A stretch of DNA of 64,000 nucleotides from Intestinibaculum porci (GTDB lineage: Bacteria > Bacillota_I > Bacilli_A > Erysipelotrichales > Coprobacillaceae). The translations under genes and the position numbers were made by a program. The stretch covers positions 2,914,001-2,978,000 of the forward strand of contig NZ_AP019309.1 of the NCBI RefSeq assembly GCF_003925875.1, read 5' to 3'. How positions within the stretch are numbered: position 1 is the first letter of the stretch; each line of letters begins with the position of its first letter. Below the pieces are notes generated by a model. The model did no database searches, was not told the origin of the DNA, and saw only the letters and a list, made by a program, of their open reading frames with translations. Positions 1 through 64,000 of this stretch are shown piece by piece.

Positions 1-3000
1 TTCTAAGTCCGTCTTCTGCATTTTCAGATGTTCATTTTCATCCTGCATCGTTGGAATAGACGCTTTTAAATCATTGTACTTTTCATTTAAGCTGTTCCAG
101 TTCGTCTTCAGATCATTCTGGGCTTTCATTAATTCCAGATTCATTCGCTGAGACTTCTGATTGGTATCTTTTAGTTTTGTTAACTGGGACGTTAAGGCTT
201 CTTTTTCTTTGCCTAAAGCCTGATGTTCTTCTGTCAGTTTCTGATGATCAGTTGTTAAAGCTTCATGATTCTTACTTAAATCATCTAAAGCCTGCTTAGT
301 TGACGTATAAGAGTTTTCCAAAGAATTAAGCTGACCCGTAATATTTTCTAACTGATCTTTTAAATCCTTTTGCGAAGCGCTTAAGTCATCACGTTCTTTT
401 GCCATTTTTGCCTGATCCGCTTCTAACGCAGAAACCTGATTTGATAAAGTTGTGGCTTTCGCTTCACTCGCTTCTTTTTCATCTGTTAACGTCGCCATTG
501 CAGAGGCTAAAGCACTCTTTTCTTCAACCACTGCTGCCTGCGCTTTCTTTAACTCAGACACTTCTTTACGCAGTGCTTCTAAATCAGATAAATACTGCTG
601 CTTTTCATTTTTCAGCGTATCATTTTCCTCTTCTAAACGTGAGTTATCTAAGCGTAATTCTTTGACGCCTTCTTCTAACTTATCATTGGCATTCTTTAAA
701 CCTGTTAATTCACTATTTAAAGCATCTACCTGACTGTTAGTTTCGGTAACTGATTTATTTAACGCTTTTTTTTCCCGGCTTGCTTCTTCCACCTGATTAG
801 CTAATTCCATCTTATCAGTCTTCAGATCTTCAACCTCTAATTCTAAAGCTGTATAGCTGTTTTCCTGATCTTTCAGTTTAGATTCGAAATAAGTAATCTG
901 TGATTTCAGATATTTTAAGTCTTCCTGGGCTTTCTGATAGTTCGTCGTCAGTTCATCATTGGATTCCGTTAATGACTGATTCTGGGCCATTACCTGATCA
1001 TGACTTTCACTTAAAGAGGCATGGGTTTTCTTTAATTCTTCTAATTCTTTCGCTAAATTTAAAGCATTAGCGCGTAAAGTTGTAGCTTTATTCGCCGCAG
1101 TCACCTTTTCTTCATTTAACGCTGCCACATCTTTTTCTAACCCTTCAGCTTTTTCTTTTAAGCTGTCATAATCACTTTGTAAATGTTCTAAAGATGTCAC
1201 TTTCGCTTCAAATGTCTGCGCCTTTTCATAAGCCGTATTAAAGTCTTCTTCTAACGAAGAATACTTGCTTGTTAATTCATCAAAAGCTTCACTTTTAGCT
1301 GTTAAATCATCATTCAATGTTGCCTTTTCCTGTGATAAGGATGCCACATTACTTAAGGCATTGGTTAACTGATTCTTCACTTCATCTAATGATGACTGTA
1401 ATGAAGTCTTATTTTCCTGTAATTCATTAACCTGCTTTTCATAGTTTTGCGCTTTTTCATAAGCCGTATTAAAGTCTTCTTTTAATGAATCATACTTAGC
1501 TGTTAATTCATCAAAAGCTTCACTTTTAGCTGTTAAATCATCATTCAATGTTGTCTTTTCCTGTGATAAGGAAGCCACATTACTTAAGGCATTGGTTAAC
1601 TGATTCTTCACTTCATCTAATGATGACTGTAATGAAGTCTTATTTTCCTGTAATTCATTAACCTGCTTTTCATAATTCTGCGCTTTTTCATAAGCGGTAT
1701 TGAAATCATCTTTTAAGGAATCATACTTGCTCGTTAACTCATCTAAGTCCCCTGCTTTAACAGTCAAATCATCCTGTAATGATGCTTTTTCTTTCGTTAA
1801 AGAAGCGACGTTGCCTAAAGCAGTGGTTAACTGACCTTTGACTTCCTCTAATGATGACTGTAAATCATTGGTCTGATTTTCAAAACTCTGAGCTTTTTCA
1901 TAAGCAGTATTGAAATCATCCTTTAAGGAATCATACTTGCTCGTTAACTCATCTAAGTCCCCTGCTTTAACAGTGAGATCATCCTGTAATGAAGCCTTTT
2001 CTTTCGTTAAGGATGCCACATTGCCTAAAGCCGTGGTTAACTGACCTTTGACTTCCTCTAACGATGACTGTAAATCATTGGTCTGATTTTCAAAGTCTTG
2101 GGCTTTTTCAGTTACCGTATTAAAGTCTTCCTTTAGGGAATCATACTTACTCGTTAATTCATCTAAGTCCCCTGCTTTAACAGTGAGATCATCCTGTAAT
2201 GAAGCCTTTTCTTTCGTTAAGGATGCCACATTACTTAAGGCATTGGTTAACTGACTCTTCACTTCATCTAATGATGACTGTAATGAAGTCTTATTTTCTT
2301 GTAATTCATTAACCTGAGCTTCATAGTTTTGCGCTTTTTCATAAGCTGTATTGAAATCATCCTTTAAGGAATCATACTTACTCGTTAATTCATCTAAGTC
2401 CCCTGCTTTAACAGTGAGATCATCCTGTAATGAAGCCTTTTCTTTCGTTAAAGATGCCACATTACTTAAGGCATTGGTTAACTGACTCTTCACTTCATCT
2501 AATGATGACTGTAATGAAGTCTTATTTTCTTGTAATTCATTAACCTGAGCTTCATAGTTTTGCGCTTTTTCATAAGCAGTATTGAAGTCTTCCTTTAAGG
2601 AATCATACTTACTCGTTAATTCATCTAAGTCCCCTGCTTTAACAGTGAGATCATCCTGTAATGAAGCCTTTTCTTTCGTTAAGGATGCCACATTGCCTAA
2701 AGCAGTCGTTAACTGACCTTTAATTTCTGATAAAGAGGATGTTAAGCTGTCTTTATCATCGGTTAAATCAGCGACCTGTTTTTCATAGCTTTCTGCCTTT
2801 GTAGTAATATCTTTATACTGCGCTTCTAAGGACTGATACTGACTATCCAATCGGTCATATTCTTCCTGATTGCTTGCTAACTGATCAGAAGCTGTTTCAT
2901 ACTTTTGTTTAAAATCAGCTAAAGCCTGTGTTGTCGCTTCATGGCCTTTCTTTTCTTCTTCCAGGTCACTCTGCATGCTTTGGCTCTTTTCACGTAAAGA

Positions 3001-3756
3001 TTTAGCCATCGCAGAGATTGCGGTTAATTCCGTTTCTTTCTTTTTAAACGCTTCTGATAAAGCGTCTTTTTCACCTGATAAAGACGTCACTTGTTTCTTT
3101 AATTCAGCGAGCTCATGCGTGCCTTGTTCATACTTTTCATTTAATTCCTGATGCGCTGATGTTAACTGTGTTAAACGATCATTGGTATCATTAAAATCAT
3201 TTTGTAATTTGGCATGCGCTGCTAATGCTTGCGACTTTTCATCTTCTAACGCCGCAATCTTCTTTTCTAACGCTTTGTTATTTAAAGACAATTCATCATG
3301 GGTTTTCACTAAAGCATCGTACTGATCTGATAAACGTGCTAAGTGTTCAGCATGGTCTTTAGCTTCATCAGCCTTGGAATCATACTGCCCTTGTAAGTTT
3401 TCATAGTCCTGTTTTAAAGCCGTTAAAGCATCATTTGCTTTCGTGCTTTCACCTTTGTATTTTAGAAGATCATACTTTAATTCTTCTTTTTCTTTTTCTA
3501 ATTTAATATTGTTATACTGTAAACGATCTTTCTCTTCATCATCGGCGGGATGCGTACGTAATTCTTCATTTTCTTTCTTCAGAAAGTCGTTTCGTTCTTT
3601 TAATTTATTAATCTCAGATTCAAGATAATCCTCATAAGACTTCAGTTTCTGATTATATTCTTCTAACTGTTTGTTATGTTCTTCTATATTCTTCACCTTA
3701 GCCTGGATTTTTTTAATCTTTTCACGGATTTGTTCTTCAAATTGTTCTGATGCCAT
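1..3756 (-). CDS. Giant coiled-coil repeat protein (3' end outside window)
   Basis: The minus-strand frame is open from an ATG at 3756 to the window edge: 1252 codons without a stop. A GGAGGT ribosome site lies just upstream of the ATG. The protein starts MASEQFEEQIREKIKK, with no signal peptide or membrane segment in the visible part, and is rich in Lys, Glu, Leu, Ser, Asp and Gln with almost no Pro or Gly, as expected for one long coiled coil. Residues about 320-845 hold tandem repeats of 77 or 70 residues (separate entry). I cannot name a family; such proteins can be cytoskeletal or scaffold filaments, SMC-like rods or surface-protein rods, and the C-terminus that would decide lies outside the window. 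The GNAT gene is upstream on the same strand. The coding frame is certain; the function is unknown. Confidence 0.85.
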   Translation of the reverse strand, partial: MASEQFEEQIREKIKKIQAKVKNIEEHNKQLEEYNQKLKSYEDYLESEINKLKERNDFLKKENEELRTHPADDEEKDRLQYNNIKLEKEKEELKYDLLKYKGESTKANDALTALKQDYENLQGQYDSKADEAKDHAEHLARLSDQYDALVKTHDELSLNNKALEKKIAALEDEKSQALAAHAKLQNDFNDTNDRLTQLTSAHQELNEKYEQGTHELAELKKQVTSLSGEKDALSEAFKKKETELTAISAMAKSLREKSQSMQSDLEEEKKGHEATTQALADFKQKYETASDQLASNQEEYDRLDSQYQSLEAQYKDITTKAESYEKQVADLTDDKDSLTSSLSEIKGQLTTALGNVASLTKEKASLQDDLTVKAGDLDELTSKYDSLKEDFNTAYEKAQNYEAQVNELQENKTSLQSSLDEVKSQLTNALSNVASLTKEKASLQDDLTVKAGDLDELTSKYDSLKDDFNTAYEKAQNYEAQVNELQENKTSLQSSLDEVKSQLTNALSNVASLTKEKASLQDDLTVKAGDLDELTSKYDSLKEDFNTVTEKAQDFENQTNDLQSSLEEVKGQLTTALGNVASLTKEKASLQDDLTVKAGDLDELTSKYDSLKDDFNTAYEKAQSFENQTNDLQSSLEEVKGQLTTALGNVASLTKEKASLQDDLTVKAGDLDELTSKYDSLKDDFNTAYEKAQNYEKQVNELQENKTSLQSSLDEVKNQLTNALSNVASLSQEKTTLNDDLTAKSEAFDELTAKYDSLKEDFNTAYEKAQNYEKQVNELQENKTSLQSSLDEVKNQLTNALSNVASLSQEKATLNDDLTAKSEAFDELTSKYSSLEEDFNTAYEKAQTFEAKVTSLEHLQSDYDSLKEKAEGLEKDVAALNEEKVTAANKATTLRANALNLAKELEELKKTHASLSESHDQVMAQNQSLTESNDELTTNYQKAQEDLKYLKSQITYFESKLKDQENSYTALELEVEDLKTDKMELANQVEEASREKKALNKSVTETNSQVDALNSELTGLKNANDKLEEGVKELRLDNSRLEEENDTLKNEKQQYLSDLEALRKEVSELKKAQAAVVEEKSALASAMATLTDEKEASEAKATTLSNQVSALEADQAKMAKERDDLSASQKDLKDQLENITGQLNSLENSYTSTKQALDDLSKNHEALTTDHQKLTEEHQALGKEKEALTSQLTKLKDTNQKSQRMNLELMKAQNDLKTNWNSLNEKYNDLKASIPTMQDENEHLKMQKTDLE
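1220..2795 (-). repeat. Seven tandem 231/210-bp repeats inside the coiled-coil gene
   Basis: A marker string, (g)cttttt(c)ataagc.gtatt, recurs with its g at 1220, 1451, 1682, 1892, 2102, 2333, 2564 and, degenerate, 2795. Spacings are 231, 231, 210, 210, 231, 231 and 231 bp, that is 77 or 70 codons: 11 or 10 heptads. The two short units lack exactly 21 bp, so the heptad phase of the coiled coil is kept. Copies are near-identical over long stretches, which suggests recent expansion by unequal recombination. Confidence 0.9.
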
Positions 3757-3846
3757 CTCTTTTTACCTCCAATCTGATTATCATCATTTTATCATGTTTA
3801 TAATGTGAGGTATACATTTATTGTCTACTCACCATCTATTTTTCTC

Positions 3847-4425
3847 TTATTCAAAAGGATGTTTAAGCTCTTTAAAAGGAATCAGGGCAGATGGATGTTC
3901 CGGATGTTCTCCCAACATTTTTTCCATCCAGACCATATCATACCAGCGGCCAAATTTATAACCGCACTCATGGAAACGGCCAACCAGCTGATAGCCTAAA
4001 TGTTCATGAAAACGAATGCTGTTATCATCTAAGTAAGGATCCTTTTCACGGGGCGCCGCAATACAGGCATTGACATTAAGAAAGCCCTGCTTACGCAGAC
4101 AGCCTTCTAAAGCTTCGTAAAGGAAGCGGCCAATGTGTTTATGGCGTTCATTGATATCTACATAAATCGACATTTCGACATTATAGGCATAAGCACTGCG
4201 GACATGAAAAGCGCTCGCATAGGCATAGCCCACAATGCGATCATTTTGTAATGCCACGATATAAGGATACATTGTTAAGGTATTGATGATTCGCTGTTTG
4301 AATTCTTCGACACTAGGAACCTCATATTCAAAGGTAATTGCGGTATGTTCGATATAAGGTGCATAAATTTCTAATAAGCGGGATGCGTCATCAGCGCATG
4401 CTTCTCGTAATTTTAAAACAGACAT
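3847..4425 (-). CDS. GNAT N-acetyltransferase, phosphinothricin-acetyltransferase-like
   Basis: This 192-aa protein has the layout of the Pat/Bar-type GNAT family: an N-terminal segment IYAPYIEHTAITFEYE, the acetyl-CoA loop NERHKHIGRFLYEAL (motif A; R-x-x-G-x-G is degenerate as HKHIGR), and a C-terminal HEHLGYQLVGRFHECGYK stretch typical of the family. It should transfer acetyl from acetyl-CoA to a small amine; the natural substrate in such genomes is often methionine sulfoximine-like compounds or is unknown. The start is supported by AGGAGGACGG eight bases upstream. It lies on the same strand as the coiled-coil gene with a 90-bp gap. The family call is good; the substrate is not known. Confidence 0.85.
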   Translation of the reverse strand: MSVLKLREACADDASRLLEIYAPYIEHTAITFEYEVPSVEEFKQRIINTLTMYPYIVALQNDRIVGYAYASAFHVRSAYAYNVEMSIYVDINERHKHIGRFLYEALEGCLRKQGFLNVNACIAAPREKDPYLDDNSIRFHEHLGYQLVGRFHECGYKFGRWYDMVWMEKMLGEHPEHPSALIPFKELKHPFE

Positions 4426-4516
4426 TTTTCCGTCCTCCTAGTTTTATCAAGGATACCACGTTTCGTTATGTTTTACCACTTTTCAAGGCAAATTACCACC
4501 ACCCATAAAAAAATGA

Positions 4517-4565
4517 GCTAACCAAAATGATAGAGTCTCTATATTAATTTGGGGTTTTGGCTAGC
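4517..4565. repeat. Nested inverted repeats in the gap before the IS island
   Basis: GCTAACCAAAA (4517-4527) pairs with TTTTGGCTAGC (4555-4565) with one mismatch. Inside it ATAGAG-T-CTCTAT (4530-4542) is a second perfect palindrome. Three TTTGGGGT strings follow at about 4549-4635. The 347-bp gap 4426-4772 has no convincing gene. This is a candidate left end or subterminal region of the ISL3-type element, but no matching right end was found. Confidence 0.4.
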
Positions 4566-4717
4566 TTTAAAAGTTTTTGGGGTTATGTTCTCAAAGACTT
4601 TTTTCTTTTACAGCTGCGGTTTATGTTTTTGGGGTGCCTGAAATTTGATATACTTGAGATATAGAACAGCAAAATCAAATTGCTCAGTTTATCAAATTCC
4701 TAAGAAAGGCAAAAAAA

Positions 4718-4756
4718 AGATGAAAGCCCATTAAGTTGACCACTTAGCTTTCATCT
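4718..4756 (-). terminator. Rho-independent terminator reading leftward
   Basis: A perfect 10-bp stem (agatgaaagc / gctttcatct, loop of 19) is followed on the minus strand by a run of eight T. It faces out of the IS island and would stop minus-strand transcripts before they reach the acetyltransferase gene, or insulate the element. Confidence 0.7.
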
Positions 4757-4772
4757 GTCCAATAAGAACAAT

Positions 4773-5213
4773 ATGAGTATAATACAAAGACCTAAAAAAA
4801 GCAAACCTTTTCCTCCATCTGAATACATGAAAATAATCGCCAGACTTAATGTCCTAAAGCTTTTAGGAAAGCTATATAACGACACCTTCACTGTGTTTGG
4901 ATTCTACACAAGATATGTGAACATTGACGGAGAACCCGTTGAATACAGAATTATGCGCATCCGCTCTGGAAGAACCGGCAAGACACACGCTGTGCTCTTT
5001 GATTTTATGGTGCCGTATCATCAGATCTCTTCCGAAGATCTGAATGCAGTGATCAGTGGCGATACCGATGATCTTCCTTCCAGCGAAGCATATATCCGAT
5101 GGCTGACCAATGCCATCAGGCTTCACCGCATCACTGATTACGTTAGCGCATGTATGGCCTTCTGCAGAGGACACTTCATTGATAAGTGCGAAACTCTGGT
5201 GGTTGCCGTCTGA
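4773..5213 (+). CDS. Small ISL3-associated accessory protein, DUF6431-like
   Basis: A 146-aa protein upstream of the ISL3-type transposase on the same strand. Its centre, RIRSGRTGKTHAVLFDFMVP, resembles the R-x-R-C-x-x-C-G-K-T-H-A-L-L-P-D-F-x-V-P-Y signature I recall from DUF6431 proteins, which often sit beside transposases; here the two zinc-binding cysteines are Ser and Thr. If so, it is a zinc-ribbon-derived DNA-binding helper that has lost its metal site. No strong ribosome site precedes the ATG. The family link is from memory and needs a profile search; that it is a real gene is likely from its codon-like composition and position. Confidence 0.55.
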   Translation: MSIIQRPKKSKPFPPSEYMKIIARLNVLKLLGKLYNDTFTVFGFYTRYVNIDGEPVEYRIMRIRSGRTGKTHAVLFDFMVPYHQISSEDLNAVISGDTDDLPSSEAYIRWLTNAIRLHRITDYVSACMAFCRGHFIDKCETLVVAV

Positions 5214-5304
5214 CAAATTTATCTGTTTTTTCTCTTAATTTCTTATTAGAATCATTATAATTCTATGCGTATATTTCAAAAATAAAACTCTCACACGACA
5301 TGTT

Positions 5305-5333
5305 TTGAGTTAGTAAGTATTTTCTTCTATTAT
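5305..5333 (+). promoter_or_regulatory. Candidate transposase promoter
   Basis: TTGAGT (5305-5310), a 17-bp spacer and TATTAT (5328-5333) resemble a sigma-70/SigA promoter. It lies about 30 bp before the transposase ATG, which has a strong AGGAGGT ribosome site. Confidence 0.45.
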
Positions 5334-5361
5334 GATATTGTAAGCTTACAGGAGGTCATAA

Positions 5362-6915
5362 ATGAAGAAAAGCAACGATAACGAAATAGTGTTTGCCGAC
5401 ATAATCCCTGGTGAAAACGGCTTAATAGATGGGGATTTCATTCTCCAGCTTTTCAACCTGCATAAAGAAGACGTTGAGGATCTTTCATGCATTCATCAGG
5501 CAGACGGCATTTACGTTTTTATTACGCTAGCCGCAAGAAAGCACGAATGTCCGTACTGCACCACGCCCACCAAAAAAATCAAAGGCTATCACACCAAGAA
5601 GATCACCCATTCGATCTTTCACAACATCAACTGCTATATTGAATACCATGTTAGACGCTATGAATGCACTGCATGCGGCAAAACATTTAATGAAGACAAC
5701 CCCTTCTCAGAAGGCCATTCCACAATCAGTGTGCTGACCGTGTATAATGTCCTGACTGCATTGAGAAATCCTAAGCTGAGCTATGAGGATGTCGCCAAAA
5801 CGTTTAATATTTCTGCCTCTTCGGTAATGATCATATTTGACAGACACGTTCAGATTCCCAGAAAGCCGCTTCCCAAGTATATTCTAATCGACGAAGTTCA
5901 TGCCGTTGACAGCCGCGATTCAAAGTATGCGTGCGTTATCATGGACTTTGTAACGCAGGACATCATCGACATTCTGCCAACAAGAAGAAAGGAGGATCTT
6001 GTCAGATACTTCACTCTTATTCCCCGGGAGGAGCGTGAAAAAGTTGAAATCATCTGCTCTGACTGCTGGAAAACCTATCGTGAAATCACCAGGATATGCT
6101 TTCCTAACGCTATCCATGCCTGCGATGAATTTCACATCATTCAGATTTTTACAGAAATTTACAAAGGATTGCGAGTTGATACAATGAAGGCCGCTAAAAA
6201 TAAGCGTGACAAGCTCGAAAAGTATCTCACTACCCCTAACGGCCGCAAGTATCTCAACCACGAATGGAATAAATATGACATCCAGCATTATCTTCTCAGC
6301 AAGTGGAACTGGCTTCTGATGAAGTCTGATGAATATAAAAGCAAAGATAACAAGAAAAAAAAGAAGAAAAAAGGCAAGCACGCTGACGATGAGGAGCTGC
6401 CTATCCTGGATCCTAACAGAGCAAAGAAGATGAACAAAAAGCTGGGCAGATATCTCAATTTCTATGATATCCATAACCTTCTGATTGAAACCAATCCTGA
6501 TCTGGCTGAAGCGGAAAACTTCTACGACAAGCTTAGAGCGTTTTACCACACAATCAGCTACAATGAAGCCAGAGAAGCGCTCAATTCCCTGATTGGAGAC
6601 CTGAGAATGTCTAACGTTCCTGAAATATGCGGATATGCCAGCACCCTCAGCGAATGGAAAAAATCAATCGTCAATTCGTTCATCATTATTGACGATACGG
6701 GCACTCATATTTCGACCGGGAAAATTGAATCACGGAATAAAATCATCAAAGACGTAAAGAGGGCTTCAAACGGTGTGAGAAACTTCCAGAGATTCAGAAA
6801 CCGCTGCCTCTTTGCGATAAACACAGATACGCCAATCTACATGCCTTATACGCCTAAAAGAAGAATTGATGACGATAATGATCGCAGCAATAAATCTAAA
6901 AAAACAAGCAAGTAA
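5362..6915 (+). CDS. ISL3-family transposase
   Basis: A 517-aa DDE transposase. Two CxxC pairs (residues 63-66 and 102-105) form the N-terminal zinc ribbon of ISL3 transposases, followed by a helix-turn-helix-like stretch (about 140-165). Catalytic-domain motifs follow in the usual order: IDEVHAVD (D177), CSDCWKTY (D234), HACDEFHI (D255), and the late STGKIESRNKIIK with the catalytic Glu. Unusually, an insertion near residues 325-345 contains a run of seven lysines, and the C-terminus ends in a basic, Asp/Ser-rich tail. The enzyme cuts and joins the element's ends. The frame is intact, so it is potentially active. Confidence 0.9.
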   Translation: MKKSNDNEIVFADIIPGENGLIDGDFILQLFNLHKEDVEDLSCIHQADGIYVFITLAARKHECPYCTTPTKKIKGYHTKKITHSIFHNINCYIEYHVRRYECTACGKTFNEDNPFSEGHSTISVLTVYNVLTALRNPKLSYEDVAKTFNISASSVMIIFDRHVQIPRKPLPKYILIDEVHAVDSRDSKYACVIMDFVTQDIIDILPTRRKEDLVRYFTLIPREEREKVEIICSDCWKTYREITRICFPNAIHACDEFHIIQIFTEIYKGLRVDTMKAAKNKRDKLEKYLTTPNGRKYLNHEWNKYDIQHYLLSKWNWLLMKSDEYKSKDNKKKKKKKGKHADDEELPILDPNRAKKMNKKLGRYLNFYDIHNLLIETNPDLAEAENFYDKLRAFYHTISYNEAREALNSLIGDLRMSNVPEICGYASTLSEWKKSIVNSFIIIDDTGTHISTGKIESRNKIIKDVKRASNGVRNFQRFRNRCLFAINTDTPIYMPYTPKRRIDDDNDRSNKSKKTSK

Positions 6916-7104
6916 TGATGCTTCATCATGAACCCTGCAGCCGCACTACCGGCACGTATATACTCCGCGGCATTAGCGATCATGTCAACGCATCGTCTCT
7001 GCAATGAGAATCATTTTTAAAGCCGTGCCGGCACTTATATCATCAACATTAAACATTGACAACTGAATAACGCATATACATCAGAGATGCATCATTAATT
7101 ACTA

Positions 7105-7189
7105 AGCCACTGGATAATGCCTGGGAATGGCTTATAAGCTTTCATTACTCCTCATTTGGCAGTCCAGTGGCTGCAAATGAGGATTTTTT
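7105..7189 (+). terminator. Terminator hairpin whose loop pairs upstream (attenuator-like leader)
   Basis: CCTCATTTGGCAG (7150-7162) pairs with CTGCAAATGAGG (7171-7182), followed by six T: a Rho-independent terminator. The eight-base loop plus two flanking bases (7163-7172, TCCAGTGGCT) are perfectly complementary to AGCCACTGGA at 7105-7114, so a pseudoknot or an alternative fold is possible. It precedes the 7226 gene by 36 bp. The rest of the gap 6916-7104 holds a CCGGCACG / CGTGCCGG inverted pair (about 6952 and 7022) and no gene. Confidence 0.6.
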
Positions 7190-7225
7190 ACAAGTCAATT
7201 CATATACAGGAAAGGAGAATTAACT

Positions 7226-7723
7226 ATGGCAATGAAAGACTATGAAATCAGCTCAGATCCTCTTACAGAGAAGGATGATGACTATGATCCGGAAATGTAC
7301 GAAGACGGCAGCACAGAAGCGATGGGAGCATACTATACCTATATCGCTAATTCACTGTCCAGAATCAAAACAGCGCTAAGCGCAACCTCCAGCAGCAAGA
7401 AAATAAAGGAACTGATGTCATCGGATGAAAACATTAATATTTATCAGATGCTTATTGATGATCCCCGCCTCATGAAGGATATAAGAGAGGCAATGAGCAG
7501 TGATATCATTAAGCCTTTTGACGAGGATAACCTGTTAGAATTATACATGAATAAAGTATCAGATTTAATCAGCCAGATTGAATACGTATATCCTGAAATA
7601 TATATGACTCTTATGCACAAGATACTCCCATACAGCGTAGCATCATATTATGATCAGATGGTTTCCGAAGAAAACGACAGGGATTTTGAATATGCCATCC
7701 AGGATGATGATGTACAGTTCTAA
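7226..7723 (+). CDS. Acidic hypothetical protein between two IS elements
   Basis: A 165-aa, strongly acidic, soluble protein; a clear AAGGAGAA ribosome site lies just before the ATG at 7226. It has no recognisable motif. The N-terminus is Asp/Glu-rich (DDDYDPEMYED) and the middle is helical, with MSS/SSDE repeats. It lies between the ISL3 transposase and the IS110 element, behind the attenuator-like hairpin, so it could be a third gene of the first element, a cargo gene or a neighbour. I do not recognise it. Confidence 0.65.
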   Translation: MAMKDYEISSDPLTEKDDDYDPEMYEDGSTEAMGAYYTYIANSLSRIKTALSATSSSKKIKELMSSDENINIYQMLIDDPRLMKDIREAMSSDIIKPFDEDNLLELYMNKVSDLISQIEYVYPEIYMTLMHKILPYSVASYYDQMVSEENDRDFEYAIQDDDVQF

Positions 7724-7783
7724 AAATGTGCATAACTGTATCGCTTTGAATGCAGTGAAAACAGCATAATAAGAGCATAAAAA

Positions 7784-8110
7784 GAAGGAAACTCGTTATT
7801 TCCTTCTCGTATAATATGTTTGTAATTTGATTAATGAATCATCGCTAGTAATTGATGATTCTTTAGATTTGAATATACACTTCAAATCCAGGATAATAGA
7901 TTCTGTTTTGAACCTAAGGTTGTATTCTTTCCTCCTGCGGCCCCTATGGGATGTCCGCTTCAGAAAGACTTATTCCTCAGCCAAAACAGTTCTTTATACC
8001 CTAATGAGTTTGTTGAAGCTTTGTTTGCATTGTCTTCTTATTTTCGAGGTCGCGTTTGTCTTGGCTTAGAGGTGCAGTTCAAAACAAATTACTATCAATT
8101 TATGAAATGA
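7784..8110 (+). ncRNA. Candidate bridge-RNA region of the IS110 element
   Basis: The 397-bp gap 7724-8120 directly before the IS110 transposase has no convincing gene but has ordered structure: an 8-bp hairpin (7784-7791/7799-7806), a TATAAT box at 7810-7815, then 8-bp hairpins GAATCATC/GATGATTC (7836-7843/7854-7861) and GATTTGAA/TTCAAATC (7866-7873/7881-7888), and a GCGG/CCGC helix with an internal CCC/GGG (7937-7958). In IS110-group elements a structured bridge RNA with target- and donor-binding loops is encoded between the left end and the transposase gene, which is where this lies. Its limits and loops are not proven. Confidence 0.45.
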
Positions 8111-8120
8111 GGTACTTATC

Positions 8121-9542
8121 GTGAAAAACAATATCTTTTCAAAACAATATGATTTATTTCTCGGTTTAGACGTTTCTAAAGGCAAAGCAGACGCTGCCAT
8201 TTATAAACGTAACAGAGATAGAAATGTTAAATCCAAATTTGTTCGAAAGGCGATAAAGTTTAAATTCACCAAGCCAGGTGTCGATGAGTTCCTCGATACC
8301 GTTAGACATTACAAAGATGAAGACTGCCTGAGCGTTCTTTTCGCAATGGAAGTAACAGGCGTGTACTCTGACAATGTCTATATGTATATACGCGATCATC
8401 TCCAGGAAAGTGAAGCAGTTAAGTTTCTGGATACTAAATTCGTTGACAGGTGGCGCGATGCACACGGATATGCCAAATCCGATCCACTTGACGCTAAGAC
8501 TATTGCACAGATGTGCGCAACTGATGATGATGCACGTTATGTTGAAAAAGCTCCTAATTACAACGAAGAAAACAACAAAAAAGGACATGCGAATCTAAAA
8601 CTTCTGACGCATCGCTATCAGCAGCTGAATAAACAGCTAAATGCTGAATACAATCGACTGAGTGCACAGTGTGAAAAGTTCTTCCCGGAGCTTACCGCTG
8701 TTTTCTCAATACGTTCTGCGACTGCGCTTGCAATCTTAGAGGCATATCCTACTGCACATCATATCATTAAATCTTCTAAAAATGAAGTCTTTAATGTGGC
8801 TTACGAGGCCTCTAAGCATCGCTGTAAGGAAGCTAAAATAGACGATTTGTTCGATCTTTGTGAAAATACCATTGTTACTCTTAATGTTCCTCAGGAAGCT
8901 GAACTGATCACCGTTGAAATGGTCAGCAGTATCAGAAATCTGCTTCAGACAAGGAGAAACTACAAGAAAATGATGGTTAATCTTGCTTCAGAACAGCCTG
9001 CATTTAAGCGTCTTCAGACATTAATCGGTGTTGGTGAAGAATCCGCAGCTATGATTCTTGGTGAGGTATATGACATAGCTCTTTCCAAGAAAGCGGAAAA
9101 CTTTGCATCATACTGTGGATTAACGCCAAGAAATAAGAAATCAGGTTCATCAGTTGATACCCATGGGAAGATTTCCAAAATGGGATCGCCTATCCTCAGA
9201 CACGCTATATACCTGGCATCAGAGTATGCCAGACGGCATAATCCATACCTTGCCAACCTTTTTGCAAGGGTTAAAAATGGCAATAAGAAGCGCCATAAGC
9301 TTGCAATAGTAGCTGTTGCCAATAAGATGGCACGTTATATTTACGCTATTCTTAAGCATGATAGTGATTTCGTACTGCTTTATGAGGATCTCATGAAGCT
9401 TCCGGAAGATACCCGAGCCACGTTCTTCCAAAGTATTACTACTGACATTCCAGAAAAGACAAGAAGATGTATTTACAAATATTCTGATGAGAATGGTGTA
9501 GTACATGATTTTACCTTTACTGGAAATGACTCAGAAGAGTGA
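8121..9542 (+). CDS. IS110-family DEDD transposase
   Basis: A 473-aa protein with the two IS110 domains. The N-terminal RuvC-like DEDD domain shows LGLDVSKGKAD (D17), AMEVTGVY (E77) and KSDPLDAKTIA (D121, D124). The C-terminal IS116/IS110/IS902 domain shows LIGVGEESAAMILGEV, then FASYCGLTPRNKKSG and a serine-rich SGSSVDTHGKISKMGS stretch carrying the likely nucleophile. Length is a little above the usual 330-450 aa. These enzymes recombine DNA guided by a bridge RNA. The ATG follows a GAGGTACTT site. The frame is intact, so it is possibly active. Confidence 0.92.
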   Translation: MKNNIFSKQYDLFLGLDVSKGKADAAIYKRNRDRNVKSKFVRKAIKFKFTKPGVDEFLDTVRHYKDEDCLSVLFAMEVTGVYSDNVYMYIRDHLQESEAVKFLDTKFVDRWRDAHGYAKSDPLDAKTIAQMCATDDDARYVEKAPNYNEENNKKGHANLKLLTHRYQQLNKQLNAEYNRLSAQCEKFFPELTAVFSIRSATALAILEAYPTAHHIIKSSKNEVFNVAYEASKHRCKEAKIDDLFDLCENTIVTLNVPQEAELITVEMVSSIRNLLQTRRNYKKMMVNLASEQPAFKRLQTLIGVGEESAAMILGEVYDIALSKKAENFASYCGLTPRNKKSGSSVDTHGKISKMGSPILRHAIYLASEYARRHNPYLANLFARVKNGNKKRHKLAIVAVANKMARYIYAILKHDSDFVLLYEDLMKLPEDTRATFFQSITTDIPEKTRRCIYKYSDENGVVHDFTFTGNDSEE

Positions 9543-9872
9543 TACTGTATGTAGATTTTTGATATAAAACACATATGTTTCAATAACTTGTGACAACTTT
9601 CACATTTATACACACTAAGACGTTTTCTTTTTGCAATTTTTAATACTACATATTTGTAGTACTCACCTCTAATCCAAGACAAACTCACTTGGCTTTAGAA
9701 TCAGAGTAAACAAAGATTCAATTAATTTATACAATTAACAAAATCAACTCCTTTCATATTTTCTATTGACATTTAATAGTATGTCTTTTAATATTTCAAT
9801 TAGCAAGCATGACTGAGCTGTATTTTGGATTTAAACAAACATACTGAAAATATATAGGCATAACAAATAAAA

Positions 9873-9899
9873 GGAGATGTATATTGTTTATACATCTCC
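9873..9899 (-). terminator. Perfect 11-bp hairpin downstream of the 10001 gene
   Basis: GGAGATGTATA (9873-9883) and TATACATCTCC (9889-9899) with a five-base loop. On the minus strand it is followed by TTTTATTTG, so it may end transcription from the 10001-10762 gene about 100 bp downstream. The T-run is imperfect. Confidence 0.45.
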
Positions 9900-10000
9900 C
9901 TAAAGGTCTCCAAGAGATTATGGGGTCTTATCAATTTAACTTAATAAATTTGGTTAGTTATGACTTACCCCATCAATTTCCTGAGAGCCAAATGATAAAA

Positions 10001-10762
10001 CTAGTTAGCTCGTTTTCGTGCTTTCAAATCTAATAACTGATCATAAATTTTCTTTGTCTTTTTCACAATATCAGGAGCGTCATCACGCAATTTCTCATTC
10101 CCGAAATCATCTTTCTCCAAATAAGGCTCGAAATAATTGTACATGATTGATAAATCAGATTCACTATCAAAAAACAGCGTCTCCATATCCGCATTAAAAT
10201 CAATTGTTTTGATCTGACTGACAAACTCCTCATGCAAGCGATTGAGAGTAAAGCTATCAAGCACGCCGTGGTTATCTAAGAATTCATAGATATCCTTGAT
10301 TGCTAACATATACCCCGCTTCTCCGCCATCCTGACGGCCATCCTGATAGCTCCGTAAAAGATTCGGATCATCTTCAACATTATGATAGAAGTGTTTCTTA
10401 TGATTCTTATACTTTAAACTCTTGGTATCATCAATATATGAAATCATATAATCCCGACAAAAATCTCGCGCCACGATATAAAGATCTTCATTGCCGAGCG
10501 TTTTAGACACCAAAGGCAGGGAAATCGCGTTCTTTTCGATCTTCCGATAAAGTTCCTGATTGAAAAGTTCCCCCTTACCGCCCATTAACAGGTAATGACC
10601 GGCATAAGCGTAAAAGAAACAGTTAAAAAGCGGATAGTAATAAAGTGTACCCTGTCGCAGCTGGGCATACAGTTTAATCATCTGCATCAGTTTTTTTATT
10701 GATAGGACATCTTTTGTCATGTTTTCCAGGAATTCGGTATATTGGTTTTTCAAATCATCCAT
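10001..10762 (-). CDS. Hypothetical 253-aa protein
   Basis: A soluble protein with no signal peptide and no membrane segment beyond a short aromatic stretch (YYYPLFNCFFYAYAGHYLL, about residues 42-60). It is otherwise charged and helical, with a basic C-terminus (LKARKRAN). GGGGA lies about ten bases before the ATG. It is divergent from the ROK gene and next to the IS island. I do not recognise the family; no catalytic motif is evident. Confidence 0.65.
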   Translation of the reverse strand: MDDLKNQYTEFLENMTKDVLSIKKLMQMIKLYAQLRQGTLYYYPLFNCFFYAYAGHYLLMGGKGELFNQELYRKIEKNAISLPLVSKTLGNEDLYIVARDFCRDYMISYIDDTKSLKYKNHKKHFYHNVEDDPNLLRSYQDGRQDGGEAGYMLAIKDIYEFLDNHGVLDSFTLNRLHEEFVSQIKTIDFNADMETLFFDSESDLSIMYNYFEPYLEKDDFGNEKLRDDAPDIVKKTKKIYDQLLDLKARKRAN

Positions 10763-10943
10763 CGTACATTCCCCATTTCATCGACAATTCCATGTTTTCT
10801 TCGCCTTTATTGTATCATTAAAAATGGTCATTTGTACAAGATAATATTTCTTTTATAAATATCATTATTTTCATCTTTCTGGAAATTTCATATGTCCTTT
10901 GGAAAGAAGATTACAATAGAAGGCAAAGATAAGAGGAGGTCAT

Positions 10944-11825
10944 ATGATGTCTATTTTAGGAATTGATGTTGGCGGTACAACCATCAAATATGCCGTTTGT
11001 GATAGAGAGGGTCATTTGTCTCACAAAGGAAAAGTTAAGACACCTGATCATTTAGAAGCTTTCTATGATGCCATTACTACCATTGCCCACAGCTGTGATG
11101 ATGTGGCAGGGATCGCTTTAAGTATGCCCGGAGCAGTCGCTAGTGATGAAGGTGTGATTTATGGAGCTAGTGCTTTACCCTATATTCATGGTCCCAATAT
11201 TAAAAAGGATTTAGAAAATCGTTTACACACACGTGTCGAAATCGAAAACGATGCCAACTGCGCCGCTTTGGCGGAAGTCTGGCTAGGCGCCGCTAAAGAA
11301 ACCCAGGACAGCTGTTTTATTGTCTGCGGCACGGGGGTGGGCGGCGCTGTCGTTAAGAATCGCCAGATTCATAAAGGGAAGCATCTCCATGGCGGCGAAT
11401 TTGGCTATATGATCGCCGACTATGATTTAGAGAGAGAAGACTTTACGATTCTTTCTGATACCTCAACACTCCACGTTTGCGAAAAAGTAGCGAAGGAATT
11501 AGGCGTATCACCAGACACTTTAGATGGCAAAGAAATCTTTGATCATTTAGAAAATCCTGTTTACGCTAAATATGTCAATGCCTTTTATTATCGCTTAGCG
11601 ATCGCTATTTATAACTTACAGTATGCCTATGATCCAGAAATGATCGTCATTGGCGGCGGTATTTCCGCGCGTGATGATTTAGAAGAACAGATCAATAAAC
11701 GTTTAGATACTATTTTGAAGAAAGTTGCGATCGCCAAAGTGCGTCCAGTCGTTCGCCGCTGTCAGTATGGCAATGATGCGAATATCATTGGCGCAGTCTA
11801 TCATTATTTATCACAAAAAGCTTAG
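10944..11825 (+). CDS. ROK-family sugar kinase
   Basis: A 293-aa protein with the ATP-binding GIDVGGTTIKYAV at the N-terminus, ENDANCAALAE with the catalytic Asp near residues 100-110, CGTGVGGAVV, and the C-terminal GGGISARDDLEEQI. The GHE/zinc signature of many ROK glucokinases (CxCGxxGCxE) is absent, as in the short zinc-free ROK kinases of Firmicutes. It likely phosphorylates a hexose or amino sugar with ATP in the cytosol; no linked transporter tells which. AGGAGGT precedes two ATGs (10944, 10947). It is monocistronic and ends in a terminator shared with the convergent operon. Confidence 0.88.
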   Translation: MMSILGIDVGGTTIKYAVCDREGHLSHKGKVKTPDHLEAFYDAITTIAHSCDDVAGIALSMPGAVASDEGVIYGASALPYIHGPNIKKDLENRLHTRVEIENDANCAALAEVWLGAAKETQDSCFIVCGTGVGGAVVKNRQIHKGKHLHGGEFGYMIADYDLEREDFTILSDTSTLHVCEKVAKELGVSPDTLDGKEIFDHLENPVYAKYVNAFYYRLAIAIYNLQYAYDPEMIVIGGGISARDDLEEQINKRLDTILKKVAIAKVRPVVRRCQYGNDANIIGAVYHYLSQKA

Positions 11826-11843
11826 CCATGCGCTAAGCTTTTT
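11815..11843. terminator. Bidirectional terminator between ROK gene and convergent operon
   Basis: An 11-bp perfect stem (aaaaagcttag / ctaagcttttt) with a seven-base loop and T-runs on both strands. It contains the stop codons of both flanking genes. Confidence 0.9.
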
Positions 11844-12168
11844 GATAGTCCTCAGAATACATTTTTGTACCATTACGATAGGTGATCAGCAGTCTTTTTT
11901 CATTGAGAAGATTAATCGTATACTTATGACCACGAAAGGTCAGTTTATTGCCTGATAACTGATAGGCCATCGTCGTTTTCATATCGGTCGTGATCGTCAC
12001 CTTAGTCTTAGTAAACGTCAAGGTTTCCTGGTTATTGATATTTTGCCAGGTTCCCAAAATCAATTGCTGGTTTTGCGATGTTGAATGGGTTGACTGAAAG
12101 CGCGACATCACTCCCCAGAGCGAAATTGCCAGCATCGCCGCCACAAACCCCCAGTAATATTTTTTCAT
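11833..12168 (-). CDS. Small membrane-anchored hypothetical protein
   Basis: A 111-aa protein: an N-terminal membrane anchor (about residues 5-21, YWGFVAAMLAISLWGVM), then a beta-rich outer part with ILGTWQN and TLTFTKTKVTI that resembles lipocalin-like or stress-type extracytoplasmic domains. It is the last gene of a four-gene minus-strand operon, and its start overlaps the previous stop by 4 bp (ATGA-type coupling). The 12677-13048 protein has a similar plan (anchor plus short beta domain). Function unknown. Confidence 0.7.
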   Translation of the reverse strand: MKKYYWGFVAAMLAISLWGVMSRFQSTHSTSQNQQLILGTWQNINNQETLTFTKTKVTITTDMKTTMAYQLSGNKLTFRGHKYTINLLNEKRLLITYRNGTKMYSEDYQKA

Positions 12169-12665
12169 ACTGATTTCATCAGCCTTTCAATAATATGAAC
12201 GATATCCGGCGCATCATATTCTTCAATCATAGCCTTTAATGGTGATAACGGTTCATGGGTATATTTAACGCGCTGTAAAAACTGTACAACCACCTGATAA
12301 CGTTTCCCATTACGCGGATCAAAGCCATGGGCATTGAGAATCGCAATCGCTTCATCAATTAAGGCATGATCACCGTTGCCGCTGCATTCATTGCTTTTGT
12401 GGAAAAGCTGAGTCATCCGTTCCTTCGCTAAGACAAAGGCCTCTTCTTTATTTTGCGTGGAAACGATACAGTCATGCGAAGAACGATGGCCTTCAAAAAG
12501 CTGATAAATCGGCGCGACATGTTCCCCATAGATCACATCTATGCGTAAATAGTCCTCAGGATAAGGACCATCCCATACCATATAAGAATGGATGTGTTCC
12601 TGATGCATGGTATCACTCAACGTATTTTTATAAGATTCTAAATCCTTAATCACATGATCATCCAT
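12165..12665 (-). CDS. Hypothetical soluble protein in HAD operon
   Basis: A 166-aa cytosolic protein without recognised motifs; it is acidic, with several His and Cys residues. The ribosome site AGGAGAGAAG precedes the ATG. It lies 11 bp after the 123-aa anchor protein gene and overlaps the 111-aa gene by 4 bp, so all are probably co-translated with the HAD phosphatase gene. Function unknown. Confidence 0.7.
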   Translation of the reverse strand: MDDHVIKDLESYKNTLSDTMHQEHIHSYMVWDGPYPEDYLRIDVIYGEHVAPIYQLFEGHRSSHDCIVSTQNKEEAFVLAKERMTQLFHKSNECSGNGDHALIDEAIAILNAHGFDPRNGKRYQVVVQFLQRVKYTHEPLSPLKAMIEEYDAPDIVHIIERLMKSV

Positions 12666-12676
12666 TGTCTTCTCTC

Positions 12677-13048
12677 CTAATCTTTTAATGTGTAATTGGT
12701 CTTACTCGTCATCCCAAAGAGCCTTTCGGGCAAGTTGTTATCATTTTTTTGAATATGGAACTGTCGTTTATGAAAGCTTAAAATATACTGATCACCTTTT
12801 TTAGAGACCTTATACTGATAGGAACTGGTCATCACAAAGGACCCCTTCACCATCGTCCCTACACCAACCTTGTTGTTTTCGCCAAAATACAGATACTCAG
12901 CCTTTTGATGCACATAGCCGACATAATAATGTTTCTTCATTGCTTTTTCGATGCTCTTTGATGCATCATTGCGCAAAGCAATGAATACGCCAAAGATAAC
13001 AACCGCGGCCAGTAAAATAATATTGATAATTTTATGTCTATTCTTCAT
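12677..13048 (-). CDS. Small membrane-anchored hypothetical protein
   Basis: A 123-aa protein with an N-terminal transmembrane helix (about residues 8-25, IINIILLAAVVIFGVFIA) and an extracytoplasmic, beta-rich, Lys/Tyr-rich remainder. Its ATG lies within the end of the HAD gene (11-bp overlap) with GGAGGGG upstream. It has the same plan as the 11833-12168 protein, suggesting that both are distant paralogs. Function unknown. Confidence 0.7.
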   Translation of the reverse strand: MKNRHKIINIILLAAVVIFGVFIALRNDASKSIEKAMKKHYYVGYVHQKAEYLYFGENNKVGVGTMVKGSFVMTSSYQYKVSKKGDQYILSFHKRQFHIQKNDNNLPERLFGMTSKTNYTLKD

Positions 13049-13691
13049 TATGCCCCTCCAAATATGGGATCACTTGGATCAGATCCACTAAAATAACATC
13101 CGCTTTTTCCTCCATTTCTGCTGTTGACGGCATCAGATCTGGCACCATAATCGGATGCATCCCCGCATTATACGCGGAGCGAATGCCATTATAGCTATCT
13201 TCGATGGCATAAGCCTCACTTGGCTTCATATCAATGGCCTGACAGGCGGTCTGATAAATTTGCGGATGCGGCTTGGAATGTTCGACCATATCACCGCAGA
13301 TAATGGCATCAAAATCCTCAATAATGCCTGCATTACGCAACTGTAATGTCACCGTATAACGGCGCGTTGATGACGCTAAAGCAATTTTATAGTGATGCGC
13401 TTTTAAATAAGCTAATAACTCTTTCACCCCTTTTTTAAGCGGCAGGCGCCCATCATACGTCGCGTGATAAAGCTGTGAAGATTCTTTTGCATACGTATCA
13501 TAAGGGAAATCCTCACCATAATACTCTAAAAAGATCTTTTTGGATGTTTCTTTATTGGTGCCTAAAGCCTGATGACAGACATCCTCTACATGGGAAAAGC
13601 CATGCTTTTCTCCTAACTTTTGCCACACTTTAATAACTAAGCGTTCACTATCAAAAATCACACCATCCATATCAAAAACAACTGCTTTCAT
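13038..13691 (-). CDS. HAD-family phosphatase, beta-phosphoglucomutase-like
   Basis: The start is placed at 13691, not at the longer frame beginning at 13751, because MKAVVFDMDGVIFDSE begins there and AGGAGGACGTT sits correctly in front. The 217-aa protein shows HAD motif I (DMDGVIFDS), motif II (LASSTRR), motif III Lys (HSKPHPQIY) and motif IV (AIEDSYNGI), with the subclass I cap typical of beta-phosphoglucomutases and small sugar phosphatases. The substrate is probably a sugar phosphate. First gene of a four-gene operon. Confidence 0.88.
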   Translation of the reverse strand: MKAVVFDMDGVIFDSERLVIKVWQKLGEKHGFSHVEDVCHQALGTNKETSKKIFLEYYGEDFPYDTYAKESSQLYHATYDGRLPLKKGVKELLAYLKAHHYKIALASSTRRYTVTLQLRNAGIIEDFDAIICGDMVEHSKPHPQIYQTACQAIDMKPSEAYAIEDSYNGIRSAYNAGMHPIMVPDLMPSTAEMEEKADVILVDLIQVIPYLEGHNEE

Positions 13692-13712
13692 AACGTCCTC
13701 CTCGCTACTTCT

Positions 13713-13741
13713 ATTATAATCAACTTTGCCCTCGTATGCAA
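13713..13741 (-). promoter_or_regulatory. Promoter of the HAD operon
   Basis: On the minus strand TTGCAT (13741-13736), a 17-bp spacer and TATAAT (13718-13713) fit a SigA promoter; the HAD ATG is about 22 bp downstream. The -35 box overlaps the preceding terminator. Confidence 0.65.
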
Positions 13742-13761
13742 AAAGCGCCAAATGGCGCTTT
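13740..13761 (-). terminator. Terminator of the ADP-ribosylglycohydrolase gene
   Basis: An 8-bp perfect stem (aaagcgcc / ggcgcttt, loop AAAT) followed by five T on the minus strand. It overlaps the stop codon of the upstream gene. Confidence 0.85.
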
Positions 13762-14737
13762 AGTGAGAATTTCTTTCTTCAAATCCATTGCATAAGGAAA
13801 TGATATATTCTTTTTTAACGAGGGTATTTAACCATTCCTGAGGGATCGTTTCGACGCCATAGAAAGCGCCGGCTAAAGAGCCCGCTACGCTCGCGGTCGT
13901 ATCGGTATCATAACCTAAGTTAACAGCCTTTAAGACGCAATCCTTATAAGAATCGGTATTTAAGAAACAGTAGAGCGCCGCTTCTAAAGTATCGACAATA
14001 TAACCAGTGGAATGGATCGTTTCTTCACTCATCTTAGAGAAATTTAAAACATCAACGAGATGTTCATAGGTGGAAATTTCTGCTTTGATACCGGAAGAAA
14101 ACATGGATTCATCATAGCTGTATAATGCTGCATCAATCGCCTTTTGAACAGTGGCAGCTTTATTACCGCTCAGCGGATTCAATAATGCCGTAAGGACTTT
14201 GGCATAGATCCCACATCCTAAAAGACAGCGGGGATGGCTATGGGTTAAGCTGGAAGCCTTATGAATAATTTCATACCCACGGTAATCAAATTCATCTAAA
14301 TGATAATTATGGAAGTAAAGATAGAGCACAAATGGGGAAATGCGCATTAATGAGCCATTGCCGTTAGACATTTCATCACTGTCTCCGCATTGAAGCGGAG
14401 GAACCTGATGTAAATATTTGGTAATCGCATTTTTGGTGGTATTTCCAATATCGAATGTTTCTCCATCAGGGGTATAATCACCATTCACATACCAGTTTTT
14501 ATAGCGTTCCATCACATCATTAAAATCGAGGCCAAAAGTTAATGATTCTAACCCCGCGAGGGTTAAAGAAGTATCATCACTCCAGGTTCCTCGCTCTTTA
14601 TGATAGGTGCCATTGCCTTTCATCGTTTGAATTGGTCGAACCTTTAAATCATCACGACTTTTAAACTCAACTGGCACACCAAGGGCATCGCCCACTGCAA
14701 GACCTAAAATGACATTTTTCACAATTGATCTGGACAT
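13760..14737 (-). CDS. ADP-ribosylglycohydrolase family protein
   Basis: A 325-aa all-helical enzyme of the DraG/ARH family, which removes ADP-ribose from proteins or cleaves related N-glycosides using two Mg ions. Metal ligands are visible in TWSDDTSLTLAG (near residue 52) and in GYDTDTTASVAGSLAGAF near residue 280; GNGSLMRISP and THSHPR are further family motifs. No ADP-ribosyltransferase is adjacent, so its target is unknown. It follows the MazG-like gene by about 58 bp on the same strand and ends in its own terminator. The start has GGAGGACG upstream. Confidence 0.9.
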   Translation of the reverse strand: MSRSIVKNVILGLAVGDALGVPVEFKSRDDLKVRPIQTMKGNGTYHKERGTWSDDTSLTLAGLESLTFGLDFNDVMERYKNWYVNGDYTPDGETFDIGNTTKNAITKYLHQVPPLQCGDSDEMSNGNGSLMRISPFVLYLYFHNYHLDEFDYRGYEIIHKASSLTHSHPRCLLGCGIYAKVLTALLNPLSGNKAATVQKAIDAALYSYDESMFSSGIKAEISTYEHLVDVLNFSKMSEETIHSTGYIVDTLEAALYCFLNTDSYKDCVLKAVNLGYDTDTTASVAGSLAGAFYGVETIPQEWLNTLVKKEYIISLCNGFEERNSH

Positions 14738-14795
14738 TGTATTTACGTCCTCCTTCTATCCCCATTTTACACGATTAAAAGAAAAATGAAAAGGG

Positions 14796-15113
14796 TTACA
14801 ACTCAGTATACTTATCTGCTTTGCCTTTGGCTTTCTCCACCGGATACTTTTTCTCATTCATCGTCATCTTCATTTCAATGATTTCCCGAGGATCAACCTT
14901 TAGCTTATCACACATCTGAAAGCAGTAAATCATGACATCAGCCAGCTCTTCAGAGACATGCTGCAAATCGTAATGGTCTGGATCCCATTGGAAACATTCC
15001 AGCAGTTCCCCTGCTTCAATAGCGATACTTTTCGCTAAATTATCTGGACTGTGATACTGATCCCAATCCCGGTCATCGACAAATTTTCTTATCCGTTTCT
15101 GTATTTCTTCCAT
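14796..15113 (-). CDS. MazG-like nucleotide pyrophosphohydrolase
   Basis: A 105-aa protein of the all-alpha NTP pyrophosphatase (MazG/RS21-C6) group. The Mg-binding EAGELLECFQW (E-x-x-E) and the second EELADVMIYCF (E-E-x-x-D) motifs are intact. It should hydrolyse non-canonical or excess (d)NTPs to the monophosphate. The ATG at 15113 is preferred over a GTG at 15119 because GGAGG is then seven bases away. It is followed on the same strand by the ADP-ribosylglycohydrolase gene, a possible nucleotide-housekeeping pair. Confidence 0.85.
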   Translation of the reverse strand: MEEIQKRIRKFVDDRDWDQYHSPDNLAKSIAIEAGELLECFQWDPDHYDLQHVSEELADVMIYCFQMCDKLKVDPREIIEMKMTMNEKKYPVEKAKGKADKYTEL

Positions 15114-15148
15114 TGTCACACCTCCTATAATCTTATTATATCACAAAG

Positions 15149-15440
15149 AAAAAAGCTCATCCTGCGATATGAGCTTTACGAGAGGGGATATGGGAGTGAC
15201 TCCCAATTAACCAATAAAGGATTTATATAATAAACGTGTTATTATATACAAGAGAAAGGAAGATGATTCAGCTTTAGGAATTTTGCTTAGATAGTTTATG
15301 AGTTAAGGATGATTTGAATGCTAGAAGTATTAAACATCAAGTGAACCATTTTCCATGTCGATGAGAGGCTATTATTTATGGGACGATTAAGGAGCATCTG
15401 CTTATAAAATGAATTAAAGGATTTTCATCTCTCATCACCT
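15149..15440 (-). ncRNA. Candidate structured leader or small RNA upstream of mazG-like gene
   Basis: The 406-bp gap 15114-15519 has no clear gene. On the minus strand it holds a TATAAT box (15448-15443, weak TTAAGC -35), then GATGAGAG (15436-15429) complementary to CTCTCATC (15367-15360), a GGGAGTCACTCCC hairpin, and a terminator: 9-bp stem (15177-15169/15160-15152) with T6. It ends about 40 bp before the MazG-like ATG, so it could be a free RNA or an attenuated leader. Confidence 0.35.
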
Positions 15441-15509
15441 ACATTATAGAAGAATATCAGAAAACGCTTAACATCAAAAATCTTATATTCATATCAAATA
15501 TTTGAGACG

Positions 15510-15534
15510 AAAAAAAACCTCATGAAGAGGTTTT
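15510..15534 (-). terminator. Terminator of the EAL gene, overlapping its stop
   Basis: An 8-bp stem (aaaacctc / gaggtttt) followed by at least seven T on the minus strand. The TGA stop of the EAL gene lies in the loop and stem. Confidence 0.85.
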
Positions 15535-17406
15535 TAAATAACTTAGAAAGGCTTCTGGCGGCAATGGCTTCGCAAAGTAATAGCCTTGCAGATCATTGAC
15601 ATTCATCTGTTTTAATTCTTTGGCCATCTTTTCCGTTTCTACGCCTTCAACAGTGACATTTTTGCCCATTTCACGGATCATTTTTACGATATGTGGCAGA
15701 ATGGTATTCTCTCCTTTAAAGTATGACCAGGTTAATGACAAATCCACTTTAATCGTAGAAAACGGATATTGGGAAATCAAAGAAATATTCGAATAGCCGG
15801 TCCCATAATCATCAAGATTAAAAGCAACGCCCATCGCGGATAACTCTCCCATAATGTTTTTAAGAAGGCCCATATCAATATGTGTAGATTCGGTGATTTC
15901 CAGATGGATCATCGCTGAAGGCACATGATAAGCATTCAAGATGTTTTTAAAGAGCTGTGGGAAATGTTCATCAAGACACTGCAGCGGCGAAACATTGACA
16001 TTAATATACTGAATACCTAACGTCTTTAGATCATGTGTCGCGATAAACTGGCAGACTTTTTCTAAAACTTGTGCTCCTAATTTATGAATCAGCCCCATCC
16101 GCTCAGCGGCACTGATAAATTCTTCCGGTGAGATAAATCCCAGTTTGGGATCATTGAGACGGGCTAAGGCTTCAGCGCCTGTAATCGTATGGGTCTTCGT
16201 ATGATAAATCGGCTGATAATAGACATCAATACGATTTTGGTAAATGGCATTATTTAAGGCATCTTCGACAGCCAAGATATGACGATGTCTCTGAAAATCT
16301 TCATTCGTGACCTTTACAACAGTACCGCTGCCTGACAATTCCGCCCGCTCATTAGCACGGTTCATAACAGATTCCAGATTTTTTGCACTATCTAACTGTA
16401 CCTGATCATCTAAATATGAAATGCAGTAATTCAAGTAAATATTTTCTCCGTTATTCATCACAAACGGCTGACTAAAACGATTGGCAAAATAGTGAATGAA
16501 TGCTGAGGCATCAAACTCACCGGTTGTGGCGATAAAGAAACGACCGCCGCCCTGATAAGCAAGCACATATTTCCGAAAATGGGTAATCATTTCATGTCCT
16601 AACATATGCAAACATTCACGCATCTTACGATTACCATAAATAGCTTTCATCCCCTCATAATGATCGATCGAAAGCATCATCATTTTCATCTTTTTCCCTT
16701 GATGAAGCTGTTCTCGGGCATAGTAATAGAAGCCAAGGCTATTAAATAAACCCGTTTTATCATTCAACATTAAATCCGGGTTCTGCACGCCTAAATAAAT
16801 TGTCAGTAAAGAAAGCGTACAGAAGAAATCCATAATCGGAATTTTCGGTAAAAGATAGCGAATCAGTGAGCCAACAATTAAAATCATTTGAGCTGCCATC
16901 AAGGTTTCCCGTTCCCGTTTGGGCATCTTATACCTTAGTAACAACACTAGAGACATGCCAAAATAAATGGCATTATACAAATAAATAACGTTATAGAAAG
17001 GGCCCGAATGATAGCCTTGCGCATCCATCCAGAAAATATGATGAAAGAGTACTGTCGGTAAAATATAAAGCCAGCCTGCCATCAATAATCCTGCCATAAA
17101 GACATTACGTTTCTTACGCTCAGGTAAAAAGGAGGCCGTATAATGATAAAACTGATAAGCCCGCGTAATAAAACAAAGAAAGAAAGCTAAATTAATGGCC
17201 GTTAACAGCTGAATACTGCAGGCAAGATGGAAATCATCCATCCAGGTCGCTAAAATATCTAGCGCCATGACGATCACTTCCATAACTAAAAGTTTTAAGA
17301 AATTACGATTACGATCTACTGGTAAATGATAACGACGAAAGTAATAACAAAGCATCAAAATAATAATGATTGTGGATGTCATTAAAAAATCATAATCATA
17401 AAACAT
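15520..17406 (-). CDS. Membrane EAL-domain c-di-GMP phosphodiesterase with degenerate GGDEF
   Basis: The start is set at 17406 because AAAGGAGGCG lies between the longer in-frame start (17427) and this ATG. The 628-aa protein has about seven transmembrane helices (residues 1-210), a GGDEF domain with the signature degraded to GGGRF (near 290), and a C-terminal EAL domain with GAEALARL, INVNVSP, LEITES, LDDYGTGYS, TIKVDLS and TVEGVET...LQGYYF. All usual metal and substrate residues are present, so it should hydrolyse c-di-GMP, with the dead GGDEF probably sensing GTP. The helical N-terminus is likely a sensor in the membrane. Confidence 0.88.
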   Translation of the reverse strand: MFYDYDFLMTSTIIIILMLCYYFRRYHLPVDRNRNFLKLLVMEVIVMALDILATWMDDFHLACSIQLLTAINLAFFLCFITRAYQFYHYTASFLPERKKRNVFMAGLLMAGWLYILPTVLFHHIFWMDAQGYHSGPFYNVIYLYNAIYFGMSLVLLLRYKMPKRERETLMAAQMILIVGSLIRYLLPKIPIMDFFCTLSLLTIYLGVQNPDLMLNDKTGLFNSLGFYYYAREQLHQGKKMKMMMLSIDHYEGMKAIYGNRKMRECLHMLGHEMITHFRKYVLAYQGGGRFFIATTGEFDASAFIHYFANRFSQPFVMNNGENIYLNYCISYLDDQVQLDSAKNLESVMNRANERAELSGSGTVVKVTNEDFQRHRHILAVEDALNNAIYQNRIDVYYQPIYHTKTHTITGAEALARLNDPKLGFISPEEFISAAERMGLIHKLGAQVLEKVCQFIATHDLKTLGIQYINVNVSPLQCLDEHFPQLFKNILNAYHVPSAMIHLEITESTHIDMGLLKNIMGELSAMGVAFNLDDYGTGYSNISLISQYPFSTIKVDLSLTWSYFKGENTILPHIVKMIREMGKNVTVEGVETEKMAKELKQMNVNDLQGYYFAKPLPPEAFLSYLKTSS

Positions 17407-17538
17407 TGTTTTCACGCCTCCTTTCAATACTACAACTATTGTAAACTATTTCAAAAAGACTTTCTATAAATTTCTGTCATAAAAGAAATTTACTATTCAT
17501 AATTTCTTTTATATGTGACTTTAATAGGAGAAATCGTT

Positions 17539-17598
17539 ATGAAAAATGGATTGTCATTTCGCTTAAGAAAGAAAAATGATACAATAGTCATAGGATAG
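17539..17598 (+). CDS. Possible 19-aa leader ORF before the nuclease gene
   Basis: ATG at 17539, preceded by AGGAG with good spacing, and a stop at 17598, 18 bp before the nuclease ATG. The peptide is basic (FRLRKKND). The same stretch also contains TACAAT (about 17579-17584), a possible -10 box of the nuclease gene, in which case the ORF is not in the main mRNA. Confidence 0.25.
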   Translation: MKNGLSFRLRKKNDTIVIG

Positions 17599-17616
17599 AA
17601 AAAAGGAGAACAATTT

Positions 17617-18501
17617 ATGAAGAAAATCTTTCAAAAGGTGATCGCAGTGATGATCGCTGTTTCCACATTGTCTTTTGGCGTCATGCCTGTAACGCATGCG
17701 GAAACCATTGTCTACACCACCCGGACAGGTTCAAAATATCATTCACGTAAATCCTGTCCAACATTATCGCGTTCACGCGTGATTTATTCCAAGACGCTTT
17801 CTGAAGCGAAAGCTGAAGGCTTGGATGCCTGCAAAGTTTGTGCCCGTAATCTTTCTTCGACAAAGAAATCAAGTACTAAGTCAACGAAGAAATCGAATTA
17901 CAGGGTTACTTATCAGGCTGCCCCAGCACCTGATAAAAATGCCTATCGCACAGTTAATGGCAATAAGCCAACCTTCACGAAAGCCCAGATGACAACCAAA
18001 TCATTTGAACGTTATTCCGCTTTAGATTCGTTAGGTCGCTGCCGCACTGCTTTTGTGAATGCGAGTCCTAGTACTTTACCAACAAAAAAACGCGGTTCAA
18101 TCGGTATGGTGAAACCAACCGGCTGGCATACAGTCCGTTATTCAATTGTCGGAAATGGTTCAGCTGGTTATCTGTATAACCGCTGCCACTTAATCGCTTA
18201 TGAAATCAGTGGTGAAAATGCCAACAGACGTAATCTTATTACTGGTACCCGTTATATGAACGTGACTGGGATGCTGCCATTTGAAAACAGAATTGCTAAC
18301 TATATTAAAGCAACGCGTCATCACGTGCTTTATCGTGTAACCCCTGATTTTAAGGGCTCTAATCTTATAGCAAACGGTGTTCATATGGAAGCCTATAGCG
18401 TTGAAGATCATGGCAAAGGCATCAAATTCAATGTATACTGCTACAATAAGCAGCCTGGTATTAAATTAAATTACAAAACTGGCGCATCCTCGCTAGCCTA
18501 A
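17617..18501 (+). CDS. Secreted DNA/RNA non-specific endonuclease (EndA-like)
   Basis: A 294-aa protein with a Sec signal peptide (MKKIFQKVIAVMIAVSTLSF, cleavage near THA-ET at residue 29). Next is a small cysteine domain of the TGSKYHSRKSC...DACKVC type (about 35-78), known from secreted nucleases and likely metal-binding, then a Ser/Lys-rich linker and the beta-beta-alpha-metal nuclease domain. The catalytic DRGH motif is present as YNRCHLIAYEI, followed by ENANRRNLITGTRYMN with the Mg-binding Asn, as in streptococcal EndA. It degrades extracellular DNA/RNA for nutrition, uptake or biofilm control. AAAAGGAG precedes the ATG. Confidence 0.9.
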   Translation: MKKIFQKVIAVMIAVSTLSFGVMPVTHAETIVYTTRTGSKYHSRKSCPTLSRSRVIYSKTLSEAKAEGLDACKVCARNLSSTKKSSTKSTKKSNYRVTYQAAPAPDKNAYRTVNGNKPTFTKAQMTTKSFERYSALDSLGRCRTAFVNASPSTLPTKKRGSIGMVKPTGWHTVRYSIVGNGSAGYLYNRCHLIAYEISGENANRRNLITGTRYMNVTGMLPFENRIANYIKATRHHVLYRVTPDFKGSNLIANGVHMEAYSVEDHGKGIKFNVYCYNKQPGIKLNYKTGASSLA

Positions 18502-18526
18502 AAGATCACCGCAAGGTGATCTTTTT
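18501..18526. terminator. Terminator after the nuclease gene
   Basis: A 10-bp perfect stem (aaagatcacc / ggtgatcttt) with a GCAA loop and five T. It also lies directly at the end of a small minus-strand ORF. Confidence 0.9.
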
Positions 18527-18653
18527 AAATGAGCAGAATGAAGCTGCAAATAGCATAAAGGATTAATAAGGCCACAAGAATTTTAATGGAAAACTTCAAG
18601 ATATGATAAAGCAAAAAAACGGCCGCCAACAGAATCAATAAACCAAGGATCAT
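18525..18653 (-). CDS. Very small membrane protein (42 aa)
   Basis: Minus-strand ATG at 18653 (alternative in-frame ATG at 18662), stop at 18525. The product starts MILGLLILLAAVFLLYHILK and is almost wholly hydrophobic: two membrane helices separated by a Lys/His turn. AAGAG lies about nine bases before the ATG. It is convergent with the nuclease gene and shares its terminator. Membrane-like composition in an otherwise empty gap supports a real gene, but there is no homology evidence. Confidence 0.4.
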   Translation of the reverse strand: MILGLLILLAAVFLLYHILKFSIKILVALLILYAICSFILLI

Positions 18654-18809
18654 GATAATCATCTCTTTTCTATAAAATCTTTTTGATTCTTATCAAATAT
18701 ATAAGATCATATTGATATTATATTAAATATTCATTATAGTAACGCCTGTAAACGAATAATCGTCTACCTTAAAATATTTTCGACAGGAAAGAAGAGATGG
18801 GAGCTGTGC

Positions 18810-19556
18810 CTATCTCTTTTTTTCTTTCACCATTGTTAATACATCGGTAAGGGAATCCACCTGCACATAATCATGGTAATCACCTAAACAGGTGGCTTCC
18901 TTTTGCAAAGTTTCAACATCGTGATGATAGGAATTAATAAAGATACTCTTCATTCCCACCTTGCTGGCAACGCAGATATCACTGGTTAAATCGTTGCCGA
19001 TCATGACACTTTCTTTAACTTTTAAGCGTTCATTTTTAAGTAAGATTTCCATAAAATCACGAGATGGTTTCTTAACGCCATAATCAGAAGAAATATAGAT
19101 CCCATTAAAATAAGGGGTAATCTTACATTTCTGCATTTCATCTAAAGTAAAGCAAGTTTGCGCATTAGACAAAAGATAGACGCGCTTCTCCTGCTGCTTC
19201 AGGGTTTTTAATAATGTTATGGTATCTTTATAGGTCACTAATTTCTTACGACTTAAAGCACGGAAATACTGCGCGCAGAGAAGTGTCCATTCATAACGAT
19301 CAATCGGACTATAGCCGCCGCCTTCTTCAAGTAACGATAAGAAAACTTTTTCCAGCTTTATTTCTGGATAATCCCCTATCAAAGCCTTTTCTTCCCGATT
19401 GCAGTATTCATGATAGCGTCTTTTTAATTCCATCGGGCTATAGCTGGTCCCAAAATCATTATAATATTCACACATATCCTGCCAAAAGCTTTCGCTTTCT
19501 TCATCAGTCTCGATATCAATCAATGTGCCATATAAATCAAAAATATAATTTTGCAT
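18810..19556 (-). CDS. HAD-family hydrolase (YjjG/nucleotidase-like)
   Basis: The start at 19556 gives MQNYIFDLYGTLIDIETDEE, a typical HAD N-terminus; the longer frame from 19604 adds 16 residues encoding a ribosome-site-like AAGGAG and a hairpin. The 248-aa protein has motif I DLYGT, motif II LLSNAQT, motif III KKPSRDF and motif IV IGNDLTSDI, with a helical cap. It is probably a small-metabolite or nucleotide phosphatase. Odd: the AAGGAG is about 30 bases upstream of the chosen ATG, with a 7-bp hairpin (19584-19578/19571-19565) between them that could bring the two together. Confidence 0.85.
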   Translation of the reverse strand: MQNYIFDLYGTLIDIETDEESESFWQDMCEYYNDFGTSYSPMELKRRYHEYCNREEKALIGDYPEIKLEKVFLSLLEEGGGYSPIDRYEWTLLCAQYFRALSRKKLVTYKDTITLLKTLKQQEKRVYLLSNAQTCFTLDEMQKCKITPYFNGIYISSDYGVKKPSRDFMEILLKNERLKVKESVMIGNDLTSDICVASKVGMKSIFINSYHHDVETLQKEATCLGDYHDYVQVDSLTDVLTMVKEKKR

Positions 19557-19584
19557 AAATGTCAGTCGAGCAGAGAAGCTCGAC

Positions 19585-19920
19585 CTATCTCCTTTCTTTT
19601 TCATATCCTATACACATGAACATGTCAGGGTTTCCCCTCACTCTCATAGCCCATTGTACATGATGAAAAGGCATATTATAAAGCTTTCCATCAATCTTCT
19701 TAAAAATCTTATATGTTTCTAAAGGTACATTAATACAATTTACAAAGAAAACTCTATGAACCCCTTTCATCTTGTTAATCCTGTTAATGATCACATCCAA
19801 AGTATTGTTTATATGATCTTGCGCAGGTATAGTAGGACCTGTAAACAAAAGAGGTTTACAAAAATCTAAAACGAAAGAAGGAATTCCCAATGAAATTCTC
19901 AGCTTTAAAAAATTTATCAT
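19585..19920 (-). CDS. Doubtful 111-aa hypothetical ORF
   Basis: An open frame on the minus strand that ends in the leader of the HAD gene (stop 19585). Its C-terminal half (from MKGVHRVFFVNCINVP, possible internal ATG near 19773) looks protein-like and is headed by ACAGGA. Its N-terminal part is antisense to the promoter and start of the 19890-20036 small gene, so at most the shorter form is likely real. No family recognised. Confidence 0.35.
   Translation of the reverse strand: MINFLKLRISLGIPSFVLDFCKPLLFTGPTIPAQDHINNTLDVIINRINKMKGVHRVFFVNCINVPLETYKIFKKIDGKLYNMPFHHVQWAMRVRGNPDMFMCIGYEKERR
19805..19833 (+). promoter_or_regulatory. Promoter of the 48-aa gene
   Basis: TTGTTT (19805-19810), 17 bp, TATAGT (19828-19833). 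Just downstream GTAAAC (19841-19846) and GTTTAC (19854-19859) form a 6-7-6 inverted repeat that could be an operator or a leader hairpin. Confidence 0.55.
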
Positions 19921-20036
19921 ATACTAATGTAAGAAAATTCTTCCACGATTTAATGTATAAACCATCTGATCGTGACTCATTCGATATCAATGATGAAATC
20001 CAGAATATCGAAGATACTATCTATACGAATAAATAG
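19890..20036 (+). CDS. 48-aa hypothetical protein
   Basis: A short gene with all the parts of a transcription unit: promoter at 19805-19833, GAAGGA eight bases before the ATG, and a terminator seven bases after the stop. The peptide (MKFSALKNLSYTNVRKFFHD at the N-terminus, an acidic middle DSFDINDEIQNIED) is soluble, with a basic first half and an acidic second half. Function unknown; it could be a small regulator or antitoxin-like protein. Confidence 0.6.
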   Translation: MKFSALKNLSYTNVRKFFHDLMYKPSDRDSFDINDEIQNIEDTIYTNK

Positions 20037-20042
20037 TTTCCT

Positions 20043-20067
20043 GAAGCAGTTTTACTGCTTCTTTTTT
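20043..20067 (+). terminator. Terminator of the 48-aa gene
   Basis: A 7-bp perfect stem (gaagcag / ctgcttc) with a five-base loop followed by six T. Confidence 0.85.
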
Positions 20068-20140
20068 CATTGTTTGCAGGAAAGATTGAAGGAGAAAAGA
20101 CATTCTCTTATAATAAAAAACAGAAAGAGAGGTTATAACC

Positions 20141-20518
20141 ATGAACGAAAAACAGGAAAATCAGTATAAAGAACTTATTGCGAAGGCAAAAGCATCTTAT
20201 GATCGCTTCTTCAAAGATGTTAAGTATTTGCCTAGCGATGATGAAATTGATGATATCACCATCAATATTGAAAACATGCAGGATAAAATCCAGGCAAAGG
20301 CCAACCAGGCAGAAGGTCATATGAAAGCTTTAGCACAGGTTAAGAAAGAATTAGAAGATGAAGCTACACATGCAGAAGCAAAAAGTTTCCCAACGGAAGA
20401 TCGTGATGAAGCTGTCGCTTCCATCAATACGATGTATGATCAGTATGTCGAAGAGCAGAAACGTTTATTTGCGCTCTCGCAAAAAGTAGCCGCAAAAGTC
20501 CACGCATTACATAAATAA
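20141..20518 (+). CDS. Hypothetical helical protein, 125 aa
   Basis: A soluble, strongly helical, charged protein (KELIAKAKASYDRFF, then long Lys/Glu/Ala helices) that probably forms a coiled coil. It has no signal peptide. GAGAGG lies nine bases before the ATG and the gene ends in its own terminator, so it is a single-gene unit. Family not recognised. Confidence 0.7.
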   Translation: MNEKQENQYKELIAKAKASYDRFFKDVKYLPSDDEIDDITINIENMQDKIQAKANQAEGHMKALAQVKKELEDEATHAEAKSFPTEDRDEAVASINTMYDQYVEEQKRLFALSQKVAAKVHALHK

Positions 20519-20526
20519 TCCCATAT

Positions 20527-20564
20527 AAAAAGGCGTCTGTTTTATAAATAGCAGGACGCCTTTT
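20527..20564 (+). terminator. Terminator after the 125-aa gene
   Basis: A 10-bp stem (aaaaggcgtc / gacgcctttt) with a 17-base loop and a T-run. The following gap to 20802 shows a second weak hairpin (aaagac / gtcttt with T7 near 20643-20662) and nothing else clear. Confidence 0.75.
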
Positions 20565-20802
20565 ATGATTGCTTATTTGTAATAATACTTCTTAATTGAC
20601 GAATCTTTTCGAGATTTCTTTATCATCCCCGCTACTATGTTAAAGACATTTCAGCGTCTTTTTTTATCAAAAAAGTATAAAAAATAAATTCCCTTACACG
20701 TGAGAAAATATCATCACAAAGCATTACCCTATTATTTTTTATGAAGGGGTTGATTTTTTTACTGCCTGGTCAAAAATGTGCTACGGTATAGATGGTGATG
20801 TT

Positions 20803-21570
20803 ATGAAGGAACTCTTAACTGTGATGCTCTGCGTCTCTCTTGTGTCTGCCAGGACACAGCAGCTCACAAACTCACACCCACAAGCCTATCGGCAGGCACT
20901 TTCTCAGGTCATTTCCTCCCTTCACCTGAAGAAAAAAGATCCTCTTACTCAGGTCTCAACCATCTACCGTTACATCCTGACTCATGTTGATTATGATTAT
21001 GAAACCTACTTCCATGTCGCTCATCGTACCACCGCCTATCATGCTTTATGCGAAAAGAAAGCAAACTGCCAAGGCATTTCCTTACTGTTAAAGGATATGT
21101 GTCATTGTATGCATATCAAAGCTCCTTTAGTGAAAGGAACGTACCGTGGAGAACCCCATGTCTGGAACGTGATTAAATTAGGACGTTACTACTATAATGC
21201 AGACGCCACCTTAGATGATCATAAACTTTCTTGCTTTTTAGTCAGTGATGCTGATTTAGTTGATCATAAACGGACAACGAAAGTCAGTCACATGGCACCG
21301 GCTACATTAGGGATGCAAAAGATCAATTATCCACTTTTTAAATACTATCAGTACAAAGCCCCTAAGGAAGTCACTATTCGTTATGCCTATGATGGTGCTA
21401 GTTTAAAGATGAAAGCGACCCAAACATTATATCGTTCTAATATTAAGACACCGATGTATTTAAAAGATCATCAGTTACATATTGCTTTTAGACATCGCGG
21501 GGACTATGCGATCACCTTGAAGAATAAACAAAGTGGCAAGTTTTTAAACTATTACTTCTATATTCACTAA
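20803..21570 (+). CDS. Secreted transglutaminase-like cysteine protease-fold protein
   Basis: The start at 20803 is preferred over 20776 because it gives a signal peptide (MKELLTVMLCVSLVSART) and has GGTGAT upstream. The 255-aa protein has a transglutaminase-like core: IYRYILTHVDYD, the nucleophile in KKANCQGISLLLKDM, the His in GEPHVWNVI and the Asp in YYYNADATLDD, a complete Cys-His-Asp triad. Such proteins act outside the cell as peptidases or cross-linkers on the wall. The C-terminal third is a beta-rich domain. Confidence 0.82.
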   Translation: MKELLTVMLCVSLVSARTQQLTNSHPQAYRQALSQVISSLHLKKKDPLTQVSTIYRYILTHVDYDYETYFHVAHRTTAYHALCEKKANCQGISLLLKDMCHCMHIKAPLVKGTYRGEPHVWNVIKLGRYYYNADATLDDHKLSCFLVSDADLVDHKRTTKVSHMAPATLGMQKINYPLFKYYQYKAPKEVTIRYAYDGASLKMKATQTLYRSNIKTPMYLKDHQLHIAFRHRGDYAITLKNKQSGKFLNYYFYIH

Positions 21571-21595
21571 TTATTCTTCATAAAGTTTCTTATTA

Positions 21596-21624
21596 TTGAT
21601 TACTTTGAAACTTTCTCTTATAAT
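21596..21624 (+). promoter_or_regulatory. Strong promoter inside an apparent ORF
   Basis: TTGATT (21596-21601), exactly 17 bp, TATAAT (21619-21624). It lies within the apparent N-terminal coding extension of the next gene and fixes the real start downstream. Confidence 0.7.
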
Positions 21625-21637
21625 GATCATGGTGATC

Positions 21638-21904
21638 ATGATGCAGGAATTCATTGAACGACGGCTTTATAAACGTTATGTTACGGTTATCTCCGTCAAT
21701 AGAAAAGATGGCTCACTGGTTCCTATTTATATTATTTGGGAGGATGGAACCCGCTATAAGATTGACCAAATCATCAAGATTATCAATGCCAAGGCAAGTG
21801 AGGTAGGCGGCGTCGGAAAGATGTATCAAGTGCGCATCGGCCGCCACATCCGTAATCTTTTCTATGAAAAAAACAGATGGTTTGTGGAAAGCCACAAACC
21901 ATAA
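21638..21904 (+). CDS. Small hypothetical protein (about 88 aa)
   Basis: The frame is open from a TTG at 21596, but the promoter TATAAT at 21619 puts the RNA start near 21631, so the real start should be ATG 21638 or 21641, with GGTGAT directly ahead. The mRNA would have almost no leader. The product (MMQEFIERRLYKRY...) has EIR/DGxxVPIYIIWEDGTRYKID and a basic C-terminus, looking like a small beta-barrel protein of the kind described in Firmicutes as hypothetical. Function unknown. Confidence 0.65.
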   Translation: MMQEFIERRLYKRYVTVISVNRKDGSLVPIYIIWEDGTRYKIDQIIKIINAKASEVGGVGKMYQVRIGRHIRNLFYEKNRWFVESHKP

Positions 21905-21907
21905 AGA

Positions 21908-21929
21908 AAGGCCACTTTGCGGTGGCCTT
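21908..21929. terminator. Bidirectional terminator
   Basis: An 8-bp stem (aaggccac / gtggcctt) between two convergent genes, with T-rich sequence on both sides. Confidence 0.75.
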
Positions 21930-21932
21930 ATT

Positions 21933-22475
21933 TTATTCTAGCAATTCAATGAGTTCACTGGCAATTATAAAAGTGTGCATGGTATAGCGCACCTTTCGCA
22001 CATAATCTTTATAAGCTTTCTCATTACTGCGACGATACTGCTTATAAAATGTTGTGCGGAAGTTTTCATGTTCTTTTTCTAATATTTTAAGGACAGAGCG
22101 ACGATCTTCATCGAGTAAGGACAAAAATGTCTTTAACAGCAGACAGAGTTTTTCTAAACCATCCTGATCCTTGCGTAACACAGCCTCTCGCCATAACGGC
22201 CCTAAATCATAGAGATCATTGCCAAAATGCATATAACTGATAAAGTTTTGATAAGAGACATCCTCTTCCATCACTGGCTGAATAATAGCCTTCGCGTATT
22301 CATCAGCGTGGCGCTGCATCATCACCTTTTGCAGTGCTCCAGCGACATCGATCGATAGCTCATTACCTAAACAGATCACATACGCCAGTGAGGTCCAGTA
22401 GAAGTAAAAAGCATCAAAATGCTGGTTACGACTTTGAAAGAAACGATCTAAATCTTGAATAAACTGCTTATACAT
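21933..22475 (-). CDS. Hypothetical helical protein, 180 aa
   Basis: The start is placed at ATG 22475 with AGGTGATC in front; a GTG at 22484 is less likely. The protein is all-helical and soluble, with aromatic clusters (FDAFYFYWTSLAYVICLGNE) and a basic region (FYKQYRRSNEKAYKDYVRKVR). No motif recognised. It follows the cysteine desulfidase gene on the same strand with a 35-bp gap and may share its mRNA. Confidence 0.65.
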   Translation of the reverse strand: MYKQFIQDLDRFFQSRNQHFDAFYFYWTSLAYVICLGNELSIDVAGALQKVMMQRHADEYAKAIIQPVMEEDVSYQNFISYMHFGNDLYDLGPLWREAVLRKDQDGLEKLCLLLKTFLSLLDEDRRSVLKILEKEHENFRTTFYKQYRRSNEKAYKDYVRKVRYTMHTFIIASELIELLE

Positions 22476-22510
22476 AGTGATCACCTATGTCCTATTATAC
22501 CACAAGCTGA

Positions 22511-23779
22511 TTATTCTTCATCAATCATCATAGCGATGATTTCATTATTGGTTTCCTTCATCCCTTCACGTCCTAAGCGGCCGACATGATCTAAAGTCTT
22601 TTCAATACCTTTGACGACAATCCCGTCACCGCCTTTAAACTGCTGACCCTGTTTATACATTTCATAGCCAAGCATTGCCGCATCCACGCTCGATGCAATC
22701 TTAGCGGCGCAGCTCGCTTTAGCGCCATCGCAGATCATTCCTGAGACAATCGCTAAACTGTTCACAATTGTATGGGTAATCGTTTTATAATCACCCTCTA
22801 ACAAATAAGCAATACCAGCACCGGCACCCGCTCCCGCGGTGACGGCGCCGCAGTAAGCCGATAATGTACCGATTCCCGTTTTTTCATGAATTGCGACGAG
22901 ATTGCTTAAGGCTAAAGCGCGTAATAGTCTTTCATGAGAGACACGATAGGCCTTAGCGTAAACAAGTACCGGCAGCGAACATGTTAAGCCCTGATTGCCC
23001 GAACCGGAGTTAATGACAACCGGTAATTCACAGCCATTCATGCGCGCATCACTGCCAGCGGCTGCATAGGCTTTTGCTTTCGTGACGAGATCATCTGCCT
23101 GACTCATCAGGACCTTCCCAATATTGGCGCCGTAATCATGCGTTAAGCCTTCCTCAGCGATCGCGGTATTATAAGCAATCTGCCTTTCCAGAACTTCCGC
23201 AATCTCATCGATCTCAACGGTATTAATAAAATCATAAATACTTTCCATATCAAGTAAAGAGCGATCGGTTTTCTGCGCTTGTTTTGCAGATTCTTTTGTA
23301 AAAAGCACCTGATGATCTTTTTCTTTTCTGATGACATTGGTATGATCATCACAAATATGGACTAAACTATAATGATTGTCTTTTTCACAGCGGATGATGA
23401 TCTCAAAAACATGGCCATTTTCGATATGATGAATCGTCATTGGTAACGTGTCTAAGAGTGACGCAATCTCTTGCTCTTTTTGCGAAGCATGGGCAATGCA
23501 TTCTAATTTCTGCGTTGCATCCCCGGCGACTAAGCCCGCCGCAATGGCTGCTTTGATGCCTTTTAAATGTCCTGTATTAGGGACAATGACGCTTTTCACA
23601 TTCTTAATAATGGAACCACTGACCTGGATATCTACTTTACTTGGCATCTCCCCTAATAAATCACGTGCTAACGCAGCGCCATAAGCTAAGGCAATAGGCT
23701 CCGTGCAGCCCATTGCAGGCACAAGTTCTTCTTTTAAAATAGCGATATACGCCTGGTATTTCTGATCTTCTTTATGCAT
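22511..23779 (-). CDS. L-cysteine desulfidase / serine dehydratase-like, UPF0597 family
   Basis: A 422-aa protein of the CyuA/UPF0597 family, related to the L-serine dehydratase alpha domain. It carries a [4Fe-4S] cluster and cleaves L-cysteine to pyruvate, ammonia and sulfide. The N-terminal EELVPAMGCTEPIALAYGAA and the glycine-rich VINSGSGNQGLTCSLPVLV and MICDGAKASCAAK stretches contain the conserved cluster cysteines. ATG 23779 is preferred over 23788 for ribosome-site spacing. It is divergent from the (now disrupted) LysR gene, which may be its regulator, and close to a cystathionine beta-lyase gene. Confidence 0.85.
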   Translation of the reverse strand: MHKEDQKYQAYIAILKEELVPAMGCTEPIALAYGAALARDLLGEMPSKVDIQVSGSIIKNVKSVIVPNTGHLKGIKAAIAAGLVAGDATQKLECIAHASQKEQEIASLLDTLPMTIHHIENGHVFEIIIRCEKDNHYSLVHICDDHTNVIRKEKDHQVLFTKESAKQAQKTDRSLLDMESIYDFINTVEIDEIAEVLERQIAYNTAIAEEGLTHDYGANIGKVLMSQADDLVTKAKAYAAAGSDARMNGCELPVVINSGSGNQGLTCSLPVLVYAKAYRVSHERLLRALALSNLVAIHEKTGIGTLSAYCGAVTAGAGAGAGIAYLLEGDYKTITHTIVNSLAIVSGMICDGAKASCAAKIASSVDAAMLGYEMYKQGQQFKGGDGIVVKGIEKTLDHVGRLGREGMKETNNEIIAMMIDEE

Positions 23780-23878
23780 TTCCTTCATCCTCTCTTGACC
23801 TCATTGTAGCGATTTATTAGTATTAAGTAAATTAAACGTTTTTAATACAATCATTTAAAATTATTTATAGGAGGAATT

Positions 23879-24518
23879 ATGGAAATCAATCAGCTTATCA
23901 CTTTTGTGACGATCGCAAAATGTCAGTCATTTTCTAAAGCTGCCGCAAAATTAGATTATAGTCAGGCAGCGGTGACGATTCAGATTAAAAATCTTGAGAA
24001 AGAATTACAGTGTCAGCTTTTTGACCGTTTAGGCAAACAGGTTTCTTTAACGGCGCGGGGCAGTCAGTTTTATCCGCATGCGATGCAGATTCTCAAAGAT
24101 CTTGCCATCGCTAAGGAAAGTATTGCCTCATCGGATGAACTGCATGGCTTTTTACGTCTTGGGACAATTGATTCACTTTGTGCTTCGCTAAGTCACTTAC
24201 TGCTTCATTATCATAAACAGTTCCCCCATGTGACAATGAGTATCACCACCACTTCAATTGATGGGCTATTGATGAAACTCAAACAAAATGAAATAGATAT
24301 CGCCTATCTGGCCGATCGTTCCATTGAAGATATCCAATTAATGAAAGCTTTTGAAAAAGAGGAAGCGGCCTGCTTTGTCTGCGATGTCCATCATCCGCTT
24401 TTACAGGAGAAAAATCTTTCGCTTGATCGGTTATTAAAAGAGCCGCTCATTTTAACGGAGCGCAATGCCTCATACCGTACGTTATTAGATCTTGATTTAC
24501 AGAAAAAAGGCTATGAAG
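23879..24518 (+). pseudogene. LysR-type regulator, 5' part, interrupted by IS copy 1
   Basis: Residues 1-213 of a LysR regulator: the N-terminal winged helix-turn-helix (QLITFVTIAKCQSFSKAAAK, AAVTIQIKNLEKELQCQLFD) and most of the effector domain. The frame then runs 68 bp into the IS and stops at 24586. Joining 23879-24518 to 28529-28755 (one copy of the AAG target duplication) gives 867 bp, exactly 289 codons, a normal 288-aa LysR protein. It is divergent from the cysteine desulfidase gene, the usual position of a LysR regulator relative to its target. AGGAGGAATT precedes the ATG. Confidence 0.95.
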
Positions 24519-24584
24519 TAAACTGGTACCATTGTCAAGGACTATTTATTGACAGTGACGACTTGTTTTCAGCTCACAAAGGAT

Positions 24585-24621
24585 GAGGGCAAGATTCAAT
24601 TGAATCTTGCCCTCATTTTTT
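24585..24621 (+). terminator. Inward terminator at the left IS end
   Basis: A 30-bp perfect palindrome (gagggcaagattcaa, then its reverse complement) followed by six T on the plus strand. It stops transcripts entering the element from lysR. The same structure is at 34761-34797 in copy 2. Confidence 0.9.
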
Positions 24622-24716
24622 CGCTTCTATTCATCCATATCAGGAGTTTTATTGTACGACAAAAAGAACCACTTTACGTGATTTTTTAAACAAGAAGTGG
24701 ATGACTTGATGTATTA

Positions 24717-26506
24717 TTAATAGATTGCTCCTGTTCTGTTCACATACGATAGCTCTGGATAATTCTGCCAGTTTCTAGGATAGTACAGTGACTTGATCAC
24801 TGAATCGGATGCCTTGGTTAGGAACTTGAGTGCTGTATTCGTATCAGCCAATAGCGTATCCAGTTTTTCTACTTCTTTCGTATTTTCGTCAATCAGTCTC
24901 TGTAGCTTATTGATTCGAGCTAGAATAACCTTCTGATCCTTCTGTACCACTTTGAAAGGATGCTGTTCGCTCTTATACTCATAAGATGATTCACCAGACT
25001 CGTTTTGCTTGCTTCTGCGTCGAGCTCTTTCAGCACGCGCTTGTTCGCGTCTGGATTCCAGTTCTTCCTGGGTGATGAGTTCTTTGGCTGAGACGCCGAA
25101 ATAAACATCAGTCTGATAAATGCCTTCAGTAATATAGCGATAGTATTCTTCAGGAGTCTGTCCTGCCAGATCATACTGAGGTATTACTGTATTATACTGT
25201 TCCATAAAGTTTTTGATCATGGTTTCAACCGTATCAAAGTTAGGACATTTTTCAACTAATTCATTTAGAATAGATTTCATTCTTCCAAAAAAGCTTTCCA
25301 TTGGCGCATTATCGAGGCTGTTTCCGCGTCTGGATACTGACTGAATGAAGCCGTCATCTTCTAGAATTTCTCTGAATTCGGTGGAAAGGTATTGAGAGCC
25401 GTTGTCTGAATGAATATAGACATAAGGCTTTTTTCCATTTTCCTTCATGTATTTGCATGCCTTCTCAATTTCCTTTTCATGAAGATCCATCATCATGCAA
25501 TAAGCTCTTTCAACGAGGGTAACGTCCATTCTTTTAGAAATATGCCATCCAAGAATTTCATTGGTAAATGCGTCCTTAAATACGCATAGATAAGAGATGT
25601 TTTTATTGCCGTTATAGGAAATATAAGTGATATCAGTGAGAATAACCTTGCGCGGGTCTTGTCTGAAGTATCTTTTTACGTAATCGTTAACGTTATAATA
25701 AGGATGGTTGTATGTTGCCTGTCCCTTGTAGGCATCCTTATGGCGTAGGTTGGGGAACAAATTCAATTCCTGCATCAGACGCGTTACTTTTTTTTCACCA
25801 ACCGGCTGACCATTGATATTAAAATGCATGCGAGTAAAAAGAGCACAGAATGTTCTTCGCCCAGGCACGAAGCCAAAGGTTTTGACGATATCAATCATCT
25901 TATCCTTTATCATCTCATCTTCGGTAGCCTTTTGAATCTGGCTGGCAGATGGATTTTCACGTTTTTTCTTCCAGCACCTGTATTTTCTTGAAGTGATTTC
26001 AAATATCTTGCAGGCCTCACTGATTTTGACATCAGGATGATCTCTTATATACGTATCTGCGAGAAGACATTTATCTACCGCTATTTCTCGTTCTTCGATG
26101 ATGATACCTTCACCAGCAGTTTTGAGCCCTTTTTTTTTACGACTCCAACAACTGTTTCCAGATAGTCAATGCGTGAATTAAGATAGTCAACCATTTCCTG
26201 ATCGGAAAGATTGCCAACCTGATCACGCGGAACCATGCCGCTGACCTTCTTGGGCTTGCGTGCCTGTCCGCTGGCAGCGCGACCGGCAGCTGCGTAGGCG
26301 CGATCTTCTCCTAACGTGTTTACATCGTATCCGAGTGTCTTGTATGCCTTAATTGGTGACATGCCGCCATCCATCAGCTGTTTCATGCGGGCATAGAATT
26401 CCCTTGTGTAATAGATTCTGCCATCTGTTACCTTCTCAGTGTATTGGTTTTTAGAAGCCTCTTCTAAAGCTTTTTCCAGGTTAATCTGCTTATTTCTTTT
26501 TGCCAT
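24717..26506 (-). CDS. IS3-family OrfAB transposase made by -1 frameshift (copy 1)
   Basis: The frame of OrfB (visible ATG at 25913, stop 24717) stays open upstream into the slip site and joins OrfA at A9-GGG (26138-26127). The fused product is about 596 aa. The OrfB part has a HTH_21-like linker and the rve integrase core: VILTDITYISY (D), YIHSDNGSQYLS (D), NAPMESFFGRMKS (E), then EQYNTVIPQYDLAGQTPEEYY. The C-terminal 130 residues are charged and coiled coil (KLQRLIDENTKEVEKLDTLL). This is the enzyme form expected to do strand transfer. Confidence 0.85.
26081..26506 (-). CDS. IS3-type OrfA (copy 1)
   Basis: A 141-aa DNA-binding protein with a helix-turn-helix region (YTREFYARMKQLMDGGMSPIKAYKTLGY) and a leucine-zipper-like end (SRIDYLETVVGVV). 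It starts 46 bp after the 627-aa transposase stop, behind GGAGGAAAG. The A9 run at 26130-26138 near its end lets ribosomes shift to OrfB. In IS3 elements OrfA regulates and binds the ends. Confidence 0.85.
   Translation of the reverse strand: MAKRNKQINLEKALEEASKNQYTEKVTDGRIYYTREFYARMKQLMDGGMSPIKAYKTLGYDVNTLGEDRAYAAAGRAASGQARKPKKVSGMVPRDQVGNLSDQEMVDYLNSRIDYLETVVGVVKKKGSKLLVKVSSSKNEK
26127..26138 (-). other. Programmed -1 frameshift site (A9-GGG)
   Basis: On the minus strand nine A followed by GGG. OrfA reads GTA AAA AAA AAG GGC; a -1 slip reads AAA GGG CTC and stays open to 24717. The OrfB frame is offset by 593 nt from the OrfA start, i.e. the -1 phase. Copy 2 has the identical site at 36303-36314. 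Confidence 0.8.
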
Positions 26507-26552
26507 AATGCTTTCCTCCGCCTGATATGTATTTATTGGTGTCTGTAGTATA

Positions 26553-28436
26553 TCATGACAGTATCAGGTTGGCACGCGCTTTAGCTCTTTTTGTTGCAAG
26601 AGCCTTCGTTTTTTCATACTTATCAGTTTCCTTGGACATGTATAAATCAAACTGCTCAGGCGGCATGGCTTCAAGATACGATTCGTATTTCACGGGTGTC
26701 ATTTTATTTCTTGTCCACTGTGGTCTCTCGTTGTTGTAGTATTCCACATAGGAAAGCACCATTTCCCTCAGCTCCTCAATGGAACTGCAGCTGGTATAGT
26801 CACATTCATCCTTGAAATGGCCAAAAAAGCTTTCCTGTGAACTGTTGTCTTCACAGATGCCTCTTCTGGACATTGATTCTCTGAATCCCAGCTCCTTTAC
26901 CTTTTTCTGAAATGCTTCATTGAGATACAGTGCCCCCTGGTCGCTATGGAAGATGGCATTATCGCGAAAGGTGTAGCGTTCAAGCTGCTTCAGCGTCTCC
27001 ATAGTCATTGCCGAATCATTGTTTTCGCTCACCACGGCAGCTAATATGCGCCCTGTTACCGCATCTTTGACTGCTGAAAGATAGCCTCTGCCATTTGCTC
27101 CAAAAAACAGATAGGAAACATCAGTGAGAATGTGCGTAAAAGGCATGGCCAGTCTGAATTTTCGTTTAAGAAGATTAGGGCACTTGTATTTTTCAAGATG
27201 CTCACGAGCAGCCTTAAGGGACTGACGGGGAGCTCGAACTCCTGAATTAAGTCCATGCTTTCTCATCAGACGTGCTATTTTCTTAATTGAAAAGCTTTTG
27301 CCTGTAATCTCAGGCATCATCATGTGGATAGTTCTCTTGCCTTTGGGATAGCCTTTGTAATTCATTGTATCAATAATGGCCCTGACCTCTTCTTCTTCAT
27401 TCTGATTCCTTAGCTCTTCATATCTGCCGTAGGCATCGTTTCTTAAAATAGAGTAGAAGGTGGATCTTGACAGGCCTGCTTCACTAATGATTTGGCTTAA
27501 AGGCATAATGTGACTGTCCGCTAACGAGTCAAGCATTATGAAGGCTTCTCTTCTTAGGCTGGCGCTAAGATCCCATATGCATTGGGATATAGACTTCAGA
27601 AAACAAGCCATTTTATTGTATAGTGCCTCATAAAGATTTAGGGCAATGGCTTTGAGTCGATCAGATGAGCCTGCCTCTAAATGAATGGAACATGTATGAT
27701 CAGATTGAGTAATTTGCTTTTTTATGCGCTGTTTCGTGGAGATAGTAAGAATTGCAGAATCAATATCAAAGATTTTGAGAATATCATTAATGTGCATATC
27801 AGAGAAAATTGATGCCTCGCTGTAGAATACATCCGTCAGTTTGATTCTATGTGCAGTTATCCTTTCAACCATTGGGTGGTCTGTATATTCTTCGATTATA
27901 TTCTGATCAAACGTTTGCTTTTCATGCGGCTCAATATCCCCGTCAAATACTCTTTTTAGCGCATGAATACGCTGATAGCCAATTCGTTCTGGATCAAAGC
28001 CATCTGATTTAAGGACATCCTCGATTGCCTGATCAGGATATAAGCTATAGAGCTTTTCAGTATAGTCTTTTGAAAATGAAATGCCACGACGTGCGCGAAT
28101 GAATTTTCCGGTCGAGACGAGGAACTGATCATAGTTTTTATCTGTTTTATTACGTTTGGCAGAGTTACCCATACGTCCGTTAGTAGGTTTCCCATCGCGT
28201 TTAAAATTTCTTTGAATACGACTAATAATTTGTGCGTTAAAGAGAGAGTAGTCAATGCCATTTTCCTTCATGACCTCTCTAATTGATGAAATGCTTTTAT
28301 ATTTAATCCATCTCTCCCACATCATGATCCTGAATTCATAGGTAAATGAAATACGATTTGATCTCACCAGTTTGACGAATTTATTGGCTGAAAGTATTTT
28401 AATGGCTTCATCAGATATTACAGTTCCTTTAGACAT
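26553..28436 (-). CDS. Second, longer IS3-like transposase (copy 1)
   Basis: The start at 28436 (MSKGTVISDEAI) follows GAAGGT; the longer frame from 28472 is unlikely. The 627-aa protein has an N-terminal DNA-binding region (FTYEFRIMMWERWIKYKSIS, then a basic segment), a middle part with HTH_21-like MRKHGLNSGVRAPRQS, and an rve core: HILTDVSYLFFG (D), IFHSDQGALYLN (D), SSQESFFGHFKDECD (E), YNNERPQWTRNKMTP. It is a complete DDE transposase in one frame, different from the OrfAB encoded downstream. Copy 1 has Lys where copy 2 has Asn (NYKGYPKGK). Confidence 0.88.
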   Translation of the reverse strand: MSKGTVISDEAIKILSANKFVKLVRSNRISFTYEFRIMMWERWIKYKSISSIREVMKENGIDYSLFNAQIISRIQRNFKRDGKPTNGRMGNSAKRNKTDKNYDQFLVSTGKFIRARRGISFSKDYTEKLYSLYPDQAIEDVLKSDGFDPERIGYQRIHALKRVFDGDIEPHEKQTFDQNIIEEYTDHPMVERITAHRIKLTDVFYSEASIFSDMHINDILKIFDIDSAILTISTKQRIKKQITQSDHTCSIHLEAGSSDRLKAIALNLYEALYNKMACFLKSISQCIWDLSASLRREAFIMLDSLADSHIMPLSQIISEAGLSRSTFYSILRNDAYGRYEELRNQNEEEEVRAIIDTMNYKGYPKGKRTIHMMMPEITGKSFSIKKIARLMRKHGLNSGVRAPRQSLKAAREHLEKYKCPNLLKRKFRLAMPFTHILTDVSYLFFGANGRGYLSAVKDAVTGRILAAVVSENNDSAMTMETLKQLERYTFRDNAIFHSDQGALYLNEAFQKKVKELGFRESMSRRGICEDNSSQESFFGHFKDECDYTSCSSIEELREMVLSYVEYYNNERPQWTRNKMTPVKYESYLEAMPPEQFDLYMSKETDKYEKTKALATKRAKARANLILS

Positions 28437-28459
28437 AACAATTATTACCTTCATTACAA

Positions 28460-28524
28460 AAAATGGCACCATAGGTTAGGTGACATTACTGTCAATGTAA
28501 TGTTCCTTTCTATGGTACCATTTT
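28460..28524 (-). terminator. Inward terminator at the right IS end
   Basis: On the minus strand AAAATGGTACCATAG (28524-28510), which includes the terminal repeat, pairs with CTATGGTGCCATTTT (28474-28460; one G-U pair) and is followed by T6. Only transcripts starting outside the IS contain both arms, so outside transcription is stopped while an internal TTGACA-type promoter in the loop (28492-28497) escapes. Copy 2 repeats it at 38636-38700. Confidence 0.7.
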
Positions 28525-28528
28525 AAAG

Positions 28529-28755
28529 TGCATCCAATCATTGAATCAGAAAATACTGATCTGATCCTCTCAATGATTCAAAATACACAAAACATAACCT
28601 TTTTACCCTATTATTTAATTCAACCCTATATCAAAGATGGCACCTTAGCGAAGTTGCCGCTTGATTATACGATTCCGATTACCCGACAGCTCCTCTATCA
28701 CAAGGAGAAGTGGGTTTCCCCGGAAATGCAGGCATTTATTGCTTTGCTTGATTAA
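28529..28755 (+). pseudogene. LysR-type regulator, 3' part
   Basis: The last 75 codons of the regulator disrupted at 24518. It reads (V)HPIIESENTDLILSMIQN through SPEMQAFIALLD and ends at 28755, overlapping the convergent cystathionine beta-lyase gene by 20 bp. A GTG at 28528 could serve as a start, but the fragment lacks the DNA-binding domain. Confidence 0.95.
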
Positions 28756-29956
28756 AAACATAACGATCTAAGCGTTCAAACGCTTCGACAATTCTTGAAT
28801 AAGGGGATGCTAAATTGAGACGAATCCCATAAGGATCTTTGAACATAACCCCATCCTGCCAGCCGACACCAACATCCCAGCCGGCTTTTTCTAATTCCTG
28901 AATCGTCATGTTATGTGCTTTTAAATAGTCTTCACAATGCATAAATAACATATAGGTCCCTTGTGGCACACCGACTTCAATACCTGGATAATTATCTTTA
29001 ATATGATTGTAAGCATACATCACATTTTTGGTCAAAACATGACGTAATTCTTCCAGCCACTGATAACCTTCTTCTTTATAAGCACCAATAAGTCCATGCA
29101 TCGATAAGACATTCATTTCATTATAATGACATAAGCTGGATTCCTTGAGCACTCTTTCTCTTAACCAATCATTATAAATGATATGGTAGGAGCCTACTAA
29201 ACCTGCTAAGTTAAAGGTTTTAGATGGGGCATAGAAAGCCGCTGTATGTTCTCTGGCATAATTTGAAACCGACTGCAGAGGAATATGATGATAGCCGTCT
29301 AAGGTGAGATCTGACCAGATTTCATCAGAGATCACCCATACCTGATGCTTTTCAAAGATCGCCATCGCTTTTTCTAATTCTTCTCTTTCCCATACTCGAC
29401 CGCAAGGATTAAAAGGAGAGCAGAAGATGGCGCAATGAATATGATTTTTCACAATCTTCTCTTCCATGTCCGCATAGTTCATGCGCCAGATATTATCTTC
29501 ATCTAAATATAAAGGTGAAGAGACGATATCATAGCCATTATTTTCTAAGGTATGGGTAAAGCCAATATATGTAGGTGAATGGAGTAAAACATGATCCCCT
29601 TTAGAACATAAGACATTTAAAGCCGAAACCACGCCGCCTAAAACACCATTTTCATAACCAATATGAACAGGCTTTAACCCTTTGACGCCGTTATGTCTTT
29701 CCTGCCAGCAAATAATCGATTCATAATATTCTTTGGTTGGACTAAAGTAGCCAAAAGCAGGATGCTTAGTACGCTCGATAATTTCTTCCTGCACTGTTGG
29801 CACAGTTGGGAAGTTCATATCTGCGACCCACATCGGAATTGGGTCAAAACCTTCTTTTGGGGCTTCTGGCGCCATGCCTCCGCCTTTACCGATCGCATCA
29901 ATAGCAATGGCGTCATGACCGCGACGATCCATAATAGTTTCAAAATCAAATTTCAT
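28736..29956 (-). CDS. MalY/PatB-type cystathionine beta-lyase (PLP aminotransferase fold)
   Basis: A 406-aa fold-type I PLP enzyme. Diagnostic are PIPMWVADMNFPT near the N-terminus, HPAFGYFSPTKEYYESI, CSPFNPCGRVW, VISDEIWSDLTLDGYHH and the Schiff-base lysine in YAPSKTFNLAGL, then GVGWQDGVMF and RLNLASP. It cleaves cystathionine (and cysteine) to homocysteine, pyruvate and ammonia. Its position next to a cysteine desulfidase and a LysR gene supports a sulfur-amino-acid role. It is followed upstream on the same strand by the esterase gene (8-bp gap), so a three-gene unit HxlR - esterase - lyase is likely. Confidence 0.88.
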   Translation of the reverse strand: MKFDFETIMDRRGHDAIAIDAIGKGGGMAPEAPKEGFDPIPMWVADMNFPTVPTVQEEIIERTKHPAFGYFSPTKEYYESIICWQERHNGVKGLKPVHIGYENGVLGGVVSALNVLCSKGDHVLLHSPTYIGFTHTLENNGYDIVSSPLYLDEDNIWRMNYADMEEKIVKNHIHCAIFCSPFNPCGRVWEREELEKAMAIFEKHQVWVISDEIWSDLTLDGYHHIPLQSVSNYAREHTAAFYAPSKTFNLAGLVGSYHIIYNDWLRERVLKESSLCHYNEMNVLSMHGLIGAYKEEGYQWLEELRHVLTKNVMYAYNHIKDNYPGIEVGVPQGTYMLFMHCEDYLKAHNMTIQELEKAGWDVGVGWQDGVMFKDPYGIRLNLASPYSRIVEAFERLDRYVFNQAKQ

Positions 29957-29964
29957 ATTCTACC

Positions 29965-30588
29965 TCACTTCATTGCCCAGATAATACCCTGAGCTAAACG
30001 TTTTTCACTGTCTTTAAAATGATTGCCTGGATTCATTTCAAAGATACACTGATGCTCTTTTTGATAAAGCTGATACAGTGTTTCACTGCACTCCTGCACT
30101 GTTTTCATTAACGGATGACGACTCTTCGCCTCTTTATCTCCTAATGATAAATAAATATGGGTAATGCCCGGACTGACTTGATGACTTTGGGCATAATCGA
30201 CAAAATCAGGGAACCAGACAGATCCTGAAGCGGAGACAATGCGGGTAAACAGCGTCGTCTGATACATCGCATAAAGAGCAAATAATCCCGCTAAAGAATA
30301 ACCCGCTAAGATACATTCTCCAGGCGCATCAAGCTCCTGTAAAATCGTTGGAATCAGGGTTTCTAGCTGCGCTAAATAAGCATCGGCCTGACCGCCAAAA
30401 TCATTTTGTTTAAAAACAGAAGCAGGCCAAGGTGATAAATCACGCTGCCAGTCAAAGCCTTCTAGGCAGACTAAAATGAGCTGATCATGGGGTAATAAAG
30501 CCCATAAGTCGTCTCCTTCATGATGATCACAGTTGACAAAAACAACTGGTACATGAGGCTGATCCCCATAAATCTTATGCGTGACCAT
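29965..30588 (-). CDS. Alpha/beta-hydrolase esterase
   Basis: The start at 30588 (MVTHKIYGDQP) has AGGGGT upstream and overlaps the HxlR stop by 14 bp; the longer frame from 30636 would run inside HxlR. The 207-aa protein has the nucleophile elbow ILAGYSLAGLFALY (G-Y-S-L-A-G), an acidic residue region SLGDKEAKSRHP and a late GNHF His. It resembles small putative esterases of the EstA/Fes-like type. Substrate unknown; co-translation with HxlR suggests that it removes a toxic or signalling ester. Confidence 0.78.
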   Translation of the reverse strand: MVTHKIYGDQPHVPVVFVNCDHHEGDDLWALLPHDQLILVCLEGFDWQRDLSPWPASVFKQNDFGGQADAYLAQLETLIPTILQELDAPGECILAGYSLAGLFALYAMYQTTLFTRIVSASGSVWFPDFVDYAQSHQVSPGITHIYLSLGDKEAKSRHPLMKTVQECSETLYQLYQKEHQCIFEMNPGNHFKDSEKRLAQGIIWAMK

Positions 30589-30934
30589 AAGACCCCTGCT
30601 TAATAAAATCGATATATTTATTTCCCCAGTTTTCAATCGATTTTAGGACGGGTAAAAATTCTTCACCAATGGGTGTTAAGGAATATTCTACGCGTGGCGG
30701 TACTTCGGGGTAGACTTCACGATGGACTAAGCCTTCTTCTTCCATGTAACGCAGCTGCGTTGTTAAGGTTGCCTGGGTAATATCAATATTCCGCTGCAGC
30801 TCTTTAAAGCGTTTCGTGCCCAAAGATAACTCATGCATAATGAGAATTGCCCATTTTCCCTTTAATAACTGCTGCGCTGTCACATATGGACACTTGCCAA
30901 AGAGACCTTTGGCTCTTGCTTCTTCTTTTTTCAT
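30575..30934 (-). CDS. HxlR-family transcriptional regulator
   Basis: A 119-aa winged helix-turn-helix protein; ATG 30934 is chosen because GGAGG sits eight bases before it (an upstream TTG at 30949 is less likely). The family signature CPYVTAQQLLKGKWAILIMHEL, then FKELQRNIDITQATLTTQLRYMEEEGLVHR and SLTPIGEEFLPVL, are all present. HxlR proteins sense aldehydes, redox change or small molecules, often through the N-terminal Cys (here in KCPYV). It heads the operon with the esterase and cystathionine beta-lyase and probably controls it. Confidence 0.9.
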   Translation of the reverse strand: MKKEEARAKGLFGKCPYVTAQQLLKGKWAILIMHELSLGTKRFKELQRNIDITQATLTTQLRYMEEEGLVHREVYPEVPPRVEYSLTPIGEEFLPVLKSIENWGNKYIDFIKQGSYGHA

Positions 30935-31127
30935 TACTTCCGCCTCCAATACTCAAGTGTTTGATACTAAGATAAGGAAAAAATCCTACTTGTTATTTCA
31001 CATTTATTGTATATGATTATAAATAGAAGTACAAGAATTAACGTAAGTATTCTTTTTGAACTTTTATGACTTCATGATCAAAATTCAAGAATCTCAATAA
31101 GTAACGTAACAACTCATGAAGCACAGG

Positions 31128-31157
31128 AAAAGGTGCAGCGCCCGGGCTGCACCTTTT
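31128..31157. terminator. Terminator after the PepD gene
   Basis: A 12-bp stem (aaaaggtgcagc / gctgcacctttt) with a six-base loop and T-rich ends on both strands, abutting the PepD stop. The gap 30950-31127 shows nothing else. Confidence 0.85.
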
Positions 31158-32578
31158 TACGCGTCAGAACGAGAGAACGCATTCTTCATTCCATTAGACG
31201 CTTCATATAAAACATGATCTAAACACTGATCTGTTTCCTCTTTTAACATATCCGCTAACTGCTGATTGATTTCATCTACATTGCCATTAAGATCATTATC
31301 AAACGTGTTGATCAAGTGATGCGCTTTAGAGGCTACACTATTTTGATAACGTTCAATATGGATAGCTGTGGTCTGGAAATGCGCATCCGCTAAAGCACCA
31401 ATAATCCGGTTAACCCAATAGAAGTTATCCGTTGATACACGTTTAGTGGTATGACCATAATATTCCGGAACCGCTTTTCCACCGGTAAAGAATGGTACTA
31501 AAGTATTAAAGACATTACAGCCATAAGTAAACCATTCAATCGCCTGCTTACGCTTTTCCGCGTATCCTCTTAACTGGATCACACCTAAGAAATCGGTACG
31601 GTTAATTCCGATTGGACGATATTTTCCACGATTTGATGGATCACCGGTATGACCATAAACATCATATGGCGTGCCCTGATAGTGGAATGATAAGGCATGT
31701 TTCACATCTTCGATCGTGATCTTTCTTTCTGGCACTAATGACCATGGCAAATCATCATCTTCTGGTTTGAACTGCGCATCATCACCAGTCCAGGTATAGG
31801 TGCGCGGATTGAAATATTTTAAAATCATCCAGGCTCTTGGCGTATTGTAAACATGATCTGAATCACTATGAGAACCAAACGCTAAACGGGCATTGAACTG
31901 ACCATCCATCGCTAAATCAAGGTGATTCTTTTCGATGAATGTCATTAAATCAGTAGAACACATATGATCACGTTTAGCACTGTAAGCATCATTTAAATCG
32001 AAATCTTTAATCCCCTGCTGGTTTGGCATGACGACATATTCATCATCTTTCACTCTTTTCGCAATCCAATGATGACCGCCGATCGTCTCTAACCACCAGA
32101 TTTCTTTAGTATCGCTAAAGGCAATTCCGTTCATTTCATAAGTGCCATATTCTTCTAATAAAGCGCCTAACCGCTCTACGCCTTCACGAGCTGAATGAAT
32201 ATAAGGCAGCGTAACGACGACTAAGTCTTCTTCACCTAAACCGTTTTTCACTAATGGATCCGCGCCTAAAACTAAAGCGTTTGAGGTGATTGTTTCGGTA
32301 GCTGTCATCGCCACGTTTTCTTCGTTGACGCCGCAGGCTGCCCAAATGCCTTCGCCATCTAGGGCATTTGGCATCGCCGAATAAGCCATTGGATTGTCCG
32401 GTAAGCTTACCTGACATTTAGAAATAACTGATGTATAGTCTCTTGGCTGATCTTCTGGCAAAACGATCGCCAGTTTTTTCGCCGCAAATTTACCGGCTGA
32501 GGCATCATCATTACGGGCAATGATGGTCGAACCATCATATGAGGCATCTTTGCCTACTAATATTGTTGTACAAGCCAT
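31157..32578 (-). CDS. pepD: C69-family dipeptidase PepD
   Basis: The start at 32578 gives MACTTILVGKDASYDGST, which matches the lactic-acid-bacterial C69 dipeptidases; GAAGGT precedes it. Cys3 is the N-terminal nucleophile exposed by processing, as in Ntn hydrolases, followed by IIARNDDAS and later NTPRAWMILKYFNPRTY and GKYRPIGINRT family motifs. The 473-aa enzyme cleaves a broad range of dipeptides in the cytosol, completing peptide use. A single-gene unit with its own terminator. Confidence 0.9.
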   Translation of the reverse strand: MACTTILVGKDASYDGSTIIARNDDASAGKFAAKKLAIVLPEDQPRDYTSVISKCQVSLPDNPMAYSAMPNALDGEGIWAACGVNEENVAMTATETITSNALVLGADPLVKNGLGEEDLVVVTLPYIHSAREGVERLGALLEEYGTYEMNGIAFSDTKEIWWLETIGGHHWIAKRVKDDEYVVMPNQQGIKDFDLNDAYSAKRDHMCSTDLMTFIEKNHLDLAMDGQFNARLAFGSHSDSDHVYNTPRAWMILKYFNPRTYTWTGDDAQFKPEDDDLPWSLVPERKITIEDVKHALSFHYQGTPYDVYGHTGDPSNRGKYRPIGINRTDFLGVIQLRGYAEKRKQAIEWFTYGCNVFNTLVPFFTGGKAVPEYYGHTTKRVSTDNFYWVNRIIGALADAHFQTTAIHIERYQNSVASKAHHLINTFDNDLNGNVDEINQQLADMLKEETDQCLDHVLYEASNGMKNAFSRSDA

Positions 32579-32781
32579 AATTATTACCTTCTTTCTGAGG
32601 AGTATTTTACCATTGTTTATCACTTTCTTCAATTTGGAAACCTTCCTATTTTACTTTCCCCTATTCTTTCGATTCTGCCAAGTTTTAAAGATGAATTTTC
32701 GATTAATATTAAATATTTCACATATCAGACATGTTTCTATGATAATATTAATATGACATCAAAATAAAAGGAGGATGAAAA

Positions 32782-33660
32782 ATGGACTTAAAAAGAGAAT
32801 TTGAGAAATATGGCTTTGAAAAAATTCTTGATTATATTTATCGTAATCCTCATAAAAATCTTCCTTTGATCATGGATTTTATTGATTATATGAGTCAAGG
32901 AACCTTTCCTGAGCATCGTAAGTTAGCGCGTCAGGCGATTGAAAAGGAAGATGATCCTTATCATTACTATATTGATCACATCATCAAAGATGTCGATCCT
33001 GAACTCGCTAAACATCTGATGGCTAATCTCACAGTCAATGCTGGAATTAACGGTTCCCAAAAACGCAACTTACTGAAACGCCAATACCATTACCCGGTGC
33101 CCTGGGTCATGAGTTTACTTTATAGTGATCTTGAGACAATGGATGATTTGGTGCGTCAAGGCGAAGCATTGGCCATTTATATTTATCTCATTGAAGATCT
33201 TCCGCTTGCTCATCAGGAGGATTTCATCACGTTGACTCATAACCATCCTCAATCGGTTTTTCTCCTCTTTACTGATGGCCAGCTCGTCAATGAACAAATG
33301 ATAAAATCTACTTTACGTACCCGTAATATTATTTACACCCTCACAAAGCCTAATATTGAGAAAATGGCATTTCTAAAAGAAAGGCGCATGCTTTATGGCA
33401 TCGATGTCCCCTCTTTTACCAAAGATTTACTAGATGAGTATCGCACTATGGGTATTTATTTCTTATGGTACCATTCCCCATCCCTGGAACATTTCCGCTT
33501 ACTCTCAAAATATCGTATCAATGAACCTTTATTTATCATCGATGAAGACTTTGATATCGACTTATTAGAAAATCCCCATGGGAATATTCAAACATACATA
33601 GAAAATGGTCGGATTGAATATATGAAAAAACGCTCGCAAAAGAAGCTAACATCCTTGTAA
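32782..33660 (+). CDS. Radical-SAM-family homolog lacking the cluster motif (pseudoenzyme)
   Basis: A 292-aa protein. Its order of segments matches a common Firmicute radical SAM family (about 450 aa) as I recall it: an N-terminal helical part, NxNxxING near residue 92, PWVMSLL where family members have PWAILLDPTSACNLxCxGCW, RQGEALAIYIY then EDLPLA where they have GGEPLV, VFLLFTDGQLVNEQ for FLSFTNGTLIDE, and YFLWYH for WFFHYM. The CxxxCxxC loop, the GGEP motif and the C-terminal cysteine region are gone. It may be a regulatory or scaffold relic. AAAGGAGGATG precedes the ATG. It is followed by ldh after 46 bp and may be co-transcribed. Confidence 0.6.
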   Translation: MDLKREFEKYGFEKILDYIYRNPHKNLPLIMDFIDYMSQGTFPEHRKLARQAIEKEDDPYHYYIDHIIKDVDPELAKHLMANLTVNAGINGSQKRNLLKRQYHYPVPWVMSLLYSDLETMDDLVRQGEALAIYIYLIEDLPLAHQEDFITLTHNHPQSVFLLFTDGQLVNEQMIKSTLRTRNIIYTLTKPNIEKMAFLKERRMLYGIDVPSFTKDLLDEYRTMGIYFLWYHSPSLEHFRLLSKYRINEPLFIIDEDFDIDLLENPHGNIQTYIENGRIEYMKKRSQKKLTSL

Positions 33661-33706
33661 GTCAGTTGTTAAGCGACTACAATAAAAGGCGTGGAGGTCA
33701 AATACA

Positions 33707-34660
33707 ATGCAATTTAAAAAATCAAAAGTTGTCATTATTGGCTGTGGTAATGTTGGTTCCACAACCGCTTATACAATCATCAATCAGGGCTTATGTGAAG
33801 AAATTGCCCTCATTGATATCAATAAAGAAAAAGCCGTCGGAGAAGCGCTGGATATGCAGCACTCCATCTACTTTATGAACCGTAATATTAAAGTGTATGC
33901 GGCTGATTATGATACGTGTAAAGATGCGGATATCGTCATTATTACCGCATCTGTACCAATGGATCCTCATGCCAATAACCGTTTGGATATGTTAGCAGGA
34001 TCAAAGAAAGTCATGAAATCCATTGTCAAATCCGTTATGGGCAGTGGTTTTAATGGGATTATGATCGTCATTTCAAACCCTGTCGATGTCATGACATATT
34101 ATGCCTGGAAATTATCTGGCTTACCAAAAAATCAGGTCATCGGTTCCGGCACAACCCTCGATACGGCTCGTTTAGCTGTAGAAATCTCACGCTTATTTGA
34201 TTTAGACTCAAAAAGTGTTTCAGCCTTTGTCATGGGTGAACATGGTGATAGTGAAATCGTCTCTTGGCATTCCGCAACAATCGGCGGTAAGTCTTTAAGT
34301 GATGTCATGAGCGATAATGCCGAGCGTGCGCAGCATGAAACCTTTGATGCCTTAAGAGAAAAGACCATTAAAGCCGGCTGGGAAATCTTCCATCGTAAAG
34401 GTTCGACGACTTATGGCATCGCCGCTTCGGTCACCGCTATCGTAAAATCAATTCTCTTTAATGAAAACCGCATTTTACCCGTATCGATTCTTTTAGAAGG
34501 AGAATATGGTTTACATGATGTCTTCTTATCTGTGCCAACCATTATTAACGAAACTGGAGCTAAAGAAATTGTGGAAATCAAATTAAACAAAGAGGAACAT
34601 GATGCCTTAGTCGCTTCCAGCAAAGTTGTTGCCAGCTACTATGATGCCTTAAAAGATTAA
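33707..34660 (+). CDS. ldh: L-lactate/L-2-hydroxyacid dehydrogenase
   Basis: A 317-aa NAD-dependent enzyme with the Rossmann motif IGCGNVGSTTAY, LIDINKEKAVGEALDM, ISNPVDVMTYYAWK, substrate-binding GSGTTLDTAR (R155), and catalytic GEHGDSE (H179). It reduces a 2-oxo acid, classically pyruvate to L-lactate, to recycle NADH. In the mobile loop the usual Q-K-P-G-E-T-R is replaced by M-D-P-H-A-N-N-R; Met85 stands where Gln102 (pyruvate specificity) normally is, so the enzyme may prefer bulkier substrates such as 2-oxoisocaproate. Its terminator has been split by IS copy 2. Confidence 0.85.
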   Translation: MQFKKSKVVIIGCGNVGSTTAYTIINQGLCEEIALIDINKEKAVGEALDMQHSIYFMNRNIKVYAADYDTCKDADIVIITASVPMDPHANNRLDMLAGSKKVMKSIVKSVMGSGFNGIMIVISNPVDVMTYYAWKLSGLPKNQVIGSGTTLDTARLAVEISRLFDLDSKSVSAFVMGEHGDSEIVSWHSATIGGKSLSDVMSDNAERAQHETFDALREKTIKAGWEIFHRKGSTTYGIAASVTAIVKSILFNENRILPVSILLEGEYGLHDVFLSVPTIINETGAKEIVEIKLNKEEHDALVASSKVVASYYDALKD

Positions 34661-34674
34661 ATGTATACAAAAAA

Positions 34675-34694
34675 GATCATAAGAGAATTATTTC
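34675..34694. other. Left half of a terminator split by IS copy 2
   Basis: GATCATAAG (34675-34683) here and CTTATGATC (38704-38712) followed by T6 on the far side of the IS are the arms of one hairpin. Removing the IS and one TTC duplication restores a bidirectional terminator between ldh and the convergent diguanylate cyclase gene. Confidence 0.8.
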
Positions 34695-34892
34695 TAAACT
34701 GGTACCATTGTCAAGGACTATTTATTGACAGTGACGACTTGTTTTCAGCTCACAAAGGATGAGGGCAAGATTCAATTGAATCTTGCCCTCATTTTTTCGC
34801 TTCTATTCATCCATATCAGGAGTTTTATTGTACGACAAAAAGAACCACTCTACGTGATTTTTTAAACAAGAAGTGGATGACTTGATGTATTA

Positions 34893-36682
34893 TTAATAGA
34901 TTGCTCCTGTTCTGTTCACATACGATAGCTCTGGATAATTCTGCCAGTTTCTAGGATAGTACAGTGACTTGATCACTGAATCGGATGCCTTGGTTAGGAA
35001 CTTGAGTGCTGTATTCGTATCAGCCAATAGCGTATCCAGTTTTTCTACTTCTTTCGTATTTTCGTCAATCAGTCTCTGTAGCTTATTGATTCGAGCTAGA
35101 ATAACCTTCTGATCCTTCTGTACCACTTTGAAAGGATGCTGTTCGCTCTTATACTCATAAGATGATTCACCAGACTCGTTTTGCTTGCTTCTGCGTCGAG
35201 CTCTTTCAGCACGCGCTTGTTCGCGTCTGGATTCCAGTTCTTCCTGGGTGATGAGTTCTTTGGCTGAGACGCCGAAATAAACATCAGTCTGATAAATGCC
35301 TTCAGTAATATAGCGATAGTATTCTTCAGGAGTTTGTCCTGCCAGATCATACTGAGGTATTACTGTATTATACTGTTCCATAAAGTTTTTGATCATGGTT
35401 TCAACCGTATCAAAGTTAGGACATTTTTCAACTAATTCATTTAGAATAGATTTCATTCTTCCAAAAAAACTTTCCATTGGCGCATTATCGAGGCTGTTTC
35501 CGCGTCTGGATACTGACTGAATGAAGCCGTCATCTTCTAGAATTTCTCTGAATTCGGTGGAAAGGTATTGAGAGCCGTTGTCTGAATGAATATAGACATA
35601 AGGCTTTTTTCCATTTTCCTTCATGTATTTGCATGCCTTCTCAATTTCCTTTTCATGAAGATCCATCATCATGCAATAAGCTCTTTCAACGAGGGTAACG
35701 TCCATTCTTTTAGAAATATGCCATCCAAGAATTTCATTGGTAAATGCGTCCTTAAATACGCATAGATAAGAGATGTTTTTATTGCCGTTATAGGAAATAT
35801 AAGTGATATCAGTGAGAATAACCTTGCGCGGGTCTTGTCTGAAGTATCTTTTTACGTAATCGTTAACGTTATAATAAGGATGGTTGTATGTTGCCTGTCC
35901 CTTGTAGGCATCCTTATGGCGTAGGTTGGGGAACAAATTCAATTCCTGCATCAGACGCGTTACTTTTTTTTCACCAACCGGCTGACCATTGATATTAAAA
36001 TGCATGCGAGTAAAAAGAGCACAGAATGTTCTTCGCCCAGGCACGAAGCCAAAGGTTTTGACGATATCAATCATCTTATCCTTTATCATCTCATCTTCGG
36101 TAGCCTTTTGAATCTGGCTGGCAGATGGATTTTCACGTTTTTTCTTCCAGCACCTGTATTTTCTTGAAGTGATTTCAAATATCTTGCAGGCCTCACTGAT
36201 TTTGACATCAGGATGATCTCTTATATACGTATCTGCGAGAAGACATTTATCTACCGCTATTTCTCGTTCTTCGATGATGATACCTTCACCAGCAGTTTTG
36301 AGCCCTTTTTTTTTACGACTCCAACAACTGTTTCCAGATAGTCAATGCGTGAATTAAGATAGTCAACCATTTCCTGATCGGAAAGATTGCCAACCTGATC
36401 ACGCGGAACCATGCCGCTGACCTTCTTGGGCTTGCGTGCCTGTCCGCTGGCAGCGCGACCGGCAGCTGCGTAGGCGCGATCTTCTCCTAACGTGTTTACA
36501 TCGTATCCGAGTGTCTTGTATGCCTTAATTGGTGACATGCCGCCATCCATCAGCTGTTTCATGCGGGCATAGAATTCCCTTGTGTAATAGATTCTGCCAT
36601 CTGTTACCTTCTCAGTGTATTGGTTTTTAGAAGCCTCTTCTAAAGCTTTTTCCAGGTTAATCTGCTTATTTCTTTTTGCCAT
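34893..36682 (-). CDS. IS3-family OrfAB transposase made by -1 frameshift (copy 2)
   Basis: The same protein as in copy 1 (OrfB frame 34893-36089 joined to OrfA at the A9-GGG run at 36303-36314). The two base differences seen in the OrfB frame (35334, 35469) are silent, so selection or very recent copying keeps it functional. Confidence 0.85.
36257..36682 (-). CDS. IS3-type OrfA (copy 2)
   Basis: Identical in sequence to OrfA of copy 1, with the same GGAGGAAAG ribosome site and A9 slip site near its end. See copy 1 for domain content. Confidence 0.85.
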   Translation of the reverse strand: MAKRNKQINLEKALEEASKNQYTEKVTDGRIYYTREFYARMKQLMDGGMSPIKAYKTLGYDVNTLGEDRAYAAAGRAASGQARKPKKVSGMVPRDQVGNLSDQEMVDYLNSRIDYLETVVGVVKKKGSKLLVKVSSSKNEK

Positions 36683-36728
36683 AATGCTTTCCTCCGCCTG
36701 ATATGTATTTATTGGTGTCTGTAGTATA

Positions 36729-38612
36729 TCATGACAGTATCAGGTTGGCACGCGCTTTAGCTCTTTTTGTTGCAAGAGCCTTCGTTTTTTCATACTTATC
36801 AGTTTCCTTGGACATGTATAAATCAAACTGCTCAGGCGGCATGGCTTCAAGATACGATTCGTATTTCACGGGTGTCATTTTATTTCTTGTCCACTGTGGT
36901 CTCTCGTTGTTGTAGTATTCCACATAGGAAAGCACCATTTCCCTCAGCTCCTCAATGGAACTGCAGCTGGTATAGTCACATTCATCCTTGAAATGGCCAA
37001 AAAAGCTTTCCTGTGAACTGTTGTCTTCACAGATGCCTCTTCTGGACATTGATTCTCTGAATCCCAGCTCCTTTACCTTTTTCTGAAATGCTTCATTGAG
37101 ATACAGTGCCCCCTGGTCGCTATGGAAGATGGCATTATCGCGAAAGGTGTAGCGTTCAAGCTGCTTCAGCGTCTCCATAGTCATTGCCGAATCATTGTTT
37201 TCGCTCACCACGGCAGCTAATATGCGCCCTGTTACCGCATCTTTGACTGCTGAAAGATAGCCTCTGCCATTTGCTCCAAAAAACAGATAGGAAACATCAG
37301 TGAGAATGTGCGTAAAAGGCATGGCCAGTCTGAATTTTCGTTTAAGAAGATTAGGGCACTTGTATTTTTCAAGATGCTCACGAGCAGCCTTAAGGGACTG
37401 ACGGGGAGCTCGAACTCCTGAATTAAGTCCATGCTTTCTCATCAGACGTGCTATTTTCTTAATTGAAAAGCTTTTGCCTGTAATCTCAGGCATCATCATG
37501 TGGATAGTTCTCTTGCCTTTGGGATAGCCATTGTAATTCATTGTATCAATAATGGCCCTGACCTCTTCTTCTTCATTCTGATTCCTTAGCTCTTCATATC
37601 TGCCGTAGGCATCGTTTCTTAAAATAGAGTAGAAGGTGGATCTTGACAGGCCTGCTTCACTAATGATTTGGCTTAAAGGCATAATGTGACTGTCCGCTAA
37701 CGAGTCAAGCATTATGAAGGCTTCTCTTCTTAGGCTGGCGCTAAGATCCCATATGCATTGGGATATAGACTTCAGAAAACAAGCCATTTTATTGTATAGT
37801 GCCTCATAAAGATTTAGGGCAATGGCTTTGAGTCGATCAGATGAGCCTGCCTCTAAATGAATGGAACATGTATGATCAGATTGAGTAATTTGCTTTTTTA
37901 TGCGCTGTTTCGTGGAGATAGTAAGAATTGCAGAATCAATATCAAAGATTTTGAGAATATCATTAATGTGCATATCAGAGAAAATTGATGCCTCGCTGTA
38001 GAATACATCCGTCAGTTTGATTCTATGTGCAGTTATCCTTTCAACCATTGGGTGGTCTGTATATTCTTCGATTATATTCTGATCAAACGTTTGCTTTTCA
38101 TGCGGCTCAATATCCCCGTCAAATACTCTTTTTAGCGCATGAATACGCTGATAGCCAATTCGTTCTGGATCAAAGCCATCTGATTTAAGGACATCCTCGA
38201 TTGCCTGATCAGGATATAAGCTATAGAGCTTTTCAGTATAGTCTTTTGAAAATGAAATGCCACGACGTGCGCGAATGAATTTTCCGGTCGAGACGAGGAA
38301 CTGATCATAGTTTTTATCTGTTTTATTACGTTTGGCAGAGTTACCCATACGTCCGTTAGTAGGTTTCCCATCGCGTTTAAAATTTCTTTGAATACGACTA
38401 ATAATTTGTGCGTTAAAGAGAGAGTAGTCAATGCCATTTTCCTTCATGACCTCTCTAATTGATGAAATGCTTTTATATTTAATCCATCTCTCCCACATCA
38501 TGATCCTGAATTCATAGGTAAATGAAATACGATTTGATCTCACCAGTTTGACGAATTTATTGGCTGAAAGTATTTTAATGGCTTCATCAGATATTACAGT
38601 TCCTTTAGACAT
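36729..38612 (-). CDS. Second, longer IS3-like transposase (copy 2)
   Basis: The 627-aa transposase as in copy 1, with one amino-acid change (Asn instead of Lys in NYNGYPKGK, base 37530). Start at 38612 behind GAAGGT. The DDE residues are unchanged. Confidence 0.88.
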   Translation of the reverse strand: MSKGTVISDEAIKILSANKFVKLVRSNRISFTYEFRIMMWERWIKYKSISSIREVMKENGIDYSLFNAQIISRIQRNFKRDGKPTNGRMGNSAKRNKTDKNYDQFLVSTGKFIRARRGISFSKDYTEKLYSLYPDQAIEDVLKSDGFDPERIGYQRIHALKRVFDGDIEPHEKQTFDQNIIEEYTDHPMVERITAHRIKLTDVFYSEASIFSDMHINDILKIFDIDSAILTISTKQRIKKQITQSDHTCSIHLEAGSSDRLKAIALNLYEALYNKMACFLKSISQCIWDLSASLRREAFIMLDSLADSHIMPLSQIISEAGLSRSTFYSILRNDAYGRYEELRNQNEEEEVRAIIDTMNYNGYPKGKRTIHMMMPEITGKSFSIKKIARLMRKHGLNSGVRAPRQSLKAAREHLEKYKCPNLLKRKFRLAMPFTHILTDVSYLFFGANGRGYLSAVKDAVTGRILAAVVSENNDSAMTMETLKQLERYTFRDNAIFHSDQGALYLNEAFQKKVKELGFRESMSRRGICEDNSSQESFFGHFKDECDYTSCSSIEELREMVLSYVEYYNNERPQWTRNKMTPVKYESYLEAMPPEQFDLYMSKETDKYEKTKALATKRAKARANLILS

Positions 38613-38685
38613 AACAATTATTACCTTCATTACAAAAAATGGCACCATAGGTTAGGTGACATTACTGTCAATGTAATGTTCCTTT

Positions 38686-39903
38686 CTATGGTACCATTTT
38701 ATTCTTATGATCCTTTTTTCTTTTTTTATCTTCATAAAGTGCCTGATCCGCTTTGCTGATTAAATCCATCAGCGGCGCCTGAGCCGCTTTGCTGATTAAA
38801 TCCATCAGCGGCGCCTGAGCCGTATTGCAGTAGGCAAAGCCAAAACAAACCGTTAAATCAAATCCGAGATCTTCTTTAATAATTTGCTCAGCTAAAGCTT
38901 CATTAAATGTATTTCTTAGTGATGTCGGTGTAACATTTTGGGCATCAACCGCCATTAAAAATTCATCACCGCCATAACGCGAAGCGAAGAAACCATGATG
39001 CGTACTGCCAAACTCTTTAAAAGTATTCGCAATGGCAATTAAGGCATGATCACCATTCACATGTCCATAAGTATCATTGATCTTTTTAAATTCATTAACA
39101 TCACAAATAGCCAGATAAAACGGCCGATTATCCGCATTTTTCAGACGACTTTCTAAGTAATCGCGAGAGCGATTACGATTATTGAGTCCGGTTAAGGCAT
39201 CCGTATTAATGCGGTCAGATTGAATCGATGAAAAGAGATAAAAGAGGCCAAGCATCGTTGACATCACTGAGAAAGGGGCAATGCTGATAAATACTTGAAA
39301 CAGACCACCAAGAAATGGGAAAAGCAAAAAGATCAGCAGCTGCATACTTTTCTTGCGGCGTACACGATCATGGATCGCCCAATAGGAAATCATCCCAATG
39401 GTAATAATTGGATAAAAGTAGCAGCAAAGCACCTGAATAAAATAATAAGGACCGCGATGATAAAGACTATCCAGCGTGATATAGTAAGTCCAATGCGTCC
39501 AATAAGAGAAAATATTAACGGCAATGCCCACTAACCACGGAATAACAAGCGCCTGACTCCAGCGCTTCTGTTTATAATTATCATGCTTAAAAGCAGGATT
39601 CAGCCTCACTTCGACAAAGCGCATCAGATAATAAAGAGCACCGATCGAGCCTATCATATCTAAATAATTCAGAAACCAGTAAGCATACTGATCAAACTGA
39701 AATCCTGTTAAGAAAAGCAAACGCCAAATCGTCTCGACAAAAATGACCATTAGCTCCATCGCAATCATGTTACGAAAAATCCGAATTTCGATGAAATTTC
39801 CGACATCGCGATCCATCTTGACCGCCATATAGATCATCAAGAATGCGCACAAAACAGTCGTCGCACAATACGTGATCGTATACTGTATAAAGTAACTTTG
39901 CAT
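38686..39903 (-). CDS. Membrane diguanylate cyclase (GGDEF), C-terminus altered by IS
   Basis: A 405-aa protein: about seven membrane helices (residues 8-235) then a GGDEF domain with DALTGLNNRN, FYLAICDVNEFKKINDTYGH and an intact ASRYGGDEFLMAV active site, so it should make c-di-GMP from two GTP. A 12-residue tandem duplication (APLMDLISKAAQ) lies near the C-terminus. The last residues (NKMVP) and the stop come from the IS end; without the IS the protein would end ...KKDHKK. GGGAG precedes the ATG. Confidence 0.9.
   Translation of the reverse strand: MQSYFIQYTITYCATTVLCAFLMIYMAVKMDRDVGNFIEIRIFRNMIAMELMVIFVETIWRLLFLTGFQFDQYAYWFLNYLDMIGSIGALYYLMRFVEVRLNPAFKHDNYKQKRWSQALVIPWLVGIAVNIFSYWTHWTYYITLDSLYHRGPYYFIQVLCCYFYPIITIGMISYWAIHDRVRRKKSMQLLIFLLFPFLGGLFQVFISIAPFSVMSTMLGLFYLFSSIQSDRINTDALTGLNNRNRSRDYLESRLKNADNRPFYLAICDVNEFKKINDTYGHVNGDHALIAIANTFKEFGSTHHGFFASRYGGDEFLMAVDAQNVTPTSLRNTFNEALAEQIIKEDLGFDLTVCFGFAYCNTAQAPLMDLISKAAQAPLMDLISKADQALYEDKKRKKDHKNKMVP
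38748..38819 (-). repeat. 36-bp exact tandem duplication in the GGDEF gene
   Basis: 38748-38783 and 38784-38819 are identical (unit begins ccgctttgctgattaaatcc). In frame, it adds 12 residues in the last helix of the GGDEF domain, about 45 bp from the IS copy 2 end. Confidence 0.92.
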
Positions 39904-39967
39904 AACTTTACTCCCTTTTTCATACTTTTATTGTACTCAAAATTACTCTTTATGCAATGTTATACCA

Positions 39968-39998
39968 TAAAAAAGCTCCCTTTTTAAAGGGAGTTTTT
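39968..39998 (-). terminator. Terminator of the glycogen synthase gene
   Basis: A GGGAG/CTCCC stem of about 10 bp with one bulge and T-runs on both sides, just after the GlgA stop. Confidence 0.8.
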
Positions 39999-40002
39999 AT
40001 GA

Positions 40003-42249
40003 TTAGTCAGTTGTTAAAGCAACATAGAGGTCACGATACTGTTTTGCAGAATTTTCCCAAGACACATCTTTATCCATGTTTCTCTGAACCATTTCATCGA
40101 AGCACCATCTGTTTGTGAAATAGAAAGTTTTAGCACGGTTGATAGCATCTAATAATAAGCCTGCATCATAACGGTCGAAAGTAAAGCCGTTACCCGTATT
40201 GGCATATTCATTATATGGTTCTACCGTATCCTTTAAACCGCCAGTTTCACGAACAATTGGGATATCACCATAGTGCATACCGATTAACTGTGTTAATCCA
40301 CATGGTTCAAATCTTGAAGGCACTAATAAAGCATCACAGCCGGCATAGATATGATGAGATCTTGTTTCATCATACATGATGTTGGCACAGACACGACCTT
40401 TATAAGCATTTTCATAATATCTGAAGCTATCTTCGTATTCTGGCTGACCAGTTCCTAAGATGACAACTTCAGTAAAGTCATCAACAATCTGTGGTAAGAT
40501 CTGATTTACTAAGTCTAAGCCCTTCTGATCTGTTAAACGAGAAATTAACCCGATGACAAATTTATTTTCATCAACCTGTAAACCTAATTCTTCCTGCAGC
40601 GCACGTTTGTTTTTAGGTTTGTTTTCTAAGACATTTGATAAATCATAATGCACTGAAATCATTGGATCAGTTGCTGGATTGAAGATATCATAATCGATTC
40701 CGTTCACGATTCCTCTTAATTTACCTGAATGATATCTTAAGTGGGCATCTAAGCCTTCACCATATTCAGGTGTCTGGATTTCTCCCGCATAAGTGTTTGA
40801 AACAGTTGTAATCGCGTTACAGTAAGTTAATCCACCTTTTAACATATTGGCATCTAACCAGTTTTCTGTCATGCAGTCTTTATTGAAGACATAATCTGGT
40901 AAGTTTGTCCAGTATTTCAGTGTTTCAATGTTGTAAACACCCTGGAAACGTAAGTTATGGATTGTCATAATGACTTTCGCATTCGCAATTGGGGTATTGT
41001 TAAACATTGTACGTAAGTAAAGCGGTACTAAGCTAGCCTGCCAGTCATGGCAATGGATCACATCAGGTTCCCAATCCATGAAGTTTAATGCGGCTAACGC
41101 AGCTTTACCGAAGTAACAGAACTTAGGAATATCATCAACTAAATTTGTATATGGATTCCCATTAGAGAAGAATTCCATATTATCAATGAAATCATAAACA
41201 ACGCCATCCCAGACGTATTCCATAATCCCGACATAATAAGAACGGCCATCAGAACATAAGTCCATATCGAAGGCTCCCTTGAATACCATCTTTTCCTGAT
41301 ATTCCTGTGGAATGCAGGCATAACGAGGTAAGATAACCTTCACATCACAGTTCTGTTTAGCAAGCGCTTTTGGTAAAGCGTACATAACATCTCCTAAACC
41401 ACCAGTTTTCACAAATGGGTAACATTCTGAACCAATGAATGCCACACTTCTTCTTGGCTGTGGTAATTCAGGCTGTGGTGCTGGTTTTGGTTCTTCCTTC
41501 ACTTCAACCTTAGGTGCTTCAGCTTCCGCTTTTGGTGCTTCAACCTTCACCGTTTCTTTTGGTTCTTCTTTCACTTCTGCTTTGGCAGCTTTTGGTGCTG
41601 CTTTCTTGGCAGTTGTCTTTTTCGTTTTCTTAGTGGCCTTAGCGGCTGGTTTTTCTTCTTTCGCTTCGGCTTTTTTCGCAGTTGTTTTCGCAGCTGGTTT
41701 TTCTTCCTTCACTTCGGCCTTTTTCGCATTTGTTTTCGCAGCTGGTTTTTCTTCCTTCACTTCTGCCTTTTTCGCAGTTGTCTTCGCAGCTGGTTTTTCT
41801 TCCTTCACTTCTGCCTTTTTCGCAGTTGTTTTCGCAGCTGATTTTTCTTCTTTCACTTCTGCCTTTTTCGCAGTTGTCTTCGCAGCAGGTTTTTCTTCTT
41901 TCACTTCTGCCTTTTTCGCAGTTGTTTTCGCAGCTGGTTTTTCAGCTTTCACTTCTGCTTTTTTCACAGTTGTCTTCGCAGCTGGTTTTTCTTCCTTCGC
42001 TTCCGCTTTCTTCACAGTTGCCTTAGCAGCTGGTTTTTCAGCTTTCACTTCAGTCTTTGTTGTTTTTGTTGTTGTTTTTGTATCTTTAACTTCCTTTTTA
42101 GGAGTTTCAACTTTCGATGTAGTCGCAGTTTTTGTGACTGCTTTTTCAGATTCTACTTTTAACGCAGCAGTTTCTTTTGCTTTTGCAGTTGTTGTTTTAT
42201 TTGTAGTACTCTTTCTTGTACTTGCCTTAGTTGTTTTCTTTCTTGGCAT
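40003..42249 (-). CDS. glgA: Glycogen synthase with long Lys/Ala/Glu repeat N-terminal tail
   Basis: A 748-aa protein; ATG 42249 (MPRKKTTKAS) is nine bases after GGAGGTG, better than 42255. The C-terminal about 480 residues are a GT5 glycogen synthase: FIGSECYPFVKTGGLGDVMY (ADP-glucose loop), VIHCHDWQASLVPLYL, IGLISRLTDQKGLDL, LVPSRFEPCGLTQLIG. It transfers glucose from ADP-glucose to glycogen. Normal GlgA begins at that point; here about 265 residues precede it, including about nine 16-residue units like EVKEEKPAAKTTAKKA and a Pro-rich end. The tail is polyampholytic, histone-H1-like and probably disordered. It has its own promoter (TATAAT on the minus strand at 42278-42273). Confidence 0.92.
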   Translation of the reverse strand: MPRKKTTKASTRKSTTNKTTTAKAKETAALKVESEKAVTKTATTSKVETPKKEVKDTKTTTKTTKTEVKAEKPAAKATVKKAEAKEEKPAAKTTVKKAEVKAEKPAAKTTAKKAEVKEEKPAAKTTAKKAEVKEEKSAAKTTAKKAEVKEEKPAAKTTAKKAEVKEEKPAAKTNAKKAEVKEEKPAAKTTAKKAEAKEEKPAAKATKKTKKTTAKKAAPKAAKAEVKEEPKETVKVEAPKAEAEAPKVEVKEEPKPAPQPELPQPRRSVAFIGSECYPFVKTGGLGDVMYALPKALAKQNCDVKVILPRYACIPQEYQEKMVFKGAFDMDLCSDGRSYYVGIMEYVWDGVVYDFIDNMEFFSNGNPYTNLVDDIPKFCYFGKAALAALNFMDWEPDVIHCHDWQASLVPLYLRTMFNNTPIANAKVIMTIHNLRFQGVYNIETLKYWTNLPDYVFNKDCMTENWLDANMLKGGLTYCNAITTVSNTYAGEIQTPEYGEGLDAHLRYHSGKLRGIVNGIDYDIFNPATDPMISVHYDLSNVLENKPKNKRALQEELGLQVDENKFVIGLISRLTDQKGLDLVNQILPQIVDDFTEVVILGTGQPEYEDSFRYYENAYKGRVCANIMYDETRSHHIYAGCDALLVPSRFEPCGLTQLIGMHYGDIPIVRETGGLKDTVEPYNEYANTGNGFTFDRYDAGLLLDAINRAKTFYFTNRWCFDEMVQRNMDKDVSWENSAKQYRDLYVALTTD
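41636..42052 (-). repeat. 48-bp tandem repeats encoding the GlgA tail
   Basis: About nine direct repeats of a 48-bp unit (16 codons), many identical at the DNA level, with variation at a few codons (KPAAK/KSAAK, TTAKK/TTVKK/TNAKK). Confidence 0.9.
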
Positions 42250-42410
42250 TTTCATACACCTCCATCGAGTAGATTATATCACAAACTTTATTATTTAAAA
42301 CACGAACTTTCACATTGATTGTATTTTTTGAATTTATTCAATTTATGATTTTCTATTTTGTGATTTTACTACATTATATCATATCTTTTTCATATTACTG
42401 ATAGCTAATA

Positions 42411-43130
42411 TCAGATCTTATTGAAGAACGCTTTAAATATATGAATCATTTGAGGATTGTCAAAGGCCGCCATCATCTCGGGATGAAACTGCACCCCAAA
42501 CATAAATGTACCCACCGTTTTTTCAATCCCTTCAATGATCCCATCAGGGGCATAGGCAGTTACTTTGAGATCTTTTCCTAAGTCTTTGATCGCCTGATGA
42601 TGAAAAGAATTAACGCGTGTCTCTACCCCTAAAATGATTTTTAAAAAGGAGTCTTCAATTTCAATCTTATGGCTAGGTTCATAGCGCGGCATAGCAGGAG
42701 TATGTTGAATGGCCCCAGGCCACTCATCTGCAATACTTTGATAAAGGGTGCCGCCAAAAGCCACATTCATTGCTTGCATGCCTTTACAGATGCCCATTAC
42801 CGGCAGACCTAATTGATCCGCCGCATGAATAAGCGCAAGATCATAACGATCGACAGATGGCATCAAAGGGCCACAGGAAGGATGGATATCTTCCCCATAA
42901 AGAGCAGGATCGATATCTTCTCCGCCAGATAAAATCAACCGGTCTAAGCCTATTAATTGTGAGGAAACATCCTCTAAGTTTTGCATTACCGGAAGTAAAA
43001 TAGGAATACCACCTGCTTTTTCAATCGCTGTTATATAATCCTGATTAACATAACTCCGCAGAATTCCCGGAAACATATTTTCTGTATTGGTTAATAAATT
43101 GGCCGCTATGCCAATTCTTGGTTTGTTCAT
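42411..43130 (-). CDS. Class I glutamine amidotransferase-like hydrolase (peptidase C26, PuuD-like)
   Basis: ATG 43130 (MNKPRIGIAAN) with GAGGC eight bases upstream is chosen over the longer frame from 43202. The 239-aa protein has LSGGEDIDPALYGE, the nucleophile in VMGICKGMQAMNVAFGG (usual GICRG), NSFHHQAIKDLG and the catalytic VQFHPEMM. Members hydrolyse gamma-glutamyl compounds such as gamma-glutamyl-GABA. It lies after the glgP terminator, so it is probably a separate unit. Confidence 0.88.
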   Translation of the reverse strand: MNKPRIGIAANLLTNTENMFPGILRSYVNQDYITAIEKAGGIPILLPVMQNLEDVSSQLIGLDRLILSGGEDIDPALYGEDIHPSCGPLMPSVDRYDLALIHAADQLGLPVMGICKGMQAMNVAFGGTLYQSIADEWPGAIQHTPAMPRYEPSHKIEIEDSFLKIILGVETRVNSFHHQAIKDLGKDLKVTAYAPDGIIEGIEKTVGTFMFGVQFHPEMMAAFDNPQMIHIFKAFFNKI

Positions 43131-43182
43131 TAAAATCGCCTCGGATAATATCGTACACCTCACGTTTATGATTGCAAGCAAA

Positions 43183-43205
43183 AAGGCGGAGAAAAACTCC
43201 ACCTT
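43183..43205 (-). terminator. Terminator of the malto-oligosaccharide operon
   Basis: On the minus strand aaggtggag / ctccgcctt (one G-U pair) followed by five T, directly after the GlgP stop. Confidence 0.8.
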
Positions 43206-43209
43206 GAGA

Positions 43210-45477
43210 TTATTTCAGTTTCCAGATGTCATCATTGTACTGCTTAATTGTACGGTCACTTGAGAAGTAGCCAGCTTTCGCAATATTGACAAGCATCTTT
43301 TTCGCCCATGCCTGACGATCACTGAAATCTGCAATTGCTTTTTCTTTTGTAGCGATATAGTCTTTGACATCTAATAATGCCATAAACCAGTCTTTATCCC
43401 ATAAGTCATTGTGTAAACGATAGAGCGCTTCGCGATCGCCAATCTTTAACATGTCTTCACTAATAATGAATTCCACTAATTCTTTTACAGCGGGATCATT
43501 TTCTAAGATGTCTCTTGGATGATAATCACCTTTTTCATAATGGGCGATGACCGTATCAGAATCAGCGCCAAAGATATAGATGTTATCATTGCCGACTAAT
43601 TCATGAATTTCAACGTTGGCTCCATCGTCAGTACCGATCGTAACAGCGCCATTGAGCATCATCTTCATATTACCAGTTCCAGAAGCTTCTTTAGAAGCTA
43701 AAGAGATCTGTTCAGAGAAATCTGATGCCGGAATCAGTTTTTCAGCGTAAGTGACATTGTAGTTTTCCACCATAACGACACGTAAGTATTTTGAAACTTC
43801 CGGATCATTGTTAATGAGCTGTGATAAGCAGAGAATAGTATGGATAATATCCTTCGCTAAGATGTATGCAGGCGCAGCTTTCGCCCCAAAGATACAAGTA
43901 ATCGGATGTGCTGGATAGTTGCCCTTCTTGATTTCTAAATACTGATGGATGATGTATAAAACATTCATCTGCTGACGTTTGTATTCATGCAGACGTTTGA
44001 TCTGTACATCAAAGATTGCATTTTCATCCAGAGTAATGCCTTCCTTGCTCTGGATATAAGAAACTAAGTCTTCTTTCTTCTGTTTCTTGATCGCTAATAA
44101 TGAATTTAAAACTTTTTCATCATTCACGAAGTCTAACAGTTTTTCTAATTCATCAGCGTTTTCTTTATAGCCTTCACCAATTAAAGAATCGATGAATGCT
44201 GTTAATTCTTCGTTGCATGATAATAACCATCTTCTGAAGGTAATACCATTGGTTTTGTTGTTAAACTTCTTTGGATATAAATCATAGAAGTCTTTTAATT
44301 CCGTATGTTTTAAGATATCCGTATGGATGGCAGCCACCCCATTGATTGAATAACCAAAGTGGATATCCATAGAAGCCATATGGACTAAGTTATTGTCATC
44401 GATGATGGCTGTCTTAGGATTTTCGCTGCGTTCGAATGCCACAGCGTCTAAGGCTTCAATAATTGGAATTAAATGTGGCACGATTTCTTCTAAGTAATGC
44501 ATTGGCCATTTTTCCAAGGCTTCCGCTAAGATGGTATGGTTCGTGTAAGCACATGTTCTTGAGACAACAGCGATTGCCTCTTTCTGTAACATGCCTTCAG
44601 CCATTAATAAGCGAATGAGTTCTGGGATGACTAATGATGGATGGGTATCATTGATCTGAATCGTGACATATTCATCTAAATGATCAAGCGGAATCTTGCG
44701 TGCTTTGATGTCTTCTAAGATCATCTGAGCCCCATTGGATACCATGAAGTACTGCTGGTATAAACGTAATTTCTTGCCGTCTTCATCAGAGTCATCAGGA
44801 TATAAGAATAATGTTAAATTCTTTAAGATATTTTCTTTATCAAAAGCGATCCCATCATGAACGATTGTTGGATCAACTGTCGCAATGTCAAATAAGTGCA
44901 ATTTATTTTTATTGCCATGGTATCCTAAAACATCAATATCATATAATTCAGATTTTAAGCTGAAGTCTTTGTAGTCTACAACATAAGACTTATTCGTCTT
45001 ATTTAACCATGAATGTTCATCAATCCATGGGTTTGGTGTTTCAAACTGCTTGTTGTCTTTGAATTCCTGTTTGAATAAACCTAAGTGATAGTTTAAGCCA
45101 ACCCCATCACCTGGTAAATTTAAAGTGGCAATTGAATCTAAGAAGCAGGCTGCCAGACGGCCTAAACCACCATTTCCTAAAGAAGGTTCGTTTTCGATTT
45201 CTTCAATTTCCGCTAAAGAGAATCCGTTTTTATCTAAGACATCTTTCACTTCTTTACGAATACCTAAGTTGATTAAGTTATTACTCATTAATTTACCAAT
45301 TAAGAATTCAGCAGAGAAATAGTAAACTTTCTTTTTCCCTGTGATTTCTGGTTTTTCATCAGCTAATTCTTTCACTAATGACAGTAAGACAGTATAAACC
45401 TGAGCGTCTGTTAATTCTTTTAACGTCTTTCCATAAAGGGAAGAAGCGTATTTTTCTAATTGCTTTTCAATTGACAT
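43210..45477 (-). CDS. glgP: Glycogen/maltodextrin phosphorylase
   Basis: A 755-aa GT35 enzyme that uses phosphate to release glucose 1-phosphate from glycogen or maltodextrins. Visible are [71 protein letters not shown], and the pyridoxal-phosphate lysine region [20 protein letters not shown]. Length is slightly short of the enzyme's usual 790-830 aa. It is the last gene of the PTS - EEP - malQ - glgP operon, 11 bp after malQ, with AAGGAG before the ATG. Confidence 0.95.
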
Positions 45478-45488
45478 GTAAAGTCTCC

Positions 45489-46973
45489 TTAAATACGATG
45501 ATATTTTTCCGTTAAAGCACGAATATGATTAATCAGTTCGTCACTGAAATCATCTTTCCCCATGCGCCACATCCAGTTATTACCTAAAGTATTAGGCTGA
45601 TTCATGCGGGCGGAGTTATCTAATTTCAGATAATCCTGCATTGGGACAATGCACATTTTTGAAACCGAAGAGAAGATCAGTTCGATACACATATCTAATA
45701 ATGTGGCATCATCATCTTCATCGGTATGTAAATAATCTTTGAGGGCTTGTTTTTCTTCTGGTTTAATTGATTCAAACCAGCCCATCATCGTTTCATTATC
45801 ATGCGTGCCGGTATAGACGACACTGTTTTCAGTATAGTTGTGTGGTAAGTAAGCATTGGCTCCTGATGAATCACGAGAGTCAAAGGCGAACTGTAATAAT
45901 TTCATTCCTGGATAACCGCAGTCAGCGACTAACTGTTTGACAGTATCGGTTAAATAACCTAAGTCTTCGGCGATGACATCGAGTTTGCCTAAAGCTTCTT
46001 CAATGGCTTTGAATAAGTCATAGCCAGGCCCTTTTTCCCAATGACCATTAACGGCTGTTTCATCACCAAATGGAATCGAGAAGTATTCATCGAAGCCGCG
46101 GAAATGATCGATACGAATGACGTCATAGGCTTTCTGGCAGTAAGCAATGCGGGCAATCCACCATTGATAATGAGTCGCTTTATGTTCATCCCAGCGATAT
46201 AATGGATTCCCCCATAACTGACCGGTCGCACTAAAGCCATCAGGCGGTACCCCCGCGACAGCCGTTGGTTTCACGTCTTCATCAAGCTGGAATAATGCCG
46301 GATTCCCCCAAACGTCAGAAGAATCGAAAGCAACATAAATAGGAATGTCACCGATGATCTTAACGCCCTGTTTATTAGCGTAATCTTTTAAGGCATACCA
46401 CTGACTCCAGAACATGTACTGAAGGAATTTGTGATAACAAATCGTATCCGCTAATTCTTCACGTTTAGTGTTTAAGGCATCGCTGTTTCTTAAACGTAAT
46501 TCATTTGGCCAGTATAACCAGCTTTCATCATCATACTGCGCTTTGATCGCCATAAATAATGCATAGTCATCTAACCACCAGGCATTATCTTTGCAGTAAG
46601 CTAAGAACGCTTCATCATCAGCAATATGCGAAGCCTGATAAGCTTTTTCTAACAGTTTATAACGATGATTGTAGATGTATTCATAATCAACATAATCAGC
46701 ATGTACATCAGCCGCTGGCAGATCTTCTGGTGCTAACCAGCCTTTCTCGACTAAGGCATCTAAAGAAATGAAATAAGGGTTACCAGCGAAAGTTGAGAAT
46801 GACTGATAAGGAGAATCTCCATAACCAGTAATGCCCAATGGCAGAATCTGCCAGTAAGTCTGTTTAGCAGCCGCTAATTTGTCGACAAAGCGGTACGCTT
46901 CTTGATCAAAGCAGCCGATGCCATAATGACTTGGCAGTGATGTAATTGGCAGCAAAATTCCACTTGTTCTCAT
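45489..46973 (-). CDS. malQ: 4-alpha-glucanotransferase (amylomaltase)
   Basis: A 494-aa GH77 enzyme that disproportionates maltodextrins, releasing glucose and longer chains for the phosphorylase. It begins [20 protein letters not shown] and contains [49 protein letters not shown] (nucleophile Asp), [10 protein letters not shown] (acid Glu) and [13 protein letters not shown] (third Asp). Its start overlaps the EEP gene stop by 4 bp, and GGAGGAC sits in front. Confidence 0.95.
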
Positions 46974-47770
46974 TGTTCGTCCTCCATATAAATTCCATAG
47001 TGATCGGACACGACATCCTCTTCATGTCCATCAAAAACAACTTTATGTGTTTTCACTTTTTCAGCGCGATTGATAAAGATATAATCGATGCGCATCTGCA
47101 TACTTTTCTCCCAGCCGTCAATCTTTCCTTCGGCACTATAGCGTCCCCTGACAAAAGCACTTAAATCGCGGGTATCATACCAGCCATCAGCACGCACTTT
47201 GTCATAGCTTTGATCCTTTAATTCATCAGGTGCATTGAAATCCCCTGCTAAATAAACCAGGGATGATTTTTGCGCCTGCTTATTTAAAACCTGCCACTGA
47301 TCGATAAAGGGTTCTTCATCATCGTTCCACCAGCCTAAATGCGCGGTGTAAACCCAGAAGTCCTGTTTGCCATTATCGATATGCACACCTAAAGCATTAC
47401 GCTTTTTCCAGTAAGAATAGTCATCGGTATGGGTTAAGCGGGTATTTTCACTTTCCAAAATACGATGTTTAGTAAAAATGGCCACGCCTTCATCAAAGCG
47501 ATCGTAACCGACTTTGACACCGATCCAGTTCCACTGGTAAGTATTTCCTAGTAAATGTGACAAGAAGAGGGCAAAATTGTCCTCTTTTAAAGTGTCGCTG
47601 CCGACATAAGTAGTCGGCGCGGCGACGGCTTTCTTGTCCATTGTCTGATTGACTTCCTGAAGTGCGATGACATCAATATCATTCTTAAGGATGAAATTGG
47701 CAATCGTCTGTAATTTTTCTGATTCATTCTTTTCACTTAAAGAATGCGTATTGAGGGTCAGCAGCTTCAT
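46970..47770 (-). CDS. Endonuclease/exonuclease/phosphatase-fold protein in maltose operon
   Basis: A 266-aa protein of the EEP superfamily: LTLNTHSL, VIALQEVNQTM (metal Glu), VYTAHLGWWNDD (His), YLAGDFNAP (Asp-x-Asn) and a final VSDHYGIYM with the catalytic Asp-His. These Mg-dependent enzymes cleave phosphodiesters or phosphoesters. Its start is 3 bp after the PTS stop and it overlaps malQ, so it is tightly co-expressed with maltodextrin uptake; a sugar-phosphate phosphatase role is an inference from that setting. Confidence 0.82.
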   Translation of the reverse strand: MKLLTLNTHSLSEKNESEKLQTIANFILKNDIDVIALQEVNQTMDKKAVAAPTTYVGSDTLKEDNFALFLSHLLGNTYQWNWIGVKVGYDRFDEGVAIFTKHRILESENTRLTHTDDYSYWKKRNALGVHIDNGKQDFWVYTAHLGWWNDDEEPFIDQWQVLNKQAQKSSLVYLAGDFNAPDELKDQSYDKVRADGWYDTRDLSAFVRGRYSAEGKIDGWEKSMQMRIDYIFINRAEKVKTHKVVFDGHEEDVVSDHYGIYMEDEQ

Positions 47771-47773
47771 AAA

Positions 47774-49876
47774 TTATCCATGGAGTGCGTCATTGATATC
47801 TGATTTCAGGACATCGGCTTTAGGACCATAAATCGCCTGAACACCATTATCTTTCTTGACGAGACCAAGGGCACCTTCTTTCTTCCATCCGTCATATTCA
47901 GCAACTTTATTGACATCTTTGACAGTGACTCTCAGTCTTGTCATACATGCATCAACATCAACGATATTGTCACGACCGCCAAGTAAAGAGATGATCGCTT
48001 CAACCTGAGCAGAGCCTTCATGGCCTCCGCCTTCTTCATCATCATCAGCGACACCTTCATAGTTGCCTAAACGACCAGGTGTAGCGAAATGGAATTTCTT
48101 AATCATGAAGTTTGCGACGAAGTAACCAATGAATGCGAAAGCGATACAAGCTAAGACGAAGTTAATAACATCGCCGCCCAGACCAGCATTCAGAGACATT
48201 GGTAAACGGGTTAAGAATTCGATATTACCAAATGAGTGTACTCTTAAGTGAATAATTCCTGATAAAGCGAAAGCACAACCCTGTAAAACAGCGTATACGA
48301 TATAAAGTGGTAAAGCACAGAACATGAACATGAATTCGATTGGTTCTGTAACCCCAGTTAAGAATGTTGCTAAATAAGTTGATAAGAACATTGATTTGTA
48401 TTTTTCTCTCTTATCAGCGTCAACGTTACGATACATTGCTAAAGAGATACCGCCTAACATACCTGTTGCACCGATCATCTGACCAACTTTGAAACGAGCA
48501 GGTGTAACAGTTGTTAATAAGTGATGATACTGAGCCATCTTGCCAGCATCTTTTAAGTTGACTAAGTCAGTAACCCATGCTAACCAAAGTGGATCCTGTC
48601 CGAATACTTTGTGACCAGCCTGAGCACCTGTTAAGATCGTGTAAGTACCACCAAATGAAGTGTAGTTCATTGGGATTGTGATCATATGATGTAAACCAAA
48701 TGGTAATAATAAACGTTCGAGAGTACCATAAATAAATGGTGCTAATAATGGTGAAGTTGAACTTGAGTTAGCGATCCATACCCCGAAGGCATTGATACCA
48801 GACTGAACAACTGGCCATACAATTGACATCACTAACGCGATCACAACTGAGTAAGCAATAACCATTAATGGAACGAAACGTTTCCCGTTGAAGAATGCTA
48901 AGGCATCAGGTAATTTTCTGAAGTTATAGTATTTGTTGTACACAACCCCGCCGACGAAACCAGCGATGATCCCGACAAAGACACCCATGTTTAAGGCAGA
49001 TGCGCCTAAAACAGTCGTGAAGTAACCATTAATTGGAATACGTGTACCAAATAAAGTATGCGTGTAACCAGTGCCTTTAGCGACCATATCTGCTGTGACA
49101 CCGAATACGGAACCAGTAATCTGGTTGATTAAGATAAAGGCAATAACCGCCGCGAATGCCCCGCCGGCACGTTCTTTAGCCCAGCTGCCGCCGATGGCAA
49201 CGGCGAATAAGATATGTAAGTTGTTGATAATGGCCCAGCCGATATTTTCCATTGTCGTACCGATTGTCATCACGACAGACATATCAGCGCCCATCATCTG
49301 GACTAACTTACCAAGGGAAATCATTAACCCAGCCGCTGGCATAACAGCGATTACGGTCATTAAACATTTCCCTAACTTCTGTAAGATATCGAAGTTAAAG
49401 TTGAACTTCTTTTTCTTTTCTGGGACGATTTCCATCATTGGTTCGCCCACTTCATGTTTACCTTTTTTCACTTTTACCTGTTTGCCTTCAAGCTGTGAAG
49501 TAATCACTACAGGTGTAATTAAATTGATTTTCTTTTCAGTGAAGACATCAAAGTCTGCTTCATAGAGGAGATCCCCAGCTTTCACTTCCTGGCCTTCTTT
49601 GACATGGAATGTAAAGCCTTCCCCTTTTAATTCTACAGTTTCCAGACCATAATGAATTAATACTTCCAAACCATCTTTTGATTTCAATCCAACAGCGTGC
49701 TTAGTAGGTGCGATCATTTCAATAGTCGCGTCGAATGGTGCGTAAATCTTTCCATCTTCAGGTACGATTGCACATCCATCACCCATCATCTTCTGTGCGA
49801 AGACGGGATCAGGAACTTCTTCAATGGCAATGACTTTCCCTTTGATAGGAGCTTTAATCATTTCTCCGTTTTTCAT
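47774..49876 (-). CDS. PTS glucose/maltose-type transporter, EIIA-EIIC-EIIB fusion
   Basis: ATG 49876 is chosen: GGAGG lies 11 bases upstream and the residues before it (from 50023) do not look like protein. The 700-aa protein has an N-terminal EIIA(Glc) domain with the phospho-His in VLIHYGLETVELKGEGF, a linker, ten or so membrane helices of EIIC (GLMISLGKLVQ through IGYFVANFMIKK, with TGVTEPIEFMFMF), and a C-terminal EIIB domain with VDACMTRLRVTV (phospho-Cys). It imports and phosphorylates glucose or maltose. Having EIIA first is unusual for this family. Confidence 0.92.
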   Translation of the reverse strand: MKNGEMIKAPIKGKVIAIEEVPDPVFAQKMMGDGCAIVPEDGKIYAPFDATIEMIAPTKHAVGLKSKDGLEVLIHYGLETVELKGEGFTFHVKEGQEVKAGDLLYEADFDVFTEKKINLITPVVITSQLEGKQVKVKKGKHEVGEPMMEIVPEKKKKFNFNFDILQKLGKCLMTVIAVMPAAGLMISLGKLVQMMGADMSVVMTIGTTMENIGWAIINNLHILFAVAIGGSWAKERAGGAFAAVIAFILINQITGSVFGVTADMVAKGTGYTHTLFGTRIPINGYFTTVLGASALNMGVFVGIIAGFVGGVVYNKYYNFRKLPDALAFFNGKRFVPLMVIAYSVVIALVMSIVWPVVQSGINAFGVWIANSSSTSPLLAPFIYGTLERLLLPFGLHHMITIPMNYTSFGGTYTILTGAQAGHKVFGQDPLWLAWVTDLVNLKDAGKMAQYHHLLTTVTPARFKVGQMIGATGMLGGISLAMYRNVDADKREKYKSMFLSTYLATFLTGVTEPIEFMFMFCALPLYIVYAVLQGCAFALSGIIHLRVHSFGNIEFLTRLPMSLNAGLGGDVINFVLACIAFAFIGYFVANFMIKKFHFATPGRLGNYEGVADDDEEGGGHEGSAQVEAIISLLGGRDNIVDVDACMTRLRVTVKDVNKVAEYDGWKKEGALGLVKKDNGVQAIYGPKADVLKSDINDALHG

Positions 49877-49937
49877 TTCCTTTTTATCCTCCATAAGTAT
49901 TTGTATTGGGTTGCAACTCCTTTTACTTACAAGTCCT

Positions 49938-49965
49938 ATTATAATTTTCCTGGAAGCATTTACAA
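49938..49965 (-). promoter_or_regulatory. Promoter of the PTS - malQ - glgP operon
   Basis: On the minus strand TTGTAA (49965-49960), a 16-bp spacer, TATAAT (49943-49938). The operators at 49995-50032 lie about 30-65 bp upstream of the -35 box. Confidence 0.7.
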
Positions 49966-49992
49966 CGTGAAAAGAGTACTTTTTCACATCAT

Positions 49993-50048
49993 TTGCGCAA
50001 CGATTGCGCAACTTGTAGCGCAACTTTTGCGCAAATAATATTGCGTAA
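49993..50048. promoter_or_regulatory. Tandem LacI/MalR-type operators
   Basis: Two copies of GCGCAA-N3-TTGCGC: 49995-50009 (spacer CGA) and 50018-50032 (spacer CTT), centres 23 bp apart. A fifth half site TTGCGTAA (50041-50048) overlaps the -35 box of the repressor gene. The layout suggests cooperative binding by the adjacent LacI-type protein, repressing its own gene and the divergent operon. Confidence 0.75.
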
Positions 50049-50069
50049 GCAAAAAACCTAATTTATAAT
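50041..50069 (+). promoter_or_regulatory. Promoter of the LacI-type gene
   Basis: TTGCGT (50041-50046), 17 bp, TATAAT (50064-50069). The -35 box is part of the operator half site, so autoregulation is likely. Confidence 0.7.
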
Positions 50070-50096
50070 GATAATACCAACAAAAAGGAGGTTATT

Positions 50097-51098
50097 ATGG
50101 CTGTCACTATTAAAGATGTTGCGAAAGCAGCCGGGGTTTCCCCCTCGACGGTTTCACGCACAATCAATAATCATTATTCCATTTCCGAGGAAACCAAAGC
50201 GCGCGTCCGCCAGGTAATGAAAGAACTCGGCTACCACAGCGATAAGATGAATAAAGTGGTAAGAACAATCGGTGTCGTCTTTCAGCGCAGCGTTGTCGAT
50301 GCCTATGAAAACCCCATCTATTTAGAGATTATCCGCGGCATCTCTTATATCTGCAATAAATCCCATTACCGCTTAGAAATCATTACTGGTGCTGATTATA
50401 GTGAAATGACTGAAGGCATTATCACCGCCCAGGCGGATGGCTATATCTTTCTCTATTCTAATATCGATGAGCGCGTCATCGCCCATTTAACAGAAAAGGA
50501 AATTCCCTTTATTATAGTGGGCAAACCGATGGATAAATCGACCACGACATTATCGGTTGATACTGATAACGTCCAGGCCGGCTATGAAGCGGTGAAATAT
50601 CTAACAGAGTTAGGTCATACGAAAATCGGCTATATCGGCACCGAGCGAAAAGGCCAGTTCTCGTTAGATCGCCAAATTGGTTACTTACAGTGTATTACCG
50701 AGAAGCGCTTTCCTATTCGCATGGATTATATCTTAAATATTTCATCGAGCTACTCTTATAATCCAACAGCCATTCTGGAATTATTAAAGCGTGAGGATCA
50801 TCCGACGGCTTTTGTCGTCTGTGATGATATTTATGCGGTCATTATGGTCCGCCTGATTGAAGAAGCGGGGCTGAAATGTCCTGAGGACATTTCACTGATT
50901 TCTTTTAATAATTCCATCTTTGCCCGGCTGATGCATCCCGAACTGACATCTTTCGATATCAATGCCAATCAGTTAGGCATGGAAGCTGTCTCCCAGCTGA
51001 TCAAACATATTGAAACACCTACCATGTTTACCACGCGCACAATTGTGCCTTTCACTTTAGTGAAACGCAAAAGCTGTCGACGCATTAAAAAAGCTTAG
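50097..51098 (+). CDS. LacI-family repressor, MalR-like
   Basis: A 333-aa regulator: N-terminal helix-turn-helix and hinge (TIKDVAKAAGVSPSTVSRTI, then SISEETKARVRQVMKELGY), and a periplasmic-binding-type effector domain with ELGHTKIGYIG and CPEDISLISFNNS. AAAAAGGAGG precedes the ATG. It is divergent from the maltose/glucose PTS operon and shares palindromic operators with it, so it should sense maltose, maltodextrin or a sugar phosphate and control uptake and glycogen breakdown. Confidence 0.9.
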   Translation: MAVTIKDVAKAAGVSPSTVSRTINNHYSISEETKARVRQVMKELGYHSDKMNKVVRTIGVVFQRSVVDAYENPIYLEIIRGISYICNKSHYRLEIITGADYSEMTEGIITAQADGYIFLYSNIDERVIAHLTEKEIPFIIVGKPMDKSTTTLSVDTDNVQAGYEAVKYLTELGHTKIGYIGTERKGQFSLDRQIGYLQCITEKRFPIRMDYILNISSSYSYNPTAILELLKREDHPTAFVVCDDIYAVIMVRLIEEAGLKCPEDISLISFNNSIFARLMHPELTSFDINANQLGMEAVSQLIKHIETPTMFTTRTIVPFTLVKRKSCRRIKKA

Positions 51099-51117
51099 CG
51101 AATTCGCTAAGCTTTTT
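51088..51117. terminator. Bidirectional terminator after the LacI gene
   Basis: A 13-bp perfect stem (aaaaagcttagcg / cgctaagcttttt) with an AATT loop and T-runs on both strands. It serves the convergent GGDEF gene too. Confidence 0.92.
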
Positions 51118-53757
51118 GACGGTCGGTTGAACGGCGATGATAATGACGGCCTTTGTCTTCATACATCTTCGCATCAATCACCTTTATAAAGGCATTAATA
51201 TCTTCTACCGGTGCCGTCGTAATCGTAGAGCCGATCGCTAAAGACACCTGATGATAAGCACTTGAGGCTTTCAGCAGCGAGAGATAGTGATCTGCTTCCT
51301 CTTCACTTGTAATTTCCTTATAAATAAGGAATTCGTCGCCGCCCATACGGAATACATGATCTTTGCCAAAGATATCACTCATTACTTGGGTGGCGCGTTT
51401 AATCAGCGCATCACCTTCCTTATGACCATAGGTATCGTTCATTCGTTTTAACCCATTGATATCTGCAAAGATCGCCAAAATCGTTGTTCCTTCCGGAATG
51501 TCCACAATGGCTTTTTCAAAGCCACGGCGATTGAGCACGCCGGTTAACTGATCTTCATTTGTCAGTCGCTGCATCTCTTTTAAGTTATCCCTGTTTCTTA
51601 ACATCAGAGCCAAAAACCAGGTCAGCGTCGTTAATAATTCTGTGGCGCTTTTGAATGTTTTGGGACTTGGGTTAATGACTTCGGTAAAGCCATAACTGCG
51701 TTCCGAGTTACGTAAGTACCCCGAGACGGCACTCTTAATCCCGTCAATAAGGTAGTTGACGCCTGGATGATCCAGCAGGTATTTCTCACCATTAGGTACG
51801 AGAACGACTTCATTGCGTTCAAACTGCTCATAGAGGTGCTGCAGGCGCGCTTTTGGGATACGCTGGAGGGTCGGCTTGAGGGCCACGCCTTCATCACGCT
51901 CCCACTCATAGCTGCAGCTAACCGTATCATCATCATTTTCTTCAAAGATGAAGAAGCGCTCTGCCTCTAAGTTGCGGGCAATACGATCAATCATCTTCTG
52001 AATGCCGATTTCTGGATCCGTTTCTTCAATCGCTAAACGAATGGCATCATTGGCATTGATTTCATAATATAACAGATCCTTATTGGCCTGATTATCTTCC
52101 ATATATTCGCTTAAGTTAATAGCAACCGTAAAGCGATAGTGTTCGCCCATCCATGGGATCAGGGTGCTATGACTGACATAATCAATCCCCGTATTCAAAT
52201 TACGATATTTTCTCGTCGAGAAAGCCTGCACGGAAAGCCGGACCATATCGCAGTTTTCGCATGGCGATGTGCGCCCATGCAGCAGTGAATAACAGGTCTG
52301 ATGGCGATAATCATAATTCAATGGTAAATGACTATCACTTAAGAACGCTTTATTCATATAGGCAATTTCACATTTTTCCTGATTCATGATAATAACGCGA
52401 TCCTGGGCATCATCAAACTGTTCTAAGGTAATAAGCACGGCATTGCCCTGGAAAATGGCATCGCCGGTATGCTGGCGCTGCGCGTGACTTAACCGTTCAT
52501 TTAACATTCTTAATAAGTGATCGAGATCTTCGCTTTCTGAACCTTTGCAGTAAGAAAAATCGGCGTTCATATCCACGAGGCAGCCATCGATTTCATGAAT
52601 ATCATGAACATCTTTCATCACCTTTAACATGAGCTTGCGCATCGCGCCAATATCCGTCTGTTTGCTGGCAACCATAAAGCGCCCTTCACCAATCCGGCCG
52701 TAGTAAGCCTTCGGATAGAAAATCTGTGAGACGATCGTGACGATTCGCGCGAGCAGCTTGGCTCTGATTTCTTCCCCATAGTTTTGGGCATAGCGGACAA
52801 AGTCATTGACTTCTAAAATCACTACCAGATAATCTTCACCATAACGGCGATAGCTGTAATCAAACTTCTCTAATGTGCCTAAGAAAGCCCGATATGTCAG
52901 GAACTTAGTTTCCGGATCAACAACTTTGGTCATTTCAATATCCTTGCGAACATGATTAATATCGTCATCATCACTGTAAATACCGATCAGACCTTTGATC
53001 TGGCCATGGGAATAATAAGGGAACTTTGCCTCGGTGATGCTAGCGGGATAACCATTGGCATTAATCGTGCTATGAAGATCGTAGAAAACGCGGCCTTCTT
53101 CAATAATTGTATGTTCGATCGCCGCGGAATGCGTTTCATCAATGCGCCAGCCCAGCTGGGCATCGGTTTGACCAAGCATCAGCTGCGCATCGTTTAAGCC
53201 ATGCAGTTTCAGGAACTCATAGTTCGCCCCTTCATATTCTAGGCGTTCATTCTTCCAGTAAACTGGTAAACGAATCGATTCGATCAGATCATCGAACATC
53301 TCCCCTTTATTCAGTTTGATATCTTCATAATCATCGAGCTTTTTAAGATGGTATGTTTCATTATAATACTGTTCCACTTCCGCAAAGCTGACCTGACGGC
53401 GCCAGGTATCGAGAACCACATACACATTCGTCGTGTCATGACTTTCATCATACTGTAAGAAAATACCATACCATTTATAGCTGCCATCAGATGCACAAAG
53501 ACGGAAATACATAATGACTTCTTCGGTCGCTGAGGCTTTTGTCTCCCTGATAATATGCTCTTTCTGCATAAATCTGAGGAAGCGTCGCCGATCATCTTTA
53601 TAAACATACTGCGCCGCAATTCTTTCCAAGGTATCGTCAATTGAAGCATTGCTTTCTTCTATTTTAATATCCTGATGGAAATGAGAACGGACGGTCACAA
53701 AACGATCACGTTTATAGTCTAAGAAAAACACTCCGACAAAAAGACGCAGGGATTTGC
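51107..53757 (-). pseudogene. 3' half of a split c-di-GMP signalling gene (PAS/GAF/GGDEF)
   Basis: The downstream 883 codons of a gene cut by the IS4 element. In order: a PAS-like part (about the first 130 residues), a second PAS-type segment (KNERLEYEGANYEFLKLHG), a GGDEF-like domain with a degraded GEGRF signature, a PAS-like domain with CENC, a GAF-like region, and an intact GGDEF domain (DQLTGVLNRRG, ADINGLKRMNDTYGHKEGDA, FRMGGDEFLIYKE). The remaining frame could begin only at a TTG at 53770 in the IS end, without a ribosome site. Joined to 55527-57603 in the same frame it makes a 1,572-aa protein. Confidence 0.9.
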
Positions 53758-53835
53758 CAATGTCATTCAATTAAGCTGAAATTGCGACGAATGATCTGAA
53801 AAAGCTGAGACCGGCTATTCAGTTAACCAAAGTTT

Positions 53836-53885
53836 CAGACTGTGAGAATGCGAAACATGATCCAATTCTCATGGTCTGTTTTTTT
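53836..53885 (+). terminator. Inward terminator at the left end of the IS4 element
   Basis: cagac-t-gtgagaat pairs with attctcat-g-gtctg, followed by seven T on the plus strand. Confidence 0.7.
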
Positions 53886-53984
53886 GATTTTGCTCATTTA
53901 GCTTTATCCTAAGTAAATTGATGTAATTTGGCATAATATCCCTATATTTATTAATTTCCTAATTATTCTTGAGATTTTGAAAAA

Positions 53985-55370
53985 TTATGATACCCTAGTG
54001 TTCAGAGGAGCTAGTGACTGGGGTCTTATTTTTCGAGTGAATGATCTTCCAGGTCTGATTGGGATTACAAATTTCTTGATTCTATTTATGAGTCCTTTTT
54101 CAGAAATAGTTCCCTTAAGAAAGAGATGTACATTGGTGATTGCGACGGCAAAGTTTGCCTTCGTTTTGTGTGCAACTCTTTTTTTGTTTTTCTCATACTC
54201 TTCAGCTTTCATATCAGGAATATCAACACTATTCGTAATAACACTTGTTACGTTAAACATGATAAGTTTCGAATATACTTCTTGCAGTATGCCATCAACT
54301 TTCTTTGAATTGAAATATTTTAAACCTATTCTATATTTCAAATTAAAAAATGATTGTTCTTGAGACCATCTTAAATGGTAGAGCTCTTTCATATACTCAA
54401 ACGGTATTTCTTCCTTGCTTAAATTAGTGACAAGAGTTACAAAGTTTTCATCATCAAGCTTTATGCGGACAACTCTGTAGCTTATTACGTAATCATCATT
54501 ACTCCATGTATCAATTTGTGGGAAATCGATATTTGAATTGACCAATGCATATTTTTTTCGATCGCTATTATAACGTTTATTGCTTCTTGTCAGTGTAACG
54601 CTGACTTCCTGGTCTAATTCCTCATCTGGCAAATCAAATCTTTTTAGGATTGAACTACGGATATTAATATCCTTAGACCTAATCACAAATTTTTGTCCTT
54701 TCTCAATAAAATCAGCCATCAGTTTGTATGAAACATATCCTCTATCACATACAATAATTGATTTTTCTGGGTAATACTTTCTTTCAGTCATAGTAATCAA
54801 AGCACCAGGTTCTCTTTTTTTGTTAGGTGTTGTCATTTCTGCGTCCCAATAGACTCCATTAAGGCAGTCATAAAGAGCATTGAGGTGGATCTGACAAAAA
54901 TCCCTTCCTTTTTTGCTTTTAACGATTAACTCAGGATGATCCTTCATAAAAGGAATGTTCAAGTCGGAGCCATCGCAGGCAATGATATAGTAGCCATTAA
55001 ATGTGTTCTTAGGTTTGATAGTCTGATTGAAAAGCGTCATTACTCTGTTAAATGCATTAGGCTTTATTTTATATCTCTGCATGCAGAAAGCTGAAGCTTG
55101 AAACTCCATACCTTCAGGCATCTGCTCACAAATCTCAGATCTGATGGATTTTCCTTCCTTGTGAATGAGAAATCTAATAATCATATCAGCTGGAACTTTA
55201 CGGCTTCTTGTCATATCAGATACAGGATCAATAACATAACATGCAATATTGTCTGTAACCATCTTAATCGATTTTTCCAATGCCAAATTCACCCCTTCGG
55301 GGGTAGTATTAAAAGCACAAGCCTCCGTTTCATAATCAAAATTTCGTTCTTTATCTTGTTTAGAAATCAT
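53985..55370 (-). CDS. IS4-family transposase
   Basis: A 461-aa DDE transposase. IACDGSDLNI and IIVCDRGYVSYK carry the two catalytic Asp, and YHLRWSQEQSFFNLK fits the IS4 Y-(2)-R-(3)-E-(6)-K signature, with the catalytic Glu, exactly. The C-terminal basic region ends FTRKIRPQSLAPLNTR. AGGAGG precedes the ATG. The frame is intact, so the element may still move. Confidence 0.92.
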   Translation of the reverse strand: MISKQDKERNFDYETEACAFNTTPEGVNLALEKSIKMVTDNIACYVIDPVSDMTRSRKVPADMIIRFLIHKEGKSIRSEICEQMPEGMEFQASAFCMQRYKIKPNAFNRVMTLFNQTIKPKNTFNGYYIIACDGSDLNIPFMKDHPELIVKSKKGRDFCQIHLNALYDCLNGVYWDAEMTTPNKKREPGALITMTERKYYPEKSIIVCDRGYVSYKLMADFIEKGQKFVIRSKDINIRSSILKRFDLPDEELDQEVSVTLTRSNKRYNSDRKKYALVNSNIDFPQIDTWSNDDYVISYRVVRIKLDDENFVTLVTNLSKEEIPFEYMKELYHLRWSQEQSFFNLKYRIGLKYFNSKKVDGILQEVYSKLIMFNVTSVITNSVDIPDMKAEEYEKNKKRVAHKTKANFAVAITNVHLFLKGTISEKGLINRIKKFVIPIRPGRSFTRKIRPQSLAPLNTRVS

Positions 55371-55458
55371 AAGTAAAAATCCTCCTACAATTTCCTTCGG
55401 ATTATGAATTTATTCCGGAATTTTGCTTGTCAAGTCTTTTTTGCATTATTTTAAAAAT

Positions 55459-55498
55459 AAAAAAGCCAGGCCACTCAAGTAGAATTGAGTGAACTGGC
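55459..55498 (-). terminator. Inward terminator at the right end of the IS4 element
   Basis: gccagg..actcaa (55465-55477) pairs with ttgagt..ctggc (55485-55498), followed by six T on the minus strand. It would stop transcripts coming from the disrupted signalling gene. Confidence 0.75.
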
Positions 55499-55526
55499 TC
55501 AAAAAATGCTTAACTGAATGACATTG

Positions 55527-57603
55527 GGGATTTGCTCATCATATAATTCATCAGTTCATGGTGGGCGCTAAACACATCGCCGCGATCTTCAATGCCATAA
55601 AGATGGGTCATAAAGATCTGATGATCTAATGGGCCCGCGATGCGTTTGACCTGTAAGAGATAAAACACATTATTTTTTAAGAAGGTCAAATCCATCATTT
55701 CACTGCTCAATCCTGCTTCCCGGATGAAGTCCGGAAACCCATGGCCCGGCAAAAAGTGCTGATAATCAATGACATAATGCGGATCTTTGAGCTGATCCCA
55801 CTGCGCTACGTCAAGGGCTGCGCGATAGAAATCATTCATCGCTAAAAGATAAGCTTTTTGACCATCCGAATAATAAATGGCCGTCGCCATTTCGGTCATG
55901 GAAATAAGCCCCGCCTGATCATAAATCTGGGCATCCAGAGCCGTTTCATACTCTAGGTGATGGGCTTGGCCATAGGCTTTTAAATCATCAAAACGCAATG
56001 GCTCACAGTAATAGTAACCCTGGATCTTTTCACAGCCGATATTCACTAAAAAATCATGTTGCGGCTGCGTTTCGACGCCTTCAGCCACAATATGAATTTT
56101 CATCTTTTTAGCGAGGCTGACTAATGATGAAAGAATATTTTTTGTTTCTTCATCAAAGCGAGACATAAACTCCATATCCAGCTTGATTTCATCAAATTTA
56201 TAGCGTTTCAGTAATTCTAATGAGGCAAAGCCTTTACCAAAATTATCAATGGAGACATGATAACTTTTCGCCCGTAACTGTTCAATCGTCTCACGGGTTT
56301 GACGATTATCTTTTCCTAACCCCTTTTCACTGATTTCCACCCGTAAATAATCTCGGGGAATATGATACTGTGAGGCATATTCATCAAGTAAGTGCACCAT
56401 GTCAAGAATATCGAAATCATAATGTGAGAAGTTGATCGAAACAGGTACAATTGGGCCCTCTTTCATCTGCTTTTGCAGATCTTCGATCACGGCTTTGACG
56501 ATATAGCGATCTAAGCGATCAATTAAGTGCACGTCTTCTAAAATAGGCACGAAGTCATCCGGCATAATCAAACCATAAGTATCATCCTGCCAGCGCGCCA
56601 AAGCTTCCAGGCCGCAGACTTTATGCGAGAGCGTGCGCATGACCGGCTGATAATAAACGTCAATCTGATGATTTCTTAACGCTTCTTCAAAATGCGTGAT
56701 AACATAACGCCGTAATAAGGCCTGCTTTTTCATTTCCTCATTATAGACAGCCCACATCTGCCGCGGATCATGCTTGATCGTCGCGCAGGCAATGCCGGCA
56801 TCATCAAACGATGCTTTCAGTTCATTTAATGAAGCATCTTTATGAAAATAACGAATCCCGACTTTTAACGTGATATCATTTTCATGGATAAAATTGTTAA
56901 CACGATGACAGACCTGTTCCAGGCGGGCTGTCAAATCATCTTTTTTCGCCAAGGCTAAAAAGTTGTCAGCGGCCATATGGGTGACATAGGCTTCCGGCAG
57001 CTCTTCAATAATAATATAGGCGATTTCATCGAGCAGGCGATTGCCTTTCTCGTAGCCAAAGAGTTCATTGTAACGTTTAAAATTCGTTAAATTAAAATAA
57101 ATGGGAACATGAACCCCAAATTCACCTTTCGCTTTATCTTCTTTAGCGATCTCTAACGCTTTTGTGAAGAAGATGTCCGCACTCTGCACTTTCGTAATCT
57201 TTTGACTTAACCCTAGCTGTTCATTACGGTCACTGGCATTGACAATGACAATCAGCCAGCAGTCACGCCCCACTTCATCACCCTTGCGCGTTACACATTC
57301 CAAACGCCGTAAATGCCCTAAAGCTGTTCGCGTCACAAAAGAACAAAATACCTGATCATTATTTAAATGCGCTGAAGAATACACCAGATCCTGGACACTG
57401 GCTGATCCTTCATCATGATATAATCCGGCAAAACAGTCACTTGTACAGCGGTGAAAATCTTCGTCACTAGCGCACTGCAGCTCCTCCAGCATCGCTTTAT
57501 TGTGATAGAGAATACGCTCTTCTTCATCATGACTTACCAAAATCACACCCACTGGCAATTCATCATACAACTGTCTATGCAAATCGTTTACCTTTCCATC
57601 CAT
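55527..57603 (-). pseudogene. 5' half of a split c-di-GMP signalling gene (PAS/GGDEF-like/EAL)
   Basis: Residues 1-692 of the original protein; the frame runs into the IS end and stops at 55510 (adding PMSFS-like residues). Domains: an N-terminal PAS (LPVGVILVSHDEEERILYHN), a degenerate GGDEF domain (signature replaced by AADNF), and an EAL domain with GLEALARW, VSINFSHYD, RVEISEKG, EIKLDMEFM and VAEGVETQ...IQGYYYCEPL. The usual DDFG is IDNFG, so one metal-binding Asp is Asn and activity may be weak. As a truncated protein it could still be made and might act as a phosphodiesterase-like sensor without its cyclase half. Confidence 0.9.
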
Positions 57604-57820
57604 GATTACTCCCTCCCAATGAGCTCTACAGACTTATTAATGAATTCACAATCTATTGTTATTAAAATCATTATAACAAATGTAACCGCATAAAACGATA
57701 TTTTTTCGTAAACTTAATCATATTCTTTTCACATTTTGAGTAATATCGACAAAACGTACAATATTTTTCTGTCATTTTTATTATTTTCCTTTAAATATCG
57801 TGTTAATTTTCATAAATATA

Positions 57821-57849
57821 TTCACTTTTACAGGATCATTCGATACAAT
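57821..57849 (+). promoter_or_regulatory. Promoter of the transporter pair
   Basis: TTCACT (57821-57826), 17 bp, TACAAT (57844-57849); the ATG is 25 bp further, with AGAGGAAAGGA between. Confidence 0.55.
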
Positions 57850-57873
57850 GCCTAGAGGAAAGGAATTATTTAT

Positions 57874-59229
57874 ATGGAAAGAGAAAAATTAAAAAGCCGT
57901 TTAGGCTTTATCTTACTGAGTGCTGGCTGTGCCATCGGCATCGGTAATGTGTGGAAATTTCCTTGGTTAGTTGGTCAAAATGGCGGCGGTATATTCGTCT
58001 TGCTTTATTTATTCTTTTTGATCATTCTAGGGATTCCCGTCATGACGATGGAATTTGCGATGGGCCGCGCTAGCCGCAAAAGTCCGGTCAAACTGTATGA
58101 TCAGTTAGAGCCAAAAGGCAGTCACTGGCACCTCCATGGTCCCATTGCCTTAGCCGGTAACTATTTACTCATGATGTTTTATACGACCGTAGCGGGCTGG
58201 ATGTTACAATATTTTCTCATGAGTGCCCATGGCAGCTTCATGGGGAAAAATCCCAGTCAAGTAAAGGGACTGTTTACCCAAATGCTGGCAAGTCCTGAAA
58301 AGCTAGTCTTAGCGATGGGCTTTGTCGTCATCGTCGGCTTCTTCATCAATGCCCAAGGGCTACAAAATGGCTTAGAGAAAATCACCAAATTTATGATGCT
58401 CGCCTTATTAGCGATCATGCTCATCCTCGCTATTAACAGTGTCTTTTTACCAGGAGCTGACAAAGGCATCAGCTTTTACCTGTTGCCAAGTCTCAGGAAA
58501 GTGGAAAAAATTGGTTTTATGAACGTGGTGGTGGCAGCCATGAATCAGGCTTTCTTCACTTTATCGTTGGGGATTGGCGCGATGGCCATCTTTGGTTCCT
58601 ACATTGATAAAAATCACAGTTTATTATCCGAATCCATCAATGTCGCCTGCTTGGATACCTTCGTAGCGATCGTTTCCGGGCTGATTATTTTTCCGGCCTG
58701 CTTTGCCTATGGCGTGAAACCAGATAGCGGTCCTTCATTGATCTTTATTACGTTGCCAAATATTTTCAATCATATGCACTTTGGTCGTTTATGGGGCTCA
58801 CTATTCTTTATCTTTATGAGCTTTGCGGCGTTTTCCACCGTTTTAGCGGTCTTTGAAAACATTATGGCCTGCACGATGGATTTACTCCATGTCTCAAGAA
58901 AGAAAGCCGCCTTCATCAATGCCATTGCCGTGTTAATCTTATCTTTGCCTTGCGCCCTCGGCTTTAATGTCTTAAGCGGAATTCAGCCCTTAGGCGCCGG
59001 TACAACGTTCTTAGATTTAGAAGACTTCATTGTCTCGAACCTGCTTTTACCAGGCGGTTCCCTGATTTTTGTCCTCTTCTGCACACAGCGCTATGGCTGG
59101 AGCTGGGACAATTTTAAAGCCGAAGCGAACATGGGAAAAGGCTTAAAGATCGTTGATGGGATGCGTTTTTACATGACATGGATTCTTCCTGTCATTATTC
59201 TCATCATCCTCATTTTAGGATTGATTTAA
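57874..59229 (+). CDS. Na+-dependent transporter of the NSS/SNF family (first of two)
   Basis: A 451-aa membrane protein with about 11-12 helices. The signature SAGCAIGIGNVWKFPWLVGQNGGG (first helix, sodium and substrate binding; quoted in part) and MTMEFAMGRASRKSP are typical of bacterial neurotransmitter:sodium symporters such as MetP, TnaT and LeuT. They import amino acids with Na+. Position upstream of a MetE-like methionine gene makes methionine a plausible substrate (inference). A second, very similar gene follows after 16 bp. Confidence 0.92.
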   Translation: MEREKLKSRLGFILLSAGCAIGIGNVWKFPWLVGQNGGGIFVLLYLFFLIILGIPVMTMEFAMGRASRKSPVKLYDQLEPKGSHWHLHGPIALAGNYLLMMFYTTVAGWMLQYFLMSAHGSFMGKNPSQVKGLFTQMLASPEKLVLAMGFVVIVGFFINAQGLQNGLEKITKFMMLALLAIMLILAINSVFLPGADKGISFYLLPSLRKVEKIGFMNVVVAAMNQAFFTLSLGIGAMAIFGSYIDKNHSLLSESINVACLDTFVAIVSGLIIFPACFAYGVKPDSGPSLIFITLPNIFNHMHFGRLWGSLFFIFMSFAAFSTVLAVFENIMACTMDLLHVSRKKAAFINAIAVLILSLPCALGFNVLSGIQPLGAGTTFLDLEDFIVSNLLLPGGSLIFVLFCTQRYGWSWDNFKAEANMGKGLKIVDGMRFYMTWILPVIILIILILGLI

Positions 59230-59245
59230 CGAAAGGAATTTTTCA

Positions 59246-60604
59246 ATGGAAAGAGAAAAACTGAAAAGCCGTCTCGGCTTTATCTTACTGAGCGCCGGCT
59301 GTGCCATCGGCATTGGCAATGTCTGGAAGTTTCCCTGGTTAGTTGGTCAAAATGGCGGCGGCCTTTTTGTCTTGATCTATTTATTTTTCTTACTGATCTT
59401 AGGCGTTCCGGTCATGACGATGGAATTTGCGATGGGCCGCGCTAGCCGTAAAAGTCCCGTCAAACTTTATGATGCCTTAGCCCCAAAGGGCTCACATTGG
59501 CATCTGCATGGCCCGATCGCGATGATCGGCAATTATTTATTAATGATGTTTTATACGACCGTTGCCGGCTGGATGCTTTCTTATTTTGCGATGAGTGCCA
59601 CTGGCACCTTCGCCCATAAACCACCTACTCAGGTGCAAAATATCTTTAATCAGATGTTAAAAAATCCCGCGCAGTTAGTCATTGCGATGGGCATCGTGGT
59701 CGTTTTAGGGTTCTTGATCAATGCCCAAGGCTTACAAAACGGCTTAGAGAAAATCACCAAAGTGATGATGATCGCCTTGTTAATCATCATGGTCGTACTA
59801 GCGGTGAACAGTCTCTTTTTACCGGGCGCAGCGGAAGGAACGAAGTTCTACTTATTCCCGAGCGTCAAACGAATTGAAAAGATTGGCTTATTAAACGTTA
59901 TCGTCGCCGCCATGAATCAGGCGTTCTTCACCTTATCCGTTGGGATGGGCGGGATGGCCATCTTTGGTTCTTATATTGATAAGAAGCACGCATTATTATC
60001 TGAATCCATCAACGTTGCTTTCTTAGATACCTTTGTGGCGATCGTTTCAGGACTCATTATTTTCCCTGCCTGCTTTGCTTATCATGTCAAACCTAATAGC
60101 GGCCCTTCACTCATCTTTATTACCTTACCTAATATTTTCAATCATATGCCTTTGGGCCGGTTATGGGGATCGTTATTCTTTGTCTTCATGTCCTTTGCGG
60201 CGTTTTCCACTGTCTTAGCGGTCTTTGAAAATATTATGGCCTGCACGATGGATTTATTTTCTGTTTCAAGAAAGCAAGCAGCTCTTATCAATGTCGTGCT
60301 CGTCTTCTTATTATCGCTGCCATGTGCCTTAGGTTTTAATGTCTTAAGCGGCATTCACCCCTTAGGCGCTGGAACGAACTTTATGGATTTAGAAGACTTC
60401 CTGGTCTCAAATATTATTTTACCGGGCGGCTCATTCATCTTCGTTCTCTTCTGCACCCGCCGTTATGGCTGGGGCTGGGAGCACTTTAAGAAAGAAGCCA
60501 ACACCGGCAAAGGCCTCAAAATCATTGATGGCATGCGTTTCTATATGACCTGGATCTTACCAGTCATTATCTTACTGATCATCATCCTTGGTCTGATCCA
60601 TTAA
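59246..60604 (+). CDS. Na+-dependent transporter of the NSS/SNF family (second of two)
   Basis: A 452-aa paralog of the gene just upstream. The first 38 residues are nearly identical, and long helix segments (AAMNQAFFTLS, GLIIFPACFAY, MDLLH/FSVSRK) are shared, with clusters of change in the extracellular loop near residues 115-135 and in the LLP/FPS segment near 200. It arose by tandem duplication and may have a different substrate or affinity. GAAAGGA precedes the ATG and a terminator follows. Confidence 0.92.
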   Translation: MEREKLKSRLGFILLSAGCAIGIGNVWKFPWLVGQNGGGLFVLIYLFFLLILGVPVMTMEFAMGRASRKSPVKLYDALAPKGSHWHLHGPIAMIGNYLLMMFYTTVAGWMLSYFAMSATGTFAHKPPTQVQNIFNQMLKNPAQLVIAMGIVVVLGFLINAQGLQNGLEKITKVMMIALLIIMVVLAVNSLFLPGAAEGTKFYLFPSVKRIEKIGLLNVIVAAMNQAFFTLSVGMGGMAIFGSYIDKKHALLSESINVAFLDTFVAIVSGLIIFPACFAYHVKPNSGPSLIFITLPNIFNHMPLGRLWGSLFFVFMSFAAFSTVLAVFENIMACTMDLFSVSRKQAALINVVLVFLLSLPCALGFNVLSGIHPLGAGTNFMDLEDFLVSNIILPGGSFIFVLFCTRRYGWGWEHFKKEANTGKGLKIIDGMRFYMTWILPVIILLIIILGLIH

Positions 60605-60605
60605 G

Positions 60606-60628
60606 AAAGTCCCTCACGAGGGACTTTT
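60606..60628 (+). terminator. Terminator after the transporter pair
   Basis: A 9-bp perfect stem (aaagtccct / agggacttt) with a four-base loop and a short T-run. Confidence 0.85.
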
Positions 60629-60723
60629 ATAGTTTTCATCTATAGCAAATCATAGAAATTAGATATTATACTATATCGTTAAGTCGTGTTAAGATAAGCC
60701 TGCAAAGAAAAGAGGATATAAAC

Positions 60724-61833
60724 ATGAGACCATATAGATATGATATTGTGGGCAGTTTCTTAAGACCAGCCCGTTTACAAAAAGCAAGAAGTGATTATAA
60801 AGCCGGTTTCATTACGGCTTCAGATTTAAAACAAGTAGAAGATGCCTGCATCGCTGAGCTTGTCCAGAAAGAAAAAGATAATGGCTTATTAGCTGTCACG
60901 GATGGTGAATTCCGCCGCAGTTTCTGGCATATGGATTTCTTAGAAGCTTTAGAGGGTGTGAAACACGTTGAAGCGGATCACTGGTCCGTAGAATTCAAAG
61001 GCGATAAACCACATGGGGCCACATTAACCTTTACAAATCAAGTGCGTTTCCCTAAGGATCATCCTTTCTTAGATCATTACCGCTATTTAAAAAGCATTGC
61101 TGGAGAAACAGATACGAAATTAACCATCCCTTCCCCATCAATGTTACACCTGATTGCCTGCGTTCGCTCCCATAGCACTTATACCCCTATCGATCGTTAT
61201 AAAGATCATGAAGATGTCTTATTTCATGATATTGCCCAGACATATATTGATGCCATTCACGCTTTCTATAATGAAGGCTGCCGTTATATTCAGTTAGATG
61301 ATACCTCATGGGGAGAATTCTGTGATGAAAACAAACGTGCCCAGTATCTTTCACAAGGTATCGATGTCGATCAAGTCGGCCAAGCGTATGTGCAGGTGAT
61401 CAATCAAATCATTGACGCTAAACCGGCTGACTTAACGATCACGATGCATATCTGCCGTGGTAACTTCCGCAGCACCTGGTTTTCTAGCGGCGGCTATGAA
61501 AAAGTGGCCCCCATTTTGTTTACCCACTGCAAAGTTGATGGCTTCTTCTTAGAATATGACAGTGATCGCGCTGGTGACTTTACCCCTCTGCGGTACATTA
61601 AAGATCAATATGTTGTGTTAGGGTTAGTGACTTCTAAATTTGCGGCTTTAGAAAAGAAAGAAGATATTATAAAACGTATTCATGAAGCCAGCCATTATGT
61701 CCCACTTAAACAGTTATGCTTATCCACGCAGTGCGGTTTCTCTTCAACTGAAGAAGGCAATAAAATAACCGAGGCCGATCAATGGAAAAAGATCCGCCTC
61801 GTCAAAGAAATCGCCCAGGAAGTCTGGGGTTAA
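60724..61833 (+). CDS. MetE-C-like cobalamin-independent methyltransferase (YxjG/YxjH type)
   Basis: A 369-aa enzyme resembling the C-terminal catalytic half of MetE. It begins RYDIVGSFLRPARLQKAR; LAVTDGEFRRSFWHMDFLE, YIQLDDTSWGEF, MHICRGN (zinc His), FLEYDSDRAGDF and LSTQCGFSS (zinc Cys) follow. Such short homologs transfer a methyl group to homocysteine or related thiols; B. subtilis YxjG/YxjH are in the SAM-controlled methionine set. Only 93 bp separate the transporter terminator from the ATG, leaving no space for a SAM riboswitch. Confidence 0.88.
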   Translation: MRPYRYDIVGSFLRPARLQKARSDYKAGFITASDLKQVEDACIAELVQKEKDNGLLAVTDGEFRRSFWHMDFLEALEGVKHVEADHWSVEFKGDKPHGATLTFTNQVRFPKDHPFLDHYRYLKSIAGETDTKLTIPSPSMLHLIACVRSHSTYTPIDRYKDHEDVLFHDIAQTYIDAIHAFYNEGCRYIQLDDTSWGEFCDENKRAQYLSQGIDVDQVGQAYVQVINQIIDAKPADLTITMHICRGNFRSTWFSSGGYEKVAPILFTHCKVDGFFLEYDSDRAGDFTPLRYIKDQYVVLGLVTSKFAALEKKEDIIKRIHEASHYVPLKQLCLSTQCGFSSTEEGNKITEADQWKKIRLVKEIAQEVWG

Positions 61834-61860
61834 CGATGAGATCTCTCTCATCGTTTTTTT
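61833..61860. terminator. Terminator between the methyltransferase and CytX genes
   Basis: An 8-bp stem (acgatgag / ctcatcgt) with a six-base loop and T7 on the plus strand. The CytX stop lies in it. Confidence 0.85.
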
Positions 61861-63005
61861 ATCATTTTATGCATGATCAAACTGATAAGCATCGTGATGA
61901 TAATATCCGGCAGGGTATAGCCGACGATCCAGTTAAAGCGCATAAATAATCGATATAAAGCAAAGCCAATCAGCCAGACGATCAGATTCACAATGTCAAA
62001 GTCTTTTTTCGTCTCCTTTGACAATATGAAGGTATCGGTCATCATCACCGCAATCATCGGCGCAAAAACCGAACCAATCAGATACAGGAAATTGGTGATA
62101 TTATCCATCGGATAAAGACAGGCGCCAACGGTCCCCAAAATGCTGATGACAATAGCGGCTTTCTTGCCATCCCCGCGATCATCTAAAGACTGGGTGGAAA
62201 TCCCGCCCGATAAAGCATCTAAAAACGTGGTCGTGACTGTAGAAAAAACAATAATGAGTAATCCAGCGATGCCTAAGCCCGCTTTAACCATAATCGTCGC
62301 AATATCCCCAGTGCCACTCATTCGTGCCGCGGCCATGCCGATCCCAAACATCCAACAGCTTGCTAAACTATAGACTATAGTGCTCACCAGTGCTGACTTT
62401 TGCGGTTGCTCACAATCCACCATATAATCGCCTACTACCGGCAGCCAGGATAAAGGCATGGAAGCGGATAACTCTAACGCTGCGCCAAAGGCAATGGTCC
62501 CATGAAGAGAATGCATCGTATGATGCGAGATGATGACGACACACAAAACAATACTCAAAACAAATAAGCCAAGCATCGCGATCATATTCACTTTCTCGAT
62601 GGAAGAAACATCTAAAGCAATCCAGACAACCACGAGTGCGCCGATGACAATCGCCCAGATGCGCGGCGATGTATGGAAGATTGCTGTGGCACTTAAGGCG
62701 CCATCATAAATCATAATCGCCGTCCAGCCAAATAGCTGTAAGACATTAAGAAAAGCAAAAAGCTTGCCGCCTTGCTTGCCAAAGGTATCCTTGACACTTT
62801 CCATCGCACTCTTTTGGCGGCGAGCGCTGATTAAAGCCGCTAAGTAAAAGAGAATGCCACCAATCAGATGACCTAAGATAATCGCTAATAATCCTTTGAT
62901 GAGGCCTAACGGGGCTAAGTAAGTTCCCGTTAAGATCTCGGCGATGGAAACGCCAGCGCCAAACCAGACCAGACCCTGATCACGTAATGTTACTTTATTT
63001 GTCAT
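61848..63005 (-). CDS. cytX: CytX-type hydroxymethylpyrimidine permease
   Basis: The start at 63005 (MTNKVTLRDQGLVWFGAG) has GGAGAT upstream; the longer frame from 63026 lies inside thiD. A 385-aa permease of the nucleobase:cation symporter-1 family with about 12 helices; WFGAGVSIAEILTGTY and SLDDRGDGKKA-type segments match CytX, the putative hydroxymethylpyrimidine transporter found in thiamine loci. Overlap of 11 bp with thiD supports import of the substrate of ThiD. Confidence 0.88.
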   Translation of the reverse strand: MTNKVTLRDQGLVWFGAGVSIAEILTGTYLAPLGLIKGLLAIILGHLIGGILFYLAALISARRQKSAMESVKDTFGKQGGKLFAFLNVLQLFGWTAIMIYDGALSATAIFHTSPRIWAIVIGALVVVWIALDVSSIEKVNMIAMLGLFVLSIVLCVVIISHHTMHSLHGTIAFGAALELSASMPLSWLPVVGDYMVDCEQPQKSALVSTIVYSLASCWMFGIGMAAARMSGTGDIATIMVKAGLGIAGLLIIVFSTVTTTFLDALSGGISTQSLDDRGDGKKAAIVISILGTVGACLYPMDNITNFLYLIGSVFAPMIAVMMTDTFILSKETKKDFDIVNLIVWLIGFALYRLFMRFNWIVGYTLPDIIITMLISLIMHKMIKKR

Positions 63006-64000
63006 AAGGCATCTCCTTGAAATCATGATTTAACGGACCGCTGCCATGACCTAAATCAAGCTGCGCCGCTAAGGCATCACTTAAATACTGTTTGGCCTTG
63101 GCAATAGCACTTGTGAGGGTTTCTCCTTTAGCCAAATGCGCAGCGATGGCACTAGAGAGCGTGCAGCCGGTGCCATGGGTATTGGGATTATCTATGCGCT
63201 GGCCTTTAAACCAGACAATATCACCATCATAAAGCAGATCATTGGCATCATTAATGGCATGACCGCCTTTAAGTAAAACAGCCGTGTGATAACGCTCATA
63301 AATAGCCTGCGCAGCCGCTTCCATCTCCTGGGCATTTGAAATCGATAAGCCACTGAGAATTTCCGCTTCGGGAATATTCGGGGTAATGACCTCAGCTAAA
63401 GGAATCAGTTCTTCCTGTAAAACGTTCATCGCGTCATCGCTGATCAGTTTAGCGCCGCTGGTGGCGACCATCACCGGATCAAGGACAATATGTTTGGCCT
63501 GATAATGGATTAAACACTCTTTAATGACATGAATCAAGGCACTTTCGGAAACCATCCCAATTTTCACCGCTTCCGGGTAAATATCAGTAAAGATGGCATC
63601 AAGTTCATCACGTAAGAAGTCAGGTGTCACGTTCATCACACTTTTGACGCCTAACGTATTTTGCGCCGTTAACGCGGTGATCGCCGACATGCCATAGACA
63701 TGATTGGTAATCATCGTTTTAAGGTCCGCCTGAATGCCTGCACCGCCGCTGGCATCACTGCCAGCAATCGTTAAGGCCGTCGGCACATCACTAAGCATCT
63801 TATGGACGGCCTGTGATAATGTCTGCGTGGCTTTCGTAATATCTGAAGCTTTAAATATTTCAGAAATCACCGCTACGCCGACAATGCCGGTCCCTTTTAA
63901 AGCACGCACATTGTCATGGGTAATGCCACCAATGGCAATGACCGGAATAGAAACAGCCTCACAAATATCAATCAGCATCTGTCTAGAGACATCCTGCGCA
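62995..64000 (-). CDS. thiD: ThiE-ThiD fusion: thiamine-phosphate synthase / HMP(-P) kinase (5' end outside window)
   Basis: The frame is open through the window edge (codons before the ATG at 63978 continue without a stop). The first visible residues SIPVIAIGGITHDNV and GIVGVAVISEIFK are the C-terminal end of a ThiE TIM barrel. From about residue 65 of the visible part a complete ThiD begins: ALTIAGSDASGGAGIQADLKT, then VLDPVMVATSG, VITPNIPEAE, LLKGGHA and NTHGTGCTLSSAIAAHLA. ThiD phosphorylates hydroxymethylpyrimidine (phosphate); ThiE couples it with the thiazole to thiamine phosphate. Followed by cytX in an overlapping operon; any TPP riboswitch would be upstream, outside the window. Confidence 0.92.
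   Translation of the reverse strand, partial: AQDVSRQMLIDICEAVSIPVIAIGGITHDNVRALKGTGIVGVAVISEIFKASDITKATQTLSQAVHKMLSDVPTALTIAGSDASGGAGIQADLKTMITNHVYGMSAITALTAQNTLGVKSVMNVTPDFLRDELDAIFTDIYPEAVKIGMVSESALIHVIKECLIHYQAKHIVLDPVMVATSGAKLISDDAMNVLQEELIPLAEVITPNIPEAEILSGLSISNAQEMEAAAQAIYERYHTAVLLKGGHAINDANDLLYDGDIVWFKGQRIDNPNTHGTGCTLSSAIAAHLAKGETLTSAIAKAKQYLSDALAAQLDLGHGSGPLNHDFKEMPYDK

Follow-up and report, generated by a model that had tools for sequence, protein, structure and literature searches.

The first 3,756 bases of the window (the whole stretch of Intestinibaculum porci DNA analysed here, 64,000 nucleotides, bases 2914001-2978000 of a genome of 3.21 Mb in one contig) hold most of a gene for a giant coiled-coil protein. 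What is such a protein for, and is the spacing of its repeats held in phase with the heptad? A first-pass annotation of this DNA had proposed a cytoplasmic filament or molecular ruler whose length could be tuned by recombination.

The complete gene and its protein

The gene lies on the minus strand, with its ATG at 3756, and runs off the window, so that codons 1-1252 of 1350 occupy positions 1..3756 (-). Fetching the 3' end gave the complete gene of 1350 codons (4053 bp, L002:11704-15756 minus), of which the final 98, together with the stop, fall beyond the window edge. The protein begins MASEQFEEQIREKI and ends HEESKSDE. Its start is supported by an N-terminus conserved in Kandleria (see below) and by a Shine-Dalgarno sequence, GGAGGT, at 3765..3770 (-), 8 nt 5' of the ATG. 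Leucine (13 per cent), glutamate (12.4 per cent), lysine (11.9 per cent) and alanine (9 per cent) dominate the composition; there are two prolines (70 and 1235), no cysteine and one tryptophan, and the net charge is -107. The codons (TTA for 141 of 175 leucines, GAA for 92 per cent of glutamates) resemble those of the window's glycogen phosphorylase gene, and this native-like usage suggests that the rod gene may be well expressed.

As the first-pass annotation had observed, there is no N-terminal signal peptide, and the C-terminus, which it had not seen, brings no LPXTG motif, membrane helix or ATPase head to the complete protein. Hydropathy over 19 residues peaks at 0.73, so that no segment counts as hydrophobic. 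Because signal peptide, hydrophobic segment and C-terminal anchor are all missing, a cytoplasmic location is likely.

Family searches were of little help in placing the protein. Thirty-nine Pfam families match it, overlapping one another and mostly representing eukaryotic coiled coils, and since so many overlapping coiled-coil families are involved we take the matches in Pfam, NCBIfam, PHROGs and PADLOC as compositional. This includes ZapB, ATG16 and OVT1, which exceed the Pfam gathering score on sub-stretches of the 1350-aa rod. Against the PDB, phmmer returned no match.

Heptad register and tandem array

Nearly the whole protein is predicted to be heptad coiled coil. A COILS-type scan scores above 0.9 for 97 per cent of residues, and the Fourier phases, which do not depend on the weights of that scan, agree. 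The hydrophobic period is a sharp 3.50 residues throughout, and in rod 1 its power is 136, whereas 2000 shuffled sequences average 1.0 and reach 7.3 at most. With a hidden-Markov register model, one register extends over ~780 residues (74-857) and, after a single shift, a second continues for ~480 residues to the C-terminus. With the sequence cut into 43 blocks of 28 residues, the assigned register was independently the best in 42. For comparison, the SMC protein of the same genome is divided into five coil segments, the longest of 145 residues.

AF2, run on the single sequence as a monomer, predicts a head helix at residues 2-67, a break at 68-72 and then one long helix (pLDDT 82). Together with the register maps and the Kandleria alignment, this delimits a head helix conserved in Kandleria (residues 1-67; 3556..3756, -), a hinge containing Pro70 (residues 68-72; 3541..3555, -), rod 1 in one unbroken register of ~112 heptads (residues 73-857; 1186..3540, -), rod 2 in a second unbroken register (residues 858-1235; 52..1185, -) and a conserved tail (residues 1236-1350), of which only the start lies in the window (1..51, -). 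The discontinuity between the rods, near residues 856-859 (1180..1191, -), is of the stammer type. It is a shift of +4 in register index, equal to a 3-residue insertion, and is the sole rod shift in both orthologues; alternative shift types lose 22 log units or more in this protein and 16 or more in the Kandleria one. Leucine fills 53-66 per cent of core d positions and asparagine 40 per cent of a positions in rod 2 of the Kandleria protein, a combination that favours parallel dimers, and from this we infer both the dimeric state and the parallel orientation of the rod. Outside the array, charge periodicity revealed no clear common assembly period.

The repeats form a tandem array of seven units at residues 357-881 (1114..2688, -), located by TRF, self-identity offsets and unit parsing; run on the window, TRF places the array at 1207-2721, with periods of 231 and 210 bp. 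Two units of 77 residues (357-433 and 434-510) are followed by two of 70 (511-580 and 581-650) and three more of 77 (651-727, 728-804 and 805-881). The second half of the last unit is diverged, and the register discontinuity falls inside this unit. Each 70-residue unit is a 77-residue unit minus exactly one block of seven, the strongest self-identity offsets (77, 217, 224, 147 and 70) are all multiples of 7, and the units sum to 525 residues, or 75 heptads. The heptad-multiple repeats of the first-pass annotation are thus real, though they do not describe the whole protein: the array makes up 39 per cent of it, and the remainder is non-repetitive coiled coil.

For most pairs of units dN/dS is 0.08-0.28, with 0.49 and 0.31 in two pairs involving the diverged last unit. 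Since synonymous differences far outnumber replacements, the protein sequence of the array appears to be under purifying selection. At the DNA level the longest exact repeats are 125, 101 and 96 nt, the first at a spacing of 231 bp, and repeats of this length make a change of array length by recombination plausible.

The same annotation had concluded from the one-heptad size difference that coiled-coil phase is selected. Unit sizes of 77 and 70 are weak evidence in themselves, as each has a 1 in 7 chance of being a multiple of seven. The case is made instead by the register of the whole protein and by the Kandleria orthologue, whose rod differs from this one by 75 heptads, and with these the selection of heptad phase is supported.

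A Kandleria orthologue and the neighbourhood of the gene

The tail profile identified an 821-aa protein in Kandleria vitulina DSM 20405 (NZ_KL370857.1, L037:4495-6960), which we identify as an orthologue by its head, Pro70, tail and adjoining HAD gene. When the two proteins are aligned locally, the head (z 5.1) and the tail (z 6.8) stand out, with none of 500 heptad-preserving shuffles reaching either score, and the rods do not outscore all of their shuffles (z 1.7 for non-repeat rod 1, z 0.2 for rod 2). The head aligns at offset 0 with Pro70 in the identical position, a one-residue gap follows just past this hinge, and the tail is ungapped at offset 524. A proline also stands near the junction of rod and tail in each protein, the two being offset by seven residues when aligned without gaps. 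For the Kandleria C-terminus, AF2 (monomer, pLDDT 86) predicts a rod helix that breaks at the proline (154-158 of the model), followed by a tail helix of 88 residues and a short end segment.

The Kandleria rod is shorter by a net 525 residues, or 75 heptads, a length equal to that of the array (5x77 + 2x70). Because the rods cannot be aligned, we do not claim the array alone as the source of this difference. The Kandleria protein lacks a tandem array and carries extra prolines in its rod 2 (599 and 641). It too has one register shift, near residue 370; sequence comparison did not establish homology of the two shift sites, and we therefore regard only the type of shift as common to the two.

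Across 316 genomes from the order and 395 from the class, head and tail profiles found only these two true members, at 160-270 bits. All other matches were below 32 bits and were unrelated where inspected, the weak class-level matches not having been read individually. There was no match in a genome of the same genus (82 per cent complete, 330 contigs). Among GTDB contigs, a scan with the whole protein found no relative and the tail profile found Kandleria alone, while no viral contig encodes a relative. Endonuclease-anchored loci from twenty genomes of the family contained no further coiled-coil ORF, and in one genome (G011) the HAD orthologue is present but the coil gene is missing. As far as these searches extend, the rod protein is a lineage-restricted, undescribed member of the bacterial coiled-coil-rich proteins. 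A 1507-aa frame elsewhere in the genome of the window is, by reading, a JetC/SMC-like ATPase. Near position 2240000 of this genome (L128), an apparent ORF for a giant JetC/MukB-like SMC ATPase sits beside a 527-aa JetA-like ORF, a possible candidate Wadjet system.

The neighbours of the rod gene encode a GNAT protein, a HAD phosphatase, a 3-hydroxyacyl-CoA dehydrogenase and IS elements; none is linked to shape or division. In Kandleria the coil gene is directly followed by the orthologue of the downstream HAD-phosphatase gene (46 per cent identity). We considered an operon of the two genes and dropped it, since in each genome terminator-like hairpins separate them; these were read by eye, and the scanner did not report them. 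Just beyond the window edge, a 61-aa acidic ORF (MSNFEVLDYF..., L002:11526-11711 minus) has a start that overlaps the coil stop codon. In Kandleria its orthologue (52 per cent identity, L037:836-1018) is found 3.5 kb upstream of the coil gene; no other locus fetched contains one. Its product could be a partner of the coil protein, or the ORF could merely be a common neighbour.

Compared with Kandleria, the surroundings of the coil gene have been rearranged. The coil region is flanked by two copies of an IS110 transposase, identical in protein sequence (window 8121-9542 and L002:7867-9288, ~12 kb apart), and an ISL3 transposase (window 5362-6915) adjoins it. An IS3-type element with two ORFs (398 and 639 aa) occurs in two near-identical copies, at 24717-28472 and 34893-38648, which are a likely substrate for rearrangement in the region. 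An IscB-like RRXRR/HNH protein is encoded at L002:6185-7540; 2.1 kb from it, past an IS110 copy, lies a HEARO (omega-RNA-type) RNA (RF02033, 122 bits, L002:9662-9904), and this pair may have been split by an IS insertion. Two other repeats occur in the window. The glycogen/starch synthase at 40003-42255 (minus) has a 270-residue N-terminal extension in which 16-residue repeats rich in Lys, Ala and Glu predominate (41638-42058; TRF 48 bp x 8.8), so that a metabolic enzyme carries a basic tail resembling histone H1. A GGDEF domain gene (38686-39903) contains a 36-bp tandem duplication (QAPLMDLISKA) at 38741-38822.

Possible roles and known systems

We give about an even chance to a cytoplasmic structural coiled-coil rod that most likely self-assembles into a filament or scaffold. 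The protein would form a parallel two-stranded rod, ~170 nm long if the usual rise of a coiled coil applies, with a short head at one end and a tail at the other, both helical. These ends would make sequence-specific contacts, for self-assembly or docking, and the shaft would set a distance. End-to-end or lateral self-assembly could then build a filament or scaffold, as in bacterial coiled-coil-rich IF-like proteins. The length of the shaft would be altered by duplication or deletion of whole-heptad units, the only changes likely to be tolerated because any others would break the packing of the core. Counting against this explanation, only two orthologues are known, with no match in the same-genus genome, and coiled-coil content is by itself no predictor of polymerisation (PMC7002697). 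The neighbours without a link to shape or division and the lack of a clear charge period outside the array weigh on the same side.

The main rival is a tether or adjustable spacer, for which the case is appreciably weaker: head and tail would bind two different partners up to ~170 nm apart, and the copy number of the array would tune the distance. Conserved ends on an unconserved rod, helix breaks that set head and tail apart from the rod in the AF2 models and a heptad-quantised change of length all agree with this. On the other side, no partner has been identified, and rod length is nearly twofold apart in the two orthologues (1350 vs 821 aa), whereas spacer coiled coils are usually conserved in length (PMC5082667). 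This near twofold difference also disfavours a ruler of conserved length. From the first-pass proposal, then, the cytoplasmic location stands as likely, and an adjustable spacer or a filament subunit is a possible form of the rest.

A low-constraint helical filler whose repeats are functionally meaningless would account for the patchy distribution, in two genomes only. We consider it improbable, given the low dN/dS between units, ends conserved across genera, native-like codon usage and a register held for more than 1200 residues.

The first-pass annotation had named SMC, surface-protein and phage tape-measure families as ones that would overturn its reading, and we place the protein in none of them. 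Surface fibrillar proteins typically carry variable-number tandem coiled-coil repeats, and the repeats here are of the type common among them. A secreted or surface fibril such as an M-protein-like adhesin is nevertheless very unlikely, as no signal peptide, membrane segment, LPXTG or other anchor is present with both termini seen. Less credible again is an ATPase-linked coiled coil, whether SMC/Rad50-like, Wadjet JetC-like or of another kind. Although the top NCBIfam match is SMC_prok_B (207 bits) and the top PADLOC match JetC (114 bits), the former is far below the SMC cut-off of 567, and only the coil parts of the models are covered (positions 226-512 of the SMC model). The complete sequence contradicts such a reading, with an ATPase head at neither terminus, and the genome has a separate, complete SMC (984 bits). 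A phage tape measure or other prophage protein, suggested by weak PHROG matches of 29-38 bits, is the least likely reading and is contradicted by the context: no phage genes surround the gene, hydrophobic segments are absent, no viral contig encodes a relative, and phage sequence gave only one weak, low-identity match.

Returning to the structural rod, a bolder form of the idea, which we regard as rather unlikely, is a cytoskeletal family, so far undescribed, that belongs to the Kandleria lineage and combines fixed head and tail with a filament or scaffold subunit length quantised in heptads by recombining 70/77-residue units. If so, strains may differ in rod steps of ~10-11 nm with the register kept. 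Coiled-coil length is commonly less variable than other regions (PMC5082667), and in this pair of orthologues ends and heptad phase are kept with rods almost twofold apart in length, the longer one carrying a whole-heptad array. Should the protein assemble, it would offer a natural series for the effects of subunit length on filaments or on the architecture of the cell in bacteria, and this among gut Firmicutes outside the model species, whose coiled-coil cytoskeletal proteins have received little attention.

Among known systems, the layout most resembles crescentin and metazoan IF proteins, which have a head, a long coiled-coil rod and a tail, a linker near the head and one rod discontinuity (PMC3087291, PMC10873595). 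The same tripartite layout is predicted here, with linkers at the AF2 breaks (68-72 in this protein, 154-158 in the model of the Kandleria tail). The rod, however, is about three times longer and carries a tandem array, and its discontinuity is a 3-residue-insertion stammer; the four-residue stutter diagnostic of IF proteins and crescentin (PMC10873595) is absent. Pfam Rod_CreS (57 bits, cut-off 100) and Filament (33.5, cut-off 40) both fall below threshold. By the features tested, the protein is IF-like in layout yet not a member of the crescentin or intermediate-filament families. SpiroCoCo (NF047515) and a helix-rich Mycoplasma family (TIGR04523) are long bacterial helical proteins too, and the rod protein belongs to neither (62 vs a cut-off of 125, and 154 vs 270). 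The broader class of bacterial CCRPs (FilP, Scy, the Helicobacter Ccrps and cyanobacterial Fm7001) is defined by a coiled-coil rod with no catalytic domain and no export signal (PMC7002697), and the rod protein shares this character, being dominated by coiled coil with no enzymatic domain by Pfam, NCBIfam or the COILS-type scan. It shares no detected sequence family with these proteins beyond heptad composition, and differs from them in a register that is nearly unbroken and an array that is quantised in heptads.

Follow-up and report, generated by a model that had tools for sequence, protein, structure and literature searches.

Programmable guides for DNA recombination, known as bridge RNAs, have recently been described for the IS110-group element IS621 (PMC11208160; see also PMC11208158). 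The concordance between the loops of IS110 bridge RNAs and their targets extends over many orthologues according to the available part of PMC11208160, which also gives CT as the core of IS621. In ISEc11 (IS1111 type) and ISEc21 (IS110 type), seekRNAs of the non-coding region guide target choice (PMC11187229, available part). The IS110 family also includes IS900 of Mycobacterium avium subsp. paratuberculosis, whose target motif CATGNNNNNNTCTCCTT corresponds to a start codon plus an antisense Shine-Dalgarno (SD) sequence in the available part of PMC8141618, and the title of a 1997 paper by Doran, cited in the same article, states that IS900 targets translation initiation signals. Since this precedent is in print, aiming at translation-initiation signals was already known in the IS110 family. 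A literature search for IS110, bridge RNA and Shine-Dalgarno combined gave no paper; what is new here is a predicted guide RNA that would account for SD targeting in a lineage other than that of IS900 and with a different insertion point.

The stretch of DNA analysed, referred to as the window, comprises 64,000 nt (positions 2914001-2978000 of the single-contig 3.21 Mb genome of Intestinibaculum porci) and contains a complete IS110 insertion sequence with a predicted bridge RNA that very probably guides its insertion mostly 5' of SD sequences. As far as IS621 is covered by the available part of PMC11208160, the element resembles it in its recombinase with DEDD and Tnp domains, its CT core and a predicted promoter at the joined ends, and the likeness extends to a left-end RNA, here predicted, with a 5' stem-loop, target and donor loops and two-sided target guides. 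The two systems differ in that the recombinase has 473 aa, compared with 328 in the IS621 chain (and 341 in the ISCro4 chain, ISCro4 being compared only through its PDB match), the predicted RNA has about 270 nt versus 177 in IS621 (PMC11208160), a closing helix is predicted around both loops, the targets are SD sequences instead of the REP elements that the same source gives for IS621, and the right end, of 242 bp, contains a segment complementary to the predicted RNA. With ISEc11 and ISEc21 the element would share a circular intermediate, which we infer here, and a promoter at the joined ends, whereas it has neither the RNA downstream of the transposase gene nor the subterminal inverted repeats that ISEc11 shows in the available part of PMC11187229. 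Assignment to the IS1111 group was considered and rejected, since no 7-17 bp subterminal repeats are found close to both ends and the guides lie in the left end.

The element and its insertion site

The genome carries ten copies of the element, nine with an intact gene and one split. All ten run from CGTATAAT (7808) to AGTATGT (9784), and the nine with an intact gene each measure 1,977 bp; to the left of 7808 the ten copies diverge, except for L001 and L029, which have like flanks. A search with the joined flanks of L001 recovered six unoccupied copies of its site (L179-L184), four of them identical to the joined flanks over 96 bases, one over 95 and one at 99% over 94, and CT is regarded as the core dinucleotide because these unoccupied sites carry one CT. 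The ends and the core, which the original prediction had proposed to define from other copies, are thus fixed by the ten copies together with the unoccupied sites, and the start of the interval is displaced from near 7724, where that prediction had placed it, to the shared end at 7808. The features are as follows, with the strand of each.

7782-7806, +, terminator-like hairpin of the host, outside the element, with its 3' arm as the former target (copy comparison)
7806-7807 (left) and 9785-9786 (right), +, core dinucleotide CT, present on both sides in 10 of 10 copies
7808-9784, +, complete IS110-group element of 1,977 bp (ends common to ten copies; unoccupied sites)
7810-7815, +, TATAAT, -10 half of the predicted junction promoter (TTGACA comes to a spacing of 17 bp once the ends are joined)
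7822-8090, +, predicted bridge RNA, both ends estimated (fold and conservation)
7832-7865, +, predicted 5' stem-loop (folding)
7905-8085, +, predicted closing helix around the target and donor loops, with arms 7905-7913 and 8077-8085 (folding, conservation)
7928-7936, +, predicted left target guide TTTCCTCCT (allele A), variable at 7932, 7933 and 7935, matching left targets
7962-7970, +, predicted right target guide AGAAAGACT (allele A), matching right targets, with 7963 and 7965 variable
8030-8048, +, predicted donor guides TTGTCT (8030-8035) and TTTTCGAG (8041-8048), read by eye against the joined ends
8121-9542, +, IS110 recombinase gene, 473 aa, GTG start (Pfam; NCBIfam NF033542)
9543-9784, +, right end (copy comparison)
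9664-9684, -, segment with complementarity to the predicted donor stem (3' arm, 8054-8074; sequence comparison)
9766-9771, +, TTGACA, -35 half of the predicted junction promoter, in the right end of the element

Because the element starts at 7808, the hairpin at 7782-7806 is host DNA. Four ordered hairpins had been proposed in front of the transposase gene; the structured non-coding stretch was confirmed, but its first hairpin lies outside the element, the left end mapping upstream of all the others. As judged from the flanks, this hairpin was followed before insertion by TTTAAT, a T-run that is now found beyond the right end, and hairpin and TTTAAT are therefore best read as the intrinsic terminator of the ORF at 7226-7723. 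The target of this copy is the 3' arm of the hairpin, TTTCCTTCT. A gene for an ISL3-family transposase is located just upstream (window positions 5362-6915; Pfam DDE_Tnp_ISL3 and Zn_ribbon_ISL3). The tenth copy, L029 (positions 2171600-2178000 of the genome), spans 4,128 bp, with about 2.15 kb of additional DNA interrupting its transposase gene.

The product of 8121-9542 matches PF01548 and PF02371, that is, a DEDD RuvC-like domain and a Tnp domain, and these matches bear out the IS110 transposase announced from 8121. It scores 184.3 bits against NF033542, 'IS110 family RNA-guided transposase' (cut-off 140), and its sequence matches two solved structures, the ISCro4 and IS621 transposases. D17, E77, D121, D124 and S344, which we take to be the catalytic residues, are invariant in six proteins. 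The antisense ORF hed that the available part of PMC8141618 describes for IS900 was not found here: no hed-like ORF spans the element in four clade elements or in five copies of two groups from genome G011 (see below), and the longest antisense stop-free stretch in the four clade elements is 119-142 codons. An ORF on the minus strand, 9473-9688, was considered as a possible gene.

The predicted bridge RNA and its possible control

At 313 bp the non-coding left end is longer than the right end, and holds the predicted structured RNA. In keeping with the structured non-coding stretch originally proposed before the transposase, the RNA of 7724-8120 is more stable than its shuffles (z -2.9, with 1 of 100 shuffles equally stable), as is that of 7822-8090 alone (z -2.8, 3 of 200 as stable). 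When 7905-8086 is folded alone, a closing helix encloses two stem-loops that hold the target and donor guides, and a small hairpin (7866-7888) appears when the 5' part of this lineage is folded alone. An alignment of ten left ends from seven genomes, with a mean column identity of 80%, shows the closing helix in all ten (GUUUUGAA(U/C) with (A/G)UUCAAAAC), together with a conserved target loop, which is flanked by AAGG..UUA and ACUUAAUCCU and contains a GYGG/CCRC hairpin, and a common donor loop; the 5' stem-loop recurs despite sequence change in six lineages folded separately, the hairpin of G032 being weak. Structure is therefore conserved among relatives, the point on which the original prediction had staked itself, and the fold is kept in the ten left ends with modest covariation. 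Over 24 named pairs, 97.9% of the cells are paired compared with 95.1% in shuffles, and seven cells are changed on both sides versus 2.0 in shuffles (0 of 500 as high). Pairs with two-sided changes amount to 3 of 24 over the ten sequences and further pair types to 4, and because these two counts are reached by 56 and 453 of 500 shuffles, respectively, the covariation is supportive but thin. Comparison of the donor loop with the joined ends by eye gave short matches, namely TGTCT (left) and CGAG (right). Rfam at gathering thresholds returned no match in the window.

The TATAAT box indicated in the original prediction is present, but a full promoter sequence arises only when the right and left ends are joined: in the integrated state no complete promoter was seen, the -35 half sitting at the opposite end of the element, and no outward promoter was seen by eye at the left end. 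Across the joined ends, the arrangement TTGACA-17-TATAAT was found in all six elements examined, from five genomes. On this basis, the predicted promoter of the bridge RNA forms only once both ends join.

A further trait of the clade is a 21-nt stretch in the right end. In ten right ends, three from the same genome and seven from other genomes, between 18 and 21 of its positions are complementary to the 3' arm of the donor stem, which is itself conserved (a relative's left end served for G017 and G024, and the right end of G035 is cut by its contig). Complementarity was at most 17 in 30 block shuffles per right end. In five elements of other IS110 groups it did not rise above the shuffles or, in L111 of G042, reached 17 versus 16. 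An interpretation of this segment as a subterminal repeat of IS1111 type was discarded, the match being 246 nt away from the left end and 100 nt from the right end. The segment may act at the RNA level, in competition with the donor stem, or serve as a site in the DNA; a conserved right-end complement to a bridge RNA would be a control element.

Guide alleles and their targets

Among the ten copies, 8 of the 313 left-end positions vary, and 5 of these 8 are inside the two predicted target guides, which defines two alleles, A and B, of five copies each. Each allele is associated with a class of right-hand targets of its own, namely CTTTCC, CTTTTA, CTTTCT and CTTTCT for allele A and CTAAGT, CTATGA, CTGTTT, CTATTT and CTATCT for allele B. 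In a test on nine sites, from which L029 was dropped as having the flanks of L001, the exact p for the association with the right target was 1/126 (0.008), no other assignment of labels being as good, and that for the left target was 4/126 (0.03). The genome hence represents a natural reprogramming experiment, with near-identical recombinases, two guide alleles and two target classes, and it is on such natural alleles that the putative programmability of the system rests.

The correspondence extends to other genomes. Left guides match their targets at 168 of 248 positions in 31 copies from 11 genomes (mean under permutation 130, sd 6.2, p 5e-5) and right guides at 68 of 92 positions in 23 copies (permuted mean 52, sd 3.7, p 1e-4), under a permutation that treats copies and genomes as independent, which they are not. 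Left guides without a terminal CT were aligned one base over in all copies, following a rule set post hoc. The count excludes L029, L102 (read later) and four copies with unreadable guides, of which three are from G035 and one is from G038. The best fit was that of G017, in which all ten letters match, core included; poor fits were those of L087 in G040 (0 of 8), L006 (2 of 8) and L063 (3 of 8). Private guide bases are matched in the copy's own target in L102 (G024, left guide) and in L012, a member of a second IS110 group (right guide). The loop bases thus match the flanks on both sides and vary together with them, as had been suggested for checking, and the putative bridge RNA in front of the IS110 transposase is supported by ends, core, fold and guide-target matches.

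These data also bear on the possibility that the left-end RNA serves the transposase mRNA only, as a structured leader or regulator, and that the recombinase itself finds SD-like DNA. The structured stretch does lie directly 5' of the gene, and, with transposases 99-100% identical within the genome, any preference residing in the protein would be common to the copies; yet with recombinases so similar the right targets differ with the guide allele, and the agreement between guides and targets extends over 11 genomes, which makes this explanation highly improbable.

The preferred reading, a bridge RNA that directs the recombinase, can be phrased by analogy with IS621. Excision would join both ends and create a sigma-70-type promoter, from which transcription of the left end would yield a bridge RNA some 270 nt long; this RNA would bind the recombinase, its donor loop would pair with the joined ends and its target loop with both target strands around the CT core, and recombination would insert the element at that core. 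As the guides resemble an antisense SD sequence, the element would mostly land just 5' of a ribosome-binding site, and the gene hit would read away from the left end and keep its own SD sequence and start codon. Guides of this type would explain how many permissive sites can be found in any host with the coding sequence unbroken, and suggest an RNA basis for the older observation on IS900.

Translation-initiation regions as targets in the host family

When the sequence is followed outward from the left end, most targets are AGGAG-like strings with a start codon behind them. An ATG located 7-19 nt from the core and opening at least 40 codons was found at 26 of 35 sites in 11 genomes (27 counting GTG/TTG; L029 and the G038 copy are omitted), while the same test is passed in the window by 8.2% of AG positions and 12.8% of SD-like positions. 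The binomial p versus the latter is about 1e-16, with sites taken as independent and this window alone as background. It follows from 26 of 35 against 12.8% that the element usually inserts just 5' of an SD sequence. The distance from core to ATG is near-constant, mostly 12-13 nt. Nine of the 35 sites fail the test, including that of the window's own copy, in the terminator; L002 and L003 sit elsewhere than SD sites, L003 apparently inside a coding sequence as judged by eye. Loose targeting, with the SD pattern mostly reflecting which insertions survive, would agree with such copies and with the fact that insertion 5' of an SD sequence spares the coding sequence, but it is very unlikely given the near-constant distance and a guide that itself resembles an antisense SD sequence in the lineages read. 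Targeting by an SD-like guide shares with IS900 the choice of translation-initiation signals, at the 26 of 35 sites mentioned. The insertion point is another one: IS900 inserts between the SD sequence and the start codon, whereas the window's clade inserts 5' of the SD sequence.

The second IS110 group is represented in the same genome by four copies (L012-L015), 23% identical to the first, that abut the antisense SD-like strings CATGGGGTTTCCTCCT, CATTGATATCCCTTCT, ACTCTCCT and TGTCCTCCT, and it has relatives in six further genomes. The ATG test is passed by 2 of these 4 copies and by 7 of 14 when ten G042 relatives are included (L111, L119, L122, L124, L126, L127 and L129-L132). A repeated host gene, the product of which begins with MSVCVVAPDKKPLMPT and is presumably IscB-like, has its SD sequence hit by both groups (L001, L029 and L012).

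Two further groups are found in G011 (L163-L178; 11 and 5 of the listed copies), where, with provisional element ends, an ATG lies outward at 20 nt in 9 of 10 copies (L165 being unscored, its left end not found) and at 16 nt in 5 of 5. Within each group the ATG is preceded by a shared string that includes GGAG or GAGG, and these elements may replace the SD sequence of the host gene, lying between it and the start codon. SD-like strings were also seen by eye in the right flank of most copies. From these outward ATG and SD patterns it follows that several IS110 groups of the host family sit in translation-initiation regions.

Close relatives of the window's element were detected at 1e-40 in 9 of 315 genomes of the host order and at 1e-60 in 3 of 395 genomes of a class sample, all belonging to the window's family. 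Plasmids and phages (at 1e-30) and viral contigs contained none, so that none was found outside the host family in the order, the class sample, plasmids, phages or viral contigs. A search of genome contigs, possibly with records near the window excluded, gave three distant loci at 30-31% identity.

A broader reading would join these observations: several unrelated IS110 groups of the host family would have converged, via guide RNAs, on translation-initiation regions (some 5' of the SD sequence, others at a fixed distance from the start codon with an SD-like string of their own), guides would drift between SD variants, and the right-end segment of the window's clade would be a built-in antagonist that limits transposition. 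As a whole, we regard this combination as speculative and rather unlikely. The genome also holds a third IS110-type gene, L016 (around position 206663), upstream of which TACCTCC/AGG and a nearby CAT, resembling an antisense SD sequence, were noted by eye.
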